This document shows positions 1 through 64,000 of a stretch of DNA of 64,000 nucleotides, one piece after another. The notes under the pieces were generated by a model. It had not been told where the DNA came from. It saw only the letters and a list, made by a program, of their open reading frames with translations, and ran no database searches. The stretch is from Mesorhizobium sp. AR02. GTDB taxonomy: Bacteria > Pseudomonadota > Alphaproteobacteria > Rhizobiales > Rhizobiaceae. The position numbers and the translations under genes are program-made. Position 1 is the stretch's first letter. Each line of letters opens with the position of its first letter. Location of the stretch: the NCBI RefSeq assembly GCF_024746835.1, contig NZ_CP080531.1, positions 3,988,001-4,052,000 of the forward strand, read 5' to 3'.

Positions 1-476
1 GCAAGGCCGGACTTCAGGTGATGGGCGACTGGGCGCGCGGCGAATTCGCGGCCGCCGGCATGACCGGCGTCAAGGATTTCGGCTGCATGATCGGCCTGAA
101 CGAGGCCAAGCCGGTGGTCAGCACCGACGGCGACATCATCGTTTTCTTCAAGCAGAACAATCCGGATGTCGAGGCAGCGCAGAAGCGTCTTGCCGCACTG
201 CTCATCAGCCCGGAGGTTCAGGTCGCCTTCAACAACGCCAAGGGGTCCATGCCCGTGCGTGGTGATGTCGACATGTCGGCGGCCGACCCGTGCATGCAGA
301 AGTCGCTGAAAGCGGTAGAAGACCCGGCCAACATCGTCACCGCGACCAACCGATTCATCACCGAGAACACCAACCAGCAGCTCAATGAACTCGTCGCGCA
401 ATTCTTTGCCGATGATACCATGACAGCTGACGACGCCACCGCGAAGTTTGCCACCATCATCGGAAATTCCGACTAG
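1..476 (+). CDS. Sugar ABC transporter substrate-binding protein, C-terminal part (5' end outside window)
   Basis: The reading frame is open from the first bases of the window to a TAG at 474-476, giving about 157 C-terminal residues. They resemble the last third of family 1 extracellular solute-binding proteins, with the typical helical stretch containing SPEVQVAFNNAKGSMPVR, in which a fixed number of residues is consumed as 'non-binding ends' and a final helix rich in Asp/Ala. It sits directly upstream of two MalF/MalG-type permeases and a MalK-type ATPase, so it is most likely the periplasmic binding protein of that importer. The sugar cannot be read from this fragment. Start codon and signal peptide are not in the window. 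Confidence 0.8.
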   Translation, partial: KAGLQVMGDWARGEFAAAGMTGVKDFGCMIGLNEAKPVVSTDGDIIVFFKQNNPDVEAAQKRLAALLISPEVQVAFNNAKGSMPVRGDVDMSAADPCMQKSLKAVEDPANIVTATNRFITENTNQQLNELVAQFFADDTMTADDATAKFATIIGNSD

Positions 477-490
477 GAGCCGGTCAGCAC

Positions 491-521
491 CCGAGGCGCC
501 GCTAGTGCTGCGGCGTCTCGG
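491..521 (+). other. Stem-loop between binding-protein and permease genes
   Basis: The 12-base arms 491-502 and 510-521 pair with a single G-T wobble around a 7-base loop. There is no T-run, so it is more likely an mRNA stabiliser or partial attenuator than a strong terminator. Such hairpins often sit after the binding-protein gene of ABC operons and allow more binding protein than permease to be made. Confidence 0.5.
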
Positions 522-661
522 TCCCATCTCGGTTCGCCAAGCAAAAAGCCTTTGTCGGCGGGCTGACAATCGCAGGATCGGAAGCCGCGGCGGTCCGGAA
601 GGGCGACTTTCGCGTCGGCAGACAATCCCGGCGTGTCGGTAGAAGTGGAGAAAGACGGACG

Positions 662-1558
662 ATGCAGAGGAGCTGGAGACACAGATTTCACCTGCCCGCC
701 GTCATCGGGACGATACCGATGATTCTCGTTGCCGTCGGCGTGTTCGTGATCGGCATCGGCTTCTCGGTGCTCTGGTCTTTCACCAGTTCCAAGCTCTTCC
801 CCGCCTATGATTTCGTCGGCCTGGCGCAGTACAGGCGCCTTTGGGCCGATAGCCGCTGGCTCGTCTCGGTCAACAACATCTGGTTCTTCGGCCTGATGTC
901 CATCACCTGCAACATGGTGTTCGGCTATCTGCTTGCCGTTTTCATGGACCAGCGCATTCGCCAGGAAGACCTGTTCCGCTCGATCTTCCTCTATCCTTTC
1001 GCCATGTCGCTTATCGTCACCGGCCTCGTCTGGCAGTGGGTGCTCGATCCCAATCTCGGCCTGCAGGAGGCAATGCGCAATCTGGGCTGGTCGAGCTTCA
1101 GCTTCGCCCCCCTGGTTGACGCCAACACCGCGATCTACGCGCTCGTCGTGGCGGGCATCTGGCAGGGCTCGGGCGTGACGATGGCGATCCTGCTTGCCGG
1201 GCTGCGCGGCGTTGACGAGGAGATCTGGAAAGCGGCGAGGGTCGACGGCATCCCGACGTGGCGCACGCATGTTTCCATCGTGGCGCCGATGATGAAGGGT
1301 GCCTTCGCTACCGCCTTCGTCCTGCAATGTGTCGGCGTGGTGCGGGTCTACGACCTGGTCATTGCCATGACCGGCGGTGGTCCCGGCATCGCCACGTCGA
1401 TGCCGGCGGTCTACGTCATCCAGCTCATCACAGTGCGCCAGAACGTCGGCCAGGGCATGGCGGCGGCAACGATGATGCTGCTGCCGGTGCTGGTCGTGCT
1501 GGCTTTCGGCGGACTTGTCTTGTGGCGGCGAAATCGCCAACGGGAAGCAGCCGTATGA
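662..1558 (+). CDS. Sugar ABC transporter permease (MalF type)
   Basis: This is a 298-residue inner-membrane protein with six predicted hydrophobic segments. The binding-protein-dependent permease EAA-type loop lies around residues 185-205 (EEIWKAARVDG). It should form the transmembrane channel together with the next gene product. Its stop overlaps the ATG of the second permease (ATGA at 1555-1558), which suggests translational coupling. A GGAG stretch lies upstream of the ATG. The length and fold match the MalF/UgpA group of carbohydrate importers (CUT1 family). The substrate is unknown; the downstream catabolic genes suggest a sugar or glycoside that is oxidised and epimerised. Confidence 0.9.
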   Translation: MQRSWRHRFHLPAVIGTIPMILVAVGVFVIGIGFSVLWSFTSSKLFPAYDFVGLAQYRRLWADSRWLVSVNNIWFFGLMSITCNMVFGYLLAVFMDQRIRQEDLFRSIFLYPFAMSLIVTGLVWQWVLDPNLGLQEAMRNLGWSSFSFAPLVDANTAIYALVVAGIWQGSGVTMAILLAGLRGVDEEIWKAARVDGIPTWRTHVSIVAPMMKGAFATAFVLQCVGVVRVYDLVIAMTGGGPGIATSMPAVYVIQLITVRQNVGQGMAAATMMLLPVLVVLAFGGLVLWRRNRQREAAV

Positions 1559-2478
1559 CCGCGGGCGTGATCACCACTCAAGAGCAGACGGATCAGGCGG
1601 GCTTCGCGCCCTTCGGGCCGAAACCACGGCGGACATCGGCCGGTCGCATCGGCCTTTATGCCTTCCTGGTCGTTGCGGCGCTCTTCTTCCTCATTCCCGT
1701 CTACATCATGATCGTCACGTCGCTGAAGGGGATGCCGGAGATCAGGCTTGGACATCTTTTCAGCCTTCCGCTCGAGCCGACCTTTCAGCCCTGGGCCGAC
1801 GCCTGGCTGCATGCCTGCACCGGCCGCGACTGCAACGGGCTCAGCCCCGGCTTCTACAATTCGGTGAAGATCACCGTGCCGAGCGTGATCATCTCGATCA
1901 TCTGCGCGTCGATCAACGGCTATGCGCTGACCTTCTGGCCGTACAAGGGCGCCAATCTGCTCTTCGGCTTGCTCGTCTTCGGTGCCTTCGTGCCTTATCA
2001 GGTGGTGATCTATCCCCTGATCATCGGCCTGAGCTCGGTCGGGCTGTTCGCGACCCTTCCCGGCATCATCATCATTCACACGATCTTCGGCATGCCCATC
2101 CTGACGCTGCTGTTCCGCAATTTCTATGCGGCCCTGCCGGTCGAGCTGTTCAAGGCAGCGCGGGTCGACGGGGCGGGGTTCTGGCGCATCTTCTTCTCCA
2201 TCATGCTGCCGATGTCAGTGCCGATCACCGTCGTCGCCGTCATCCTGCAAGTCACCGGCATCTGGAACGACTTCCTGTTCGGCATCGTGTTTGCCGGGCG
2301 ATCCAACTGGCCGATGACGGTGCAGCTCAACAACATCGTCAACACCACGACCGGCGTGCGGGAGTACAATGTCAACATGGCAGCCACCATTCTGACGGCG
2401 GCGGTACCTCTGATCATCTACTTCATCTCGGGAAGATGGTTCGTGCGCGGCATCGCCGCCGGCGCGGTGAAAGGCTGA
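1555..2478 (+). CDS. Sugar ABC transporter permease (MalG type)
   Basis: A 307-residue inner-membrane permease. The start at 1555 is chosen because the ATG overlaps the upstream stop; a longer open frame to 1258 lies inside the previous gene. After a hydrophilic N-terminus of about 35 residues there are six hydrophobic segments, with the EAA loop ELFKAARVDGAGFWRIF in the C-terminal half. It pairs with the upstream permease. Its stop (TGA 2476-2478) overlaps the ATG of the ATPase gene at 2478, so the three genes are almost certainly one translationally coupled unit. It carries an insertion between the first two membrane segments containing a Cys pair (HACTGRDCNG), a periplasmic loop seen in some CUT1 MalG-like permeases. 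Confidence 0.9.
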   Translation: MTAGVITTQEQTDQAGFAPFGPKPRRTSAGRIGLYAFLVVAALFFLIPVYIMIVTSLKGMPEIRLGHLFSLPLEPTFQPWADAWLHACTGRDCNGLSPGFYNSVKITVPSVIISIICASINGYALTFWPYKGANLLFGLLVFGAFVPYQVVIYPLIIGLSSVGLFATLPGIIIIHTIFGMPILTLLFRNFYAALPVELFKAARVDGAGFWRIFFSIMLPMSVPITVVAVILQVTGIWNDFLFGIVFAGRSNWPMTVQLNNIVNTTTGVREYNVNMAATILTAAVPLIIYFISGRWFVRGIAAGAVKG

Positions 2479-3578
2479 TGGATATGGCGCAAAACGGTAC
2501 CAGCGTATCGATCCAGGACCTGTCGCTGAATTTCGGCGCGGTGACGGTGCTGAAGACGCTCAATCTCGATGTCGCCGAGGGCGAGTTCATCGTGCTTTTG
2601 GGTCCTTCTGGTTGCGGCAAGTCGACCTTGCTCAACTGCGTCGCCGGCCTGCTCGACGTGTCCGAAGGCCGCATCTTCATCAAGGGCAAGAACGTCACCT
2701 GGGAAGAACCGAAGGACCGGGGCATCGGCATGGTGTTCCAGTCCTACGCGCTCTATCCGCAGATGACGGTTGAAAAGAACCTGTCCTTCGGCCTGCGCGT
2801 CGCAGGCCTGCCCAAAGACGAAATCGCCAAACGCATTGCGCGCGCCGCGGAGATCCTGCAGATCGAGCCGCTGCTGCAACGCAAGCCCTCGGCCCTTTCC
2901 GGCGGCCAGCGCCAGCGCGTGGCGATCGGGCGGGCGCTGGTGCGCGATGTCGACGTCTTCCTGTTCGATGAGCCGCTGTCCAATCTCCACGCCAAATTGC
3001 GCTCGGAACTGCGTGTCGAGATCAAGCTTTTGCACCGCAAATTGCAGAACACCATGATCTACGTCACCCACGACCAGATCGAGGCGATGACCCTTGCCGA
3101 CCGCATCGCGGTGATGAAGGGCGGCGTCATCCAGCAGCTCGACGCGCCGCAGACCATCTACAACCGTCCGGTCAACCGTTTCGTCGCCGGCTTCCTCGGC
3201 TCGCCGGCGATGAATTTCATCGACGGCAGGCTGGAGAAGGACAAGGGCGACTGGTACTTCACCGTCGAGGATGTGCGGATCCCGCTCGCGACCTATACAT
3301 TCGAGAAGGAACCGACACCGGGGCCGGCCGTGTTCGGCATGCGCCCCGAGCACGTCGCCTTCAACAGCGGCGCCGGCTGGCCGTTTACGGCCGACGCAAA
3401 TGTCGAAGTCGTCGAACCCATGGGCTCCGATACGCTGGTCTGGCTGAAGCTCGGCAAGCAGAATTTCACCGTCCGGGTGACATCGGAGCGCACGCCGAAA
3501 AATGCGGACGCGGTGAGCATCGGCTTCGACCCGATGCGGGCCTCGCTGTTCGATGCCCAAACCGGCAACCGCCTTTAA
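2478..3578 (+). CDS. Sugar ABC transporter ATP-binding protein (UgpC/MalK type)
   Basis: A 366-residue ATPase that powers the upstream permeases. Walker A GPSGCGKST is at residues 42-50, signature LSGGQ at 140-144, Walker B VFLFDEP at 160-166 and the H-loop histidine at 198. A C-terminal regulatory beta domain (TOBE type) runs from about 235. The D-loop reads SNLHAKL, with His171 in place of the Asp that this family normally has (SNLDAKL, as in the second UgpC-type protein of this window at 55568-56644). That Asp contacts the partner nucleotide site, so the change may alter ATPase coupling. The ATG at 2478 overlaps the permease stop; a second in-frame ATG lies at 2484. Confidence 0.93.
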   Translation: MDMAQNGTSVSIQDLSLNFGAVTVLKTLNLDVAEGEFIVLLGPSGCGKSTLLNCVAGLLDVSEGRIFIKGKNVTWEEPKDRGIGMVFQSYALYPQMTVEKNLSFGLRVAGLPKDEIAKRIARAAEILQIEPLLQRKPSALSGGQRQRVAIGRALVRDVDVFLFDEPLSNLHAKLRSELRVEIKLLHRKLQNTMIYVTHDQIEAMTLADRIAVMKGGVIQQLDAPQTIYNRPVNRFVAGFLGSPAMNFIDGRLEKDKGDWYFTVEDVRIPLATYTFEKEPTPGPAVFGMRPEHVAFNSGAGWPFTADANVEVVEPMGSDTLVWLKLGKQNFTVRVTSERTPKNADAVSIGFDPMRASLFDAQTGNRL

Positions 3579-3635
3579 CTTCTCCCAAGATCCATCCCCC
3601 AAGAGATCCATCCCCAAGCAGAACGGACAAAGACG

Positions 3636-4382
3636 ATGAACTGGTCATTCCAACTCTACAGCGCCCGTAATTTCCAGCCCTGGACCGGCGTACTCGAGAT
3701 GCTCGGCAAGGTCGGCTACACGCAAGTCGAAGGCTTCGGCGGCGTCTATGACGATCCCAAGGCCTTCCGTGCCGAACTCGACAAGAACGGTCTTTCGATG
3801 CCGACCGGGCATTTCTCCATCGATGCGCTGGAGAAGGATTTCGACGGCGTGCGCAGAACAGCCGAAGCGCTCGGCATCAAGCTTCTGATCTGCCCCTATC
3901 TGATGGCCGAGGACAGGCCGTCCGACGCGGCCGGCTGGCGTGGCTTCGGTGAGCGTCTGGCCAAGGTCGGCGAAGCCGCAGGGAAGGCCGGTTATGGCTT
4001 TGCCTGGCACAACCATGATTTCGAGTTCAAGGCACTCGCCGACGGCTCGGTGCCGCAGGATCACATCCTGTCTGCCGCCCCCGCTATCGGCTGGGAGATG
4101 GACCTCGCCTGGGTGGTGCGCGGCGGCGCCGATCCGCTGCCCTGGATCGAAAAGCACGGCAAGCGCATCGTCGCCGTACATGTGAAGGACATTGCAAAGC
4201 CCGGCGAAGGACTGGACGAAGATGGCTGGTCGGATGTCGGCCACGGCACGATCGACTGGGCAGGCCTGATCAAACTGTTGCGGGCCAAGAGCGCGACAAA
4301 ATACTTTGTCATGGAACAGGACAACCCCAACGACATCGAGCGCTTCGCCCGCCGCTCGATCGCATCCGTCAAGGCTTACTAG
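3636..4382 (+). CDS. Sugar phosphate isomerase/epimerase (xylose-isomerase-like TIM barrel)
   Basis: A 248-residue cytoplasmic protein of the AP-endonuclease-2/xylose isomerase-like TIM barrel family. Metal and active-site motifs are visible in order: HNHDFEF near residue 125, EMDLAWV near 150, VHVKD near 178 and DVGHGTIDW near 200. The family length is typical. It lies 57 bp after the ABC ATPase and 11 bp before a Gfo/Idh/MocA dehydrogenase. This pairing is common in rhizobial operons that oxidise a sugar or inositol-like polyol to a keto form and then isomerise it. The exact substrate cannot be assigned. The leader before it carries a short direct repeat (GATCCATCCCC twice, 3589-3614). Confidence 0.82.
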   Translation: MNWSFQLYSARNFQPWTGVLEMLGKVGYTQVEGFGGVYDDPKAFRAELDKNGLSMPTGHFSIDALEKDFDGVRRTAEALGIKLLICPYLMAEDRPSDAAGWRGFGERLAKVGEAAGKAGYGFAWHNHDFEFKALADGSVPQDHILSAAPAIGWEMDLAWVVRGGADPLPWIEKHGKRIVAVHVKDIAKPGEGLDEDGWSDVGHGTIDWAGLIKLLRAKSATKYFVMEQDNPNDIERFARRSIASVKAY

Positions 4383-4393
4383 GAACAATCATC

Positions 4394-5536
4394 ATGGCAA
4401 AGAAACTGGGTATTGGCGTCATCGGCTGCGGCAACATCTCGAAGGCGTATTTCTCGCTGGCGCCGCTGTTTCGCGGCATCGAGATGCGCGCCTGCGCCGA
4501 CATCAACATGGACGCGGCCAGGGCGCGGGCGAAGGAGTTCAAGCTGCGCGCCGAGACCGTCGAGGACCTGCTCAAGGCCGACGACATCGACATCATCGTC
4601 AATCTGACCATACCGGCGGTGCATTACGAGGTGTCGAAACGCGTGCTCGACGCCGGCAAGCACGTCTATTCGGAAAAGCCGTTCGTGCTCTCGCTCAAGG
4701 AGGGCCAGGACCTCAAGGCGCGGGCCGAGAAGAAGGGGCTGCGCATCGGCTCGGCGCCCGACACCTTCCTCGGCGGCGCGCACCAGTTGGTGCGTGAGCT
4801 GATCGACGAGGGCAAGCTCGGCAAGATCACCAGCGGCACCTGCCATGTCATGGGCCACGGCATGGAGCACTGGCACCCCAATCCGGATTTCTTCTTCCAG
4901 CCGGGCGCCGGACCGGTGCTCGATATCGGGCCTTACTACATCACCAATCTGATCCAGCTGATCGGGCCGGTGAAGCAGGTGGCGGCTTTCGCGACAACCC
5001 CGGCCAAGGAGCGGACGATTTCATCGAAACCGCGCGCGGGCGAAAAAATCCCGGTCAACACGCCGACCACCATCCATGGCGTGCTGGAATTCGAGAATGG
5101 CGCCGTGGTGACGCTCAACACCAGCTGGGATGTCTGGGCCCATGGCCATGCGCCGATGGAGCTCTATGGCGAGGCGGGCACGGTGTTTGTGCCGGATCCG
5201 AACTTCTTCGGCGGCGACGTGCGCTTCACCGAGGAGGGCAAGCCGGTCAAGAAGCTGCCGAAATGGAAGCATCCGCTTGGCGTTCCCAATGAGATGCACG
5301 GCCAGGGCATGATGGCCAATTACCGCACGTCAGGTCTCGCCGACATGGCGCTGGCGATCGTCGAAGGGCGGCCGCATCGTTGTTCGATGGAACTGGCGTT
5401 GCATGCCGTCGATGTCATGACCGGCATCCTGCGCTCCGGCGAGACGGGAAAATTCGTCGCCATGCAAACCACTTGCGAGCGGCCGGCTGCCCTTGGCGTC
5501 AAGGCGGCCAAGGAGTTGCTGGCGAAGAACAAGTAG
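4394..5536 (+). CDS. Gfo/Idh/MocA family NAD(P)-dependent oxidoreductase
   Basis: A 380-residue cytoplasmic dehydrogenase. The Rossmann dinucleotide site GVIGCGNIS is at residues 8-16 and the family EKP motif with the catalytic lysine is at 94-96, followed by a C-terminal alpha/beta substrate domain. It is in one operon with the sugar ABC transporter and the TIM-barrel isomerase, which suggests it oxidises the imported sugar, perhaps at C3 as in the ThuB family. No ThuA partner is seen here. A ribosome site is weak; the ATG at 4394 follows AGGAACAATCATC. Confidence 0.87.
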   Translation: MAKKLGIGVIGCGNISKAYFSLAPLFRGIEMRACADINMDAARARAKEFKLRAETVEDLLKADDIDIIVNLTIPAVHYEVSKRVLDAGKHVYSEKPFVLSLKEGQDLKARAEKKGLRIGSAPDTFLGGAHQLVRELIDEGKLGKITSGTCHVMGHGMEHWHPNPDFFFQPGAGPVLDIGPYYITNLIQLIGPVKQVAAFATTPAKERTISSKPRAGEKIPVNTPTTIHGVLEFENGAVVTLNTSWDVWAHGHAPMELYGEAGTVFVPDPNFFGGDVRFTEEGKPVKKLPKWKHPLGVPNEMHGQGMMANYRTSGLADMALAIVEGRPHRCSMELALHAVDVMTGILRSGETGKFVAMQTTCERPAALGVKAAKELLAKNK

Positions 5537-5545
5537 GCAGCAAGG

Positions 5546-5557
5546 ATTATCGATAAT
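5546..5557. promoter_or_regulatory. 12-bp perfect palindrome ATTATCGATAAT, possible operator
   Basis: A perfect palindrome in the AT-rich stretch between the dehydrogenase stop and the aldo/keto reductase gene. It could be an operator for the downstream gene, but only one copy is seen and no regulator is adjacent. Confidence 0.25.
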
Positions 5558-5567
5558 TTTGGTTACC

Positions 5568-5593
5568 CCTCTCCCCGTTTGCTCGGGGAGAGG
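5568..5593. repeat. GC-rich palindromic hairpin (cctctccccg / cggggagagg)
   Basis: The arms 5568-5577 and 5584-5593 pair perfectly around a 6-base loop. It has the look of the dispersed CCCTCTCCCC-type palindromes common between genes in rhizobia. It may also act as a weak terminator for the sugar operon; there is no T-run. Confidence 0.55.
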
Positions 5594-5672
5594 CTAAAGG
5601 GTGGGGCGCTGGGCTTGGTCATTGCGCACGCAATTGCCGTGCCCGTCCGTTTTCAGATCCGAGGATTTCCCC

Positions 5673-6719
5673 ATGCCCTATGTCGCCGCCGAAAACCGCT
5701 ATGAGAAAATGATCTACAACCGCTGTGGGCGGTCCGGCCTCAAGCTGCCGGCGATCTCGCTCGGCCTGTGGCACAATTTCGGCAATGACACGCCGCACAA
5801 GACCAAGCAGGCGATCGCCCGCAAGGCGTTCGATCTCGGCATCACGCATTTCGACCTCGCCAACAATTACGGGCCGCCGCCCGGCTCGGCCGAGACCGCT
5901 TTCGGCGAAATCCTGCGCACCGATTTCGCCGGATATCGCGATGAGCTGATCATCTCGACCAAGGCCGGTTACGAGATGTGGGCCGGACCCTATGGCGAAT
6001 GGGGCGGGCGCAAATACATGCTGGCCAGCCTCGACCAGAGCCTGAAGCGGATGGGGCTCGACTATGTCGACATCTTCTATTCACACCGCTTCGATCCCGA
6101 CACGCCGCTGGAAGAAACCATGGGCGCGCTCGACCATGCGGTGCGCTCGGGCAAGGCGCTCTATGCCGGCATCTCGTCCTACAATTCGCAGCGCACCCGC
6201 GAGGCCGCCGATATATTGAAGCAGCTCGGCACGCCGTGCGTCATCCACCAGCCGAGCTATTCAATGCTGAACCGCTGGGTCGAGGAAGACGGCCTGCTCG
6301 ACACGCTGGAAGGGCTCGGCGTCGGCTCGATCGTGTTCTCGCCGCTGGCGCAAGGCATGCTGACCGACAAATATCTCGGTGGCATCCCTGAAGGCAGCCG
6401 CGCCTCGCAGGGCAAGTCGCTGAAGTCGGCCTTCATCAACGACCGCACCATCGCCAACATCAAGGCGCTCAACGCCATTGCCGGCAAACGCGGCCAGACG
6501 CTGGCACAGATGGCTCTGGCCTGGGTGCTGCGCAAGGGCAAGGTGACGTCGGCGCTGATCGGCGCCAGCCGGCCTGAGCAGGTCGAGGACTGCGTCGGCG
6601 CGCTGAAGGTGCTCGACTTCAGCGATGCCGAATTGGCGGAGATCGATAGTTACGCGCGCGAATCCGACATCAATCTGTGGGCGGCCTCGGCCGAGCGCAA
6701 AGGCCCGCCGAGGAAATAG
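5673..6719 (+). CDS. yghZ: Aldo/keto reductase, L-glyceraldehyde 3-phosphate reductase type
   Basis: A 348-residue NADPH-dependent reductase that closely resembles E. coli YghZ/GPR along its whole length (GLWHNFG, FDLANNYGPPPGSAE, YRDELIISTKAGY, IFYSHR). The AKR catalytic tetrad is Asp61, Tyr66, Lys97 and His138. The start at 5673 is preferred over an upstream in-frame start at 5601 because a GAGGATTT ribosome site precedes it and the family N-terminus begins here. It follows the sugar operon by 136 bp, across a palindromic repeat, and ends at a strong bidirectional terminator. The likely role is detoxification or reduction of small sugar aldehydes. Confidence 0.9.
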   Translation: MPYVAAENRYEKMIYNRCGRSGLKLPAISLGLWHNFGNDTPHKTKQAIARKAFDLGITHFDLANNYGPPPGSAETAFGEILRTDFAGYRDELIISTKAGYEMWAGPYGEWGGRKYMLASLDQSLKRMGLDYVDIFYSHRFDPDTPLEETMGALDHAVRSGKALYAGISSYNSQRTREAADILKQLGTPCVIHQPSYSMLNRWVEEDGLLDTLEGLGVGSIVFSPLAQGMLTDKYLGGIPEGSRASQGKSLKSAFINDRTIANIKALNAIAGKRGQTLAQMALAWVLRKGKVTSALIGASRPEQVEDCVGALKVLDFSDAELAEIDSYARESDINLWAASAERKGPPRK

Positions 6720-6744
6720 GGTTGTCGGACAAGCCGGCAAACAG

Positions 6745-6771
6745 AAACGGCGGGACATCTCCCGCCGTTTT
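6745..6771. terminator. Bidirectional rho-independent terminator
   Basis: The 11-bp perfect arms 6745-6755 and 6760-6770 enclose a CATC loop and are followed by TTTTC on the plus strand; on the minus strand the stem is followed by TTTCTGTTT. It separates the convergent aldo/keto reductase and trypsin-like protease genes. Confidence 0.85.
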
Positions 6772-6793
6772 CATATGAAAGCAAATGCCGGCC

Positions 6794-7891
6794 TCAGGGC
6801 GTCTTCGGCTTCTGGGCGGTGCCCAGCCCGGCTTTCGGCTTTTCCGGCGCGGGAGCAGGGGTCTTCATCTTCGCTTCGATCCAGCCGCCGTAGTTGGCCA
6901 GCCGCGTGTAGATGCCATAGGCGTCCTTGTGGCCGCAGGCCGCACTGCCGTCGGCCGGCCCTTCGCCCCAGCTGACGACGCCGACTTGGACCGGGCCGTC
7001 GGCGCCGGTGATGAACAGCGGGCCGCCGCTGTCGCCATTGCAGGCATCACGCACGCCGCTGGTCGTGCCGGCGCAGATCATGTTGCCGGTCAGCGGGTCG
7101 GTCATGTCGGCGGCGATCGCGTTGGCGGCGGCATCGATGCCCTTTTCCGAATAGCGCATCCTGTGGGACAGATCGCCAAGCGCTGCCTTCAAATCATGCG
7201 CGTAGATGGCCTTGATGCCGCTGTTGCAGGCGCTGTTGGGCTGCAGATCGAGATCCGCGACCATCAGCGTCGTCGGGAACGTCCCGTCCTGCATCTTGCC
7301 CCAGCCAGTGACGGTGGTCTTGCCGGTGTCGGGGGTCGCATCGTGGGTGAGCTTGATGGTCGGTGCATCGGCCGGCTCGGCAAGGCGGAGCAGGCCAAGG
7401 TCGTTGTCGAGCGTTTGCTCGCTGTAGCCCTCATTGACGATGACTTGCAGCACCTTGTGGCGCTTGCCTTCGCTGAGGTCGGTGGCGCCGGTCAGCACGG
7501 TGACCGCATCAGGCGAGATCGGCTTGCCTTTGTCGTTGAGGCAGTGCGCCGCCGTCAGCACCCATTGCGGCGCGATCAGGCTGCCGCCGCAGAATTGCGC
7601 ATTGGCCTGCGAGGCCGGGTTCTCGTCCAGCCTGGCGGTGGTGAGCAGCGCGACCTGGAACGGATAGGCGCCCTTTTCGGCCTGGTTGCCGCCATAGACC
7701 CGATCGGCGCCGTCGGGGTTCTCCGCCGCTGCCTTGGCCCTGGCCTCGGTCACCCGCTGCATCGGCGAGACCGCCGCTTCTGGCCTTGCGGTGGCTTCGT
7801 CCGCACGGCCGGAGTTGATTGATACAAAGGCAGCGGCAATGCCAAGCAGCGATGCGGCAACGATTGGCCGGAACCGATTTGTGATGTCCAC
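6794..7891 (-). CDS. Exported trypsin-like serine protease (S1 family zymogen)
   Basis: A 365-residue secreted protease. A GTG start at 7891 is chosen because AGGAGG stands five bases upstream and a clear signal peptide (about residues 8-30, ending GRADEA) follows at once. The upstream in-frame extension to 8056 is not signal-like. The catalytic triad is His116 (LTAAHC), Asp164 (DNDLGLLRL) and Ser288 (GDSGGPL). Asp282, six residues before the serine, predicts cleavage after Lys/Arg. The sequence R64-VYGG matches the trypsin activation site, so residues of about 31-64 form a propeptide. A Pro/Lys/Ala-rich tail follows residue 340. It is divergent from another exported protease gene at 8291. 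Confidence 0.92.
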   Translation of the reverse strand: MDITNRFRPIVAASLLGIAAAFVSINSGRADEATARPEAAVSPMQRVTEARAKAAAENPDGADRVYGGNQAEKGAYPFQVALLTTARLDENPASQANAQFCGGSLIAPQWVLTAAHCLNDKGKPISPDAVTVLTGATDLSEGKRHKVLQVIVNEGYSEQTLDNDLGLLRLAEPADAPTIKLTHDATPDTGKTTVTGWGKMQDGTFPTTLMVADLDLQPNSACNSGIKAIYAHDLKAALGDLSHRMRYSEKGIDAAANAIAADMTDPLTGNMICAGTTSGVRDACNGDSGGPLFITGADGPVQVGVVSWGEGPADGSAACGHKDAYGIYTRLANYGGWIEAKMKTPAPAPEKPKAGLGTAQKPKTP

Positions 7892-8290
7892 CTGAACCTC
7901 CTGAGACAATTCTCCCGCGCAGATCGACGCCGGGCATTGTGCAAGGAGGTGTTGCCGGTTCAGCGATCCGCACGCGTGCCGTATCGAAACGGCGCGCGAT
8001 CGGTCACAAAACCGCATCCCACTTTTGCTAACCGTGCCCGCGAGTAGAACCCGCACAAAATCCTATAGCCCCCCACGGGCTACGTGGAAGCGATTTGTCA
8101 TTGCCAATCTTGGATTATTTTAGGCAGTATGTCGCGATAGGGTCTTTTGGCGGGGGCTTAGATTGACCGTGGCAAACAACCATCCGGTACGTGCGGCGAT
8201 AGCCTTACCCATTTTTTCGGCACCACCACGATCTCGACAATATTTCTGTATTTTGATCCAGTCCTTGCTGACTTTTGGGAGAGTCTCACC
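7892..8290. other. Divergent intergenic region between two protease genes
   Basis: These 399 bp lie between two divergent exported-protease genes. No gene was recognised. It must hold both promoters, but no convincing -35/-10 pair was found. A small hairpin TAGCCC-GGGCTA lies at about 8066-8082. The half near 8291 is clearly more AT-rich than the flanking genes. Confidence 0.5.
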
Positions 8291-9385
8291 ATGACAAAAC
8301 TGACAAACGTTATGATAGCGTCCGCATTGCTTTCCACCGCAATTTGGACGGTCCCGGTTTTCGCCGCCGACCCTGGTTCCGCCAGTGCCGGTAATGGCGA
8401 AAGCATGCGGGATGTATCTTCAGGCGACTTCAAGGCCGGTCGGGCAAAACCGATCACGACACCGAAGCTTACCGATGAAGACAGCCGCGCCGCGCCGCTC
8501 ACCGACGAGAAGACGGCTGTCAAATCCTATGGCATCGTCGGACGGTCCGCCGATGGCAAGGTGATCAAGATCGAGCCGAGCGAAGCGCTGCGCGAGCTCA
8601 TCATCAAGGAACTGAATGCGCCGGCCAATGGAGCTGAAGGTGGCCCGCGCAAGACCGAGGATCCCGGGCTCGGCGAAGGCGAAGCCGGCCGCCAGGTTTT
8701 CGGCACCGACGATCGCGAGCAGGTCAAGAACACCAAGACCTATCCGTTCTCGGCAATCGGCTATCTCGAAGCCAAATCGGCGAAGACAGGCAGCTATGGC
8801 AGCTGCTCGGCAACGCTGATCGGCCCGCGCACGGTGCTCACCGCGGCGCACTGCCTCTACAGCCATGAAGACAAGGACTGGCTCACTGAGTATCTGTTCG
8901 TGCCGGGCCTCAATGGCAGCACCGCCGACGATGCCCCGTTCGGTGCCTTCACCTATGAAAGCGCCTATGTGCTGCAGGGCTTCATCGACAACTACCAGGG
9001 CTATTACGGCTCGGTCATCCCGTGGGACCTGGGCATCATCACGCTGAAGCAGGATGTCGGCACCAACCTCGGCTGGCTGGGCTACGCCAACTATGACGAT
9101 CTTGGCGACTTCACCGCCAACCTCGTCGGCTATCCCGGCGACAAGCCGATGGGTACGATGTGGAAGACAAGCTGCGAGGTGAAAGCCGAGAACATCGCTC
9201 CGGAATATTTCCAGTATGACTGCGATACGTTCCCGGGGTCGAGCGGCAGCTCGGTCTATGCCTATGACAACAGCTCCAAGCAGCGCATCATCACCGGCGT
9301 CAACGTGGCGGAAAGCCCCGAGGCGAACACCGCCGTGCGCCTGAACGCCGCCAACGTCCAGTGGATCAACAGCCTGTACAAATAA
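8291..9385 (+). CDS. Exported V8/glutamyl-endopeptidase-like serine protease (S1B zymogen)
   Basis: A 364-residue protein with an N-terminal signal peptide (cleavage near residue 26, VFAAD). A long propeptide follows, then the mature-type sequence from about residue 135, QVFGTDDREQV. This strongly recalls the mature N-terminus of Bacillus glutamyl endopeptidases, which begins with a V-x-G-S/T-D-D-R pattern. The triad is His187 (LTAAHC), Asp246 (PWDLGIITL) and Ser318 (FPGSSGSS). The residue before the mature part is Arg134, so a Lys/Arg-specific protease could activate it; such an enzyme is encoded next door. Cys172/188 and Cys295/311 may form disulfides. GGGAGAG precedes the ATG. A strong terminator follows. 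Confidence 0.9.
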   Translation: MTKLTNVMIASALLSTAIWTVPVFAADPGSASAGNGESMRDVSSGDFKAGRAKPITTPKLTDEDSRAAPLTDEKTAVKSYGIVGRSADGKVIKIEPSEALRELIIKELNAPANGAEGGPRKTEDPGLGEGEAGRQVFGTDDREQVKNTKTYPFSAIGYLEAKSAKTGSYGSCSATLIGPRTVLTAAHCLYSHEDKDWLTEYLFVPGLNGSTADDAPFGAFTYESAYVLQGFIDNYQGYYGSVIPWDLGIITLKQDVGTNLGWLGYANYDDLGDFTANLVGYPGDKPMGTMWKTSCEVKAENIAPEYFQYDCDTFPGSSGSSVYAYDNSSKQRIITGVNVAESPEANTAVRLNAANVQWINSLYK

Positions 9386-9405
9386 CCCTCGTACGCGCAG
9401 TTACA

Positions 9406-9438
9406 AAAAAGGCGGCGGAGCAATCCCGCCGCCTTTTT
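9406..9438 (+). terminator. Rho-independent terminator
   Basis: The 13-bp perfect arms AAAAAGGCGGCGG (9406-9418) and its complement (9426-9438) end in TTTTT and enclose a 7-base loop. It follows the V8-like protease by 20 bp. The A-run/T-run symmetry would let it work on either strand. Confidence 0.92.
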
Positions 9439-9535
9439 CGTGCCGATCCTTCCGCACGGCTTCCCTTGCACGAGGCAGGCGCCCCGACTACGCTTGGCTC
9501 GCCAAAAGGAGGCGAGGCATCCAAGGGGTCAAGGG

Positions 9536-11362
9536 ATGGCGCGGGCAAGGGCAGTATCCGGGATCGCGGCCGCATCGATGCTGGCCACGCTGATGCTTTC
9601 ACCGGCTTTTGCCGATCCCGCCCCTGTCGGCGGCGCCTGGGCGGAGCGCGTGCAGATCCTCTATCAGGCCGACACACGCTCGGTGCTGCGCAGGACCGTG
9701 CGCGCCTGGGATTTCCATCCGGAAAAGAACCTCGACTTCGTCTGGGAGCCGGCGGCGGGCCAGTCGCCTGACAAGACGATTGCCGAGGATGGCACGATCA
9801 ATGGCAAGGGCAGGCTGGTGTGGCGGGTGCGCGGCTCGGCGAGCTATGACCCGAAGACCGTCTATTCCAGCTATTTCGGCGATGTCAGGAACGGCCGGCC
9901 CGACGGGCAAGGCCGGCTCGAACTGCGTTCGGGCGAGGTTTTCGACGGCCATTGGCTTGGCGGAGAACTCAATGGCAAGGGCATCCATATCGATGCCGAC
10001 GGCAACCGCTATGAAGGTCAGTTCGTCGCCGGCGTCCCGAATGGCGAGGGCCGGTTGCTGTCGAAGACAGGAGAGATCTTTGCCGGCTCTTTTGTCGGTG
10101 GGTTGAAGAATGGCAAGGGCACCACGCGGCTCGCCGGCGGCACCGTCTATGAATCGCAATGGGTGATGGGCAAGGAGGTCGGCGGATCGCGTCCCGACGT
10201 GCTGGCCGATGCCAGGGTCGGCGGCCTGCTCAAGGCGCAGGCCGGCGGCGGCGATGCCGACAAGGTCGAGATCGGCGTCATCGTCGACCAGCGCATGACC
10301 CAGCAGGCCGACATGAAATACCAGCATCTGGTGCGCGACGAGGATGTTGCGATCTATCCGGAAGACAACCTTTACAACGACGCCTGGAATGGCACCGGAC
10401 AGGTCAACACCACCAATGTCTATGAAGGTCCGGACTGGGAAAACACGCCGGCCTTTGCCGAGGTCGACCTGAAGACGACGGACGAGTCCAGGGTCAAGCT
10501 CGACAGCCTGGAAATGAAGGTCGCTGCCAGCGACGCCTACCGCAAGCCGATGCTGTCGATCTCTGAGCATTTCGGCTGCATCGGCTTCCGGCCGGATTTC
10601 TCGATCATCAACAGCGGCTGGGGCGACGCCAAGGACATGAAGATGTCGATCCAGTTCACCACGGTGGACGAGGAGGGCAAGCCGACCGGCCAGCCAAGCC
10701 GCATGTTCAACAAGGATATTGGGGATTTCGGCGAGGGTGTCGACGTGTCGATCAAGAGCGTGCTCGACGAGGCCGGCGTCGACACGGCGAGCCTGGAAAC
10801 GGGGCGTTTCCCCTGTCCTTCGGTCGACAGTCTCAATGTCTGCCGTAGCCAGCTCACCAACAAGATCAAATTCGGCGAGGTTGGCGACTATCTCGGCAAT
10901 TTCAACCAGGCCATGACGCTGAATGCGATCGGCAAGTTCGACTATTCCTGGGCCGACGATCAGGGCAACGTCTACCAGCAGAGCGAGCCCTTCCGTGCCC
11001 AGATGACCATGGCGGTCTTCGAGACCCCTGAATCGATGGCCGAATGCGGCGATGGCGGTGGCGGCAGTCCGGAAGCGATGCGCTACCAGAACATCGAATT
11101 CCCGATCGGCAAGCACGATTACACCATTGCCATGCCGGTGCGCGGCAACAAGAACGTCAGCGCCTATACGGCGCGGCTGAAAATGTGGTCATCGATGTCG
11201 TCGATCCACAGTTTCAGCATCGCCGCGCACTTTGCCGACGGCAGCGTGCGCGAGAGCAAGCCGGTGACCTTCTTCTATTTCCGGCCGAAGCAGTCGCTGT
11301 TCGAGACCAAGACCGAACCGGCGGCGTGCTATCTGCCGCGCCAGATGGCGGGCTGCGGCTAG
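9536..11362 (+). CDS. Exported MORN-repeat protein
   Basis: A 608-residue protein with a signal peptide (about residues 1-27, ending SPAFAD). About four to five MORN-type repeats lie between residues 110 and 215 (YFGDVRNGRPDGQGRLEL, FDGHWLGGELNGKG, YEGQFVAGVPNGEGR, FAGSFVGGLKNGKG). A long C-terminal region of about 390 residues follows that I do not recognise; it holds several Cys residues (CIGF, FPCP, NVCRS, AECG, AACYLP) that could form disulfides in the periplasm. The start at 9536 is preferred over the in-frame 9440 because the signal peptide begins here. MORN repeats usually bind proteins or lipids. The gene sits in the exported protease/caspase block but has its own terminator upstream. 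Confidence 0.82.
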   Translation: MARARAVSGIAAASMLATLMLSPAFADPAPVGGAWAERVQILYQADTRSVLRRTVRAWDFHPEKNLDFVWEPAAGQSPDKTIAEDGTINGKGRLVWRVRGSASYDPKTVYSSYFGDVRNGRPDGQGRLELRSGEVFDGHWLGGELNGKGIHIDADGNRYEGQFVAGVPNGEGRLLSKTGEIFAGSFVGGLKNGKGTTRLAGGTVYESQWVMGKEVGGSRPDVLADARVGGLLKAQAGGGDADKVEIGVIVDQRMTQQADMKYQHLVRDEDVAIYPEDNLYNDAWNGTGQVNTTNVYEGPDWENTPAFAEVDLKTTDESRVKLDSLEMKVAASDAYRKPMLSISEHFGCIGFRPDFSIINSGWGDAKDMKMSIQFTTVDEEGKPTGQPSRMFNKDIGDFGEGVDVSIKSVLDEAGVDTASLETGRFPCPSVDSLNVCRSQLTNKIKFGEVGDYLGNFNQAMTLNAIGKFDYSWADDQGNVYQQSEPFRAQMTMAVFETPESMAECGDGGGGSPEAMRYQNIEFPIGKHDYTIAMPVRGNKNVSAYTARLKMWSSMSSIHSFSIAAHFADGSVRESKPVTFFYFRPKQSLFETKTEPAACYLPRQMAGCG

Positions 11363-11414
11363 GGTGTATTGATATTCAGGCGATGCCGGCCTGACCTGAA
11401 TCTCAACACACCCT
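11361..11414. repeat. Palindromic intergenic repeat, short form
   Basis: The 20-bp arms 11361-11380 and 11395-11414 match at 18 of 20 positions when paired. The left arm overlaps the MORN gene stop codon. The same arm sequences recur at 44757-44776 and 44881-44900, where they enclose a much longer interior. It could double as a terminator between convergent genes. Confidence 0.8.
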
Positions 11415-11423
11415 GGGAAGCGC

Positions 11424-13145
11424 CTATTTGCGGCCCATCTCGAAATAGTTGGGCAGCGGGATCAGCCGGGTGAAGATCGTGCCCTGGGCGAAGACGCGCA
11501 GCTCCAGCATCGATCCGGACGAGCGCTCAGCGCTCTGGTCGAACAGGAAATTGCCGAGCGAATAGACCTCCGCCACATCGCCGCCGGCAAGCGGGACGAT
11601 CGCCTCGCTCGACACATGCGGATGGCCGCCGACAATGGCCGAGACGCCGCGCAGCCGCATCTCATCGGCCAGCATGTCTTCGCGCGCCGAAGGTTCTGTT
11701 CTGTACTCGCGGCCCCAATGGACGAAGGCGACCACCGGCCGCTGCGCATTTTCATGCAGCAGCCGGTCGAGCAGAGCAGGGGTCAACAGGTCGGTGTTCT
11801 TCGAGCCGTTGGTGTCGATGTCGGTCAGGCCGACAAGATCGAGATCGGCAAGCGCCAATGTCTCGCCCTGGCCGAAATGCGCGATGCCGGCCTCGTCCAG
11901 CGCGTGCAGCGTCTCGGCATAGCCAGAGGGGCCGAGATCATAGGCATGATTGTTGGCGAGGCTGACGCCGGCGACATGCAGCCGCTTCAGCATGCTGGCG
12001 GCGAGGTCTTCCGGCATGGCCAGCGTCATGTCGTCGATCGCTTCCGGCACGTTGGGCAGGATGACGCCTTCGAGATTGACGATCAGCGGCCGCGATCCGG
12101 TCAGCGCCAGGATGCTGTCGACGATCTTGTCAGCAACGCCGTCGCGAACCAGGATCTTCTTCATGGCGCGGCCGAAATTCACGTCACCGGCGAGATAGTA
12201 GATCCTGTCCTTTGGCCGTGCCGGGTTGTTGAAGCCGGGACCGAAGGCGCCGAACAGCGCCACCACATAACTGGTGGTGCGCTCGACATAATCCGACGTG
12301 TGTTCCTGCGAGTTCTCGTTGGCGACCACCAGCGGCTGAGCGCCGAACAATTCCCGCTGCAGCCTGGTCTGGATGTAGAGCGCGTCGACGGAATCGGCGT
12401 GATCGGGTTGGCGCAACCCCGCTATACTGTCGAGCGATCCGGCGGCCAGCATGTTCAGCGTCTGCTGGTCGAAGCGCCGCGCATCGTGCTGCGGCAGGTA
12501 GTGCGAAAAGTCGGTGGATTCGACGATCAGCGTGTCCTGATCGACGATGGCTTTCAGCGCTTCGGCCAGCCTGTCCCAGTCGCCGCGCTTCGCCTTCACC
12601 GACATCGCCACCGGCACGATTTTCGCCTCGGGGAAATAATGGTGCAGGAACGGCAGCATGGCACGCACGCCATGCTCCTTGTCGAACAGGCAGGATTCCT
12701 CGACCATGTCGCTGTGTGCTTCGAGAAGGCGCACGGCATCGCTGTCGGCAGCCACCGGGCCAAGCACGGTGTCGAAGCCGCGCAGCGTGGTGGCGTACAG
12801 TTTGTGCGTCTTGTGGAAATGGTCCGGCGACAGGATGACGATGCGCTTGTAGCGGAAGCCCGATGCTGCCCGGAAGCCGAGTGCCACGAGGTCGGCGGCC
12901 AAGAGATGATGCGGCACGGTGATGCCGGTCAGCCGCTGGTTGGAAGGCTGGACATCGGTGACGTTTGCGATGGCGTTCTTGAACAGAGTGGCGTCGTCGT
13001 AGAAGGGCGGGAAGTTTTCGGTGCCGGGTGGGCACACGATGGGCGCGGCGAAGGTGGGGAGGGGAAACAAGGTGAGGAGAGTGATTGCAAAGATCAGCGG
13101 AATGCCGGTCTGCGCCCAGGCACCCCCCTCTGTCCTGCCGGACAT
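11424..13145 (-). CDS. Exported Memo-like / CapA (PGA_cap) fusion protein
   Basis: A 573-residue protein with two domains. The N-terminal half (about 30-295) matches the AmmeMemoRadiSam B / Memo family: VPHHLLAADLV, ILSPDHFH and STDFSHYLP supply the histidine-rich metal site. The C-terminal half (about 315-560) matches the CapA/poly-gamma-glutamate capsule (metallophosphatase-like) family: AGDVNFGR, VNLEG, SLANNHAYDLG, FVHWGREY, GGHPHV, YSLGNFLFDQ. The start chosen (13145) gives a hydrophobic signal peptide (PLIFAITLLTLFPLPTFAAP). That ATG and its GGGGGAG ribosome site lie inside a palindromic repeat. An alternative GTG at 13298 overlaps the upstream caspase stop (GTGA) but would only translate repeat sequence. 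No membrane anchor is seen at the C-terminus. Confidence 0.85.
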   Translation of the reverse strand: MSGRTEGGAWAQTGIPLIFAITLLTLFPLPTFAAPIVCPPGTENFPPFYDDATLFKNAIANVTDVQPSNQRLTGITVPHHLLAADLVALGFRAASGFRYKRIVILSPDHFHKTHKLYATTLRGFDTVLGPVAADSDAVRLLEAHSDMVEESCLFDKEHGVRAMLPFLHHYFPEAKIVPVAMSVKAKRGDWDRLAEALKAIVDQDTLIVESTDFSHYLPQHDARRFDQQTLNMLAAGSLDSIAGLRQPDHADSVDALYIQTRLQRELFGAQPLVVANENSQEHTSDYVERTTSYVVALFGAFGPGFNNPARPKDRIYYLAGDVNFGRAMKKILVRDGVADKIVDSILALTGSRPLIVNLEGVILPNVPEAIDDMTLAMPEDLAASMLKRLHVAGVSLANNHAYDLGPSGYAETLHALDEAGIAHFGQGETLALADLDLVGLTDIDTNGSKNTDLLTPALLDRLLHENAQRPVVAFVHWGREYRTEPSAREDMLADEMRLRGVSAIVGGHPHVSSEAIVPLAGGDVAEVYSLGNFLFDQSAERSSGSMLELRVFAQGTIFTRLIPLPNYFEMGRK

Positions 13146-13278
13146 CTCCCCCGCAAGGGGGGAGATTAGCAGCTTCCGCCTCGTAACCCGTCTTGCAACA
13201 TTGAAGATTGGCGAAAGCAGCAATAACAGCCGATCTCCCCCCTTGCGGGGGAGATGTCCGGCAGGACAGAGGGGGGTG
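13121..13278. repeat. 46-bp perfect inverted repeat pair (palindromic intergenic element)
   Basis: Bases 13121-13166 and 13233-13278 are exact reverse complements over 46 bp, and similarity continues a further ten or so bases outward. They are separated by 66 bp. Each arm also contains a small internal palindrome (CCCCGCAAGGGG type). It resembles the RIME/Sm-repeat class of rhizobial intergenic elements. The arm at 13121-13166 provides the ribosome site and start codon of the Memo-CapA gene; the other arm begins 17 bp after the WD40-caspase stop. Confidence 0.9.
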
Positions 13279-13294
13279 CCTTGGCGCAGCCCCC

Positions 13295-16200
13295 TCACGG
13301 CTCGGCCAACACGATGTTCTCCACGCCGCCGACATAATAGAACGGCTTCTGCTTCGACGCGGTCAGCCGCACCACTTCGCGCGAAATGAAATCGGCGAGC
13401 CCGAACAGCGTGACGCCGCCATCGGAAGTCCGGGCCTTTCCACGCAAACCTTCGAGGATCGAATAGGTGAAGACGCCGTGGCCGAGTTCCGGCAATTCGG
13501 CGGCGGTGTTGTTGGCGGCGGTGGCTGAAAAGACCACGATGCGTGCGTCCTGCGCGTCCTTTTCCAGGCGCGGATTGAAGGCGTTGGCGGCATGGCAGGT
13601 GTCGAGCAGCATGAAGCGCATGCCCTTGGCCCGCTCGACCGATTTCTGGATATCACCCCAGTCGACAAGCGACGAACGCTTCCAGCGATCGGCATCCTGT
13701 TTGCGGCCATCGGTCGGGATGAAATAGTAGTCCTCGTCGATGTTGATGCCATGGCCGGCGACGAAGATGATGGTGGTGTCGTGCTCGCCGGGTCTGTCGA
13801 GGAAATCGGCAAGCTGGTCGTCGATCGTGTGCGAGTCCGGCTCCATGATGTTGTCGGCGCTGGCGACGGTGTATGTCTGCTTGGCCTTGTCGGGGCTTTC
13901 GTCGAGCGCTTCGCGGTTGACCAGAACCAGCGTCTCCATCGAGGAGAACAACGGCGCCGACTTCTGTGCGATCACTTTGAGGAATTCGGTGGCGTCGTCG
14001 ACGGGGTAGCGCAAATCGCAGGCGTGACCGGAACAGGCGTCGGTCAGGAACGGATATTTGTCGACGCCGATCACCGCGACATAGAGCTTGCCCTTGGCCT
14101 CGGCCTTTTCGGTCTTCCTCGCCAGCGCCGTCACGCTGCGCTCGGTCAGATAGCCATATTCATTGGTGCCGGTGATGCGGATGGTGTTTTCGCCATTCTC
14201 GACCGGCACTTCGACGACGGTCTTGTTGCCGTCCGCCGAACGCGTGGTGACGTCGCCGACATTGCGGCTGTTCGACAGGATCGAGAAGCCGGCGACATCG
14301 GTGCCGGCTTCCTTAGCGCCTGTGATCTCGACGGCGACATAACCGTCGCGCACCTTGCTCTGGTCGTCGGCCAGCCGGATGCCGAATTCCGGCGGCTTGC
14401 GCTGCAGTAGCTTCTGCAGCTCGTCGTCGACGCCCGGCCGCATCTCGTTCACCGCCTGTTTGGCACTGCGCAGGATGATGGCGCGGCGCACCATTTCCGG
14501 GCTCCAGAGATATTTCTTCAGCTGGCCGGCGCGGATGAAGCGGCCTTCATGGTCGCGGCCCTGGTTGACCTGCCAGCCGATCAGCTTGTCGCCCTCGTCG
14601 GAGGAATAATAGTAGCCCTGCGGCATCCAGGCGATCCATTGCGAGCCGGCAAAGAACATCGACACGATCAGCTCGTGCGTCTTCAGGTTCCACAGCCTCA
14701 CTGTCTGGTCGGCGCTGCCGGTGACCAGCAGGCCGGCCTTCTGCGAGGCGACCATGGCGTTGATCTCGCCGGTATGGCCGGTGAATTCGCCGGAAACCCT
14801 GGCGGTCGCGGCCTTGTATTCCAGCAGCGTGCCGTCATTGCCGCCGGTGATCAGCCCAAGCCCGTTGTCGATCAGCGTGAAGGCCGAATGGACAAAGCCG
14901 CTGGTGGCATCGTTCTCGATCGAGCGTACCACCTTGCCGCCATTGGCGATTTCCAGCACCGCGTTTTCCAGTGCGTCCTTGCCGCCTTGAGTGGCGTGCA
15001 GCGACCACTCGCCATCGGTCAGCGCGGCGCGGGCAAACGAGTCCGGCTCCGTCAGCGGTTGCGGATCCTCGAAGAACCGCTCGGTCGTGGGCAGCTCCAG
15101 CCTCTTGTCCAGCGCACCCATCTGTGCCGGGCAAGCCACGCGCTCGGGGCAGGGGTTGGCATTTCCCCAGGCGATGATGCCGTTTGCAGCGTCGATGCCG
15201 ATGGCGGTCACCGGCTCTCCCACCCCCTGCAGCAAGGCCTTGCGTTCGCCGGTCGCCGGGTCCCAGACCTGGATGGCGTTGCGCGTGCCGCCGGCGGTCG
15301 CCACCAGCGAGCCGTCGGCATTGGCGGCGCTGGCATAGACCGTGCCGTCATGGCCGGCATAATCGAGCAGCTTCTCGCCGCTGTCGGTGTTCCAGACGAT
15401 GGAACGGTTCTTGTCGGCGCAGCGATAGCCGCAGGACGCGACCAGAAGCGATCCCTTGGCGAAGGTCAGCGCGCCGATGAGAAAATCCTGCTTCGGCATG
15501 GCGCGCACCAGCGTGCCGTCGGCCGCGCGCCAGAGCTGCACCTGGCCGTCCTTGCTGCCGGTGGCAAATAGGCTGCCGTCCTGCGAGATCGCCAGCGCCA
15601 GGACGCTGATGTCCCGCAATGGTTCGGCCTCTGCCGGCAAGGCGATCTCCTCGCCCTTGGCGACATCCCAGAGCCGGATGCCGTTGTCGGTTGTTGTTGC
15701 AGCCAGCCGGGTTCCTGCAGCGGCGAAGGCCAGCTTGTCGATGTGCCAGGAATCGGCGTCGAGTTTCTTGTCCAGAGTCCAGCCTGACGTGGCCTTGTCG
15801 TCCTGTTTCCACAAATAGACGACGCCATCGGCACCGCCGGCGGCAAGCGTCTTTCCATCGGGAGAAAAGGCGAGGTCATAGGTCGCGTAGTCAGCGGCCT
15901 TGAGCACGGCCTTGATCTTGCCGGTGGCGAAATCGAACAGCCTGATGTCGCCATAGGGCGGCTTGTCGCCGAGGCTGGCGCCGAAATAGCCGCCGGCCGC
16001 AATCGCCTTGCCATCCGGCGAAACCGCAACCGCGAAGATCTTGCCGTCGCTGCCATTGCCGAGATAGCCGCGTATGGTGCGCAGCGTCACGCCGCTCTGC
16101 CAGTCCCAGATGCGGATGGTCTTGTCGTCGGATGCCGAGACAACGTCCTCGCCGTCGGGGGTGAAGGCCAGGTCGGCGATCCGGGCGGTATGGCCGCCGG

Positions 16201-16327
16201 TGTCGAGATCGAGATGGAAATCCGGGGCATCCTCGGCGCGGGCGAACGAGGCCGTGACCAAAGCTCCAGCCATGGCCAGCCACCTGCAGGCACGCATGAG
16301 GCGGACGCTGACCCGGGCTTTTCCCAT
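13295..16327 (-). CDS. Exported WD40-repeat protein with C-terminal caspase (C14) domain
   Basis: A 1010-residue protein. The N-terminal signal peptide is about residues 10-32 (LAMAGALVTASFARAED). WD40-type beta-propeller repeats follow, with many FSPDGK and RIWDW/RLWD signatures between about 45 and 600. A linker beta domain (about 670-760) leads to a caspase-like p20 domain from about 765 (KLYVAVIGVDKYPF). The predicted catalytic dyad is about His859 (FVAGHG) and Cys911 (LLDTCHAANAF). The later GHGVFTYSI stretch is also typical of bacterial caspases. The start at 16327 lies two bases after the upstream stop. In-frame starts further upstream overlap the previous gene. The combination is known in bacteria, but export to the periplasm is notable. 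Confidence 0.88.
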   Translation of the reverse strand: MGKARVSVRLMRACRWLAMAGALVTASFARAEDAPDFHLDLDTGGHTARIADLAFTPDGEDVVSASDDKTIRIWDWQSGVTLRTIRGYLGNGSDGKIFAVAVSPDGKAIAAGGYFGASLGDKPPYGDIRLFDFATGKIKAVLKAADYATYDLAFSPDGKTLAAGGADGVVYLWKQDDKATSGWTLDKKLDADSWHIDKLAFAAAGTRLAATTTDNGIRLWDVAKGEEIALPAEAEPLRDISVLALAISQDGSLFATGSKDGQVQLWRAADGTLVRAMPKQDFLIGALTFAKGSLLVASCGYRCADKNRSIVWNTDSGEKLLDYAGHDGTVYASAANADGSLVATAGGTRNAIQVWDPATGERKALLQGVGEPVTAIGIDAANGIIAWGNANPCPERVACPAQMGALDKRLELPTTERFFEDPQPLTEPDSFARAALTDGEWSLHATQGGKDALENAVLEIANGGKVVRSIENDATSGFVHSAFTLIDNGLGLITGGNDGTLLEYKAATARVSGEFTGHTGEINAMVASQKAGLLVTGSADQTVRLWNLKTHELIVSMFFAGSQWIAWMPQGYYYSSDEGDKLIGWQVNQGRDHEGRFIRAGQLKKYLWSPEMVRRAIILRSAKQAVNEMRPGVDDELQKLLQRKPPEFGIRLADDQSKVRDGYVAVEITGAKEAGTDVAGFSILSNSRNVGDVTTRSADGNKTVVEVPVENGENTIRITGTNEYGYLTERSVTALARKTEKAEAKGKLYVAVIGVDKYPFLTDACSGHACDLRYPVDDATEFLKVIAQKSAPLFSSMETLVLVNREALDESPDKAKQTYTVASADNIMEPDSHTIDDQLADFLDRPGEHDTTIIFVAGHGINIDEDYYFIPTDGRKQDADRWKRSSLVDWGDIQKSVERAKGMRFMLLDTCHAANAFNPRLEKDAQDARIVVFSATAANNTAAELPELGHGVFTYSILEGLRGKARTSDGGVTLFGLADFISREVVRLTASKQKPFYYVGGVENIVLAEP

Positions 16328-16329
16328 CG

Positions 16330-17034
16330 CTATTTGGCTTCGGCCGGTGGCCCGTTGCGCACATAGGCTTCGATCGCCGTGGCGAAGGTGGGTGAACCGG
16401 CCTTGCGCTGCTTGTCGACATAGCCGGCAAAATAACTCCAGAATGAGATGGCGTAGTCGCGGAAATAGGCGTCGGTGACCTTGCGCGAACACAGATCGCC
16501 ATCGACGCAGAAGGACAGGCGGTTGAGGAAATAGACGATGCGGTCGAAATTCTCGCTGAAATCGGCAAGCGGCATGTCGCCACCGGAGGCGGTCATCGCC
16601 TCGATGCCGATGCGCTGCCGGAAAACCTGTTCCTCGGTCGGCGAGGGATTGGCGCTGAGCAGATTGTCGTATTTGGCATTGAGGGCTGAGAGACGATCCT
16701 TGAGCGCCCGTTGCGCCTGCTGGTAGTCCTTGGTTTCCCAGAGCTCGACCAACGACATCGTCTGCTCGACACGCTTCTGCTCCTGGTTGGCGAGGAACTG
16801 GTAGACCGAGAATGCCAGGGTGAAGATGATGGCGAAACGCACCAGCATGCCCGACCAGGCATAGACGAGCATGCGCCAGTCGCGATCGGTGAAGGGATTG
16901 CTCTCCTTCTTGATCTCATGGCTGCTCGGCCAGGGGAAACCTTCCGTGGTTTCGGGCAGCGTCTGCTTGGCCGCCGGCGCGTTGGCTAGCGCGGCCACCG
17001 GTGTCTGCTTTGTCGTGCCCCCCGGCTTCTTCAT
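16330..17034 (-). CDS. Unknown membrane-anchored protein in caspase operon
   Basis: A 234-residue protein that I do not recognise. A polar Ala/Pro/Thr-rich cytoplasmic N-terminus (1-58) is followed by one membrane segment (about 60-85, MLVRFAIIFTLAFSVYQFLA). A charged, probably coiled-coil helix (88-125) follows, then a compact domain with two Cys (FCVDGDLCSRK), presumably periplasmic. Its ATG overlaps the stop of the upstream small secreted protein (ATGA, 17031-17034) and it is followed after two bases by the WD40-caspase start, so the three are translationally coupled. A role as membrane anchor or scaffold for the caspase is inference from context only. Confidence 0.75.
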   Translation of the reverse strand: MKKPGGTTKQTPVAALANAPAAKQTLPETTEGFPWPSSHEIKKESNPFTDRDWRMLVYAWSGMLVRFAIIFTLAFSVYQFLANQEQKRVEQTMSLVELWETKDYQQAQRALKDRLSALNAKYDNLLSANPSPTEEQVFRQRIGIEAMTASGGDMPLADFSENFDRIVYFLNRLSFCVDGDLCSRKVTDAYFRDYAISFWSYFAGYVDKQRKAGSPTFATAIEAYVRNGPPAEAK

Positions 17035-17432
17035 TTGCAGTTGTCCAGTTCGATGGTGGCGGAGGGATCAAGCACGATGCCCGGCGTCTCCAGCTGCTTC
17101 TTCAGGCACTGCAGTTGCGGGCGCGAAACCATGAACTGCACGTCCGGTTCCGCAGGCGCCTTTGTCGGTGACGGTAATGCCTCGACGATGCCGCGCGAGG
17201 CGCAACTCGAAAGATCGACCACCACCGCGTCACTGCTGGTTTTAGCGAATTGGTCGTACTGATCGAGAAAACAGGTCGCCAGTTCCGAGTTGGTGACGAT
17301 CTGCTTGACGCACAGGCCGCAAGCGTCCTCTGCCGACGCGTTGGCGATCAGCAACAGACCGCCGGCAAGTCCGGCAATCGTTCCGCGCCAGGAAAATAAA
17401 GGCTTCTTCACAATCGATCCTATCTGCTTCAT
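17031..17432 (-). CDS. Small secreted cysteine-containing protein in caspase operon
   Basis: A 133-residue protein with a signal peptide (about residues 15-34, IAGLAGGLLLIANASAED). The mature part of about 100 residues has six Cys (ACGLC, ATCF, SSCAS, LQCL, DNCK) that could form three disulfides. No family is recognised. It overlaps the next gene by four bases and lies 98 bp downstream of the Tat-type caspase gene. A small secreted disulfide protein inside a protease operon could be an inhibitor, adaptor or substrate; this is inference. Confidence 0.75.
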   Translation of the reverse strand: MKQIGSIVKKPLFSWRGTIAGLAGGLLLIANASAEDACGLCVKQIVTNSELATCFLDQYDQFAKTSSDAVVVDLSSCASRGIVEALPSPTKAPAEPDVQFMVSRPQLQCLKKQLETPGIVLDPSATIELDNCK

Positions 17433-17529
17433 CAGCCGCTGGGTCCTTGGCTGCGGCTGGGGATGTTCTCATATCGCGCCAATCGCGCAAGAGCCGGTTG
17501 TACCAGGCCGTGTGGCCCTGCGCCGGAAC

Positions 17530-19731
17530 TCAGGCGCGCGGCACCGTCTCCATCGGGAAGATCATCACCGCACCCTTGGGGCCGCTCTTGTCGGCAAGCC
17601 GCATGACCGAGCGGGTCGGCGGCGCCGCGCCGATATCGGCGAGCATGTCGGAGAAGCTGGCGGGGCCGAGCCCGCGCGTCATCGACGCGACGCCGTCCTG
17701 CGCCAGGAAACTCAGATCCTCCTTCTCGCTCTCCGGCGGCGCCTCGGTCAGCACCGCGATCATCCGCTCCATGCCGAAGCTGGTGTCGGTGAAGGCGAGC
17801 AGCCCTTCCTCCAGGGTGGCCTGTGGCGCCAGGCGCTCGGCAACGATGTGGGTGATCGAATAGTCGCTGCCGACATAGAGCACGTTGATATCGACGAGCT
17901 GGTCCGAGCTGTTCTTGGCCAGCACATGCACTTCGTCGCCTGGCGAGACGCGCGGCACCACCGAGGCCTGCAAGGGCTCGAGTCCATCCTTGTCGCGGCG
18001 CTTGACCTGGAACTGGACGTCGACATCCTCGGGCTTGTAGTCGGAGGCCGCCGCCAGCCGCGACAGCCCGGTGGCGCGGAAGATGGTGCGCAAATTCCTG
18101 GTCGTGGCGTCGACCAGCTTCTGGCGGTCGTCCGGATGGATGATGATCAGCGGCGGCTTGCTGCCGTCCTTCAAGGTCACGTCGCCCGACGCCGGCAGGA
18201 ACCACAGCGCCGGCTTGTCGGTGGCGTCCCCGGCGGCGCCTGCAATCGCATTCTCGCGCATCACCGCGAAGCGCAGCTCGGCGCTTTTGCCTGGGTCGAC
18301 CAGCTCGATGTTGAAGCCGGTCTCCTTGGCCGCGGCCAGTTCGTCGAGAATCGAATTGACCAGTTCGGTTTCCTTCTCCAGTCCGTTGGTCGCGGCCGGC
18401 CGCGCCACGGCAAGCTTGTAGTCGACGGCGATCTCCGCCGCCCGCGCATAGGCGTTGGCGGGAATGTCGGTGAGCTTGAGTGCCGGCTTCTTCTCGAACT
18501 CGACCGGTTTGACATGGCTCTCCAGGTTTTTGGCCGACTCCACTTCGAGATAGCCGACCGCGTCGGACAGCGACGACAGCGCCGACGGCAGGATAGCGAG
18601 CTTGCTGCCCGGCGTCAGGCGATGCAGCAGGCCGGCGCCGATCGTCGCCTCGCCGTCCTTGATGACGATGGGCCACTGCATGACGGCGTCGGTCTTGTCG
18701 GTGCCGAAGACGCGCGCGTCGAGTTCGCCCTCGAACAGCGGTGTCGGCCGGGTGCGGCTGTCGGCCGAATATTGCTGCAGCACGGCCTGGCCAAGCTGGC
18801 GATAGGTGACGTTGGGATTTTCCGCCAGTTTCGACAAGATGGTGAAGGTGAACAGGCCGAAGCGTGGCGCATCCGTCGTGCCCTTGGGCAGCGGCATCTC
18901 CGGCGTCGTCTCCACCGTCTGCGCGGCATAGAAGGCGACCAGCTTGCCCTTGGTGATCGGCTCGCCACCGGTTGGCGTCAGGTTGAAGGCGGGTTTGCGC
19001 GCGCCATTCTCGTCGAGGCCGCGCGAGGCGCTAGCGACGGTGTTCGCGTAAGTCTTGATGGCTGCAGCCCTGGCGGCCTCGTCGCCGCCGACCAGATCAG
19101 CGAACTCGATCTTGCGCTCGAATTCGTCGTCGACTTCCACGGCACGCGTCATTGTACCGGAATGGCAACAGTCGAAAACGGCCCAGATGAAGGCACCCTT
19201 ATTGCGGATGGCATCGAACGCATCGCCAATTTCATTGTCGACCAGCGCATTCGGTACGCCGGCGTCGCGGTTGATCCATTTGTCGATGTCGACGGGCAGG
19301 AAGATCTCGTCGAGTCCGTCGGTCTCGTCGCCCTTGACCATTTCCGGCTGCTGGGCGCCGTGGCCGGAGAGATGCAGATAGACGAAATCGTCGCGCTGAA
19401 CCTTGGCGGCAAGGTCGGCGAGCGCCGCCTTGATCGCCGCATGGGTCGGCAAGCCTTTGGCGCCGGGCACATCCTTGGCGAGCAGCGTGACGTTTTCGGG
19501 CGCGAACCGCACCGGGTCGGGCACGTTCTTCAACAGATACTCGTGCACCAGGCCGGCATCGTTCTTCGGCCCGATCAGCCAGTTCCTCTGCGGCAGGGCA
19601 GGGTATTCGGTGCAACCGACCAGCAGCGCATGATAGGTGCGCGATGCCGCCAGCGCGCGAAACGAGACCGTACTGGCGGCCATCAGCGCGGACGTGCCGA
19701 CAAGCAGCGTCCGGCGTGTCAATTTGATCAT
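17530..19731 (-). CDS. Exported caspase-family (C14) protease with Tat-type signal
   Basis: A 733-residue protein. The N-terminus TRRTLLVGTSALMAAS, followed by Ala-rich sequence to about residue 29, looks like a twin-arginine signal. The caspase p20 domain is at about 31-290 with predicted catalytic His124 (LSGHGAQ) and Cys189 (VFDCCHSGT, the classic CHSG context). The C-terminal region of about 400 residues has a domain like the DUF4384-type 'surface/beta' domain found after bacterial caspases (SGDEVHVLAKNSSD..LYVGSDYSITHI..). The start at 19731 is preferred over 19857 because GGGAAGCG stands just upstream and the signal begins there. It heads the minus-strand cluster that runs through the WD40-caspase. 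Confidence 0.9.
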   Translation of the reverse strand: MIKLTRRTLLVGTSALMAASTVSFRALAASRTYHALLVGCTEYPALPQRNWLIGPKNDAGLVHEYLLKNVPDPVRFAPENVTLLAKDVPGAKGLPTHAAIKAALADLAAKVQRDDFVYLHLSGHGAQQPEMVKGDETDGLDEIFLPVDIDKWINRDAGVPNALVDNEIGDAFDAIRNKGAFIWAVFDCCHSGTMTRAVEVDDEFERKIEFADLVGGDEAARAAAIKTYANTVASASRGLDENGARKPAFNLTPTGGEPITKGKLVAFYAAQTVETTPEMPLPKGTTDAPRFGLFTFTILSKLAENPNVTYRQLGQAVLQQYSADSRTRPTPLFEGELDARVFGTDKTDAVMQWPIVIKDGEATIGAGLLHRLTPGSKLAILPSALSSLSDAVGYLEVESAKNLESHVKPVEFEKKPALKLTDIPANAYARAAEIAVDYKLAVARPAATNGLEKETELVNSILDELAAAKETGFNIELVDPGKSAELRFAVMRENAIAGAAGDATDKPALWFLPASGDVTLKDGSKPPLIIIHPDDRQKLVDATTRNLRTIFRATGLSRLAAASDYKPEDVDVQFQVKRRDKDGLEPLQASVVPRVSPGDEVHVLAKNSSDQLVDINVLYVGSDYSITHIVAERLAPQATLEEGLLAFTDTSFGMERMIAVLTEAPPESEKEDLSFLAQDGVASMTRGLGPASFSDMLADIGAAPPTRSVMRLADKSGPKGAVMIFPMETVPRA

Positions 19732-19908
19732 ATCGCTTCCCCAAGCCCGATCGAATTTCCCAAGCGAAACCACCCTCGTCGAGGATTTTGTCAGTATTTT
19801 GAATGTCGCTCCGCCATCAAATGTGCCCGCACGTGATCGATTGGCCCGGGACAACAACAGAAGAGTAGCAAAGACGGCGGTTCGTCGCTATCTGAATGGA
19901 ATCAGGCC

Positions 19909-19924
19909 GTTTGCATGGGCAAAC
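19909..19924. promoter_or_regulatory. Palindrome GTTTGC-ATGG-GCAAAC, possible operator
   Basis: Perfect 6-bp arms around four bases, 38 bp upstream of the Fur/Zur-type gene start, in the divergent region shared with the Tat caspase gene. It does not resemble the AT-rich Zur or Fur boxes I know. It may be an autoregulatory site or chance. Confidence 0.25.
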
Positions 19925-19961
19925 AGCCCTGGGATGGCGCAGGACAAGTTGGAACCGGACC

Positions 19962-20366
19962 ATGGCGGCAAGGGATGTGCTGACGAAAAACCAGGTGTGC
20001 GTGCTCGAGAAGCTCGAGGCCGCCAGCGGGCCGCTCAGCGCCTACACCTTGCTTGACCAGTTGCGCGAACGCGGCTTCCGCGCCCCGCTGCAAGTCTATC
20101 GCGCGCTCGACACGCTGGTGAAATCCGGCTTCGTGCACCGGCTGGAAAGCATCAACTCCTTCGTCGCCTGCGCCGAGCCGCACGACCACAGCCATTCGAT
20201 GACCGCCTTCGCCATCTGCGACACCTGCGGCCAGGTGACCGAAATGTCGGATCACGATGTCGACCACCGGCTGAACGAATGGGTTCATTCGACCGGCTTC
20301 GCCGCCAAGAAGGCGGTGATCGAATTCCGCGGGACGTGTGCGAAGTGCCGGGCCGAAGCGGCATGA
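19962..20366 (+). CDS. zur: Fur-family transcriptional regulator, probably Zur
   Basis: A 134-residue DNA-binding repressor. The N-terminal winged helix is followed by the metal-rich hinge EPHDHSHSM and two CxxC motifs (Cys86/89 in CDTCG and Cys126/129 in CAKC) that form the structural zinc site. The short length and the His-rich hinge favour the zinc-responsive Zur branch over Fur or Irr. The start at 19962 (MAARDVLTKNQ) fits the family; the in-frame 19896 extension is unlikely. No znu transporter genes lie beside it. It is divergent from the Tat caspase gene. Confidence 0.75.
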   Translation: MAARDVLTKNQVCVLEKLEAASGPLSAYTLLDQLRERGFRAPLQVYRALDTLVKSGFVHRLESINSFVACAEPHDHSHSMTAFAICDTCGQVTEMSDHDVDHRLNEWVHSTGFAAKKAVIEFRGTCAKCRAEAA

Positions 20367-20394
20367 CGTTCTTCGTCAAACGCCTCGGAGAAGA

Positions 20395-20955
20395 TCAAAA
20401 CGGGGCTGTCGGATAGCCGAGATGCATATTGGCCCAAGTGGCGTGCGCGAGATGGATATTGGCAGTTATAATTGCCAGGACGACGCCTTCGTCATCTTCA
20501 TCTAGGTAATGGTCGGACTTCACTGTTATCCCACCTATCAGCGAGTCGTCTTCCAAAAGGACGTATCTAACTGTTCCGTCCGACTCTCGCGTTTCTCCCA
20601 CTTGCTGTGGAGCTCGTAGCGCGTCAATTAAGGTCTTTACTCTGTTGTCTAGGTCAACGTTTCCGAGTACGGGGTTGTATTGCCTGACGCCTCTCAAAAC
20701 CCTGATGTAAAGAGAGCAACGAGTTTTCATTTTAGATGTAACAAACGGAACATATCGCGAGTTTGCTATCTCGATGCCGATATTTGGGTGTAAATTTTCT
20801 GTTTCTTGGCTTGCATATTTCTCTACATAGCCGAACTCGTCCGTGGCGCTAAGCTTATGTAATTGCTTGTGAAAAGATTTTCTGAGTCGCCACACATCGC
20901 TCTGTTTTCTTGCATTGCCTTGCACAGGACCCTTGTAGGTTAGGGTAATATGCAT
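20395..20955 (-). CDS. RusA-like Holliday junction resolvase family protein, AT-rich
   Basis: A 186-residue protein with the acidic pattern of RusA-type endonucleases: NVDLDNRVKTLIDALR (Asp101, Asp103, Asp111) followed by LLEDDSLIGGITVKSD (Asp136, Asp137). This is close to the RDLDN..DAL..DDAQV arrangement of RusA. It would bind and cut four-way junctions. The ATG at 20955 overlaps the polA stop by one base. The DNA is visibly richer in A/T than both neighbours and its codon choice differs, which suggests horizontal transfer, perhaps from a phage. No other phage gene is adjacent. The extended N-terminus (about 80 residues before the core) is longer than in RusA itself. Confidence 0.7.
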   Translation of the reverse strand: MHITLTYKGPVQGNARKQSDVWRLRKSFHKQLHKLSATDEFGYVEKYASQETENLHPNIGIEIANSRYVPFVTSKMKTRCSLYIRVLRGVRQYNPVLGNVDLDNRVKTLIDALRAPQQVGETRESDGTVRYVLLEDDSLIGGITVKSDHYLDEDDEGVVLAIITANIHLAHATWANMHLGYPTAPF

Positions 20956-23918
20956 CAATGCGCCTCGTCCCAGTTGTTCGCGGCTCGCGCATCGACGTGC
21001 AGCGGCACCGACATGGATACCGCCGGCATCGCCGCGTTCTCCATGACGTGGCGCACGACGGGGATCGTCGCTTCGACTTCGGCCTCGACCGTTTCGAAGA
21101 TCAGTTCGTCATGCACCTGCAGGAGCATGCGGGCCGACAGTTTCGCCTTGTCCAGCGCCTCCTCCATGCGCACCATGGCGCGACGGATGATGTCGGCGGC
21201 GGTGCCTTGCAGGCGGGCGTTGATCGAGGCGCGTTCGTTGAAGGCGCGGAGCGAGGGATTGGACGATCTTATATCGGGATAATGGATGCGGCGGCCGAAG
21301 ATCGTTTCGACGAAGCCGTGCTCGCGGGCATAGGCCTTGGTCTCCTCGATATAGTCGCGGATGCCGGGGAAGCGCTCGAAGTATTTCTTGATGTAGTTGC
21401 TGGCCTCCTCGCGCGGGATCGACAGCTGGTTGGCGAGGCCGAAGGCCGAGATGCCATAGATGATGCCGAAATTGATTGCCTTGGCGCGACGGCGTATTTC
21501 CGAGGGCATGCCCTCCACGGGCACGTTGAACATTTCCGACGCGGTGATGGCATGGATGTCGGCGCCGTCGGCGAAAGCCTGCCGCAATTGTGGGATTTCG
21601 GCGACATGGGCGAGCACGCGCAGTTCGATCTGGCTGTAGTCGGCCGAGACCAGCCGGTTGCCCTTGTCGGCGATGAAGGCGGTCCTGATCTTGCGTCCTT
21701 CGGACGTGCGCACCGGAATGTTCTGCAGGTTCGGGTCGGAGGATGACAGACGTCCCGTCGTCGTCGCGGCGAGCGCGTAGGACGTGTGGACGCGCCTGGT
21801 GTCCGGATGGATGAAGCCGGGCAGCGCATCGGTATAGGTCGATTTCAGCTTGGTCAGCTGGCGCCAGTCGACGATCTTGCGCGGCAGTTCGTGGCCTTCG
21901 GCGGCAAGATCTTCCAGCAGCTGCGCCGATGTCGACCATTGCCCGGTCTTGGTTTTCGAACCACCGGGCAGGCCCATGCGGCCGAACAAGATATCGCCGA
22001 GCTGCTTGGGCGAGCCGATGTTGATGCGCTCGCCGATGAGCTGGTAGATTTCCTCTTCGAGCCGGGCAGCACCTTGCGCCAGTTCGCCCGACAGCCTGGA
22101 CAGGATCTGCCGGTCGACGGAGATGCCGCGCTGTTCCATGCGCGCCAGCACCGGCACCAGCGGCCGTTCGAGACGCTCATAGACCGACACCAGCCCCTTG
22201 GCGGCAAGCCGGGGCTTCAGCACCAGCCAGAGCCGCAGCGTCACATCGGCGTCTTCGGCGGCATGGGTGGTCGCTCTGTCGATGTCGACCTGATCGAAAC
22301 CGACAGAGCTTTTGCCGGAGCCGGTCACATCCTTGAGCTGGAGCGGGGTATGGCCTAGCCATTTCTCGGCCAGCGCATCCATGCCGTGACCATGCGGGGT
22401 GCCGGCATCGAGCACGTAGGAGATCAGCATCGTGTCGTCGAACGGCGCGACATCGATGCCGTAGCGGCTCATGATGACCAGATCGTATTTCAGGTTCTGC
22501 GCGATCTTGAGGACCGATTTGTCCTCGAGCAGCGGTTTCAGCACCGCCAGCGCCTCGCGAAGCGGGATCTGGTTTTCGAGCGCGCCGCCGCCGAGCAGGT
22601 CACCATTGCCACTCTTGTGGGCGAAGGGAATGTAGCCGGCGCGGCCGGGCGCCGTGGCTATCGCCATGCCGATCAGTTCGGCCTGCATCGGATCGCCCGA
22701 TGTCGCCCTGACGTCGAAGGCGGTGACACCAGCCTCCCGCGCTTCGGCGACCCAGGCTTTCAGTGTCGCGATATCGCGAATGCATTGATAGGCCGACGTG
22801 TCGATCTTGCGGATGGCCGCGCGCTCCAGCCGCAACGCTGAGAGCAGCGAAGGGGTATCGCCTTGCTTCGCGGTGTCCGTCGTCGGTGTGGCGGTTGCCG
22901 CTCCGTTGGCCTGGCCAGGCTCGGTACCGCCCCGGGCAACAACTGGCGCCCCGGCGCCGACGTCAGGGCCATGCGCATTGTCGGCGCGTTCCACGGTCAC
23001 CGCGACAGCCTGGACGTCGCCGGCCTCGGTGCTGGTCGCTTCCGCCACGCGGCGGGTCAGCGAGGTGAATTCCATGGTCTTGAGGAAGCCGATCAGCTTC
23101 GGCCCGTCCGGGGCATGCAGGACGAAATCGTCCAGCCCGTCGGCTACCGGCACGTCGTTCTTCAGCGTCACCAGCTGGCGCGAGATCAGCGCCTTGTCGG
23201 TGTTGGCGATGATCGATTCGCGCCTCTTGTCCTGCTTGATCTCGCCGGCGCGGGCCAGCAGCCCGTCGAGGTCGCCGAACTGCTCCAGCAGTTGCGCCGC
23301 CGTCTTCGGGCCGATGCCGGGCACGCCAGGCACATTGTCGACCGAATCGCCGGTCAGTGCCTGCAGGTCGACCATCTTTTCCGGCGGCACGCCCCATTTC
23401 TCGATGACTTCGGGGATGCCGATCTGACGGTCCTTCATCGGGTCGTACATGCCGACCGTGGCGCCGACCAGTTGCATCAAATCCTTGTCAGAGGAGATGA
23501 TGGTGGTGTCGCCGCCGGCCTCGCAGGCCAGCTTGGCATAAGTGGCGATGAGGTCGTCGGCTTCATAACCTTCGATCTCGATGCACGGCAGGTTGAACGC
23601 CTTGGTTGCCTGCCGGATAAGGCCGAATTGCGGGATCAGGTCCTCCGGCGGCGCGGAACGGTTGGCCTTGTATTCGGGGTAGAGGTCGTTGCGGAAGGTT
23701 TTCGAGGAATAGTCGAAAATGACCGCGAAATGCGTCGGCACAATGCCTACATCGGTGTTGCGGGCATCCTGCATCAGCTTCCACAGCATGTTGCAGAAAC
23801 CGGAAACGGCACCGACCGGCAGGCCGTCGGATTTGCGCGTCAGCGGCGGCAGTGCGTGGTAGGCCCGGAAGATGTAGCCGGAACCGTCGACAAGGAAGAG
23901 ATGATCGCCTTTTTTCAT
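20955..23918 (-). CDS. polA: DNA polymerase I
   Basis: A 987-residue replication/repair polymerase. The 5' nuclease domain is at about 1-300 (FLVDGSGYIFRAYHALPP, EGYEADDLIATYA, GVPGIGPKTA). A Pro/Ala/Thr-rich linker spans about 310-375. The 3'-5' exonuclease-like domain is about 390-600 and the polymerase domain about 620-987, with motifs A (SADYSQIELR), B (RRRAKAINFGIIYG) and C (QVHDE) intact. The exonuclease domain looks damaged: the Exo I DxE is Asp402-Val-Arg404, and the Exo III tyrosine is His552 (HAAEDAD). Proofreading is therefore probably lost while Exo II (NLKYD) remains. The ATG at 23918 fits the family N-terminus. Confidence 0.96.
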   Translation of the reverse strand: MKKGDHLFLVDGSGYIFRAYHALPPLTRKSDGLPVGAVSGFCNMLWKLMQDARNTDVGIVPTHFAVIFDYSSKTFRNDLYPEYKANRSAPPEDLIPQFGLIRQATKAFNLPCIEIEGYEADDLIATYAKLACEAGGDTTIISSDKDLMQLVGATVGMYDPMKDRQIGIPEVIEKWGVPPEKMVDLQALTGDSVDNVPGVPGIGPKTAAQLLEQFGDLDGLLARAGEIKQDKRRESIIANTDKALISRQLVTLKNDVPVADGLDDFVLHAPDGPKLIGFLKTMEFTSLTRRVAEATSTEAGDVQAVAVTVERADNAHGPDVGAGAPVVARGGTEPGQANGAATATPTTDTAKQGDTPSLLSALRLERAAIRKIDTSAYQCIRDIATLKAWVAEAREAGVTAFDVRATSGDPMQAELIGMAIATAPGRAGYIPFAHKSGNGDLLGGGALENQIPLREALAVLKPLLEDKSVLKIAQNLKYDLVIMSRYGIDVAPFDDTMLISYVLDAGTPHGHGMDALAEKWLGHTPLQLKDVTGSGKSSVGFDQVDIDRATTHAAEDADVTLRLWLVLKPRLAAKGLVSVYERLERPLVPVLARMEQRGISVDRQILSRLSGELAQGAARLEEEIYQLIGERINIGSPKQLGDILFGRMGLPGGSKTKTGQWSTSAQLLEDLAAEGHELPRKIVDWRQLTKLKSTYTDALPGFIHPDTRRVHTSYALAATTTGRLSSSDPNLQNIPVRTSEGRKIRTAFIADKGNRLVSADYSQIELRVLAHVAEIPQLRQAFADGADIHAITASEMFNVPVEGMPSEIRRRAKAINFGIIYGISAFGLANQLSIPREEASNYIKKYFERFPGIRDYIEETKAYAREHGFVETIFGRRIHYPDIRSSNPSLRAFNERASINARLQGTAADIIRRAMVRMEEALDKAKLSARMLLQVHDELIFETVEAEVEATIPVVRHVMENAAMPAVSMSVPLHVDARAANNWDEAH

Positions 23919-24028
23919 GCCGGCAGGGATAGCGCGGCGCGATGGCTTGGTCCATGCCAAAGACACCGTCAGGTATCGGTTCCGTCAACACCCTGACAGA
24001 TCGGGGTTATACAGGCCCGCTCACGGGC

Positions 24029-24048
24029 ACGTTACAAAAGTGTAACGT
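24029..24048. promoter_or_regulatory. Perfect palindrome ACGTTACA-aaag-TGTAACGT
   Basis: Eight-base arms around a four-base centre, located between polA and the candidate sRNA promoter and ending 7 bases before its -35. It looks like an operator for a dimeric regulator. No regulator can be named. Confidence 0.4.
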
Positions 24049-24055
24049 TGATGCC

Positions 24056-24085
24056 CTTGAATCGCCACGTTCAGAGACCCAAATA
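24056..24085 (+). promoter_or_regulatory. Candidate sigma-70 promoter of the sRNA
   Basis: CTTGAA (24056-24061) and CAAATA (24080-24085) are spaced by 18 bases. The -35 is close to the alphaproteobacterial CTTGAC consensus. It would start transcription near 24092 and give a transcript of about 147 nt ending at the terminator at 24238. Confidence 0.4.
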
Positions 24086-24091
24086 AACGTC

Positions 24092-24238
24092 ATCGGCAGT
24101 TTTCGCCGAGTCCGGAGCAAGGCCCGTCCCCCGCCTATCCCGGACAACTGCGGCAGCCTATCCCCCCTCTCCGGGCTGCCGCATCGTTTCGAGTACAAGG
24201 CCGCCGTGGTTCCCCCTCCACCACGGCGGTCTTTTTTT
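24092..24238 (+). ncRNA. Candidate trans-acting small RNA beside polA (alpha-r7/Smr7C-like position)
   Basis: No protein gene is seen in the 421 bp between polA and the M20 peptidase (23919-24339), yet it contains a strong terminator facing away from polA. Upstream of that are two further structures: GTCCGG..CCGGAC (24110-24145) and a 9-bp perfect stem, 24150-24158 with 24174-24182, whose 15-base loop holds a C-rich CCCCCCTCTCC tract. Exposed CU-rich loops that can pair with Shine-Dalgarno sequences are typical of rhizobial alpha-r sRNAs. From memory, Smr7C of Sinorhizobium meliloti lies next to polA and is about 150 nt; I cannot verify this here. The exact 5' end is inferred from the promoter guess. 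Confidence 0.6.
24201..24238 (+). terminator. Rho-independent terminator of the candidate sRNA
   Basis: The 10-bp perfect stem 24201-24210 / 24220-24229 with a 9-base C-rich loop is followed by C and seven Ts (24232-24238). No plus-strand protein gene precedes it. Confidence 0.9.
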
Positions 24239-24339
24239 GGCCCGCGGCAGCCGACTGGCGCCGTGGTCCAATGATCCCGGGCTTTTCGTTTCGCTGCTCT
24301 GCCTTTACGGTTCCGGCTCTGAATCGAAAGGCTTGCCAA

Positions 24340-25725
24340 ATGTCCGCAGTTTCCCCCGTCCTCGACCGTCTCGACAAGAATCTCGACCAGAGCCTGGAGC
24401 GGCTGTTCGGCCTGCTCAGGATCAAGTCGATCTCCACCGATCCGGCCTATGCCGCCGACTGCCGCAAGGCGGCGGAATGGCTGGTGGCGGAACTCAAGCT
24501 GATCGGCTTCGATGCCAGCGTGCGCGACACGCCAGGCCACCCGATGGTGGTGGCGCATCATGAGGGGCCGGCCGGCGCGCCGCATGTGCTGTTCTATGGC
24601 CATTACGACGTGCAGCCGGTCGACCCGATCGAATTGTGGGAAAGCGATCCGTTCGCGCCTGCCATCAAGGAGGTCGGGCCCGACCACAAGGTCATCACCG
24701 GGCGCGGCTCGGCCGACGACAAGGGCCAGCTGATGACCTTTGTCGAGGCTTGCCGCGCCTGGAAGCAGGTGCATGGCAATCTGCCATGCCGCGTCACCAT
24801 CCTGTTCGAGGGCGAGGAGGAGTCCGGTTCGCCGTCGCTGAAACCATTCCTCGAGGCCAATGCCGACGAGCTCAAGGCCGACTTCGCGCTGGTTTGCGAT
24901 ACCGGCATGTGGGACCGCGACACGCCATCGATCTGCGTCGGGCTGCGCGGGCTGGTCGGCGAGGAGATCACGGTGAAGGCCGCCGACCGCGACCTGCATT
25001 CGGGCCTCTATGGCGGTGCCGCCGCCAACCCGATCCGCATCCTGGCCAAGGTGCTCGCCGACATCCACGACAAGGATGGCCACATCACCATCCCCGGCTT
25101 CTATGACGGCGTCGAGGAAACGCCGACGCAGGTGCTGAAATCCTGGGAGACGCTGGGCGAGACGGCCGAGACCTTCCTCGGGCCTGTCGGCCTGTCGATC
25201 CCGTCCGGCGAAAAGGGCCGTTCGGTGCTGGAACTCACCTGGGCGCGGCCGACCGCCGAGTTCAACGGCATCATCGGCGGCTATACCGGCAAGGGGTTCA
25301 AGACGGTGATCGCGGCGGAAGCATCGGCGAAAGTCTCGTTCCGCCTTGTCCACAAGCAGGATCCCAAGAAAATCCGAGCCGCCTTCCAGAAATTCGTCAG
25401 GGAGCGCATCCCGGCCGACTGTTCGGTCGAATTCCACCCGCATGGCGGCTCGCCGGCAATCCAGCTGTCCTATGATTCACCATTCCTGGCCAAGGCCAAG
25501 AACGCGCTGTCGGACGAATGGCCGAAGCCGGCGGTGACGACCGGCAGCGGCGGCTCGATCCCCGTGGTCGGCGACTTCCAGACCTATCTCGGCATGGAAT
25601 CGCTGCTGGTCGGCTTCGGCCTCGACGACGACCGCATCCACTCGCCCAACGAGAAATACGAACTCTCGTCCTTCCATAAGGGCCAGCGCTCCTGGGCGCG
25701 TATTCTTGATGCACTGACGCGCTAA
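24340..25725 (+). CDS. M20-family metallopeptidase (dipeptidase)
   Basis: A 461-residue cytoplasmic zinc peptidase. Visible metal and catalytic positions are His88 and Asp90 (YGHYDVQP), Asp126-127 (GSADDKG) and the Glu cluster 159-161 (FEGEEESGSP). The lid/dimerisation domain occupies the middle (about 195-350). The start at 24340 (MSAVSPVLDRL) fits the family; an in-frame extension to 24271 is unlikely. It belongs to the ArgE/DapE/CNDP-like group that cleaves dipeptides. It has its own transcription unit after the sRNA terminator. Confidence 0.9.
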   Translation: MSAVSPVLDRLDKNLDQSLERLFGLLRIKSISTDPAYAADCRKAAEWLVAELKLIGFDASVRDTPGHPMVVAHHEGPAGAPHVLFYGHYDVQPVDPIELWESDPFAPAIKEVGPDHKVITGRGSADDKGQLMTFVEACRAWKQVHGNLPCRVTILFEGEEESGSPSLKPFLEANADELKADFALVCDTGMWDRDTPSICVGLRGLVGEEITVKAADRDLHSGLYGGAAANPIRILAKVLADIHDKDGHITIPGFYDGVEETPTQVLKSWETLGETAETFLGPVGLSIPSGEKGRSVLELTWARPTAEFNGIIGGYTGKGFKTVIAAEASAKVSFRLVHKQDPKKIRAAFQKFVRERIPADCSVEFHPHGGSPAIQLSYDSPFLAKAKNALSDEWPKPAVTTGSGGSIPVVGDFQTYLGMESLLVGFGLDDDRIHSPNEKYELSSFHKGQRSWARILDALTR

Positions 25726-25736
25726 AGGAGCGTGAG

Positions 25737-25758
25737 AATCAACTTTATGTTGATTTTT
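25737..25758 (+). terminator. Weak terminator-like hairpin
   Basis: AATCAAC (25737-25743) pairs with GTTGATT (25749-25755) around TTTAT and is followed by TTT. It lies just after the M20 peptidase stop. AT-rich and short, so termination may be partial. Confidence 0.45.
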
Positions 25759-25804
25759 CACCGGATCGCGGCGAGGACGGGGAACGCCGCGACCGGAGAA
25801 GACA

Positions 25805-26425
25805 ATGGCCGATATCCGTTTCCACAAGCATGATCTGCCCGACCTTTCGCATTACAATGTCGAGGCGGTGGCCATCGACACCGAGACGCTGGGTCTGAAC
25901 CCACATCGCGACCGGTTGTGCGTGGTGCAGATTTCGCCGGGCGACGGCAGTGCCGACGTCATTCAGATCGCACCCGGACAGAAGAAGGCGCCGAACCTCG
26001 TCAGCCTGCTGAAGAACCGCAACGTGACGAAGCTCTTCCATTTCGGCCGGTTTGACCTGGCCGTGCTTTACAACGCGTTTGGGGTGATGCCCGAACCGGT
26101 GTTCTGCACCAAGATCGCCTCGCGGTTGACCCGCACTTACACCGACCGGCACGGGCTGAAGGATATCTGCTTCGAGCTTCTCGGCGTCGGCCTGTCCAAG
26201 GCGCAGCAATCGTCGGACTGGGCGGCCGAGACGCTGTCGCCCGAGCAGCTCGAATATGCCGCCTCCGATGTGCTCTATTTGCACCGGCTGCGCGATGTGC
26301 TGGCCGGGCGGCTGGCGCGCGAGGGGCGGACCAAGGAAGCCGATGCCTGCTTCCGCTTCCTGCCGACACGGGCCAAGCTTGACCTGATGGGCTGGGACGA
26401 AGAGGATATCTTCGCTCACAGCTGA
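25805..26425 (+). CDS. Ribonuclease D-like 3'-5' exonuclease (DEDDy)
   Basis: A 206-residue single-domain exonuclease. The DEDDy residues are Asp25 and Glu27 (DTET), Asp84 (FGRFDL), Tyr151 and Asp155 (YAASD). It lacks the HRDC domains of full RNase D, as is usual for the short alphaproteobacterial type. GGAGAAGACA precedes the ATG. It acts on RNA 3' ends in the cytoplasm; specific substrates are unknown. Confidence 0.9.
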   Translation: MADIRFHKHDLPDLSHYNVEAVAIDTETLGLNPHRDRLCVVQISPGDGSADVIQIAPGQKKAPNLVSLLKNRNVTKLFHFGRFDLAVLYNAFGVMPEPVFCTKIASRLTRTYTDRHGLKDICFELLGVGLSKAQQSSDWAAETLSPEQLEYAASDVLYLHRLRDVLAGRLAREGRTKEADACFRFLPTRAKLDLMGWDEEDIFAHS

Positions 26426-26507
26426 CGGCCCTGCCGACGGTCTGCTGAGGTAGCCGATTGGAACCAGATGCAAGCCGTAGCGTTTTGTCGGCTCAATGGG
26501 GTATGAT

Positions 26508-26711
26508 ATGGCAGACCGGAAGCCGATATCGACAGCGCCGACCGACGGCTCCAAGGTTTCTGTTATGTGGAAAGACAGCGACGGCGTCGTCAACGAATCC
26601 ATCGCGCAATATCGCGATGGCGGCTGGTGGGTCTATACCGACAGCAATACGCAAAAGAAGGTCGAGCCGACCAGCTGGCGGCCCACTGCCGGTGACGATG
26701 ACGACCAGTGA
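26508..26711 (+). CDS. Small conserved hypothetical protein
   Basis: A 67-residue acidic protein beginning MADRKPISTAPTDGSKV and containing a WW pair (GGWWVYTDS), ending in a poly-Asp tail. The KPISTAPxDG opening recalls the small DUF551-like 'ISTAPKDG' proteins, but the match is only at the N-terminus. Codon use is normal. An upstream in-frame ATG at 26496 is possible. No function can be assigned. Confidence 0.6.
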   Translation: MADRKPISTAPTDGSKVSVMWKDSDGVVNESIAQYRDGGWWVYTDSNTQKKVEPTSWRPTAGDDDDQ

Positions 26712-26717
26712 GCGCGA

Positions 26718-26737
26718 AGCTGGCGAGGCCAGCTGCT
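26718..26737 (+). terminator. Weak hairpin after the small hypothetical gene
   Basis: AGCTGGC and GCCAGCT (26718-26724, 26728-26734) pair around GAG and are followed by GCTTTC. Termination is possible but the T-run is poor. Confidence 0.35.
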
Positions 26738-26821
26738 TTCGAATAGCTTGAAGTCGTTGATATCGAGGCCGATTCGGGGCCTTCCGCTCCGCGATCGCGC
26801 TTTTGCTCGGAGGAAATCGTT

Positions 26822-27076
26822 ATGGGTGTCGAAAGCCTTCTCGTCTTCATCATCATTGGTGCCATCGCCGGCTGGCTTGCCGGTCTCATCGTTTCTGGTT
26901 TCGGCTTCGGCCTGATCGGCAACATCATCGTCGGCATCGTCGGCGCGTTTATCGCCGGCTGGCTGTTGCCGCGGATCGGCTTTTCCATCGGCGGCGGCAT
27001 TCTCGCTTCCATCATCCACGCCACGATCGGCGCCATCATCCTTCTGGTGCTGGTCAAGGTCCTGAAGCGAGCGTGA
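26822..27076 (+). CDS. GlsB/YeaQ/YmgE family stress-response membrane protein
   Basis: An 84-residue hydrophobic protein with three predicted membrane segments and the glycine-rich pattern of the transglycosylase-associated family (IIIGAIAGWLAG, GNIIVGIVGAFIAGWLLP). Members are small inner-membrane proteins induced by general stress. GGAGGAAATCGTT precedes the ATG. It is 25 bp upstream of a second tiny membrane protein gene, probably co-transcribed. Confidence 0.9.
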   Translation: MGVESLLVFIIIGAIAGWLAGLIVSGFGFGLIGNIIVGIVGAFIAGWLLPRIGFSIGGGILASIIHATIGAIILLVLVKVLKRA

Positions 27077-27101
27077 GGCTCGATATCGGAAAGAGCGCGC
27101 C

Positions 27102-27248
27102 ATGAAGCAGAACACACTCTATCTCCTCATTGGCGCGCTCGTCGTCGTGGTCATCGCGCTTGGCGCCTATGTCTACCGCGAGCAGACGAAGCCGAAAGGT
27201 GTCGAGCTCAAGATCGACGACAAGGGCATTTCGATCCAGCAGAACTGA
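27102..27248 (+). CDS. 48-residue single-pass membrane microprotein
   Basis: The frame runs from ATG at 27102 to TGA at 27246-27248. An N-terminal membrane segment (residues 5-25, LYLLIGALVVVVIALGAYVY) is followed by a short charged tail (REQTKPKGVELKIDDKGISIQQN beginning at 26). It lies 25 bp after the GlsB/YeaQ gene. The composition, the third-position GC bias and a GAAAGAG upstream support a real gene. Its tail is probably periplasmic or cytoplasmic depending on orientation, which I cannot decide. It is shorter than many automatic gene callers accept. Confidence 0.7.
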   Translation: MKQNTLYLLIGALVVVVIALGAYVYREQTKPKGVELKIDDKGISIQQN

Positions 27249-27281
27249 GCCTGCCGTCTATTGGGGGTGCAGGAGCGTGGC

Positions 27282-28196
27282 ATGGCGGCTTCTGATGCGC
27301 CGGAAGGCGTTGATCAGCCCGAGATCACCGTTGCGCAATGGGAGAGGCTGAACAAGCCGCCAAGAGGTAAGGCGCTTTTGCGCTATCATTGGCGGGCTTT
27401 TCGCTTCCTGAGGACCACCGCGCCGATCAGTGAACTGCAGGGGCAAGAGCACGCCTTGCGCGATGCAATCGTCGCCACCGTGGCCTTCAATCGGCCCGAC
27501 GTGATCGAATGGCAAATCCACCTCGTTCGCCGGTATCTGGCCGAGAAAGACGGCTACATCGTCTTCGACAACAGCAACAAGGCCGACAAGAGGGAAGCGA
27601 TCCGCGACCTCTGCCATCGCCAGCGCGTCCCCTATGTCGGGCTACCGAGGAACAGGCTTTTCGTCAGCGCCTCGCATGGCCAGGCATTGAACTGGATCGC
27701 GCGCAATTTTGTGGCCAGGTTCAGGCCGAAGATTTTCGGCTTCATCGACCATGACATCTTTCCGACCGGACCGTGTTCAATCCGTGACCGCATGCAGGGC
27801 AAGGCAATCTACGGCAGAGCGCGGCGCGATACGCCGACGCCAGGCGGCTGGTTCCTTTGGCCCGGTTTCTGCTTCTTCGACGGCAGCCTGCCGGTGCGCC
27901 GCCTGGACTTCGGCCCGAGCTACAGGTTCCACATGGATTCCGGCGGTGGTAACTGGCCGGTGCTTTACCGGTCGATCGATCCGGCGCTGGTCCGGTTCGC
28001 TGGAAGCGAGCGGCTTCGCTTCGGCGCGGGAGATGACGAGCACGAGGACTTTTTCACATCGATCGACGGCTGGCTGCATGTCGCCAACGCCTCGCACTGG
28101 CGACAACAGAAGGTTGACAGGCGCGGACAACTTGTCGCCTTGTTGCGGCAGGCTGGGGGTCCTGATCAGCCGGATGTGACGTTCGAGCCGATCTGA
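27282..28196 (+). CDS. Glycosyltransferase-like protein (GT-A-type)
   Basis: A 304-residue cytoplasmic protein. The region IFGFIDHDIFPTG (Asp156-His-Asp158) looks like the DxD metal/nucleotide-sugar site of GT-A glycosyltransferases. YIVFDNSN and GWFLWPGFCFFDG fit the same fold. No precise family is recognised. AGGAG is well placed before ATG 27282; the in-frame 27261 start lacks it. It lies 23 bp upstream of an OafA-type acyltransferase, which suggests both modify a surface polysaccharide. Confidence 0.65.
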   Translation: MAASDAPEGVDQPEITVAQWERLNKPPRGKALLRYHWRAFRFLRTTAPISELQGQEHALRDAIVATVAFNRPDVIEWQIHLVRRYLAEKDGYIVFDNSNKADKREAIRDLCHRQRVPYVGLPRNRLFVSASHGQALNWIARNFVARFRPKIFGFIDHDIFPTGPCSIRDRMQGKAIYGRARRDTPTPGGWFLWPGFCFFDGSLPVRRLDFGPSYRFHMDSGGGNWPVLYRSIDPALVRFAGSERLRFGAGDDEHEDFFTSIDGWLHVANASHWRQQKVDRRGQLVALLRQAGGPDQPDVTFEPI

Positions 28197-28219
28197 ACAG
28201 ATCGGGTTCGGAACGTCGC

Positions 28220-30211
28220 TTGATTTCCAGATGGCGGGCAGCCTTGATCGATAAAAGCGAGGAGCATGGCTGGCGCCCCGAAATCCAGGGGCTGCGCGGC
28301 GTCGCCGTCGCTCTCGTGGTGTTTTTTCATCTCTGGCCCACGGCGCTTCCGGGCGGCTATGTCGGGGTCGACGTGTTCTTCGTCATTTCGGGCTTTCTCA
28401 TCACCGGCCTGCTTGCCCGCATGGCGACCGCCGGCGGCCACGCCTGGCTGATAACCTTCTATTCGCGACGGGTGCGGCGGCTGTTGCCGGCGGCGATCCT
28501 GGCCCTTCTCGTCACGCTCGCCGGTACGCTGGTCTTTCTGTCCAAGGCGCGATGGGAAGAGACGGCGATCCAGGTCGCTGCCAGCGCGCTCTATGTGCAG
28601 AACTGGCGGCTTGCCTTGCAGGCGGTCGACTATCTCGGGGCGGCGGAAGCGCCAAGCCCGGTGCAGCACTACTGGTCGCTATCGATCGAGGAGCAGTTCT
28701 ATATCGTCTGGCCGGTGCTGATGGCGGCGGCGATCTGGCTGGCGCGGCGCCTCGGGCGGCCCCCGAAAAACGTATTGCTGGTGGCACTGGCCCTTGTTTT
28801 TATCGGGTCTTTGGCCGCCTCTGTGGTCGTGACCCGGACTGACCCGGCCTGGGCCTATTTCGTCACCCATACGCGCCTGTGGGAACTGGCGCTGGGCGGG
28901 CTGCTGGCGCTGGCCGGCGAACGATTTGCGGCACCAGCGCCGTTACGCATTGCGATGACGGCGGCTGGCACCGGCGCGATCGTGGCTTCGGCGTTCCTGT
29001 TTTCCGCCTCGACACCGTTTCCAGGCCTTCACGCCTTGCTGCCGACACTGGGCGCCGTGCTGGTCATAGCGGCCGGGGATATCGGGCTTGGCCGGTTCCG
29101 CGGCCTCGATCTCGCGATCCTGCGCTATGTCGGCGACCGCTCCTATTCGATCTATCTCTGGCACTGGCCACTGATCGTCTTCTACACAGCACTTCGCCCG
29201 GCCGTCGGATTGCTTGCGGGCCTTGGACTGATCACGCTGACGCTCGCCATCTCAGAACTGTCATACCGCTATGTCGAACAGCGGTACCGCCGGCCACGGT
29301 CAGGCGCGGAATGGCACCCGCTGACCTATGGTTCGGCTGCAATTGCCGTTTGCGTCGCCGCGTCCGGCGGGCTTGGCTACGCACTCGACCGTCAAGGCGT
29401 CGACATCGGCCTGATCGGAACCCCTAGATATCCCGGGCCTGCCGCGCTGCTTGCCAATGCCGCGGTTCCGGGCGGTGTCGAGCTGCTGCCGCCGCTTGGC
29501 AAGCTGAAGCGCGACGTGCCGGTCGTCTACCGCCTGAAATGCCACCAGGAGCAGGACAGCACGGAGCCGGTAGGCTGCCAGCTTGGCGACCCCCAGGGGA
29601 CCCGGACCATTGTCGTCACCGGCGATTCGCACGCGGCGCAATGGGTTCCCGCCATCGACAAGATCGCCAGGGACCACAAATGGAAACTGGTCACCTTCAC
29701 CAAGGCGGCTTGCCCGTTCACCCGTGCCGCGGTGACGGAGAATGGCCAGCCGTATGAAGCCTGCGCGCAATGGCGCGACAATGTGCTGGCCGAGATCGGC
29801 AAGCTGCGGCCCGAGTTGATGTTCACCAGCCAGTCGCGCTATTCCGATACGCCGGAGCCGGCGATGATCGAAGGCCTGCGCAGCATCTGGAGCGAGTTGA
29901 ACAAAGCCGGCGTGAAGATCATCGCCATCCGCAACACGCCCTTCGTCAAGTTCGATCCGGGCGACTGCCTGGCCGCCGACCCCGACAAATGCGTCACCGC
30001 GCGAAAGGAGGTGGAGGCAAGCAACGTCTTTGCGCTTGCCGCCGGGCCATTGCCTGATGTCCGTGTCGTCGACATGAACGATGCCTTGTGCGGCAAGGAA
30101 ACGTGCGCCGCTGTCGTCGGCAACATCATCGTCTGGCGTGACTATCACCATATGACGGCGACCTACGCGCTGGCGCTGGCGCCCTATCTGGCGAAGGCGG
30201 CGGGCCTCTAA
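28220..30211 (+). CDS. OafA/YrhL-type acyltransferase with SGNH domain
   Basis: A 663-residue inner-membrane enzyme that O-acylates extracytoplasmic glycans. The acyltransferase-3 domain with about ten membrane segments runs over residues 15-395 (RPEIQGLRGVAVALVVFFHL, GYVGVDVFFVISGFLIT, YWSLSIEEQFY). The C-terminal SGNH domain from about 420 shows TGDSHAAQW and the catalytic DYHHMT near the end. There is no ATG before the conserved N-terminus; a TTG at 28220, or a TTG at 28244, must serve as start. I chose 28220. It is probably co-transcribed with the upstream glycosyltransferase-like gene. Confidence 0.9.
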   Translation: MISRWRAALIDKSEEHGWRPEIQGLRGVAVALVVFFHLWPTALPGGYVGVDVFFVISGFLITGLLARMATAGGHAWLITFYSRRVRRLLPAAILALLVTLAGTLVFLSKARWEETAIQVAASALYVQNWRLALQAVDYLGAAEAPSPVQHYWSLSIEEQFYIVWPVLMAAAIWLARRLGRPPKNVLLVALALVFIGSLAASVVVTRTDPAWAYFVTHTRLWELALGGLLALAGERFAAPAPLRIAMTAAGTGAIVASAFLFSASTPFPGLHALLPTLGAVLVIAAGDIGLGRFRGLDLAILRYVGDRSYSIYLWHWPLIVFYTALRPAVGLLAGLGLITLTLAISELSYRYVEQRYRRPRSGAEWHPLTYGSAAIAVCVAASGGLGYALDRQGVDIGLIGTPRYPGPAALLANAAVPGGVELLPPLGKLKRDVPVVYRLKCHQEQDSTEPVGCQLGDPQGTRTIVVTGDSHAAQWVPAIDKIARDHKWKLVTFTKAACPFTRAAVTENGQPYEACAQWRDNVLAEIGKLRPELMFTSQSRYSDTPEPAMIEGLRSIWSELNKAGVKIIAIRNTPFVKFDPGDCLAADPDKCVTARKEVEASNVFALAAGPLPDVRVVDMNDALCGKETCAAVVGNIIVWRDYHHMTATYALALAPYLAKAAGL

Positions 30212-30304
30212 CCGTTGAGGCCTGGGAATCCCCGCATTGCGCTTGACCGTCGAGGGCGCGATCGGGCTTAGTCGGCAACATCAAAGCGGGGCAAACAGTT
30301 GTCA

Positions 30305-30529
30305 ATGGACCGGGAGCGGTTGGACACTTCTCGACCCCTTCCATCGTTCGATCTCTTGGGCGGGTCGCAAATGATCCCCGCGATCGCCTTCACGGCCAGC
30401 GAAGGGGTGCGGGCGGCGCTTTCGGCGATCGGACGCACCGAAGATCTGCGCTTTTCACCGGACAATCGATTGCTGGCAATCGCCGGCTATGCGCGCAAGC
30501 GCGATCACCCCGACATGGAATTAGAATGA
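30305..30529 (+). pseudogene. Remnant encoding one beta-propeller-like segment
   Basis: A 74-codon frame from ATG 30305. Its last third, LRFSPDNRLLAIAGYARKR, looks like a single blade of a WD40/YncE-type propeller, and the first part (IPAIAFTASEGVRAAL) reads like a conserved N-terminus. The frame then ends abruptly after DHPDMELE. No continuation is found in any frame before 30605. It is either a truncated gene or a very small protein; I favour truncation. Confidence 0.45.
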
Positions 30530-30604
30530 CGGACCGACGCTTCGGCGCTATGATATCGGCATAGGGCGTTTGGGGCCAACCAACCTAACCAATAGGAGGT
30601 TGCC

Positions 30605-30988
30605 ATGAAGCACCAAACACTGGACCAACTGCATGCAGTGGCCGAGGTCAGCACTACACAGCCGGTAATGAGCCGAACCCAGCGTCTCGTGCGTTGGGCC
30701 GAACTTCTTGAACGTGAGCCCAGCCGGCTCTTGACCGCGCTTGCCGGGACCGAATACCGGGCGCCGGCCGAGCGCGATGTCATGCGAGGCGATGGCTCAC
30801 CAATAGCGGTTGCCTTCACGGACCCCATTTTGCACGACGAGGGTCTGAAGGACGACAGTTATGGCGAAGCCAAGCGCTTCTTCGAGCTGTCCGACCACCA
30901 ACTGCATGAAATTGTCTGCTACTGCCATGTCGGCGAGGTGATGCAATCGTCCAGGGCAGCGCTCTCGGTTCGTGCGGCGATCGGCTGA
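30605..30988 (+). CDS. Conserved hypothetical protein
   Basis: A 127-residue soluble protein with a strong ribosome site (AGGAGG seven bases before the ATG). It has no signal or membrane segment. The C-terminal part contains ELSDHQLHEIVCYCHVGEVM; the Cys-Tyr-Cys-His cluster could bind metal. I do not recognise a family with confidence. Two palindromes follow the stop. Confidence 0.65.
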   Translation: MKHQTLDQLHAVAEVSTTQPVMSRTQRLVRWAELLEREPSRLLTALAGTEYRAPAERDVMRGDGSPIAVAFTDPILHDEGLKDDSYGEAKRFFELSDHQLHEIVCYCHVGEVMQSSRAALSVRAAIG

Positions 30989-31351
30989 CGCATGTCCACC
31001 AGATGATTATCTGGGGCTGGGATGATTAGGGCGCGGTCGAACGCGAAGTTGCACCATTTGCGATCGCGCCCTAACGAGGAACATGATGCCGCTGCCTGCT
31101 AGCGGGTTGTTCGCTGGCAGCGCTTGGCCTTGGCGTCCTGGCAAATTGCCACGGTTCCTATTGCTCTGTCCCGGATGCCGCGATCAGCTTGCCAGCGCCC
31201 AAATCAGGAACCTTGAACGGCGTGGCAACGGGTTGGCTGCCAAGCATTTGATTATCAATCGCTTTGAATTTTTCCGACTTAACCCGCCTTTAAACCGCCG
31301 CATCTACTCTTCAACCCGAGCGCCATAGGCATCGGGATATCAAGCGCAGGC
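30989..31351. other. 363-bp region without a supported gene, with two palindromes
   Basis: CCAGAT-gatt-ATCTGG lies at 30999-31014. A longer inverted repeat has 14-base arms at 31026-31039 and 31061-31074 (one mismatch) separated by 21 bases, and could terminate the upstream transcript or be a dispersed repeat. The rest, moderately AT-rich, should hold the promoter of the PBP gene at 31352. A frame of 81 codons at 31083-31328 is not supported by composition. Confidence 0.5.
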
Positions 31352-33631
31352 ATGGCGAACCGCAGAGACAGCCGCATCGAGCCCAGTTTCGAGGGACCGC
31401 CACAGGCGCGATCCCAGCCGGGCCTTTCGGTGAGCGAGGAGGACCGCGTCGTGCCGAGCAACCGCAAAGCCTCCGCAAAGCGCAAATCGGCGAAGGCGAA
31501 ATCGTCGCGCGGCGGGCGTGGCAGAAGCCGGCGCGGCCTGTTCGGCGTGCTCGGCCGGCTGTTCTACTGGTGCTTCGTGCTCGCCATCTGGGGCGGCATC
31601 GCGGTGGCGGGCGTCGTCATCTACTACGGCGCCAAGATGCCGGCGGCCACGACCTGGTCGATCCCCGACCGCGCCCCCAACATCAAGATCGTCTCGGCCG
31701 ATGGCCAGTTGCTCGCTAACAGGGGCATAAGCGGCGGCGAAGCGGTCGGCCTGCACGAAATGTCGCCTTACATTCCGGAAGCCGTCATCGCCATCGAGGA
31801 CCGCCGGTTCTATTCGCATTTCGGCGTCGATCCGATCGGCTTGTCGCGCGCCATGGTGACCAATCTGCTTGGCGGGCATTTCTCGCAAGGTGGCTCGACG
31901 CTGACGCAGCAATTGGCCAAGAATCTGTTCCTGAAGCCCGACCGCACGCTGGAGCGCAAGGTGCAGGAGGTGCTTCTGGCGTTGTGGCTGGAGCACAAGC
32001 ACACCAAGGACCAGATCCTCGAAATGTACCTCAATCGGGTCTATTTCGGCTCCGGCGCCTATGGTGTCGAGGCGGCGTCGCGACGTTATTTCGGCAAGAG
32101 CGCGCGCGATGTCACGCTGTCAGAGGCCGCCCTGCTTGCCGGCCTGTTGAAAGCGCCATCGAAGTTGTCGCCGGCACGTGATCCGAAAGCTGCCGAGGAG
32201 CGCTCGCAACTGGTGCTCGCCGCCATGCGCGATGAAGGCAAGATCAGCGACAAGGAATTCAAGACAGCACTCAGCGCTCCGGCGACGCGTTCGCCGTCCT
32301 ACTGGACCGGCTCGGAAAACTACGTCGCCGACACCATCATGGAAGAACTGCCCGACCTGATCGGCGACGTGCGCGGCGACATCGTCATCGACTCTACTGT
32401 CGACCTGAACCTGCAGAAGCTTGCCGAACAGTCGATCCGCCGGCTGATCGATGAAAGCGGCAAGAAGCTCAACGTTACCCAGGGCGCGCTGGTGTCGATC
32501 GACGATTCCGGCGCGGTGCGCGCCATGGTCGGCGGCTACGACTATTCGACCAGCCAGTTCGACCGCGCCTCGGAAGCGCGCCGCCAGCCGGGGTCGGCAT
32601 TCAAGCCGTTCGTCTATATGGCGGCACTCGAAGCAGGCCGTACGCCCGACAGCACGCGCAACGATGCGCCGATCAGGATCGGCAACTGGACACCCGACAA
32701 TTACGGCGGAAAGTACTTTGGCAAGGTCACCCTGGCGACGGCGCTGGCTAAGTCGCTGAACTCGGTTGCCGCGCAATTGACCATGGAGGTCGGGCCGAAC
32801 GCCGTCGTCGAGGCCGCGCACCGCATGGGCATCCAGTCCGATCTGCAGGCCAACACCTCGATCGCGCTCGGCACCTCGGAGGTGACGCCGCTGGAACTGA
32901 CCTCGGCCTATGTTCCGTTCGCCAATGGCGGCTACAAGCCGGACATCCACTTCATCCGCCGGGTGACGACCGCGGAGGGCAAGGTGCTCTATGACAGCGG
33001 CGGCGGCAACGCGCCCCGCGTGGTCAAACCCGAGATCGTCGGCATGATGAACTCGATGATGATGGGCACGGTCGAATTCGGTTCGGCAAAGAAGGCGGCC
33101 TTTGCCTGGCCGTCGGCCGGCAAGACCGGCACCAGCCAGAATTCGCGCGATGCCTGGTTTGTCGGCTACACCGCCAATCTCACCACCGGCGTCTGGTTCG
33201 GCAATGATGACGGCACGGCGATGAAGAAGGTCACCGGCGGCGCGCTGCCGGCGCAGGCGTGGCACGAATTCATGGTCGCCGCCCATGAGGGTGTGCCGGT
33301 GCGGCCGCTGCCCGGCACCTGGAAATCGACGCCGGCCGATACGATCGTGCCCGACGACATACCTTCGGCCGACAACAACCAGCCGGCGCCGGTTCCTTCA
33401 GCGTCGGTTGGCCAGCAGGTGCCATCAGCGCAGGCAGCCGCGCCGGCGGCCCGAGCGCCAGCGCCAGCCCGCGTGGCGCGGCCTGCCCAGACCGTCGATG
33501 CCGATGGCTTCAACATGCCGGCGGATGACGGCACCACCGCCTCGGTTGGCCATCCGGTGCCTCCAGGCAATGTTGGCGGTCCGCTGAAGAAGAAGCAGAC
33601 CTCGATCCTGGATATCCTGGGCGGCGGCTGA
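31352..33631 (+). CDS. Class A penicillin-binding protein (PBP1a-type)
   Basis: A 759-residue bifunctional peptidoglycan synthase anchored in the inner membrane. A basic cytoplasmic tail (35-62) precedes the membrane segment (70-93). The GT51 glycosyltransferase domain shows catalytic Glu149 (EDRRFYSHFG) and QGGSTLTQQLAKN. The transpeptidase domain carries S415-AFK, S468-LN and K591-TG. The C-terminus (about 660-759) is Pro/Ala-rich and disordered. Compared with E. coli PBP1a it lacks a long OB insert and resembles the shorter rhizobial PBP1a paralogues. Confidence 0.93.
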   Translation: MANRRDSRIEPSFEGPPQARSQPGLSVSEEDRVVPSNRKASAKRKSAKAKSSRGGRGRSRRGLFGVLGRLFYWCFVLAIWGGIAVAGVVIYYGAKMPAATTWSIPDRAPNIKIVSADGQLLANRGISGGEAVGLHEMSPYIPEAVIAIEDRRFYSHFGVDPIGLSRAMVTNLLGGHFSQGGSTLTQQLAKNLFLKPDRTLERKVQEVLLALWLEHKHTKDQILEMYLNRVYFGSGAYGVEAASRRYFGKSARDVTLSEAALLAGLLKAPSKLSPARDPKAAEERSQLVLAAMRDEGKISDKEFKTALSAPATRSPSYWTGSENYVADTIMEELPDLIGDVRGDIVIDSTVDLNLQKLAEQSIRRLIDESGKKLNVTQGALVSIDDSGAVRAMVGGYDYSTSQFDRASEARRQPGSAFKPFVYMAALEAGRTPDSTRNDAPIRIGNWTPDNYGGKYFGKVTLATALAKSLNSVAAQLTMEVGPNAVVEAAHRMGIQSDLQANTSIALGTSEVTPLELTSAYVPFANGGYKPDIHFIRRVTTAEGKVLYDSGGGNAPRVVKPEIVGMMNSMMMGTVEFGSAKKAAFAWPSAGKTGTSQNSRDAWFVGYTANLTTGVWFGNDDGTAMKKVTGGALPAQAWHEFMVAAHEGVPVRPLPGTWKSTPADTIVPDDIPSADNNQPAPVPSASVGQQVPSAQAAAPAARAPAPARVARPAQTVDADGFNMPADDGTTASVGHPVPPGNVGGPLKKKQTSILDILGGG

Positions 33632-33642
33632 CGCTGTCGCCT

Positions 33643-33664
33643 GAGAGGCGTCAATCCGCCTCTC
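33643..33664 (+). terminator. Hairpin after the PBP gene
   Basis: GAGAGGCG (33643-33650) pairs with CGCCTCTC (33657-33664) around a 6-base loop. There is no T-run, so it may be a processing or partial termination site. Confidence 0.4.
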
Positions 33665-33710
33665 GCCAGCGCCACAGTGTTCGGCTACACCTCCGGCCGG
33701 AGACTGCGAC

Positions 33711-34463
33711 ATGGCTGAACTCGACACCAGAAAAACCATCGTGCTGACCGGCGCCAGCCGCGGCATCGGCCACGCCACGGTCAAGCGTTTTTCGCGCGAG
33801 GGCTGGCGCGTCATCACCTGTTCGCGCCAGGCCTTTGCCGAGGATTGCCCGTGGCCTGCGGGCCCGGAGGACCACATCAAGGTCGATCTCGCCGACCAGG
33901 AAGATGTCGGCATCGCCGTCTCGGAAATCCGTCACCGGCTGGAAGCGCATGGCGGCCAGTTGCATGCGCTGGTCAACAATGCCGGCATTTCGCCAAAGCT
34001 CAAGGACGGCAACAGCCGCATGGACTCGATCGACACGCCGATGCATGTCTGGCGTGACGTGTTCCAGGTCAATTTCTTCGCGCCGATCATGCTGGCGCGC
34101 GGGCTGTTCAAGGAACTGGCGGCGGCCAAGGGTTCGATCGTCAACGTCACTTCGATCGCCGGCACCCGCGTGCATCCTTTCGCCGGCACCGCCTATGCAA
34201 CTTCGAAGGCCGCACTTGGTTCGCTGACGCGTGAGATGGCGCATGATTTCGGCCCGCATGGCATCCGCGTCAACGCCATCGCGCCGGGCGAGATCGACAC
34301 CGCGATCCTGTCGCCGGGCACGGAAAAGATCGTCGAGACGATCCCGCTGCGACGCCTCGGCACCACGGCCGAGGTCGCCGACATCATCTTCTTCCTGTGC
34401 TCGCAGCAGGCCTCCTATGTGACCGGCTCGGAAATCCACATCAATGGCGGCCAGCACGTTTAG
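33711..34463 (+). CDS. SDR-family oxidoreductase
   Basis: A 250-residue classical short-chain dehydrogenase. The cofactor motif TGASRGIG is at residues 13-20, NNAGIS at 89-94 and the catalytic residues are Ser148, Tyr162 and Lys166 (YATSK). The PGEIDT segment after the active site is typical of the fold. The substrate is unknown. It is convergent with the MFS gene 12 bp away and has no obvious partner. Confidence 0.9.
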   Translation: MAELDTRKTIVLTGASRGIGHATVKRFSREGWRVITCSRQAFAEDCPWPAGPEDHIKVDLADQEDVGIAVSEIRHRLEAHGGQLHALVNNAGISPKLKDGNSRMDSIDTPMHVWRDVFQVNFFAPIMLARGLFKELAAAKGSIVNVTSIAGTRVHPFAGTAYATSKAALGSLTREMAHDFGPHGIRVNAIAPGEIDTAILSPGTEKIVETIPLRRLGTTAEVADIIFFLCSQQASYVTGSEIHINGGQHV

Positions 34464-34475
34464 ATACTGGAGCGG

Positions 34476-35660
34476 TCAGATCGTCCTCGCCCGTCCCGCA
34501 AGGCTTCCCAGGACCGCCATCAGCAAGGCGGCGACGGCGCAGGCGCCCAGGGCCAGGCTCCAGTTCCCGGTTGCGTCATGGGCAAGACCAGCCAGCGGCG
34601 GGCCCGCGGCCGCCAGCGAATAGCCCAGGCATTGCGCCATTCCCGACAGCGCTGCCGCCTCTTGGCTGTGCGAAGCCCTCAGGCTGACGAAGGAGAGGCC
34701 CAGCATGAAGGCGGCACCGGCGCCGAAGCCGAACAGCGCGATCCAAAGTGCTGCAAGGGCCGGAAGCTGCCAGAGGCCGAGCAGCGAAAGGCATGTGGTC
34801 AGTGCCACGCCGATGGTCATGGCGCGCTGGTCCTCCATGCGCCTGACGGCGGTGCCGAGCAGCAGACCGGGGATCGCGATTGCCAATTGACACAGCCCAT
34901 GCAGCGAGCCCGCGATCGCTGGGGGATAGCCCGCCTCCGCCAGGATCGAGGGCAACCATCCGACGATCACGTAGAAGACCAGCGAGGTGAGGCCGAGAAA
35001 GCCCGTCACCTGCCAGGCAAGAGCCGAGCGCCAGAGGTGTCCGCGGTCCTGTGTGGAAGATGCCGCTCGCTCCGGGGCGGCGGGCATTTGAAGCTGGGGC
35101 GCCCAGGCGATCAGGGCCGCGACGGGAAAGATCAGCGTGGCGGCAAGCGAGAGATGCCAGTTCGATCCCGGCAATTGAGCGAGCGGGATCGCCGCTGTCG
35201 ATGTCAATGCCTGCGAAAGTCCGGACACGATGGCATAGAAGCCGGTCAGGCTGGCGACCCGGTTGGGAAAATCACGTTTCAGCAAGCTTGGTAGCAGGAC
35301 GTTGGCGACAGCTATCCCTGCCCCAAGCGTGCCGGTGCCGACGAACAGCGCCCAGAGCGGGCCGGTCGAACGCAGGGCAATGCCGGTGGCAACAACAAGC
35401 ATCGCTGCGAATAACGACCTTTCGATGCCGTATCGACGCGCCAGTCCGGCCGCGAAAGGCGAGATCGCCGCGAACGCCAGCAAGGGCAGGGTCGTCAGCA
35501 GTCCTGCCTCAGTGGCGCTGATGCCGCTGGTTTGCCGGATCATGCCGAGCATCGGCGCCACGCCGGTGATGGGCGCGCGAAGCGTCGATGCGATCAGCAT
35601 GATGCCAAAGACGAGAAGCCCCTGGCCGCTCGATGTCCTGACAATTTCTCTTACCGTCAT
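34476..35660 (-). CDS. MFS transporter, CynX/NimT family
   Basis: A 394-residue inner-membrane protein with twelve predicted membrane segments. The N-terminal stretch ASTLRAPITGVAPMLGMI is characteristic of the CynX/NimT group, which includes cyanate and 2-nitroimidazole transporters. The start at 35660 follows GGAGCTTGCA. It lies downstream of an oxidoreductase gene on the same strand, and a divergent AraC regulator precedes that; in E. coli the AraC-type NimR neighbours and controls nimT. Export of a small toxic or nitro compound is the most likely role, by analogy. Confidence 0.82.
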   Translation of the reverse strand: MTVREIVRTSSGQGLLVFGIMLIASTLRAPITGVAPMLGMIRQTSGISATEAGLLTTLPLLAFAAISPFAAGLARRYGIERSLFAAMLVVATGIALRSTGPLWALFVGTGTLGAGIAVANVLLPSLLKRDFPNRVASLTGFYAIVSGLSQALTSTAAIPLAQLPGSNWHLSLAATLIFPVAALIAWAPQLQMPAAPERAASSTQDRGHLWRSALAWQVTGFLGLTSLVFYVIVGWLPSILAEAGYPPAIAGSLHGLCQLAIAIPGLLLGTAVRRMEDQRAMTIGVALTTCLSLLGLWQLPALAALWIALFGFGAGAAFMLGLSFVSLRASHSQEAAALSGMAQCLGYSLAAAGPPLAGLAHDATGNWSLALGACAVAALLMAVLGSLAGRARTI

Positions 35661-35781
35661 TGCAAGCTCCTGACCTGTTGTTGGCGCCTGGGCGCCTTGA
35701 TTTGGGTGTTTCGGAAAATGAATATCGCCAGCCGTCTCCAGCCCGTGCCGGAGCGCCGGGTCGTCGACAGAAACGACCGGC

Positions 35782-36702
35782 TTATCCGGCTATGGTGAGG
35801 ACAGCCTTGCCGCTGAAACTGCGCTGTCGCAGGGCGTCCAGGGCCTGGGCGATATCCGCCCACGGCAAGGTCAAGGCCACGCGGGTTTCCAGCCGACCGG
35901 CCGCGACCAGAGCGAGCAGCGATGCGATATCAGCGCCAATGCCTGAGCCGGATGTGTAGTAGGCGAAGGTCTGAAGCCTCGCGCCCTCATGACCCGGAAC
36001 GAATTGGCGGAAGCCAACCGGCGTCAGCTCGCCACTGCTCGAACCGAACATGACGATGGTCCCGCCGGGTGCGACGCGTTCGATCGCATGGGCGAGGCTT
36101 TCGCCGCCGACCGACTCGGTGATCAGCGAAAACGGGCCCTCGGCCAGTTCGATCGCCTCGACCACCTGCCCGGCGCCGAGATCGCGGAGATCGTCGCCAT
36201 GCCGGGCGGCGGCGATCGCGGCTACCGAGGCACCTTGCTCGCGGGCGATCTGGATCTGGAAACGGCCGACCGCACCGCTTGCGCCGGTGATCAGCACCTG
36301 CTGGCCGGCGAGGTCACCGCCATGGCGCAAGGTCCTGAGCGCCGTCGTGCCCGCGACCGGAAGCGTGGCCGCCGAGACGAAGCTGACCTCCTCCGGCAGG
36401 ACAGCGAGACGCTCGGTCGGAACGGCGACACGTTCGGCCCAGCCGGCTTCGTCGACCAAAGCCACGACCCGGGTGCCAACGGCCGGTCCGGAGCCATCGG
36501 CTGCCGCCCGTTCGACGACCCCAACGACGTCCTGGCCGGGTATCCAGCCCTTAGGACGTATGCTGAGCAGGCGCAGTTCGCCACGGTTCAACGAGGTTGC
36601 GTGGACCGAGACCAGCGCTTCGTTCCCGAGGGGCCGGGGTTCCTCGACCTCGCAGATCGTCAGTCCGGTTGCGCCGTCGGGAGAGATGACTAGGGCGCGC
36701 AT
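35782..36702 (-). CDS. Zinc-independent MDR-family oxidoreductase (quinone oxidoreductase-like)
   Basis: A 306-residue medium-chain reductase. The GroES-like N-domain (SLNRGELRLL, GQDVVGVVERA) is followed by the Rossmann site VLITGASGAVGRFQ near residue 140 and the C-terminal QRSFSGKAVLTI. The structural and catalytic zinc cysteines are absent, which places it with quinone reductase/zeta-crystallin-like enzymes. It is divergent from the AraC-type regulator (169 bp apart) and 121 bp upstream of the NimT-like transporter, so it is the likely first target of that regulator. Confidence 0.85.
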   Translation of the reverse strand: MRALVISPDGATGLTICEVEEPRPLGNEALVSVHATSLNRGELRLLSIRPKGWIPGQDVVGVVERAAADGSGPAVGTRVVALVDEAGWAERVAVPTERLAVLPEEVSFVSAATLPVAGTTALRTLRHGGDLAGQQVLITGASGAVGRFQIQIAREQGASVAAIAAARHGDDLRDLGAGQVVEAIELAEGPFSLITESVGGESLAHAIERVAPGGTIVMFGSSSGELTPVGFRQFVPGHEGARLQTFAYYTSGSGIGADIASLLALVAAGRLETRVALTLPWADIAQALDALRQRSFSGKAVLTIAG

Positions 36703-36871
36703 GGTTCATACCTCATTGCCGCATGGTGGACGCACAGCTCTTCGGGCAACCGAAGAAAGCGCAGCCGAGTTCCGCACGCTCCAGGGCTGCTCATTCACAG
36801 GCGGACCCTATCGATTTTCTCTCTTGAATAATTTAGATATCAGAGCAGATGATCGCTAAAAGTCGTCAATC

Positions 36872-37684
36872 ATGAAACAACCTCTTCGCTATCCCTGGCT
36901 CAATTTCGATGTGGATGAGTTTTCAGCGCCGGCGATTGCCGTGCGCGTCGACGTCCCCGAAACCAGAGCGGAGGTATCAGCCCATTGGCATCGCAAGGGG
37001 CAACTCGTCTTCGCGCTCGGCGGCGGCGTCACCTGCCGCGTTCCCAGTGGCCTCTGGATGGTGCCGCCGCATTGCGGCGTGTGGGTGCCAAGCCGCATGG
37101 AGCACAGCAACATCGCGACGGCCAATGCGCGGATATTCTTCGTCTACATCGAGCCCGGTGCTGCGGAACTGCCGGACCGATGCTGCACGCTTTCGATCTC
37201 GCCACTGCTACGAGAACTCATCATCGAGCTGTCGGACTGCGCGCCTGATGATGCGAGGTGCGCTTTCCTGGGAGGGGTCCTGCTTGCTGAACTGCCTGAT
37301 ATGCCTGTCCAGCAATTGCATCTGCCGATCTCTTCCGAGCCACGCTTGCGGCGGATCGCCGAAGCGCTGGCGGACGATCCCGCTGACCGCAGCACGCTGG
37401 CGGAGTGGGCCAATCGCGTCGCGCTCAGCGAGAGCAGCCTCGCTCGTCTCGTTGTCAAGGAGACAGGCTTGAGCTTCGGCCGCTGGCGTCAGCAATTGCA
37501 CTTGATCGTTGCGATAAGGGAGCTGGCTTCGGGCGCAAGCGTTCAGCGGGTTTCGGGCGATCTCGGCTACGAGTCCGTCACAGCCTTCATCACCATGTTC
37601 AAAAAGGCGCTGGGCAAGCCTCCCGCACAATATCTCAGCAGCATCGCACAGAATGGCGGTTCTGCCTTCACCCGATCAGCTTAA
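36872..37684 (+). CDS. AraC-family transcriptional regulator (NimR-like)
   Basis: A 270-residue regulator. The N-terminal cupin sensor (HWHRKGQLVFALGG, WMVPPHCGVWVPSRMEH) is of the type seen in YeaM/NimR. The C-terminal double helix-turn-helix covers about 165-260 (LSESSLARLVVKETGLSFGRWRQQ, LGYESVTAFITMFKKALGKPP). It is divergent from the oxidoreductase and close to the CynX/NimT-type transporter. Its stop overlaps the end of the convergent antiporter gene by four bases. Confidence 0.85.
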   Translation: MKQPLRYPWLNFDVDEFSAPAIAVRVDVPETRAEVSAHWHRKGQLVFALGGGVTCRVPSGLWMVPPHCGVWVPSRMEHSNIATANARIFFVYIEPGAAELPDRCCTLSISPLLRELIIELSDCAPDDARCAFLGGVLLAELPDMPVQQLHLPISSEPRLRRIAEALADDPADRSTLAEWANRVALSESSLARLVVKETGLSFGRWRQQLHLIVAIRELASGASVQRVSGDLGYESVTAFITMFKKALGKPPAQYLSSIAQNGGSAFTRSA

Positions 37685-39465
37685 GCCACGGACGGTTCAA
37701 CCGCCTCTGGCTTGTGCCCCAGCACCTCTTCGACGATGCCGCGCGCGATTTCGCGTTCGCCCATGATCACCGTGTCGGCACCGAGTCCCTTGAGATGCTC
37801 GACCTCGGCATCGGAATGGGCGCGGGCGACGACGTTGATGTTGGGATTGGCGGCACGCGCCCTGAGCACGATCTGGCCGGCCTCGAAGGCATTGGGGATG
37901 GCGAGGATCAGCCGCCTGGCGCCTTCGGGATTGGCGGCGGCGAAGACTTCGGCGTTGGCCGCATTGCCGGCGACGGTCTCGACCCCGTCCGCCTTCAGCT
38001 TGGCCAGCGTCTTGTCGGCGTCCTCGATGACGAGGAAGGGCAAGCCAGCGTTTTTCAGCGCCGCGCCGACCAGGCCACCGACCCGACCGTAGCCGATCAG
38101 GATGGCATGACCGGTGAGTGCCGTTTTCGGCGGCGGACCGTCTTCCTTTTTGGAGGTTGCGGCGACCGAGGCGACCTGGCCCGGTTCCGTCGCCGGACCG
38201 ACCGGCTTGGCGGCCGCCGGCGGTGCCGTCCTGGCGGCGCGGGCCTCCAGCCACGGTTTCATCCAGTCGATGACCAGGAACATCAGTGGATTCAGCACGA
38301 TCGACAGGATGGCCCCGGCCAGGATCAGGTCGCGGCCCTGTTCGGGCAGAAGTTTCAGCCCGACGCCGAGTTCCGCCAGGATGAAGGAGAATTCGCCGAT
38401 CTGGGCAAGGCTGGCCGAAATCATCAAGGCTGTCGCCAGGGGATAGCCGAAGGCGATGACGATGACGAACGCCGCCAGCGACTTGCCGATGACGATGATA
38501 GCGAGCGTCGCCAGGATCGGCAGGCCGTTGCTGAACAGGCTGAACGGGTCGAACAGCATGCCGACGGAGACGAAGAACAACACCGAGAAGGCATCGCGCA
38601 AAGGCAGCGATTCTTCCGCCGCGCGATGGCTTAACTCGGATTCGCTCATGATCATGCCGGCGAAGAAGGCGCCGAGCGCCAGCGAGACGCCGAACAGTTT
38701 TGCCGCGCCGAAAGCGACGCCGAGCGCGATCGCCAGCACCGCCAGCCGGAACAGCTCGCGCGACCCGGTATGGGCGACGTAATGCAGGATCCAGGGAATG
38801 ACCCGGCGGCCGACCACCAGCATGACGACGACGAAGGCGGCGACCTTGGCCAGCGTAATGCCGACGACGCCCCAGATGCCGTAGCTGGCCGGCAGCGACA
38901 GCAGGCCGCTCGAGTGCACATCCGCCTGTTCCTGGCCGCCCAGCACGCCGGCAAGGGCCGGCAGCAGCACCAGCGCCAGCACCATGGCCAGATCCTCGAC
39001 GATGAGCCAGCCGACGGCGATGCGGCCGCGTTCGGTCTCGATCAGCCGGCGTTCCTGAAGCGCGCGCAGCAGCACCACGGTGGAAGCCACCGACAGCGCC
39101 AGGCCGAAGACCAGACCCGCGCCCATCGACCAGCCGAGCATCCAGGACAGTCCGGCGCCGAGCGCGGTGGCAAAGCCGATCTGGACGATGGCGCCGGGCA
39201 CGGCGATGGCGCGGACGGACAGCAAATCCTTCAGCGAGAAATGCAGGCCGACGCCGAACATCAGGAGGATGACGCCGATTTCGGCCAGTTCGTTGGCAAG
39301 GCCGGCATCGGCGACGAAGCCGGGCGTGTTCGGCCCGACCAGCACGCCGGCCACGAGGTAGCCGACCAGCGGCGGAATGCGGAAACGATTGGCGAGAGCG
39401 CCGAAGACGAAAGCCAGCCCCAGACCGGCGACGATGGTGGCGATAAGGGGCGTGTCATGCGGCAT
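37681..39465 (-). CDS. Monovalent cation:proton antiporter, CPA2 family with RCK domain (YbaL-like)
   Basis: A 594-residue inner-membrane protein. About twelve membrane segments cover residues 5-390 (GYLVAGVLVGPNTPGF, IGVILLMFGVGLHFSL, IVEDLAMVLALVLLP). An Ala/Pro-rich linker is followed by a TrkA-N/RCK nucleotide-binding domain (HAILIGYGRVGGLVG, VIEDADKTLAKLK, ANPEGARRLILAIPNAFEAG). This architecture matches YbaL/KefB-type K+/H+ antiporters; the length is usual. It has its own upstream region and ends tail-to-tail with the AraC gene. Confidence 0.9.
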   Translation of the reverse strand: MPHDTPLIATIVAGLGLAFVFGALANRFRIPPLVGYLVAGVLVGPNTPGFVADAGLANELAEIGVILLMFGVGLHFSLKDLLSVRAIAVPGAIVQIGFATALGAGLSWMLGWSMGAGLVFGLALSVASTVVLLRALQERRLIETERGRIAVGWLIVEDLAMVLALVLLPALAGVLGGQEQADVHSSGLLSLPASYGIWGVVGITLAKVAAFVVVMLVVGRRVIPWILHYVAHTGSRELFRLAVLAIALGVAFGAAKLFGVSLALGAFFAGMIMSESELSHRAAEESLPLRDAFSVLFFVSVGMLFDPFSLFSNGLPILATLAIIVIGKSLAAFVIVIAFGYPLATALMISASLAQIGEFSFILAELGVGLKLLPEQGRDLILAGAILSIVLNPLMFLVIDWMKPWLEARAARTAPPAAAKPVGPATEPGQVASVAATSKKEDGPPPKTALTGHAILIGYGRVGGLVGAALKNAGLPFLVIEDADKTLAKLKADGVETVAGNAANAEVFAAANPEGARRLILAIPNAFEAGQIVLRARAANPNINVVARAHSDAEVEHLKGLGADTVIMGEREIARGIVEEVLGHKPEAVEPSVA

Positions 39466-39605
39466 TGTCTATGGAGCGCCTTTCAAACTAGCGATGTCGG
39501 ATGTGCGCCGCCCGAAGCCGCCGCCTGTTTTGCAATATGGTGGAAGGGGTGACGGTGATGCAACCCGCAGGGCGCGAAAATCGACGGTGCGGCGGCAAAA
39601 TGCTT

Positions 39606-39631
39606 GACCGGCGGCTGAGAAGCCGCCGGTC
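39606..39631 (-). terminator. Strong hairpin with GAGA tetraloop
   Basis: The 11-bp perfect arms 39606-39616 and 39621-39631 enclose GAGA (TCTC on the minus strand). On the minus strand it lies just past the host-attachment gene and is followed by AAGCATTTTG. It is the likely terminator of that gene. Confidence 0.65.
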
Positions 39632-39682
39632 CGATTTGGGCTCACGATGGCTTCGTTTCGATGGCCGGCCCGTCGCCTGCGG

Positions 39683-40132
39683 TCAGGCTGCCTGCAGCAA
39701 GGCCTCGATCTCAGAGATGGCGTGGTTGGTCAGCGTCTTCGGAATTTCAGCCGTCACCTTGTCCTCGACTTCCTTGTGCAGTTTCTTGCGCATGGCGCCG
39801 AGCACCACGGGCGGCGCGACAAGGACAATCTCGTCGAATTCGCCGCCATGCGCGAGCTTGTAGAGCCGGGCGGCAATGTCATCGGCGAAGCGCTCCTTGC
39901 CGATCCGGTGCCAGTCCGTGTCTTCGACGGCGCTGCGATGCACCGACGGGCCATCATTGTGCCGACCTGGACTGTCGGTGCCTTGTTCGCGGGTTGGCGG
40001 AGTGTCCTGTTCCATCATCTGCACGACCTCAAGGTTGGGAAACTTGTTGCCGCCGGCATTCTTGAGGAAGAGCGCTTTTTCGCCGTCGGCCACCATGACC
40101 CAGATGCCGTGCTTCAGCTTGATCGTGCCCAT
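39683..40132 (-). CDS. Host attachment family protein
   Basis: A 149-residue soluble protein of the 'protein required for attachment to host cells' family, which derives its name from Agrobacterium work. Visible family features are the opening KLKHGIWVMVADGEKALFLKN, the central HRSAVEDTDWHRIGKERFADDIA and ELVLVAPP-type strand (FDEIVLVAPPVVLGAMR) that recall the eRF1/baeRF fold. The start at 40132 follows AAGGAACCC; the longer open frame to 40357 is not supported. The biochemical role is not established. Confidence 0.8.
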   Translation of the reverse strand: MGTIKLKHGIWVMVADGEKALFLKNAGGNKFPNLEVVQMMEQDTPPTREQGTDSPGRHNDGPSVHRSAVEDTDWHRIGKERFADDIAARLYKLAHGGEFDEIVLVAPPVVLGAMRKKLHKEVEDKVTAEIPKTLTNHAISEIEALLQAA

Positions 40133-40562
40133 GATGATGGGTTCCTTTCCTTGCTGCGGCGACGCCTTATGCGGCACTCCGCTGCGGTTTCGATTTTGGG
40201 TAGTGGACGTGATGGGAACGCCTTGGGAAGCAGTAATGTTCCACCTGCATAAGCCAGCTGAATGCCCCCCGACCGAGGCCGAGGGTTGGGAGTCGGCGGC
40301 CGGCGACTTTAATCTACTGAATTGGTAGAAATTAGAAAAAACTGTTTTGCGAAACAAATGGCAGGTGGCTAAAAAGACCTGAAATCAAGGCCCGCTTCAG
40401 CGGCTTGAATCCGTCCACACCCTGGATGTGGAATATTTTTCTCCTGCCTTTCGCAGTTGCGAAAAAGCGATTGCCTGCCATCACAGGATGCGCGAGTGCT
40501 TTGCTTCTGGTTTTTCGCGCCCGGGCGTAAAACTGCGACACTGTTCCCGGATTGCTTTTGTC
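40133..40562. other. 430-bp divergent region upstream of the cys operon
   Basis: No gene is supported. It carries an AT-rich tract around 40315-40380, a small hairpin TCCACA..TGTGGA at 40414-40432 followed by ATATTTTT, and a 16-bp palindrome at 40449-40464. It should hold the promoters for the host-attachment gene (minus) and for cysG (plus). Confidence 0.5.
40449..40464. promoter_or_regulatory. Palindrome TTTCGCA-gt-TGCGAAA, candidate operator of the cys operon
   Basis: Seven-base perfect arms around two bases, 98 bp upstream of the cysG start. It is the best symmetrical site in this region. The regulator is unknown; a sulfur regulator of the CysB/Cbl type would normally recognise a different, less compact site. 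Confidence 0.35.
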
Positions 40563-42014
40563 ATGCCGCATACCAATGCCAAGCTCAACGCCTTTCCCGT
40601 GTTCGTGCGGGTCGAGGGCGAAGCCGTGGCCATTGTAGGCGGCGGCGAGGAAGCTTTGGCCAAGGCGCGGCTGATCGGGCAGTCGAGCGCGGTGCTGCGC
40701 ATTATCGCCCAAGATGCCGAACCGGAGCTGCTTGCCTTCATCGCTCAGTCCGGCGCCAGCCATTTCGCGGCAGCTTACGATGCCTCGCAGCTCGAAGGCG
40801 CGGTCATGGTGTTTGCCGCCAGTGGCGATGAGGCGCTTGACCGCCGTGTCGCCGCGGACGCCCGCAAGCTGGGTATCCCCGTCAATGCCGTCGACCGGCC
40901 GGAGCTCTGCGATTTCTTCACCCCGGCTCTGGTCAACCGTGCGCCGGTCGCCATTGCCATCGGAACTGAAGGCGCCGGCCCGGTGCTTGCCCAGATGCTG
41001 CGCAGCCGCATCGATCAGATGCTGTCGCCGTCGCTTGGGTCGCTGGCAACGCTCGCCGCTTCGCTGCGTGGCGCGGCCGAAAAATTGCTACCGAAAGGCA
41101 ACGCCCGCCGCCGCTTCTGGAGCAGCTTTTTCCAGGGTGCTCCGGCCCGAGCCGTCGAAGCCGGCCAGCTGTCGCAGGCGCATGACGCGGCCGTCGATCT
41201 TCTGCTGTCGAACGCACCGGCTGCGGGCCACATCGCCCTGGTCGGCGCCGGTCCCGGCGCCGAGGATCTTTTGACGCTGCGTGCGCATCGCCTGCTGATG
41301 GAAGCCGATGTCATCGTCCATGACGCGCTGGTGCCGGAGGCGGTCGTCGCCATGGGCCGCCGCGATGCCGAGCGCCTTCCGGTCGGCAAACGCAAGGGCT
41401 GCCACACCAAGAGCCAGGCCGAGATCAACGCGCTGCTGGTCGAGCTTGGCCGCCAGGGCAAGCGCGTGGTGCGGCTGAAGTCGGGCGATCCGCTGGTGTT
41501 CGGCCGCGCCGGTGAGGAGATGGCGGCTCTGCGCGATGCCGGCATCGCCTATGAGGTGGTTCCCGGCGTCACCGCGGCCTTTGCCGCCGCCGCCGATTTC
41601 GAACTGCCGCTCACCTTGCGCGGTGTGTCGTCGTCGATGGTCTTCACCACCGGCCACGATCTCAAGGGCAATTCATTGCCTGACTGGGCCAAGCTCGCGA
41701 TTTCCGGTGCGACCGTCGCCGTCTATATGGGCCGCTCGGTCGCGGCTGAAGTCGCCGGCCGGCTGATCGAAGCCGGGCTGTCGCCTGACACGGCGGTGGC
41801 CGTGGTCGAGAATGCCAGCCTGGCCAACCGGCGCCGTTTCCACGGCACGCTGGCCGATCTGCCGTCGCTGGAAGCGCGTGGCGATCTTTCCGGGCCGGTC
41901 ATGACCATTATCGGCGATGCGGTCGCGGGCGCCAATTTTGAACGGTCCGAGCCGCTCGCGGCACACAGGTATGAAGGCGCGGCCAAAGCCGCCACTGAGA
42001 GAGTTCAGCCATGA
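40563..42014 (+). CDS. cysG: Siroheme synthase (multifunctional)
   Basis: A 483-residue enzyme that makes siroheme for sulfite reductase. The N-terminal part (1-210) is the NAD-dependent precorrin-2 dehydrogenase/ferrochelatase (VAIVGGGEEALAKARL). The C-terminal part (about 220-470) is uroporphyrinogen III methyltransferase (LVGAGPGAEDLLTLRA, VRLKSGDPLVFGRAGEE, EVVPGVTAA). The start at 40563 fits the family; an in-frame extension to 40428 does not. Its stop overlaps the next start (ATGA). First gene of the cysG-DUF2849-cysI-cysH operon. Confidence 0.95.
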   Translation: MPHTNAKLNAFPVFVRVEGEAVAIVGGGEEALAKARLIGQSSAVLRIIAQDAEPELLAFIAQSGASHFAAAYDASQLEGAVMVFAASGDEALDRRVAADARKLGIPVNAVDRPELCDFFTPALVNRAPVAIAIGTEGAGPVLAQMLRSRIDQMLSPSLGSLATLAASLRGAAEKLLPKGNARRRFWSSFFQGAPARAVEAGQLSQAHDAAVDLLLSNAPAAGHIALVGAGPGAEDLLTLRAHRLLMEADVIVHDALVPEAVVAMGRRDAERLPVGKRKGCHTKSQAEINALLVELGRQGKRVVRLKSGDPLVFGRAGEEMAALRDAGIAYEVVPGVTAAFAAAADFELPLTLRGVSSSMVFTTGHDLKGNSLPDWAKLAISGATVAVYMGRSVAAEVAGRLIEAGLSPDTAVAVVENASLANRRRFHGTLADLPSLEARGDLSGPVMTIIGDAVAGANFERSEPLAAHRYEGAAKAATERVQP

Positions 42015-42304
42015 AGATACTGACCGCCAACCGCCTGACCGATGGCATCGCCGTCTGGTATGCCGATGGCGGCTGGGCCGAGACGGTGGGCCACGCCGAC
42101 CTTGCCCATGACAAGGCGGCCGAGGACCGCCTGGAGGCGATCGGTGCCAAGGCCTATGCCGACAATGAAGTGGTCGATGTCAATCTGATCGATGCGGACG
42201 TCGTCGACGGCGTTGTCGAGCCGGTGCGGCTGCGCGAAAAGATCCGCGCCGCGGGACCGACCATCCGGAACGATCTCGGCAAGCAGGCCGAGCGGGCGGC
42301 GTAG
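42011..42304 (+). CDS. DUF2849 family protein
   Basis: A 97-residue soluble protein (ANRLTDGIAVWYADGGWAE, EPVRLREKIRAAGPTIR). It overlaps cysG by four bases and precedes cysI by 44 bp. The family is restricted largely to alphaproteobacteria and is found in sulfite reductase operons; its molecular role is unknown. An accessory function in siroheme or sulfite reductase assembly is inference from position. Confidence 0.88.
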   Translation: MKILTANRLTDGIAVWYADGGWAETVGHADLAHDKAAEDRLEAIGAKAYADNEVVDVNLIDADVVDGVVEPVRLREKIRAAGPTIRNDLGKQAERAA

Positions 42305-42348
42305 CCAGATTTGAGTGAAACGGGCGGACGCGCCCTGAAAGACGAAGC

Positions 42349-44019
42349 ATGTACCGTTACGATGAGTTCGACCACGATTTTGTCCAGGCCCGCGTCGCCG
42401 AGTTCAGCGACCAGGTCCAGCGCCGGCTGTCCGGCGAGATCACCGAGGACCAGTTCCGGCCGCTCAGGCTGATGAACGGCGTCTATCTGCAGCTGCACGC
42501 CTATATGCTGCGCATCGCGGTGCCCTATGGTACGCTGAACGGCAAGCAGCTGCGCATGCTCGGCCATATCGCCCGCAAATACGACAAGGGCTACGGCCAT
42601 TTCACCACGCGCCAGAACATCCAGTTCAACTGGCCGGCGCTGTCGGACATTCCGGCGATCCTGGCCGATCTCGCCAGCGTCGAGATGCACGCGATCCAGA
42701 CCAGCGGCAACTGCATCCGCAACGTGACCGCCGACCACTTTGCCGGTGCGGCCGCCGACGAGGTTGCCGATCCGCGCCCCTATGCGGAAATCCTGCGGCA
42801 ATGGTCGTCGGTGCATCCGGAATTTTCGTTCCTGCCCAGAAAATTCAAGATCGCGGTGACAGGGGCGGAGCGTGACCGCGCCGCCATCCAGACGCATGAC
42901 ATCGGCCTTCATGTGAAGAAGAACGCCGCCGGCGAGCTCGGTTTCGCCGTCTATATCGGTGGCGGCCAGGGCCGCACCCCGATGGTGGCGAGGAAGATCC
43001 GCGATTTCCTGCCGGAAGCCGACCTTCTGTCCTACTGCACGGCGATCCTGCGCGTTTACAACCTCTACGGCCGCCGCGACAACAAGTACAAGGCGCGCAT
43101 CAAGATCCTGGTCCACGAGACCGGCGTCGAGGAAATCACCCGCCAGGTCGAAGCCGAGTGGCAGGAATTGAAGGACGCCGAGCTGAAGCTGCCGGATGCC
43201 GATATCCGCGCCATCGAAGCCTATTTCGCGCCGCCGGCGCTCACTGACCGGCCGGAAGGCGACCAGGCGGTCAAGCTGGCGCGCCTCGATTCCAAGGGCT
43301 TCTCCGAGTGGCTCGACCAGAATGTGGTGACGCACCGCCATCCCGACTATGCGGCGGTGACGATCTCGCTCAAGGGCATCGGCGAGGTGCCGGGCGACGC
43401 TTCGGACAGTCAGATGGAAGCGGTCGCCGACATCGCCGAGAAATACGCCTTCGACGAGCTGCGTGTCAGCCACGAGCAGAACCTGATCCTGCCGCATGTG
43501 GCGCGCGCCGACCTCAAGGCGGTCTATGATGCGCTGGTCGACATCGGACTGGCGACGGCCAATTCCAATTTGATATCGGACATCATCTCATGCCCGGGCC
43601 TCGACTATTGCGCGCTGGCCACCGCGCGCTCGATCCCGATCGCGCAGGAAATCTCGCAACGCTTCGCTTCGCTGGAACGTCAGCGCGACATCGGTGAGTT
43701 GAAGCTGAAGATCTCAGGCTGCATCAATGCCTGCGGCCATCACCATGTCGGCCATATCGGCATCCTCGGCGTCGAGAAGAAGGGCTCCGAGCTCTATCAG
43801 GTGACGCTGGGCGGCTCGGCCGACGAGAACACGTCGGTCGGCGAGATCATCGGCCGTGGCTTCTCGTCGGAAGAGATCACCGACGCCATCGAGCAGATCG
43901 TCGAGACCTATCTCGGCCTTCGGCTCAACCCGCAGGAAAAATTCATCGACGCCTACCGCCGTGTCGGTCCCGCGCCGTTCAAGGAGGCGCTCTATGCTGG
44001 CGAAGCCAAGGCCGCTTGA
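42349..44019 (+). CDS. cysI: Sulfite reductase hemoprotein (nitrite/sulfite reductase family)
   Basis: A 556-residue cytoplasmic enzyme that reduces sulfite to sulfide. Two ferredoxin-like half domains are visible (YGHFTTRQNIQFNWP, TSGNCIRNV). The siroheme-4Fe4S ligands are in CPGLDYC (about residue 414) and CINACGHH (about 459-465). Operon context with cysG and cysH supports sulfite rather than nitrite as substrate. The electron donor is not encoded here, so a ferredoxin or a separate flavoprotein is needed. cysH begins 26 bp before its end. Confidence 0.93.
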   Translation: MYRYDEFDHDFVQARVAEFSDQVQRRLSGEITEDQFRPLRLMNGVYLQLHAYMLRIAVPYGTLNGKQLRMLGHIARKYDKGYGHFTTRQNIQFNWPALSDIPAILADLASVEMHAIQTSGNCIRNVTADHFAGAAADEVADPRPYAEILRQWSSVHPEFSFLPRKFKIAVTGAERDRAAIQTHDIGLHVKKNAAGELGFAVYIGGGQGRTPMVARKIRDFLPEADLLSYCTAILRVYNLYGRRDNKYKARIKILVHETGVEEITRQVEAEWQELKDAELKLPDADIRAIEAYFAPPALTDRPEGDQAVKLARLDSKGFSEWLDQNVVTHRHPDYAAVTISLKGIGEVPGDASDSQMEAVADIAEKYAFDELRVSHEQNLILPHVARADLKAVYDALVDIGLATANSNLISDIISCPGLDYCALATARSIPIAQEISQRFASLERQRDIGELKLKISGCINACGHHHVGHIGILGVEKKGSELYQVTLGGSADENTSVGEIIGRGFSSEEITDAIEQIVETYLGLRLNPQEKFIDAYRRVGPAPFKEALYAGEAKAA

Positions 44020-44758
44020 CCGGATAGTCGATGTCGATGACGGCGCCGCCGCGAAAGCGGCGGGGCTTGATGCGCTCTATGGCCATCTGAAGCCGCTCGA
44101 GATCATCGAACGCTCGGCCCGCGAACTCTTTCACGACGAGATCGCCGCGGTGTCGTCCTTCGGGGCGGATTCGGCGGTGCTGCTGCACATGATCGCCGAG
44201 ATCGACCGTACGCTGCCGGTCATCTTCCTCGACACCGGCAAGCATTTCGAGGAGACGCTCGGCTACCGTGACGCGCTCGTCGCCGATTTCGGGCTGACCA
44301 ACATTCGGGTGATCAAGCCCGAGGAGGCCGCGCTCGAGCGGATCGACCCGACGGGCAATCTGCACCAGAGCAACACTGATGCCTGCTGCGACGTGCGCAA
44401 GGTCGAGCCGCTGGCGCGCGGTGTGGCGCCGTTTCGCGCCTGGTTCACCGGCCGCAAGCGCTTCCAGGCCTCGACGCGGGCAGGACTGCCGGTGTTCGAG
44501 GCTGTCGGCCCGCGCATCCGCATCAATCCGCTGGCGCATTGGACGACATCGGATCAGGCGGACTACATGCGCGCGCATGCGCTGCGTGAAAATCCGCTGG
44601 TCGCCTATGGCTATCTGTCGATCGGCTGCTTCCCGTGCACCCAGCCGGTGCAGCCGGGCGAAGACGCGCGCAGCGGCCGCTGGGCCGGTCATGCCAAGAC
44701 CGAGTGCGGCATTCACCTGTCGGGACTGGAAGTGTCGCTGACCGATGCATCCCTATAG
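43994..44758 (+). CDS. cysH: Assimilatory adenylyl-sulfate (APS/PAPS) reductase
   Basis: A 254-residue enzyme that reduces activated sulfate to sulfite. SFGADSAVLLH is the PP-loop. Cys131-132 (DACCDVRK) and Cys212/215 (GCFPC) are the iron-sulfur ligands typical of the APS-preferring type, and Cys238 (KTECGIH) is the catalytic cysteine. AAGGAGG at 43981-43987 fixes the ATG at 43994, which lies inside the end of cysI. The stop is immediately followed by a palindromic repeat whose first two bases overlap the gene's end. Confidence 0.95.
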   Translation: MLAKPRPLDRIVDVDDGAAAKAAGLDALYGHLKPLEIIERSARELFHDEIAAVSSFGADSAVLLHMIAEIDRTLPVIFLDTGKHFEETLGYRDALVADFGLTNIRVIKPEEAALERIDPTGNLHQSNTDACCDVRKVEPLARGVAPFRAWFTGRKRFQASTRAGLPVFEAVGPRIRINPLAHWTTSDQADYMRAHALRENPLVAYGYLSIGCFPCTQPVQPGEDARSGRWAGHAKTECGIHLSGLEVSLTDASL

Positions 44759-44900
44759 GATATGCTGATATTCAGGTGAGGCTGGCCTGCAAACGGCAGC
44801 TTCCTGCGCTTCCGGTGCTCACGTACTTCAAGTACGCTCCGCTCCGGTTCTCGGAAGCCGCCATTTTCGGCGCAGCCTGACCTGAATCTCAACACATCCT
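44757..44900. repeat. Palindromic intergenic repeat, long form
   Basis: The outer 20-bp arms 44757-44776 and 44881-44900 match 17 of 20 when paired and are near-identical to those at 11361-11414. Inside, a second pair of about 28-bp arms and an innermost hairpin (GTACTTCAAGTAC at its tip, about 44823-44835) make the whole 144 bp one long imperfect hairpin. It lies between cysH and the DUF934 gene and so must be read through if they are co-transcribed. Confidence 0.85.
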
Positions 44901-44930
44901 TGGCTCGTTTGAATATTTAGGACCTTTTTT

Positions 44931-45464
44931 ATGACCGAAACGACGACACCGGAGACCCGGCTCTGGACCCCGGAGGGGTTTCGCGAGGACGAGTGGGCTC
45001 ATGCCGAAAGTGCGGACGCGCTTTCCGGCAATGGCCGCTTCATCTTGCCGCTGCAGGCGTTCCTCGACCTTGATCCGGAGGTGCGCCGGTCGGCCAAGGA
45101 GCGGCTCGGCGTGGTACTGCAGCCCGGCGACCAGCTCGAGAAGATCGCAGACCTGCTCGACCAGCTGTCGCTGGTGGCATTGGTTTTCCCGGCCTTCAGC
45201 GACGGCCGCTCCTTCTCCAAGGCTGAACTGCTGCGCAGCCGCTATCATTTCGAAGGTGCCGTTCGCGCCACCGGCCAGGTGCTGGTCGACCCGTTGCCGC
45301 ATATGCTGCGGCTGGGCTTCGACGAGTTCGAGATTTCCAACCCGGTGCTGCTGAAACGCCTGGAAGAGGGCCGCACCGGTGGGTTGGGGCTCTACTACCA
45401 GCCAACCGCAGTGCCCGAGTCAAAAGGCCCGAAATATTCCTGGCGGCGGGTTCGCAGCAACTGA
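44931..45464 (+). CDS. DUF934 family protein
   Basis: A 177-residue soluble protein (GRFILPLQAFLDLDPEVRRSA then DGRSFSKAELLRSRY and PHMLRLGFDEFE). The family is a constant companion of cysH and cysI in proteobacteria and is annotated as an uncharacterised sulfur-assimilation protein. Here it is separated from cysH by a 144-bp palindromic repeat, so it may be expressed at a different level from the rest of the operon. Confidence 0.9.
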   Translation: MTETTTPETRLWTPEGFREDEWAHAESADALSGNGRFILPLQAFLDLDPEVRRSAKERLGVVLQPGDQLEKIADLLDQLSLVALVFPAFSDGRSFSKAELLRSRYHFEGAVRATGQVLVDPLPHMLRLGFDEFEISNPVLLKRLEEGRTGGLGLYYQPTAVPESKGPKYSWRRVRSN

Positions 45465-45559
45465 CGCTGCGGTAATCGCGCGCGTCTTTACATCAGCTCT
45501 GATCAGGCCTTCTCTTGGCTGTCCGGACGGAAACATCCGCCGGGCGGGAGGAGAAGATC

Positions 45560-47167
45560 ATGGATTTCGACTATGTCATCGCCGGTGGCGGATCCGCCGG
45601 CTGCACGCTTGCCGCTCGGCTTTCCCAAGATCCATCGAAAACGGTCTGCCTGATTGAAGCCGGCGGCGAGGGCAAGAACCTGTTGATCCGCGCGCCGGCC
45701 GGCATCATCGCGATGCTGCCGGGACGGCCGAAGATCAACAACTGGGCCTTCCAGACGGTGCCGCAAGAGGGTCTCAACGGCCGCAGGGGTTTTCAGCCGC
45801 GCGGCAAGGCATTGGGCGGTTCCAGCGCCATCAATGCCATGCTCTACACGCGTGGACACCGGAGCGACTATGACGAATGGGCCGATCTCGGCTGCGACGG
45901 CTGGTCATGGGATGAGGTACTGCCCTATTTCCGGCGCGCGGAAGGCAATCAGCGCGGCGCCAACGCCCTACATGGCGGTGACGGGCCGCTGCGGGTTGCC
46001 GAACAGCGGGAGCCACGTGCGCTCTCCCGGGCCTTTGTCGAGGCCTGCGGCGAAAACCAGATCCGCCGCAACGATGATTTCAACGGCGTTGAACAGGAAG
46101 GGGCCGGACTTTATCAGGTCACGCAATTCTGGGGCGAACGCCGCAATGGCGAGCGCTGCTCGGCGGCCGCTGCTTATCTGCACCCGACCATGAACAGGCC
46201 GAACCTTACCGTCATCACCGAAGCGCATGCCACCGGCATCATCCTTGACGGTAAGCGGGCCGCCGGCGTGCGCTATCGTGCGGGCAAGGACGTAGCTGTT
46301 GCGAAGGCCAGGCGTGAGGTGATCGTCTGTGGAGGCGCCTTCGGTTCGCCCCAGCTTCTGTTGCTGTCTGGCATTGGCCCGGCTGCCGAGCTTGCCATGC
46401 ATGGCATCCCGGTCATCCATGAACTGCCCGGTGTCGGCAAGAACCGGCAGGATCATCTCGATTTCATCCTGGGCTGGACTTGGAAGGACGCCGATATGAT
46501 GGGCATTGGCCTGCGCGGCCTGCCTGCCCTGCTGCGGCATGTGTTGCGCTGGCGCAAGGACGGCGGCGGCATGATCGCCACGCCCTATGCGGAGGGCGGC
46601 GCCTTCCTCAAATCCGATCCCGCGATCGACCGGCCCGACCTGCAACTGCATTTCTGCATCGCGATCGTCGACGATCATGGCCGCAAGCTGCATATGGGCT
46701 ATGGCTTTTCCTGCCATGTCTGCGTGCTGCGGCCGTATTCGCGTGGCGAGGTGGGACTATCGACGCCCGACCCTTTGGCGCCACCGCGCATCGACCCGCG
46801 TTTTCTGTCCGACGAACGCGACGCCGAGCTTTTGCTAAAGGGTGTCAGGATGATGCGCGGTATCCTGGAGGCGCCGGCACTGGCCAGATACCGCCACAAG
46901 GAAATCTACACCGCCGGCGTTTCGGGCGACGCGGAGTTGATGTCCCACATCCGTTCCCGCGCCGACACGATCTATCACCCGGCCGGCACCTGCAAGATGG
47001 GCGTCGACGAGATGGCGGTTGTCGATCCGCAATTGCGGATCCATGGGCTTGAAGCCTTGCGGGTCGTCGATGCCTCGGTGATGCCGACGCTGATCGGCGG
47101 CAACACCAATGCGCCGACCATCATGATCGCCGAAAAGGCGGCGGACATGATCAAGGCCGCCGCCTGA
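45560..47167 (+). CDS. GMC-family flavin oxidoreductase (choline dehydrogenase-like)
   Basis: A 535-residue FAD enzyme. The N-terminal dinucleotide site [13 protein letters not shown] (6-18), [14 protein letters not shown] (about 93-106) and [18 protein letters not shown] (about 259-276) are the GMC signatures. The active-site pair is about His473 (HPAGTCKMG) and Asn517 (GGNTNAPT). GGGAGGAGAAGATC precedes ATG 45560. It oxidises an alcohol group; BetA-type choline dehydrogenase is one option, but no betaine genes are nearby, so the substrate is open. Confidence 0.88.
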
Positions 47168-47360
47168 CTGCGGCTCTGGTCGAACCAGTGGTGCTGTTTC
47201 GTTTGCTTGCGAAACGCGCTGGGGCGTCTTCGGCCAAGAATGAAGAAAACTGGTCGTACCAATTGTGCGATTTGCACTTTCCCTTTCACTGGCCTGCCCT
47301 TAGGATAGGCTTATTATTTCGTGATCCGAAATAAATATGGCCACAAGGGAGGAACCGGGA

Positions 47361-47981
47361 ATGGCTGGCAAGAAAATATTGATGCTCGTTGGCGAGTTCA
47401 GCGAGGAGTATGAGATTTTCGTCTTTGAACAGGCCATGCATGCCGTCGGCCACACCGTGCATGTCGTCTGCCCGGACAAGAAGGCGGGCGATGTCCTGAA
47501 GACCTCGCTGCACGACTTCGAAGGCCACCAGACCTATACGGAAAAGCTCGGCCACGACTACATCCTCAACAAGACGTTTTCCGAGGTGGATCCGGCCCAA
47601 TACGACGCCGTCTACGCGGCGGGCGGGCGCGGTCCCGAATACATCCGCATCGACAAGCGGGTGCAGGCGCTGGTGCGGCATTTCCATGAGGCCGGCAAGC
47701 CGATCTTCACCATCTGCCATGGCGTGCAGATCCTGATCGCGGTCGACGGCGTGGTGCGGGGCAGGGAAGTGGCGGCGCTGCACTATTGCGAGCCGGAAGT
47801 GACGCTGGCCGGCGGCATCTACATCGACGTCGCACCGACCGGCGCCCATGTCGACGGCAATCTGGTGTCAGCCAAGGGCTGGCCGGGCCTGTCCAACTTC
47901 ATCCGGGAATGCCTGAAGGTGCTTGGCACCGAGATCCGCCATGGCGAAATCCTGATGCGCGACGAGCGCCAGGCCGCCTGA
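47361..47981 (+). CDS. DJ-1/PfpI family protein
   Basis: A 206-residue protein with the class I glutamine amidotransferase-like fold. The nucleophile elbow is Cys119-His120 (TICHGVQIL), and the GEFSEEYE segment near residue 11 carries the partner Glu. YAAGGRGPEYIR is also typical. Members include deglycases, peptidases and chaperones; which applies here is unknown. GGGAGG is seven bases before ATG 47361, so the in-frame ATG at 47337 is not used. It ends at a clear terminator. Confidence 0.85.
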   Translation: MAGKKILMLVGEFSEEYEIFVFEQAMHAVGHTVHVVCPDKKAGDVLKTSLHDFEGHQTYTEKLGHDYILNKTFSEVDPAQYDAVYAAGGRGPEYIRIDKRVQALVRHFHEAGKPIFTICHGVQILIAVDGVVRGREVAALHYCEPEVTLAGGIYIDVAPTGAHVDGNLVSAKGWPGLSNFIRECLKVLGTEIRHGEILMRDERQAA

Positions 47982-47996
47982 TCCGGGACTTTTGAC

Positions 47997-48024
47997 GACC
48001 GCCGCAGCCAATAGCGCGGCGGTC
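47997..48024 (+). terminator. Rho-independent terminator
   Basis: GACCGCCGC (47997-48005) and GCGGCGGTC (48016-48024) pair perfectly and are followed by TTTCCC. It closes the DJ-1/PfpI gene. Confidence 0.75.
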
Positions 48025-48030
48025 TTTCCC

Positions 48031-48077
48031 GAGCAATTCCGGACGGAAAACCGTTCACACTTTTCCTGGAATTGCTC
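48031..48077. repeat. GAGCAATTCC inverted repeat
   Basis: GAGCAATTCC (48031-48040) and GGAATTGCTC (48068-48077) are exact complements 27 bases apart, with further partial pairing inside (GGAAAAcc / ttTTCC). The right arm touches the desaturase stop codon. It may be a dispersed repeat or the terminator for the convergent desaturase gene. Confidence 0.6.
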
Positions 48078-49099
48078 TACATAACCGCCCGTGCTTCGCG
48101 GAACGACACCAGCTTGCGGCGGTTTTCGTCCCACAATGCCAGTTTGACGCAGCGCAGGCTGTCGAGCAGCGTGACGCGGCCGATGCCGCGCAGCTCCGGA
48201 TAATCCCGCAGCACTTCCTGCAGCCGGTAGCCCGGCACCTTGGCGGAGAGGTGATGGACGTGATGGACGCCGATGTTGCCGGTGAACCAGTTCAGCACCG
48301 GCGGCAGGTCGTAGTAGGACGAGCCATGCAGGGCGGCATGCTGGAATTCCCAGTCGTCGTCCTTTGCCCACTCCGTCTCCTCGAACTGGTGCTGGACGTA
48401 GAACAGCCAGATGCCGGCCGAACCGGCGAGAATGACGATCGGCAGATGGACGACCAGGAAGGCGCTGGGACCGACGGCCCAGATGAGAATGGCGGCCGCA
48501 ACCGCGATGGCGAGATTGGTGGTCATGGATGACACCCATGGCGTCAGGCCGCCGCGCATCATGCCGATCGGAAGTCTTTGCTCGAAGATGAACAGCCAGA
48601 TCGGGCCGAGCCCGAACATCACCAGCGGATGGCGGTAGAGCCGATAGGCAAGGCGGCCGCGCCATGACATCTGCCGGTATTCGGCAACGGTCAGCGTCCT
48701 GATGTCGCCCATGCCGCGCTCGTCGAGATTGCCGGCGCTGGCATGATGCACAGCGTGGGCGCGTCGCCAGCAATCGTAGGGCGTCAGCGTCAGGACGCCG
48801 AGCGCACGGCCGATCCAGTCGTCGGCGTAACGATTGGCGAAGAAGGAGCCATGGCCGCAATCGTGCTGGATCATGAAGATGCGCACCAGGAATCCGGCTG
48901 CCGGCAGGATCAGGATCAGCCCCCACCAATGGCCGTAGGCATAGGCGGCCGAAGAGAGCGCCCAGAGCGTGGCAAACGGAATGAGGGTGATGGCGAGTTC
49001 GATGGCGCTGCGTCGCCGGTCCGGCTTCTTGTAGCGCGCCAGAATCTTCAACCAGGCACGCTTGCTGTTGGCGGCCGCATCGGGGGAAATCATGTTCAT
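48077..49099 (-). CDS. Fatty acid desaturase
   Basis: A 340-residue integral membrane di-iron enzyme. The three histidine boxes are HDCGH (79-83), HAVHH (115-119) and HHVHH (279-283). There are about four to five membrane segments. It introduces a double bond into an acyl chain; regiospecificity cannot be read from the sequence. The upstream region contains a short palindrome AATTAC-GTAATT (49150-49166) that may be an operator. It is divergent from the LacI regulator gene. Confidence 0.9.
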   Translation of the reverse strand: MNMISPDAAANSKRAWLKILARYKKPDRRRSAIELAITLIPFATLWALSSAAYAYGHWWGLILILPAAGFLVRIFMIQHDCGHGSFFANRYADDWIGRALGVLTLTPYDCWRRAHAVHHASAGNLDERGMGDIRTLTVAEYRQMSWRGRLAYRLYRHPLVMFGLGPIWLFIFEQRLPIGMMRGGLTPWVSSMTTNLAIAVAAAILIWAVGPSAFLVVHLPIVILAGSAGIWLFYVQHQFEETEWAKDDDWEFQHAALHGSSYYDLPPVLNWFTGNIGVHHVHHLSAKVPGYRLQEVLRDYPELRGIGRVTLLDSLRCVKLALWDENRRKLVSFREARAVM

Positions 49100-49250
49100 C
49101 AGGAAGCATAGGCGGGGCGTGTGGCCGCCGCAAGGCAGCCATCACGCAAAATTACTGTGCGTAATTGTCGCGCGACGGCCGATTTCCAGATGGGGGTGCG
49201 TCAGTCCGCCCTGAGATTCGAGCACTTGACTTTCAGGTTTGCGTCCGTTT

Positions 49251-49275
49251 TGATACGTATCACTAATACGTATAA
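49251..49275 (+). promoter_or_regulatory. Double ATACGTAT operator of the LacI-family gene
   Basis: A perfect 12-bp palindrome TGATACGTATCA (49251-49262) is followed three bases after its core by a second ATACGTAT core (49266-49273). A CTTGAC -35-like hexamer lies at 49225-49230, so the sites cover the -10 and start region. The position just before the regulator's own start (49287) predicts autorepression and control of the ABC operon. Confidence 0.7.
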
Positions 49276-49286
49276 GGAACTGTTTC

Positions 49287-50288
49287 TTGAAGCGAGCCAC
49301 GCAAAAGGATGTCGCACGGCTGGCCGGGGTCTCGCAGGCGAGCGTCTCGATGGTGATGAGCGGCGGCGGGTCTCCGGCACTGTCGTCCGAGACCTGGGAG
49401 CGGATCACCAAGGCAGCGGTGCAACTCGGCTATACGCCGAACCGGTTTGCGCAGGCGCTCAAGACCAATCGCACCATGACCATCGCCTGCATCGTGCCCG
49501 ACATCACCAATCCCTTCTATCCGGCGCTGATGCGCGGCATCCAGTCGGTGGCCGAGGACCTCAACTATGACGTGATCGCGGTCAGCACCGATGGCTCCGC
49601 CGAGCGCGAGCGGCATTTCCTGGACTGGTCCAGGCAGGGGCGTGTCGATGGCGTGATAGGGGTGTTCTTCACGCTACGTGCCGACGACTTCAAACCGCTT
49701 GTCGATGCGGGCGTGCCGGTGGTGCGCATCGAATCGAGCAAGAAACGCGGCGGCGACATCGCCATCGACGACATCTATATTGACAGCTACGCCGCAGCCC
49801 TTGCGGTAACACAGTTTCTCATTGGCCGCGGCCATCACCGCATCGCCATGGTCGCCGGTCGGGGCGGGCCTCAGGGCGTTCGGGTCGAGGGCTACCGTAC
49901 CGCGCTCACCGAGGCCGGCGGCACGCCCTATGTCATCATCGATGAAGAATTCAGTGAAACCGGCGGTGCCCGGGCCGCCGAGGCCGTGCTGGCCAGCGGC
50001 TACGCCCCGACGGCGATCTTTGCCGCCAATGATCTCATGGCCATTGGTGTGATGCAGGCGCTGCGCGATCGCGGCATCGCTATTCCAGGCGATATCGCCG
50101 TCGCCGGCTTCGACGATATTTCAGCGGCGCGGCTGGTCACGCCGTCCCTGACCACGGTCGCCCAATTCCAGGGCGACATCGGAGTCAAGGCGGCACAGAT
50201 CCTGATGGAAAGGCTGCGCGGCTCCAGGCCGGGTGCGGGCACCGCGCTCGAAATGCCCTTCAGCCTGATCGAACGCGGCTCAACCTGA
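49287..50288 (+). CDS. LacI-family transcriptional regulator
   Basis: A 333-residue repressor with an N-terminal LacI helix-turn-helix (QKDVARLAGVSQASVSMVMSG) and hinge helix, and a periplasmic-binding-like sensor domain from about residue 60 (IACIVPDITNPFYPALMRGIQ). The start codon is TTG at 49287 with AAGGAAC eight bases upstream; no ATG precedes the conserved HTH. It lies 30 bp upstream of the binding-protein gene, so it should sense the imported sugar and control the operon 50319-56644. Confidence 0.92.
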   Translation: MKRATQKDVARLAGVSQASVSMVMSGGGSPALSSETWERITKAAVQLGYTPNRFAQALKTNRTMTIACIVPDITNPFYPALMRGIQSVAEDLNYDVIAVSTDGSAERERHFLDWSRQGRVDGVIGVFFTLRADDFKPLVDAGVPVVRIESSKKRGGDIAIDDIYIDSYAAALAVTQFLIGRGHHRIAMVAGRGGPQGVRVEGYRTALTEAGGTPYVIIDEEFSETGGARAAEAVLASGYAPTAIFAANDLMAIGVMQALRDRGIAIPGDIAVAGFDDISAARLVTPSLTTVAQFQGDIGVKAAQILMERLRGSRPGAGTALEMPFSLIERGST

Positions 50289-50318
50289 AACAAGAAACGA
50301 GAATATCGGAGGAGAAAC

Positions 50319-51638
50319 ATGGAACGTCGTACACTGCTCAAGACCGGCCTCGGCCTCGCCGCCCTGCCGTTGCTCCCGCGCCTGGCCTTCGCCGACGACA
50401 AGAAGCCGGTCGGCTTCTGGTATGAATCCGCCTCGCCGGAAAACCAGGACGAGCTCAAGACCCTGTTGGTCGACCCGTTCAACGCCGCGCACCCGCAGGA
50501 CGATCTTTCGATCGATTTCCGCGGTTCCGACCTCGACAAGCAGCTCCGCATAGCCATGCTCTCGGGCAGCGGCCCGGATATCGTCTTTACAGCCGGTCCG
50601 AGCTATGTCGCGTCAATGGCGCAGGCCGGGCAGCTGTTGCCGCTCGACGATTATGCCGCAAAACTCGGCTGGGACGACCGGCTGCTGCCGCTGTTCATGG
50701 AATTGGGCAAATATGAGGGCAAGCTCTACGCACTCGCCAAGACCTACGAGACGCTGGGACTGTTCTACAACAAGACGCTGTTCGACAAGAACAGCTGGAA
50801 GGCGCCCACCACCATCGCTGAGCTCGAGGCGCTCGCCGACGAGATGAAGGGCAAGGGCCTGGTCCCGTTCGGCTCCGGCAATGCCGACTGGCGGCCGGCC
50901 AATGAGCATCATGTCTCGATCGTGCTCAATTCGGTGGCTGGCCCCGAGAATGTCTACAAGGCACTGACCGGCGCCATTCCGTGGACGGACGCCTCCATCC
51001 TGGCGGCCATCGATAAGCTCGATGAATGGTGGCAGAACGGCTATTTCGGCCCCAATTATTTCTCGCTGACGCTGGAGCAGGCTTTCGCTCAGGTCGCAAC
51101 CGGCCAGGCCGGCATGGCGCCGAGCGGAACCTGGAGTTTCACCAACATCCCGACCTATTTCCCGACCAACAACGCCGAGGCGGCTTTCGTTGGCTTTCCG
51201 AGCACGAGCGGTCCGCCGGTCTACGCGCTCGGCATCGGCTCGACGCTCTCGATCAACGCGAAATCCGAGAACGCGGACGGTGCGGCTGCGGTGCTCGACT
51301 ATATGTTCAGCGACAAATTCTACGGTGACATGAACTCGGTGTGGCAAGGCGAGTGGAACCTGCCTTTGAAAGACCTTTCGGGGGTAAAGCTCTCCGACAA
51401 GGTGCTGCCGCTCTACACCGAGGTGATGAAGAACCTGTCGTCGGCTGTCGGCGCCGGTCAGTACGGCTACACGACATGGACCTTCCTGCCGCCGGCTACC
51501 GACACCTATCTCGTCAGCGGCATGGAGGAAGTCTGGCTGAAGAAACTCACCTCGAAGGACTACCTCAAGAAACTCGACGAAACCTTCCAGCAGGAAAAGG
51601 CGGCCGGCAAAGTACCGGCGGTTCCGAAGCGGGCCTAG
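50319..51638 (+). CDS. Sugar ABC transporter substrate-binding protein
   Basis: A 439-residue periplasmic protein of solute-binding family 1. The N-terminus MERRTLLKTGLGLAALPLLP has a twin-arginine-like signal, with cleavage near LAFAD (residue 25). Features such as DIVFTAGPSYVASMAQAGQLLPLDDYA and AMAPSGTWSF-like segments fit CUT1 binding proteins. GGAGGAGAAAC precedes the ATG. It heads the operon after the LacI gene; export through Tat would mean folding in the cytoplasm first, which is unusual for this family though known. Confidence 0.92.
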   Translation: MERRTLLKTGLGLAALPLLPRLAFADDKKPVGFWYESASPENQDELKTLLVDPFNAAHPQDDLSIDFRGSDLDKQLRIAMLSGSGPDIVFTAGPSYVASMAQAGQLLPLDDYAAKLGWDDRLLPLFMELGKYEGKLYALAKTYETLGLFYNKTLFDKNSWKAPTTIAELEALADEMKGKGLVPFGSGNADWRPANEHHVSIVLNSVAGPENVYKALTGAIPWTDASILAAIDKLDEWWQNGYFGPNYFSLTLEQAFAQVATGQAGMAPSGTWSFTNIPTYFPTNNAEAAFVGFPSTSGPPVYALGIGSTLSINAKSENADGAAAVLDYMFSDKFYGDMNSVWQGEWNLPLKDLSGVKLSDKVLPLYTEVMKNLSSAVGAGQYGYTTWTFLPPATDTYLVSGMEEVWLKKLTSKDYLKKLDETFQQEKAAGKVPAVPKRA

Positions 51639-51724
51639 GCCGGGCGCTGGCAACGCCACGAACCACCTGAACCAGCCGAAGGAGTGCGCCCAGCCGGCGC
51701 CCTCCCAACCCAGGGCAATCGTCC

Positions 51725-52570
51725 ATGCACCGGCTCTATCTCGTCCCGACGCTGATCATCAATTTCGTCGTTGTGCTGGTTCCGGCATTGCTGACAGTCG
51801 TCCTGGCGTTCTGCAACTGGGACGGCATTTCAACGCCGACTTTTTCGGGACTGGACAATTTCCGGGCACTGTTTGCCGACAGCGTCTTCTGGTTGGCGCT
51901 GACCAACAACATCATCTGGACCGGCATCTTCCTCGTTGTGCCGATCGCAATGGGGCTGCTGGCGGCCTCGATGCTTTTAATCGTCAGGCGCGGCAGCAAT
52001 TTTTTCCAGGTTGTGTATTTCCTGCCCGTCGTCATCGCCACAGTCATCACCGCGCGGGTCTGGCAAGGCATGATCTACAGCCCCGTCACCGGCGTGTTCG
52101 GCATGCTGGCCCGCATGGGCGTGCCGCTGGCCAATCCGCTGGCACAGCCCTCGACGGCACTGTTCGGGGTCGCGACGGTCGACCTGTGGCACTGGTGGGG
52201 CTTCCTCTGCGTCATCTTCTTCGCGGCACTGCGGCAGGTGCCGCAGGAACATATCGAAGCGGCGCGCATCGAGGGCGCGAATTACGGACAAATGATGCGT
52301 TATGTGCTTTTGCCCGCAATCCGGCCGACCATCATGCTGATGATGATCATGACGGTGATCTGGAGCTTCCTAGCCTTCGACTTCGTCTACATCCTGACCC
52401 AGGGCGGCCCGGCGTTTTCGAGTGAGGTGCTGTCGACGCTTGCCTACCGCCATGCCTTCTACGACCTCAATGTCGGCCAGGCAGCCGCGGCGGCGCTGGT
52501 CATCAGCCTGTTCGGCCTCGTCGGCACGTTCTTCTACGTGCGCCTGCAGACGCAGGAGGGCGAGCAATGA
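51725..52570 (+). CDS. Sugar ABC transporter permease (MalF type)
   Basis: A 281-residue inner-membrane permease with six predicted segments and the EAA loop PQEHIEAARIEGANYGQMMRY near residue 180. Its TGA overlaps the ATG of the next permease (52567-52570). It forms the channel with the next gene product. Confidence 0.92.
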   Translation: MHRLYLVPTLIINFVVVLVPALLTVVLAFCNWDGISTPTFSGLDNFRALFADSVFWLALTNNIIWTGIFLVVPIAMGLLAASMLLIVRRGSNFFQVVYFLPVVIATVITARVWQGMIYSPVTGVFGMLARMGVPLANPLAQPSTALFGVATVDLWHWWGFLCVIFFAALRQVPQEHIEAARIEGANYGQMMRYVLLPAIRPTIMLMMIMTVIWSFLAFDFVYILTQGGPAFSSEVLSTLAYRHAFYDLNVGQAAAAALVISLFGLVGTFFYVRLQTQEGEQ

Positions 52571-53400
52571 GAATGGTCGAAAGCCGGACCACTCTGACGA
52601 TCTCCTACATCGTGCTCGGCATCGGTGCGTTCATCGCACTGTTTCCGATCGCCTTGCTGGTGCTCAATTCGCTGAAGCCGGCAGCGCAGATCGTGCAAAG
52701 CCCGCTGTCACTGCCCAACCCCATCCGCTGGGAGAATTTCGTCAACGCCTGGAAACACGCCAAGTTTTCGAAAACCTTCGTCAATTCATTGCTGCTGTCC
52801 GGAACGACGATTGTTCTCGTCTGCTCGACGTCCTCGCTATCGGCCTATGTGCTGGCGCGCAAGAAAATCGCGTCGTGGAAGATCTGGACGTTCTACCTGC
52901 TGGCGACGACCACGGCGCCGATCCAGCTTTATATCTTCCCGCTCTATTTCGGCTTCGCCAAGCTCGGGCTGATCAACAACGTCTTTGGCGTCGCGCTGAT
53001 CTACACCGCGCTCTACAGCCCGTTCGCGGTGATGTTGCTGAGGACGTATTTCATCGCCGTGCCAAAGGAGCTCGAGGAAGCCGCGCTGATCGATGGCGCC
53101 ACCCACTGGCAGGTTTTTTCCAAGGTCATGCTGCCGATCGTGTCGCCCGGCATCCTGACGGTGGCGCTGATCATCGGGCTCAATTCCTGGAACGAATTTC
53201 TGATCGCCGCGACCTTCCTGCAGAAGGCGGACAAGGTCACCGCGGTGATCGGCTTCTACCTGCTCAGCGGACAATACAGTTCCGACTGGGGTGAGATCAT
53301 GGCGGCGGCGCTGATCATCGTGGTGCCGGTGGTGGTGCTGTTTGTCGCCATGCAGAAACGGTTCATCGAAGGCATGGCGGGCGGCTCGGTGAAGGGCTGA
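52567..53400 (+). CDS. Sugar ABC transporter permease (MalG type)
   Basis: A 277-residue inner-membrane permease with six segments and the EAA loop PKELEEAALIDGATHWQVF near residue 175. The start overlaps the upstream stop. The C-terminal FIEGMAGGSVKG is typical of MalG-type CUT1 subunits. It precedes the ADP-ribosylglycohydrolase-family gene by 24 bp. Confidence 0.93.
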   Translation: MRMVESRTTLTISYIVLGIGAFIALFPIALLVLNSLKPAAQIVQSPLSLPNPIRWENFVNAWKHAKFSKTFVNSLLLSGTTIVLVCSTSSLSAYVLARKKIASWKIWTFYLLATTTAPIQLYIFPLYFGFAKLGLINNVFGVALIYTALYSPFAVMLLRTYFIAVPKELEEAALIDGATHWQVFSKVMLPIVSPGILTVALIIGLNSWNEFLIAATFLQKADKVTAVIGFYLLSGQYSSDWGEIMAAALIIVVPVVVLFVAMQKRFIEGMAGGSVKG

Positions 53401-53424
53401 AATTTCGACTATCTGGAGCAGAAC

Positions 53425-55533
53425 ATGCAGATTCCAAACGACTATCTGGAACGGGTCTATGCCGGCGTGCTTGGCAAGCTGGTGGGCGTCTATCTCGGCC
53501 GGCCGTTCGAGGGCTGGACCTACCAGAAGATCATGAAGGAACTCGGGCCGATCGACTATTACGTGCATGAGCGCCTGAACCAACCACTGGTGGTCACCGA
53601 CGACGATGTTGCCGGCACCTTTACCTTCATCCGCGCGCTCGAGGATTACGGCATCTCGTCCGATTTGCCGGCCGAGGCCATAGGCAAGGCGTGGCTCAAC
53701 TACATCGTCGAGGAGCGCTCGATCCTGTGGTGGGGCGGCAGCGGTAATTCGACCGAGCATACCGCCTGGCTCAACCTCAAGAAGGGCATCCCGGCTCCGC
53801 ATTCGGGTTCCATCGCCACCAACGGTCTGACGGTCGCCGAGCAGATCGGCGCACAGATATTCATCGATGGCTGGGCAATGGTTGCGCCTGGGCAGCCGGA
53901 GCTGGCGGCAAGGCTTGCCGAGCAGGCCGGCAAGGTTTCTCACGATGGAGAATCCGTCCATGCGGCGATGCTGTGGGCGGCAATGGAAGCTGAAGCCTTC
54001 GTGTCTGATGACATCGACCACCTCATCGATACCGGCCTGTCGGTTATTCCGCGTGACAGCCTGATCGCAAAGCTGATCGCCGACATCCGCGGTTGGGTGA
54101 AACAACATCCCGACTGGCACGACACACGGCAGAAGATCGAGGACAAATACGGCTATGACAAATACCCGGGCAACTGCCACGTCGTGCCCAACCACGCGCT
54201 GATGGTGATGGCCGTGCTCTATGCGCCGGACGACTTCCAGAAGGCGCAGATGATCGTCAACACTTCCGGCTGGGATACCGACTGCAATGCCGGCAATGTC
54301 GGCTGCCTGATCGCGCTGATGCTCGGCCTCGACGGGATCGAGGCCGGGCCGGACTGGCGTGGGCCAATCGCCGACCGCCTGCTGATCTCCTCGGCCGATG
54401 GTGGCAACTCGATCAACGACGCGGTGCGTACGGCCTACTACATCGCCAACCTCGGCATGGCGCTCGCCGGCGGAAAGCCGCTCGATGCGCCAAAGGGCGG
54501 CGCGCAGTTTCACTTCTCGCTGTCAGGCAGCCAGCAAGGCTTTCGGCCGGTGGAGGGGCATGGCTCCGCCAACGGCGTTCGCGTCGGCAATGTCGAGTTC
54601 GAGAACGCCCGTGCCCTGACCATAAACTACGAGGCCCTGGCACCCGGCCTGACTGCCGCCGTCACGACGCCGACATTCTCGCCGCGCGAGGTGCTGTCGA
54701 TGCGCACCTACGATCTGATGGCCACGCCGCTGGTTTATCCGGGGCAAGTGGTCCAGGCGCGCGTCGTCGCTGATCGCCACAACAAGGGCGCGGTGTCGGT
54801 TCGGCTGCGCATCCGCGCTTACGATGGCGAGGATCGCCTGCGCGACATTGATGGTGATGCGGCCACCTTGAATGCAGGTGAGGATCGCGTGTTTTCGTGG
54901 CGTGTGCCGGATCTGGACGGTCAGCCGATCGCCGAGATCGGTGTCGTGATCACCAGCGACGGCAAGCGCGCCGACGGCCGTGTGCTGCTCGATTATCTCA
55001 GATGGGATGGCGCACCGGAATTGACGCTGCATCGCCCCGCCGGCGACAGCGATTTCTGGCGTATGGCCTGGGTCAACGGCGTCAGCTTCTTTTCCAAGCG
55101 CTATCCGCCCAGCTTCCGCATTTCGCAAAGCCGCGACGAGGGCATCGTCATTCACGGCACGCGGCAGTGGACCGACTACAAGGTGTCGAGCGATATCGTC
55201 ATTCACCTTGGCAACTATGGCGGCGTGTGCGCGCGGGTCCAGGGACTGCGGCGTTACTACGCCGTGCGTGCCACCCGCGACGGCAAGCTGCAGATCGTCC
55301 GCACAAGGGACGCGGATACGCTCGTTTTGGCGGAGACCGATTTCGATCTGGTCTTTGAAAAGACCATTCCGGTGATGCTGACCGTAAAGGGCACGCGCAT
55401 AGCTGCGCTTTTCGGCGGGGTGTCGCTCGAGGCGCAGGACACAAGTGCCGAGGCGTTCACCAACGGCGGCATCGGATTGCTGATTGCGGAAGGTGCCCTG
55501 TCCACTGACAAGATACATGTGAGCGGGACCTGA
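53425..55533 (+). CDS. ADP-ribosylglycohydrolase-family protein with C-terminal beta domain
   Basis: A 702-residue protein, about twice the usual family length. Residues 1-355 form an ARH/DraG-type all-helical domain; the di-metal ligands are expected in VVTDDDVAGT (Asp59, Asp60) and SGWDTDCNAGNVG (about 285). Residues of about 370-702 are beta-rich and look like one or two carbohydrate-binding or concanavalin-like domains (HFSLSGSQQGF, FRISQSRDEGIVIHGTRQW). No signal peptide is seen, so it acts in the cytoplasm. It is the only enzyme gene in this sugar ABC operon and sits between the permease and ATPase genes, so it probably hydrolyses the imported glycoside, not ADP-ribosylated protein. That function is inference. 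Confidence 0.85.
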   Translation: MQIPNDYLERVYAGVLGKLVGVYLGRPFEGWTYQKIMKELGPIDYYVHERLNQPLVVTDDDVAGTFTFIRALEDYGISSDLPAEAIGKAWLNYIVEERSILWWGGSGNSTEHTAWLNLKKGIPAPHSGSIATNGLTVAEQIGAQIFIDGWAMVAPGQPELAARLAEQAGKVSHDGESVHAAMLWAAMEAEAFVSDDIDHLIDTGLSVIPRDSLIAKLIADIRGWVKQHPDWHDTRQKIEDKYGYDKYPGNCHVVPNHALMVMAVLYAPDDFQKAQMIVNTSGWDTDCNAGNVGCLIALMLGLDGIEAGPDWRGPIADRLLISSADGGNSINDAVRTAYYIANLGMALAGGKPLDAPKGGAQFHFSLSGSQQGFRPVEGHGSANGVRVGNVEFENARALTINYEALAPGLTAAVTTPTFSPREVLSMRTYDLMATPLVYPGQVVQARVVADRHNKGAVSVRLRIRAYDGEDRLRDIDGDAATLNAGEDRVFSWRVPDLDGQPIAEIGVVITSDGKRADGRVLLDYLRWDGAPELTLHRPAGDSDFWRMAWVNGVSFFSKRYPPSFRISQSRDEGIVIHGTRQWTDYKVSSDIVIHLGNYGGVCARVQGLRRYYAVRATRDGKLQIVRTRDADTLVLAETDFDLVFEKTIPVMLTVKGTRIAALFGGVSLEAQDTSAEAFTNGGIGLLIAEGALSTDKIHVSGT

Positions 55534-55567
55534 AGGTCTCGCCTCATCAATCCCAGGAAAAATCCCG

Positions 55568-56644
55568 ATGGCTTCAGTCGAAATCGCCAACGTCCTCAAA
55601 TCCTACGCCGGGCATGAGGTGTTGCACGGCGTCTCGGTCAAGATTCCGGATGGTCAGTTCGTGGTGCTGGTCGGTCCGTCGGGCTGCGGCAAGTCCACAC
55701 TGCTGCGCATGATCGCCGGACTGGAGGACATTTCGGGCGGAACGATCAGCATTGGCGACAAGGTCGTCAACGACCTGCCGCCGAAGCAACGCGACATCTC
55801 CATGGTGTTCCAGAATTATGCGCTCTACCCGCACATGACGGTCGCCGAAAACATGGCGTTCTCCATGACGCTTGCCAAAGCGCCGAAGGCGGAAAAGGCC
55901 GAGCGGGTGGCAAAGGCTGCGGAAATTCTGGGCCTGACGCCGCTGCTCGACCGCTATCCACGGCAGTTGTCGGGCGGCCAGAGGCAGCGTGTCGCCATGG
56001 GGCGCTCGATCGTGCGCAACCCGCGGGTCTTCCTGTTTGACGAACCGCTATCGAATCTGGATGCCAAATTGCGCGTGGCAATGCGCGCCGAGATCAAGGC
56101 ATTGCATCAGCGCCTGCGCACCACCACCGTCTATGTGACGCACGATCAGGTCGAAGCCATGACCATGGCCGACCAGATCGTCGTGTTGAACAACGGGCGG
56201 GTGGAGCAGATCGGCAGTCCGCTCGATCTCTACGATCGTCCGGTCAATGTGTTCGTTGCAACCTTTATCGGTTCGCCGTCGATGAACATCATCAACGGCG
56301 TGGTCGCACACAACAACGGCATGCCGGTGGTGCGAACAAAAGACGGAACCCTTCTGCCGGCCGGTTCACGCTTCAACGCGGTGGACGGAAAGGTGGTCCA
56401 GTACGGATTCCGGCCCGAGCATTTGAGTGTCTGCGCCCCGGACAAGGGAATTGCGGCATTGATCGGCGTGGTCGAGCCGATGGGCTCAGAAACCCAGGTT
56501 CATTTGACGATCGGCGGTGAACCAACGGTGGCCGTGTTTCGCGACAGAATTAGTGCCCGCCCCGGCGAGACGCTCTTTGTCGAGCCTGACATCGCCAAGG
56601 TGAGCCTGTTCGACGCCGAGACCGGCAAGGCGCTGGATGTTTAA
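55568..56644 (+). CDS. Sugar ABC transporter ATP-binding protein (UgpC/MsmK type)
   Basis: A 358-residue ATPase with Walker A GPSGCGKST at 36-44, LSGGQ at 134-138, Walker B VFLFDEP at 154-160, D-loop SNLDAKL at 162-168 and a C-terminal TOBE-type domain (YGFRPEHLSVC). It is the last gene of the LacI-controlled operon and completes the importer. Confidence 0.95.
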   Translation: MASVEIANVLKSYAGHEVLHGVSVKIPDGQFVVLVGPSGCGKSTLLRMIAGLEDISGGTISIGDKVVNDLPPKQRDISMVFQNYALYPHMTVAENMAFSMTLAKAPKAEKAERVAKAAEILGLTPLLDRYPRQLSGGQRQRVAMGRSIVRNPRVFLFDEPLSNLDAKLRVAMRAEIKALHQRLRTTTVYVTHDQVEAMTMADQIVVLNNGRVEQIGSPLDLYDRPVNVFVATFIGSPSMNIINGVVAHNNGMPVVRTKDGTLLPAGSRFNAVDGKVVQYGFRPEHLSVCAPDKGIAALIGVVEPMGSETQVHLTIGGEPTVAVFRDRISARPGETLFVEPDIAKVSLFDAETGKALDV

Positions 56645-56667
56645 GCCGAACTGGTGGACTGCGTGTG

Positions 56668-56868
56668 TTATCGCTGTCCGCCACCGCCCGGATTGCTCTC
56701 CAGCCGATCGAGGCGGTCAAGCAGCTCTCTGAAGCGGTTGGGAATGTCGGTTTCGGGCCGAAAGGCCGGCAAGGTGTGCAGAAAGCGCGTCATCGTCTCG
56801 GCACCGAGCTGGCGCCTGACTTCGGCGGCGAGCCTTTCTCCTTTTTCAGCCTTGTCGCGGGTCATCAT
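56668..56868 (-). CDS. Small conserved hypothetical protein
   Basis: A 66-residue charged helical protein (TRDKAEKGERLAAEVRRQL, FRETDIP-like RPETDIPNRFRELLDRLDRLE). AGGATTTTGAA precedes the ATG at 56868; a second ATG follows immediately. No membrane segment. The amphipathic C-terminal helix could mediate dimerisation. It is convergent with the ABC operon. The family is unknown to me; composition supports a real gene more than the overlapping plus-strand frames do. Confidence 0.6.
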   Translation of the reverse strand: MMTRDKAEKGERLAAEVRRQLGAETMTRFLHTLPAFRPETDIPNRFRELLDRLDRLESNPGGGGQR

Positions 56869-57034
56869 TTCAAAATCCTGTGTCGGCTCCGAAACTCCTC
56901 CAGCAAGGGAATGGTTCCCACATCACGCCTCTGTGGCAAGCCAGACTGGCAAGTACGGTAAAATTTGAATTAAAATCGATGTAATGCCATTGGTCACCGT
57001 CCAGGTCCACCAAAGGTCCTCATGGCGGCTACCC

Positions 57035-57063
57035 CTTGATTTTTGGCCGCCAAACCTCGATAT
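57035..57063 (+). promoter_or_regulatory. Candidate heat-shock (RpoH) promoter of grpE
   Basis: CTTGAT (57035-57040) and CCTCGATAT (57055-57063) are spaced by 14 bases, 42 bp before the grpE start. This resembles the sigma-32 pattern CTTGAAA / CCCATNT, with mismatches in the -10. Confidence 0.35.
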
Positions 57064-57105
57064 CGGGCACAAAATCCACACCATTCGAGATGACGGGAAA
57101 CGGCG

Positions 57106-57738
57106 ATGAGCGACCAGGCAAAAGACGAACGCGCGCCCAGTGAAGTCGAGGCGGCCGAGGCCAATGCCGAGCGCACGGAAGGCAGCATTGACGGCGACTA
57201 TGAAGCGCTTGTGCGACTGCTGAAGGAAAATGAAGAGTTGAAGGACCGCGCGCTGCGTGTCGCGGCCGAAATGGAGAACCTGCGCCGCCGCACCGCACGC
57301 GACGTGCATGACGCCCGCACCTATGCGGTTGCGAATTTCGCCCGCGACATGCTGTCGGTGTCGGACAATCTGCGCCGGGCGCTGGACGCCATCCCGGCCG
57401 AGGCCAAGGCATCGGGCGACGCCGGCTTCAAGGCGCTGATCGAAGGCGTCGATCTGACCGAGCGCGCCATGCTGTCGGCGCTGGAACGGCACGGGGTCAA
57501 GAAACTCGCGCCGGAAGGCGAGAAGTTCGATCCCAATTTCCACCAGGCGATGTTCGAAGTGCCCAATCCCGATGTCCCGGCCAACACGGTGGTCCAGGTC
57601 GTGCAGCCGGGCTATTCGATCGGCGAGCGGGTGCTGCGTCCGGCTATGGTCGGCGTCGCCAAGGGCGGCCCGAAGATTGCCGCCGAGGCGCCAGTCGAGC
57701 CGGGGCCGGTGAATGACGAGGCGGAGAAGGATGCGTAG
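57106..57738 (+). CDS. grpE: Nucleotide exchange factor GrpE
   Basis: A 210-residue co-chaperone of DnaK. An acidic N-terminal tail (1-30) is followed by the long coiled-coil dimer helix (about 32-95, [25 protein letters not shown]) and the beta-wing with [16 protein letters not shown] and [17 protein letters not shown]. The length is normal. No hrcA, dnaK or dnaJ gene is adjacent in the window. Confidence 0.97.
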
Positions 57739-57748
57739 TTAGGGATTA

Positions 57749-57850
57749 GGCAGTAGGGCAGTAGGGCAGTAGGGCAGTAGGAGGATAGGGGGCGTCCCAA
57801 CCCTCCGGCTTCGTGTTAAACATACTGCCTTACTGCCCTATTCCCCTACT
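57749..57850. repeat. Tandem GGCAGTAG repeats forming an inverted structure
   Basis: Four perfect 8-bp units GGCAGTAG occupy 57749-57780. About 40 bases later, 57823-57850 carries the opposite-strand version (CTGCCTTACTGCCCTATTCCCCTAC), so a long hairpin can form in the grpE-TRIC gap. The right arm ends 13 bases before the TRIC gene start. Confidence 0.8.
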
Positions 57851-57863
57851 CCCTTGGCTTCCC

Positions 57864-58496
57864 ATGCATCCCATCGCCCTTCTCGACTATGCCGGCGTCG
57901 CCGTTTTTGCGGCGACCGGGGCGTTGGCTGCTTCGCGCAAGCAACTCGACATTATCGGGTTCCTATTCCTGGCCAGCGTCACCGGCATCGGCGGCGGCAC
58001 GTTTCGCGACCTCATCCTCAATGTGCCGGTCTTCTGGGTGGGAAACCGCGACTATGTGCTGATCTGCGCTGTGGTGGCGGTCCTGGTCTTCTTCACCGCA
58101 CACCGCGTCGAATCCCGCTACAAGCTGCTGCTGTGGCTCGACGCCATCGGGCTCGCCGCCTTTTCGGTGATGGGTGCGGCAAAGGGACTGGCAATCACCG
58201 GTTCGCCGGTGGTTTCGATCATCACCGGCATGCTGACTGCGACCTTCGGTGGCATATTGCGCGATCTGCTGGCCGGCGAGCCATCGGTGCTGCTGAGGCC
58301 GGAGATCTATGTGACGGCTGCTCTGGCAGGCGCCGCGATCTTCACGCTGGGCGACGTCGCCGGATTGCCGCAGATCATCTCGGGGCTGGCCGGCTTCGGC
58401 GTGGCGCTCGCCGTGCGCGGCGGCGCGCTGCGTTTCGGCTGGTCGTTTCCGTCCTACAAGAGCCGGCCGGGAAGGCGGCCGGAAGATATTCCGTGA
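57864..58496 (+). CDS. Trimeric intracellular cation channel family (YicG/UPF0126) protein
   Basis: A 210-residue inner-membrane protein with seven predicted membrane segments and the duplicated glycine motifs TGIGGGTFRDLIL and TATFGGILRDLLAG, diagnostic of the prokaryotic TRIC family of K+ channels. The start at 57864 (MHPIALLDYAG) fits the family better than 57813, whose extra residues are encoded by repeat sequence. There is no good Shine-Dalgarno before it. It is bracketed by two tandem-repeat hairpins. Confidence 0.88.
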   Translation: MHPIALLDYAGVAVFAATGALAASRKQLDIIGFLFLASVTGIGGGTFRDLILNVPVFWVGNRDYVLICAVVAVLVFFTAHRVESRYKLLLWLDAIGLAAFSVMGAAKGLAITGSPVVSIITGMLTATFGGILRDLLAGEPSVLLRPEIYVTAALAGAAIFTLGDVAGLPQIISGLAGFGVALAVRGGALRFGWSFPSYKSRPGRRPEDIP

Positions 58497-58497
58497 G

Positions 58498-58583
58498 AGT
58501 GAGTAGGGAATAGTCAGTAGTCAGTAGCGTGTTTGTGATGTCGCGGCGTGGCGTTCACTACCCACTACTCACTACTCACTACG
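58498..58583. repeat. Tandem GTAGTCA/CACTACT repeats forming an inverted structure
   Basis: The left arm (58498-58529, with repeated GTCAGTA units) and the right arm (58556-58583, repeated CACTACT units) are imperfect complements about 26 bases apart. The right arm includes the olsB stop codon (58579-58581). It probably terminates both convergent genes. Confidence 0.7.
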
Positions 58584-59466
58584 CTGCGAACCGCTGCGCT
58601 TCCCCGCCATAGTAGTTGACGTAGCGGGCACCGATCTCCTTGACCGGCATCACCACGAAGACGTCGACGGTCGAGAATTCGCGGTCGATGACGCAGCCGT
58701 CGCCGATGCGGGCGCCGACCCGCAGATAGCCCTTGACCAGAGGCGGCATCGCCGCGATCGCCGCCTTGGCGTTGACCGCCTCGATCGGCATCAGATCCAT
58801 GGAGCAGTACCGATCGGAAACCGCGCGCACGTCCCAGGCGGAGTTGGTACGGCAGTGATGGGCAAGATAGGTGAGCGCTTCGGCGTGAGCGGCCGGCACG
58901 GTGCCGTGGAAAGAGGCGCAGCCGGTCATCACGCCGATTTCGTAGTGGTTGATGTAGGCCCAGATGCCTTGCCACAGCGCCTCGATGGTACGCTTCGAGC
59001 GGTATTGCGGCAAAACGCAGGAACGGCCGAGTTCGAGAAAACGCTGGCCGGGATGACGGGCGATGAGCTTGGTCAGCTCGAACTCGCCTTCGGAATAGAA
59101 GCCGCCGGCGGTGGCCGCGATCTCTTGCCGCAGCAGCCGATAGGTACCGACGATACGGCGATGTTCGGGGCCGGAAAGCGTCGTATCCAGCACCAGAAGA
59201 TGGTCGCAGAGCGGATCGAATCGATCGGCGTCACGGCGGTCCTGCGCCTGGAACAGGTCCTTCCGGGCGCCAAGCTCGTCGTAAAATACCCGGTAGCGCA
59301 CTTCCTGCGCGGCCGCGATCTCGGCCTCGTTGCGGGCGAGCCGCACTTCGAGATTGCCGATACGGCCGAGTGCTGCGCCTTTTATGACGGAATCGACATT
59401 ACGTCCGGCAAGCAAGGCGCTGCTGGCGTTCGGCCGAGTGTCACATTCCGGCATAACTGTATGCAC
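58579..59466 (-). CDS. olsB: L-ornithine N(alpha)-acyltransferase (ornithine lipid synthesis)
   Basis: A 295-residue GNAT-fold acyltransferase that transfers a 3-hydroxyacyl group from ACP to ornithine, the first step of ornithine lipid formation; OlsA then completes the lipid. Family features seen are GRIGNLEVRLARNEAEIAAAQEVRYRVFYDE, FLELGRSCVLPQYRSKRTIEALW (shown here as the FLELGRSCV core) and GVMTGCASFHG. The length equals that of Sinorhizobium OlsB. The start is GTG at 59466, fixed by AAGGAG eight bases upstream; an ATG lies 12 bases later. A Pho box 52 bp upstream strongly supports the call, since olsB is phosphate-starvation induced in rhizobia. Confidence 0.9.
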   Translation of the reverse strand: MHTVMPECDTRPNASSALLAGRNVDSVIKGAALGRIGNLEVRLARNEAEIAAAQEVRYRVFYDELGARKDLFQAQDRRDADRFDPLCDHLLVLDTTLSGPEHRRIVGTYRLLRQEIAATAGGFYSEGEFELTKLIARHPGQRFLELGRSCVLPQYRSKRTIEALWQGIWAYINHYEIGVMTGCASFHGTVPAAHAEALTYLAHHCRTNSAWDVRAVSDRYCSMDLMPIEAVNAKAAIAAMPPLVKGYLRVGARIGDGCVIDREFSTVDVFVVMPVKEIGARYVNYYGGEAQRFAA

Positions 59467-59517
59467 GAGTGATTCTCCTTCGAGCCATCCCTCTTGGCAC
59501 GGGGATACGGTGTAGGT

Positions 59518-59535
59518 GCAACAGGATTGTGACAG
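59518..59535 (-). promoter_or_regulatory. Pho box upstream of olsB
   Basis: On the minus strand the 18 bases read CTGTCAC-AATC-CTGTTGC. This is two 7-bp PhoB half-sites in tandem with a 4-bp spacer, very close to the CTGTCAT-N4-CTGTCAT consensus. It ends 52 bp before the olsB GTG and would replace the -35 of the promoter. Confidence 0.8.
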
Positions 59536-59740
59536 TACCGTGATACGGCGTCGCGGGCAATACTTCGTCGGCTGGCGAAAACGGTCAACCGGCTACGTTA
59601 GGTGAGGAGACAGGAAGCGCTTCGCGTTTGCGCGAATCCAGGCGATGCGCTCAAGGCCCCTGTTTTCATGCATGTCGTCCTCGCAAAACCGCGGCCACTT
59701 TTGGCGCGACATGTATCAGCCGCGTGCCAGAAAAGAATGC

Positions 59741-62029
59741 TCAAGCGGCGACCTGGCCCTCGACGGCGTTGACAAGCGCGTCGGGGTCGAGCGGCTTGGT
59801 GACGAAGCCGCTGGCGCCGTGGGCGAGCACCGCATGGCGGGTCTTTTCCTGGCTGTCGGCCGACAGCACCATGATCGGTACGGGCGGCGCCGACGTTTCC
59901 TCTTCATGGCGGCGGATCGCGGCAATGGCATCCAGCCCATCCATGACCGGCATGTGCAGGTCCATCAGCACCACGTCGAAGCGGTGCTTGTGCCCGGCGC
60001 TGGTGACAGCCTCGACGGCGGCCTTGCCATTGCCGACCACCTTGACGCGGTGCCCCGCCTTCAACAGCGTGGCGCGGGCCAACATGGCATTGATGTCGTT
60101 GTCTTCGGCGATCAGCACGGACAGGCCCTGCTGACGATCACTTGGGGCGCGAAGTGCCGGGTTGCGGCGCTTTTCCGGCTGCGGCTGGGCAAGGGCCGGT
60201 CCATGGCTGGTCAAAAGGACACGCAAAAGTGTTCCCCCGCGCACCGGCCGGGCCAGGAAGGTCGCGTAGCCGCTGGCGCGGAACTCGCCAAGCATGCCGC
60301 GGTCGGTCGGCGCGATCAGCGTGACGGCTTCGCAATCGGAAAAGCCGCTTTGGCGCAACCGCTTGAGCAGTCTCCCGTCGCTCTCCTCCATGGCCGCATC
60401 GACCAGAAGCACGTCGCAGCCCTCGGCGAAGGGCACGGCCTGCGCCACGGTGGTCGCGATACCGGCCGTGCCGCCATTGGCGCGGATGGTGCGGGCGATG
60501 GCGTCGGCCTCGACGGCGTTCCTGGACAAGATCACCGCGCGCCTGCCGGCAAGCACGCTCTGCCGACCCTGTGGCGCCTCCGTGGCCTCCGCGGCCGGGA
60601 TTTCGAAGACGAATTCCGACCCTTGGCCAAGCCGGCTGGAGACCGAAATCGTACCGCCCATGGCAGCCACCAGGCGCTTGGAGATGGCAAGTCCCAGGCC
60701 CGCCCCGCCATGTGCGCGCGTCGAGGTGCCGTCGGCCTGCTCGAACTCTTCGAAGATGCGCTCCATATCCTCGTCGCGCAGGCCGGGTCCGGTGTCGGTG
60801 ATGGTGAAGCAGATGCGGTCGCTGCTCTCAGTGCGGGCGCGCGCGACGCTGACCAATACGCCACCGCTGTCGGTGAACTTGATGGCGTTGCCGATGAGGT
60901 TGAGCAACACCTGCCTGACCCGGCCCGGATCAGCGGTGATCAATTGCGGTACATCCGGTTCGACGTGGCAGCCGAGACCGATATCCTTGGCGAAGGCGCG
61001 CGCGGCCAGCAATTCGATGATGTTGTCTGCGATCTCGCGCACCGACATCGGCTGCGGCTCCGGATCGAAGCGGCCGGCCTCGATCTTGGAATAGTCGAGC
61101 AGGTCCTCGATCAGGGCGAGCAAGGCGCTGGCCGAGGTCGAGATGGCGCCGACATAAGTCTGCTGTTCCGGCGACAGGCTGGTGTCGGCCAAGAGCCTGG
61201 CCATGCCCATGATGCCGTTCATCGGCGTGCGGATTTCATGGCTGACGGTGGCGAGGAAGCGCGACTTGGCCTGGCTTGCGTATTCGGCCCGCTCGCGCGC
61301 GGTGATCAGCGAGGATTCAGCGCGCTTGCGGGCAGTGATATCGCGGGCGATGGCGCGATGCGAAACCGCGCCGCTATCCTTGTCGCGCACCGACAGTTCG
61401 ATCCAGGAGAACCAGCGCGAGCCGCTCGGCGTGCGGATGGCGACGTCGGTGGAACTCAGGCACTCATGGTCGGAAAAGGCGGCGTCGGGCACAATGCCGA
61501 CCTCGATGCCGAGTTCGGCAAGGGTCTTGCCTGCAAGATCGCGCTGATCGGTTTCGACCAGATCGGCGAACACCTTGTTGGCATAGACGATGTAGCCGTC
61601 GCGGTCGCGATGGATGACGAGATCGCCAAGCGCGTCGATGAGACCGCGAAAGCGCTCCTCGCTTTCCTGCATTTCCCACATGCGGTCGGCGAGCGTCTCG
61701 ATCTCGGCGCGGCTGCGGGCGGTGGTCTCGTCAAGAAGCACCACGGTACGGTGGACGCTGCGTCTGGCATGCAGATGCAGTCCAAGGCCGGCGAGGCCGG
61801 TTGCGAGCAATGCGAGGCTGATGAAGATCGGCGCCCCGGTCAGATGCGCGAGGCCCGCCAATATGATGATGGCAACGAAAGTCAGCAGCGGCAGGCCTTC
61901 CCGCCGGGCCAATTTCTGTTCGGGCACCAGCGGCGGCGCGGCGATAAACCGCCGCGCCGGCGCCGGCGTGGCAAGCGCATCGACATCGTCGCCTTTATTC
62001 GCCTGTTGGCTGTCGGATTCCGCGATCAT
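59741..62029 (-). CDS. Hybrid sensor histidine kinase with two receiver domains
   Basis: A 762-residue membrane kinase. Two membrane segments (about 46-88) are followed by a PAS domain (about 122-240), HisKA with phospho-acceptor His264 ([12 protein letters not shown]), and HATPase_c (about 370-480, [33 protein letters not shown]). The first receiver domain (about 500-610) lacks the acidic pair and has Arg for the conserved Lys, although LLVDAAM keeps an Asp. The second (about 640-755) is canonical ([22 protein letters not shown]). No cognate response regulator lies beside it. It is upstream of olsB on the same strand. Confidence 0.93.
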
Positions 62030-62171
62030 GCGAAACCCTTGCCAGACAGAGATTATGGAAAATTGCGGCGGATCGTTCGAATTTTAGCTGATAGGGCGGT
62101 TTTATCCCGGTAGCGGCGGATTCGCCACTGGATTGGCAATCCGTCCGCTGCCCGCGACCAGCGAGGCGGGA

Positions 62172-63161
62172 TTACATGTCGACGACGACGCGTCCGCGGA
62201 TCTTGCCGTCGACGATGTCGCGTGCCGCATCGATGATGCCGTCGAAGCCGATGGTCGTGGACAGGCTGGCGAGCTTCTGCAGGTCGAGATCGGAGCCAAT
62301 GCGCCGCCAGGCCTCGAGGCGCACAGCCTTCGGTGCCATCACCGAATCGATGCCAAGCAGCGAGACGCCGCGCAGGATGAAGGGGGCGACGCTCGACGGC
62401 AGATCCATGCCGCCGGCGAGGCCGCAGGCCGCGACCGCGCCACCATAGGAGGTCATCGACAGCACGTTGGCCAGCGTGTGGCTGCCGACCGAATCGATGC
62501 CGCCCGCCCAGCGTTCCTTGGCCAGCGGCTTGGCGGGCTGGTTGAGCTCGTCGCGCGAGATCACCTCGGCGGCGCCGAGGTTGATCAGATAGGGGCTTTC
62601 GGCATTGCGCCCGGTCGACGCAATGACGTGGTAACCGAGGCTGGACAGGATGGAGACCGCGACCGAACCGACGCCGCCGGCAGCACCCGTCACCACAACC
62701 GGACCGCGGTCGGGCAGGATGCCGTGCCGCTCCAGCGCCATGACGCAGAGCATGGCGGTGTAGCCGGCGGTGCCGACTGCCATCGCGTCATGCGGGCTGA
62801 TGCCTTCCGGCAGCGGCACCAGCCAGTCGCCCTTGACGCGGGCGCGCCCGGCATAGGCACCGAAATGCGTCTCGCCGACGCCCCAGCCGTTCAGGATGAC
62901 CTTGTCTCCCTTGCGCCAGTCGGGATTGGAGGACGAGATGACCGTGCCGGCAAAGTCGATGCCCGGCACCAGCGGCCAGCGGCGGACCACCGGCGCCTTG
63001 CCTGTAATGGCCAGCCCATCCTTGTAGTTCACCGTCGTCGCCTCGACCGCGACGGTGACGTCGCCCTCCATCAGGTCGGCATCGGTGAGGTCCGTCACGG
63101 CGACCGACTGTTTCTTGTCGGCGTCGCGCGAGACGAGGATGGCTTTGAAGGTTTCGGACAT
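62172..63161 (-). CDS. acuI: Acrylyl-CoA reductase (NADPH), AcuI type
   Basis: A 329-residue MDR-family reductase. The N-terminus [37 protein letters not shown] and the Rossmann site [18 protein letters not shown] match AcuI/YhdH, which reduce toxic acryloyl-CoA to propionyl-CoA. No zinc ligands are present, as usual for the group. CGGAGAAAAAG precedes the ATG. It acts in the cytoplasm. Confidence 0.9.
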
Positions 63162-63218
63162 CTTTTTCTCCGCGAGCTGGCTTGGCGTCCTGGACTGTGC
63201 GGCGATGGCCGCGTGGGG

Positions 63219-63716
63219 TCAATCTTTGGAAGGCTTGGCGTTCGAAGGCTTGGGCTCGCGCCGCCAGCCGATGAGTTCGTCGAAGACGACCAGTGCCGCG
63301 CCCACGGAAATGAAGGCGTCGGCGAGGTTGAAGACGGCAAAGGACCAGACCGGCGTGTGGAACAGGATATAGTCGATGACATGACCGTAGACGGCGCGGT
63401 CGATCAGATTGCCCAGCGCGCCGCCGATGATCAGGGCAAATCCAGTGCGGGCGATGACGTGGGCCGATGGCGTGCGGGTGGCGAGGTAGAGCACGAAAGC
63501 GACGACCAGCACGGCGATGACCACCAGGCCGGTGTCGCCGAAGGAGGAGAACATCGAGAAGGCGATGCCGGTGTTGTAGGTGCGAAACAGCGCCAGGAAC
63601 GGCACCAGATCGAGCTTTTCCTGGAAGGGCAGGCCGGTCTCGACCAGGTGCTTTATCCACTGATCGAGCGCGATGGCCGCGACGACGAGCAGCGCGTAGG
63701 GGGACCATGATCTCAC
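63219..63716 (-). CDS. lspA: Lipoprotein signal peptidase
   Basis: A 165-residue inner-membrane aspartyl protease that removes the signal peptide of prolipoproteins. Four membrane segments are visible. The catalytic Asp115 (GNLIDR then VIDY) and Asp133 (FNLADAF) are present. The start is GTG at 63716, 14 bases after the upstream methyltransferase stop, so the two genes are probably co-transcribed. Confidence 0.95.
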   Translation of the reverse strand: MRSWSPYALLVVAAIALDQWIKHLVETGLPFQEKLDLVPFLALFRTYNTGIAFSMFSSFGDTGLVVIAVLVVAFVLYLATRTPSAHVIARTGFALIIGGALGNLIDRAVYGHVIDYILFHTPVWSFAVFNLADAFISVGAALVVFDELIGWRREPKPSNAKPSKD

Positions 63717-63729
63717 GGGCGGGCAACCT

Positions 63730-64000
63730 TCATTGCTGGTCGGCGATTGGTTCGAGCTTCAGCGCGCCGCGCCGGATCTCGAACAGCATGATGCCGGTGG
63801 CGACGGCGAGATTGAGCGAATCGGCGCGGCCGGCTTGCGGAATCCTGAGCAACCGGTCGCAGCTCGCGGCCAGGCTTTCGGGCAGGCCCTGCTGCTCGTT
63901 GCCCATCATCAGCAGCACCGGCCCACGGGAAAAATCGACCGAGCGGTAATCGACCGCGCCCTTCAGATGCGTACCGGCGACGAGGCCTGAAAACCCGCCG
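63730..64000 (-). CDS. TrmH/SpoU-family RNA methyltransferase, C-terminal part (5' end outside window)
   Basis: The frame is open from the end of the window to TGA at 63730. It carries the SPOUT knot motifs MMGNEQQGLP and IPQAGRADSLNLAVATGIML, diagnostic of the SpoU branch of 2'-O-methyltransferases acting on rRNA or tRNA. About 90 residues are present; the substrate-binding N-terminus lies outside. It is 14 bases upstream of lspA. Confidence 0.9.
   Translation of the reverse strand, partial: GGFSGLVAGTHLKGAVDYRSVDFSRGPVLLMMGNEQQGLPESLAASCDRLLRIPQAGRADSLNLAVATGIMLFEIRRGALKLEPIADQQ

Follow-up and report, generated by a model that had tools for sequence, protein, structure and literature searches.

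An eight-gene locus of predicted exported proteases in Mesorhizobium, a candidate proteolytic switch outside the cytoplasm

The window analysed here is a stretch of 64,000 nucleotides from Mesorhizobium sp. AR02. An open reading frame check finds all eight genes between positions 6794 and 19731 in place, encoding two serine protease zymogens (S1a and S1b), a MORN-repeat protein, a Memo-CapA protein, a caspase with a WD40 propeller (WDcasp), a membrane protein, a small Cys-rich protein and a caspase with a twin-arginine-type signal (Tcasp). The genes are genuine, and chance does not explain why they stand together; the contiguous set proposed by the first-pass annotation is confirmed in every frame and recurs, complete, in 28 of the 52 loci fetched. 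The couplings that it had read among three of the minus-strand genes need correction: the small and membrane genes overlap by four bases, two bases separate the membrane gene from WDcasp, and WDcasp overlaps CapA by four bases, provided that CapA starts at the GTG at 13298, a position made uncertain by an inverted repeat through which the first 60 or so codons of the frame run. Tcasp has its 3' limit at 17530, leaving 97 bases to the small gene. The overlap of the membrane and small genes recurs in other loci, in a comparison for which gene starts were picked by script as those closest to the expected place, and the membrane/WDcasp gaps of L069, L081 and L087 were set aside because the membrane-protein ends there run past the stop. 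The Mesorhizobium locus adjoins polA.

One of the two caspases, Tcasp (17530..19731, minus strand), carries an N-terminal caspase domain and a long C-terminal region; it matches PF00656 above the cut-off (E 1.5e-12), and its best matches in the PDB are metacaspases. Its dyad and pocket Asp (His126, Cys191, Asp189) are invariant in 70 of 70 sequences. The other, WDcasp (13295..16327, minus strand), consists of a signal peptide, WD40 repeats and a C-terminal caspase domain, and the separate WD40 sensor initially proposed is therefore no protein of its own, being the N-terminal part of this caspase. Pfam results for the whole protein list 25 of 45 matches; when its C-terminal 271 residues are searched alone, Peptidase_C14 is found above the cut-off (47.3 bits), with dyad and pocket Asp (His859, Cys911, Asp909) again invariant (40/40). 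The genome itself encodes at least 13 PF00656 proteins, a lower bound because WDcasp is absent from that count. Both caspases keep an Asp two residues before the catalytic Cys, a residue that sets the Arg/Lys specificity of caspase-like enzymes. On this view both may cleave after Arg or Lys, and such a preference, exerted through an acidic pocket, is described in the available portion of one report (PMC5756287). PADLOC gives only domain-level matches for the eight genes; the top caspase-type one, with 55.8 bits, is to its general "caspase" model and is partial.

As to the serine proteases, S1a (6794..7891, minus strand; probable GTG start at 7891, with AGGAG directly upstream) combines a signal peptide with the full profile of an S1 trypsin, namely a PF00089 match above the cut-off (E 2e-44), a catalytic triad invariant in 15 of 15 aligned sequences and a zymogen Arg. 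The predicted activation cut falls between R63 and VYGG, with Arg63 kept in 53 of 53 sequences and the alignment with solved trypsins beginning at V64. The pocket is of the D189 type, Asp189 being present in the window protein and in 13 of 15 sequences overall, and missing in two. S1b (8291..9385, plus strand) has a trypsin-type Pfam match and a propeptide of about 110 residues, with a predicted cut between R134 and QVFG; Arg134 is kept in 53 of 54 sequences. Its best solved relative is 1p3c (E 1e-18), residue 2 of which aligns with V136, and this match places S1b in sequence kinship with glutamyl endopeptidases of the V8 type. In glutamyl endopeptidases a pocket His sets specificity. S1b does not have this His (near residue 213); Asn338, which faces the His region of 1p3c with the exact pairing judged by eye, is found there in 46 of 46 sequences. 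Two S1b-type paralogues lack the catalytic Ser. The alignment used for residue conservation was restricted to sequences free of internal stops, above 150 bits and of sufficient length. Four of the eight products are intact proteases, as first claimed. In both serine proteases a conserved Arg lies just ahead of the predicted mature N-terminus; an Arg in this position and an acidic caspase pocket are common in these families and are no proof of mutual cleavage.

The MORN protein (9536..11362, plus strand) has a signal peptide, MORN repeats, confirmed by Pfam and by fold, and a C-terminal beta-sandwich region. Memo-CapA (11424..13298, minus strand) joins Memo (PF01875) and PGA_cap (PF09587) domains, the former named AmmeMemoSam_B by NCBIfam, and neither of the AmmeMemoRadiSam partners, AMMECR1 and the radical-SAM protein, is among the eight genes. 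The membrane protein (16330..17034, minus strand), with one span read by eye, belongs to DUF4760 (PF15956, E 3e-7). The small, predicted exported protein (17031..17432, minus strand) has no family assignment, with no match in Pfam, NCBIfam or PADLOC; it has 173 relatives, and the 120 listed are named, where named at all, only as hypothetical or uncharacterized. Its six Cys (38, 41, 54, 77, 109, 132) are invariant across 46 rows, and its structure model (pLDDT 69) has no PDB match at E 0.001. As to export, reading by eye finds a hydrophobic segment with an A-x-A-like site in six of the eight proteins, a twin arginine (TRRTLL) in Tcasp and a single membrane segment in one; the hydrophobic signal of Memo-CapA is located inside the reading frame. 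A crude signal predictor recovered four of seven by-eye signals and has no usable base rate, because it also scored nine of 34 frames outside the cluster, mainly membrane proteins. The signals suggest that the cluster proteins are exported to the envelope.

Seven cluster members, all but the small gene, were compared across 121 related genomes, in searches with E-value limits from 1e-3 to 1e-60. A long Tcasp relative occurs in 13 of these (43-64% besides the own copy), and the same 13 hold S1a (at least 55%) and the membrane protein (at least 47%), with S1b in 12. WDcasp, Memo-CapA and MORN are found in an identical seven genomes, the own included, and nowhere else among the 121. Several genomes keep both halves of the cluster, though unlinked. 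MORN lies about 150 kb from WDcasp and CapA in G062. In four of the 13 carriers (G007, G028, G062, G112) S1a is separated from Tcasp by about 20 kb or more, or sits on a different large contig, and in two further carriers (G030, G055) it is on a different contig. The WDcasp-CapA-MORN unit is jointly gone in 11 of the 52 loci, one of which retains a WDcasp stub, and it undergoes six changes, and hence about five losses, when mapped on a 37-locus polA tree (37 of 44 kept, including eight of the 11 without the unit; those dropped had no polA match above 800 residues). Tcasp, the small and membrane proteins, S1a and S1b probably form a set able to stand alone, with WDcasp, CapA and MORN as an add-on unit. 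The polA tree groups the carriers in a single clade, so that shared descent beside polA accounts for part, and indeed much, of the joint presence. Within this clade the cluster was not found in G060, G073 or G043 (76% complete), and G073 has no full copy of any of the seven members searched; a remnant of Tcasp, 162 bases long, is left at the site. Among 384 other alphaproteobacterial genomes, scored by their best two or three candidates each, Tcasp is matched at 1e-20 in just three and CapA, weakly, in one.

Stronger evidence than shared presence within the carrier clade is provided by a rearranged cluster in the Rhodobacteraceae: in L075, S1b, WDcasp, CapA and MORN follow each other on one strand, with two four-base overlaps, beside a Tcasp that is itself adjoined by an alpha/beta hydrolase. 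Another Rhodobacteraceae locus, L078, has S1b, S1a and Tcasp all in the same direction, and L073 has Tcasp, WDcasp and CapA at spacings of +29 and -4. The first-pass annotation had staked its reading on a neighbourhood conserved beyond close strains, and L075 and L078 provide one. Isolated relatives also exist. Second or plasmid copies of Tcasp stand without the other seven in L083, L085/L113 (59-60%), L092, L094 (35%) and L096, as does the relative in L077, 10 kb of upstream sequence included, and one on an Aquibium plasmid. A Rhizobium plasmid encodes Memo-CapA and a MORN-C-domain protein adjoining a TIR-nSTAND1-WD40 gene, and on two Sulfitobacter plasmids DUF900 hydrolase and CHAT genes accompany caspases of the Tcasp family, one of the two plasmids carrying a WD40 gene as well.

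Recurrence in relatives, together with a rearranged order in another bacterial order, suggests that the locus is one envelope protease module acting as a proteolytic switch outside the cytoplasm, a reading to which we assign a probability of about 0.5 and of which we found no description in the literature. An Arg-triggered relay in the envelope is plausible from the sequences: the two exported caspases, one exported via the Tat-type signal and one bearing the beta-propeller, would cleave after Arg or Lys, and the secreted zymogens would be activated by a cut after their conserved Arg and could therefore be fired by a caspase or by the trypsin itself. The propeller and the MORN/beta-sandwich protein may serve in target sensing or docking, the small Cys-rich/DUF4760 pair may tether Tcasp at the inner membrane, and Memo-CapA may be a partner enzyme for WDcasp; the order of action, the trigger and the purpose, be it envelope stress or conflict, are likewise conjecture. 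The earlier interpretation is thus partly supported: its proteolytic cascade and its periplasmic site remain predictions with which the catalytic residues, the Arg at the activation sites and the export signals agree, while its scaffold, adaptor or inhibitor and sensor roles are no more than conjecture. More tentatively, the locus might represent a periplasmic zymogen cascade akin to a small coagulation or complement pathway, in which exported caspases and the Arg-fired zymogens, trypsin-like and V8-like, would amplify each other. Propeller, MORN and Cys-rich partners would control such a cascade, which would recur across Alphaproteobacteria in several architectures. If the switch is real, the envelope would house a protease relay made of conserved, exported and intact caspases together with Arg-activated serine zymogens, and every step of it (cutter, substrate, residue and place) would be directly testable.

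A conflict or cell-death system of the envelope, which would sense a phage, predator or rival there and whose proteases would destroy envelope proteins belonging to the cell itself or to the attacker, is a less likely reading. The defence-like surroundings on the Rhizobium and Sulfitobacter plasmids would fit it, repeated loss would suit a costly system, and caspase and trypsin proteases act as activators in immune systems in the accessible portions of two reports (PMC12799240, PMC7159879); however, the Mesorhizobium locus is vertically kept beside polA, the parts read around it bear no signs of a defence island, PADLOC matches stop at the domain level, and the cluster has no known effector: a nuclease, a pore or any other clear means of killing is missing from the eight genes. 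Somewhat less likely still is housekeeping in the form of envelope maturation, with the proteases processing proteins that belong to the surface or relate to the capsule, and with Memo-CapA acting as a capsule-type enzyme: the absences from G060, G073 and the incomplete G043 and the many partial losses are unlike a core function, and two zymogens with two caspases exceed what processing requires, even if the PGA_cap domain, the by-eye export signals and the stable site beside polA agree with it. That exported proteins were inherited side by side by chance, with no joint function, is very improbable given the rearranged yet coupled Rhodobacteraceae operons and the unlinked co-retention in at least four carriers, the single carrier clade and solo parts such as the Aquibium Tcasp and the Rhizobium CapA with its MORN-C protein being the points in its favour.

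The closest kin of the cluster are caspase/trypsin conflict systems, and bacterial systems of this kind are, in the literature as partly available, mostly treated under the headings of cell death or of immunity inside the cell, although caspase homologues of the Tat type and helix-bearing ones are on record (PMC6426788, PMC3501461, both in part). The excerpts of PMC6426788 describe alphaproteobacterial Trypsin-p20(QC)-DUF4384 pseudo-orthocaspases, which likewise link trypsin and caspase domains, and cyanobacterial pseudo-orthocaspases with Tat-type signals; these have an altered dyad, and the trypsin type is a fusion, whereas the Mesorhizobium locus has four separate intact proteases and adds Memo-CapA, MORN and the membrane pair. 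In the Hachiman, AVAST and canu nuclease pairs, as far as the consulted sections go (PMC12799240), a trypsin or caspase proteolytically activates a zymogen partner, as may happen here, but those systems are antiphage and employ pro-nucleases, while the present locus has export signals and no nuclease domain was found. VMAP ternary, EACC1 and NucA-trypsin systems also unite caspase and trypsin peptidases in multigene arrays, and conflict systems pair caspases with alpha/beta hydrolases, as beside Tcasp in L075 (PMC7159879, PMC8195603, in part); MoxR, vWA, STAND and NucA domains are missing among the Pfam matches listed for the eight genes, as is any nuclease or NTPase partner of the canu, NucA-trypsin or VMAP kind among the Pfam, NCBIfam and PADLOC matches listed. 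According to PMC3501461, the domain that most often accompanies putative bacterial metacaspases is WD40 (73 sequences, 10.9%), and unlike those described there WDcasp has a signal peptide and shares an operon with Memo-CapA. One further relative is an operon of Rhizobium (pRL11, p42e) with caspase, trypsin-caspase and serpin genes, with by-eye signal peptides and a caspase adjoining a trypsin with Arg before VIGG. Besides the serpin, it differs in encoding a DUF4384-OmpA protein; neither CapA nor MORN is present in the stretch read, and its trypsin is just about 33% alike.

The eight genes are read here, at a probability of about one half, as a single envelope protease module in which the WD40-caspase (WDcasp), the Memo-CapA protein (CapA) and the MORN-repeat protein (MORN) form a removable unit. 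The genome is of the Mesorhizobium type (8.9 Mb), the nearest named loci being from Mesorhizobium (up to 97%). The locus is flanked by genes for an aldo-keto reductase (5601-6719) and a Fur-family protein (19896-20366), past the latter of which is polA (Pfam). From right to left, the minus-strand row consists of the twin-arginine-type-signal caspase (Tcasp, 17530-19731), the small Cys-rich protein (17031-17432), the DUF4760 membrane protein (16330-17034), WDcasp (13295-16327) and CapA (11424-13298), opposed on the plus strand by the glutamyl-endopeptidase-like zymogen S1b (8291-9385) and MORN (9536-11362), while the trypsin-type zymogen S1a (6794-7891, minus strand) is divergent from S1b. The commonest arrangement among relatives is the same, a Tcasp-small-membrane-WDcasp-CapA unit facing an S1b-MORN unit, with S1a divergent.

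A single Tcasp scan over GTDB genomes yielded 52 loci. All eight genes are present in 28 of these, and two more possess all but S1a, the stretch ending before it. Another 11 keep Tcasp, the small and membrane proteins and S1b, with CapA and MORN absent and WDcasp absent or, in one locus, a stub. In three, contig ends cut the locus past WDcasp, and eight are short, distant or partial, including L077, where a stretch of 12 kb has Tcasp and no other cluster gene, and L080, a weak match from a planctomycete. On a polA tree covering 37 of the 44 loci L029-L072, loss of WDcasp-CapA-MORN amounts to six changes, or some five losses given the near-identical strains on the tree, which, as polA adjoins the locus, is not fully independent of it.

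Among 121 genomes of the family (own genome counted), MORN, WDcasp and CapA are each found in seven, the identical seven for all three. Tcasp is matched in 27 (1e-3), with a long copy in 13 (the own genome, and 43-64% in the others); a further copy in G087 (42%) has a stop inside. Matches to the membrane protein occur in 14 genomes, the 13 long-Tcasp carriers and G088 (29%), those to S1a in 18, reaching at least 55% in the same 13 carriers, and those to S1b in 13, of which 12 are carriers and one is G077 (35%). S1a is inside the Tcasp locus in seven of the 13 carriers, about 20, 163 and 366 kb away in G028, G062 and G007, respectively, and on a separate contig in G112 (another large contig) and G030; in G055 the linkage cannot be read, as the Tcasp contig stops inside an S1b. 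On a 30-genome polA tree all 13 carriers fall into a single clade that also holds three non-carriers, and thus descent accounts for part of the co-occurrence. Genome G073, of the same genus, holds a whole copy of none of the seven cluster genes searched, and a Tcasp remnant of 162 bases is found between its Fur and aldo-keto reductase genes. Tcasp without other cluster genes is represented by second or plasmid copies (L083, L085/L113, L092, L094). One of these, on an Aquibium plasmid (L113:11043-16515; 59%), is next to a Fur-type regulator and Dsb/Ccd disulfide genes.

Outside the family, gene order differs and the coupling persists. One example is a Rhodobacteraceae bacterium (L075), in which S1b, WDcasp, CapA and MORN share a strand, with overlaps of four bases at both S1b/WDcasp and WDcasp/CapA, and Tcasp is on the opposite strand together with a DUF900 hydrolase. 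Other examples are rows of S1b, S1a and Tcasp (L078) and of Tcasp, WDcasp and CapA (L073, Hyphomicrobiales, in which the small/membrane pair was searched for and gave no match), MORN facing Tcasp before a contig end (L074), and a WD40-caspase (25%-like) adjoining Tcasp (L101). WDcasp and CapA also overlap by four bases in L069, L070, L073, L081, L089 and L097, as they do in L075, compared with spacings of +13 (L082) and +1 (L088). The full eight-gene system is rare. A search of 384 further genomes from the class, in which the best two to three candidates per genome were scored, matched Tcasp at 1e-20 in three and CapA, weakly, in one. On a Rhizobium plasmid (L110:13866-16868), a Memo-CapA gene is opposite one encoding only the C-terminal region of the MORN protein, with no MORN repeats, and a TIR-nSTAND1-WD40 gene adjoins this pair.

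The His, the Cys and the Asp two residues ahead of the Cys are invariant in Tcasp (70/70) and WDcasp (40/40). S1a maintains its triad in 15/15 sequences and Asp189 in 13/15; S1b maintains His and Asp in 46/46 and Ser in 44/46, the two rows lacking Ser being extra paralogues in L069 and L081. In this second S1b-type gene, adjoining MORN (L069:11064-12140, L081:2852-3928), GGNG replaces the catalytic Ser motif, and it is likely a pseudoprotease retained in the cluster. Alignment to solved relatives predicts mature N-termini at V64 (S1a) and near Q135 (S1b), directly preceded by Arg in 53/53 and 53/54 distinct sequences, respectively; the pro-segments upstream are variable at most positions. Trypsins cleave after basic residues. 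The same specificity is described for orthocaspases in PMC5756287 and PMC6426788. With the conserved Arg, these specificities make mutual activation of the caspases and the S1 zymogens possible. The module would work like known caspase/trypsin activation systems, but it does not match them in partner domains. As to the purpose served by the module, conflict or cell death is an unlikely explanation, and maturation is less probable still.

Rhizobium plasmids pRL11 and p42e (L163:1308-8604, L164:1297-8635; Pfam for L163 only) present an operon-like row of a DUF4384-OmpA protein, a caspase, a trypsin-caspase-DUF4384 fusion and a serpin, with signal peptides recognized by eye and a kinase-like gene next; these are the two records read from 136 plasmid records with S1a matches at 1e-25. 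The row looks like an exported protease set, with the serpin as its likely inhibitor, and hints at caspase-trypsin sets with export signals being a more widespread theme. Sulfitobacter plasmids (L157:6878-10979, L158:818-9133) encode a Tcasp-family caspase, a CHAT protein and a DUF900 hydrolase of the family adjoining Tcasp in L075, one of them additionally a WD40 protein. A Pseudosulfitobacter plasmid (L112:1572-14007) carries genes for two caspases and one trypsin, in which signal peptides were recognized by eye, along with a PDZ-trypsin, a two-component pair and one patatin-like gene; Tcasp relatives are found in 46 Pseudosulfitobacter records and S1a relatives in 46. The genome under study has thirteen PF00656 caspase matches and, as WDcasp is outside that list, at least fourteen caspases.

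An inverted repeat (13120-13285), whose arms measure about 45 bases as judged by eye, falls inside the opening codons of CapA; part of it also matches elsewhere in the related loci L067 and L072, which makes the start of the CapA frame uncertain. Upstream of Tcasp, about 60 bases ahead of its start, ATTCAAAATACTGAC (19790-19804, minus strand) occurs once in the window; the stretch is near-identical across 12 aligned Mesorhizobium-type rows, with a similar version in L069 and L070, and is possibly a promoter or operator.
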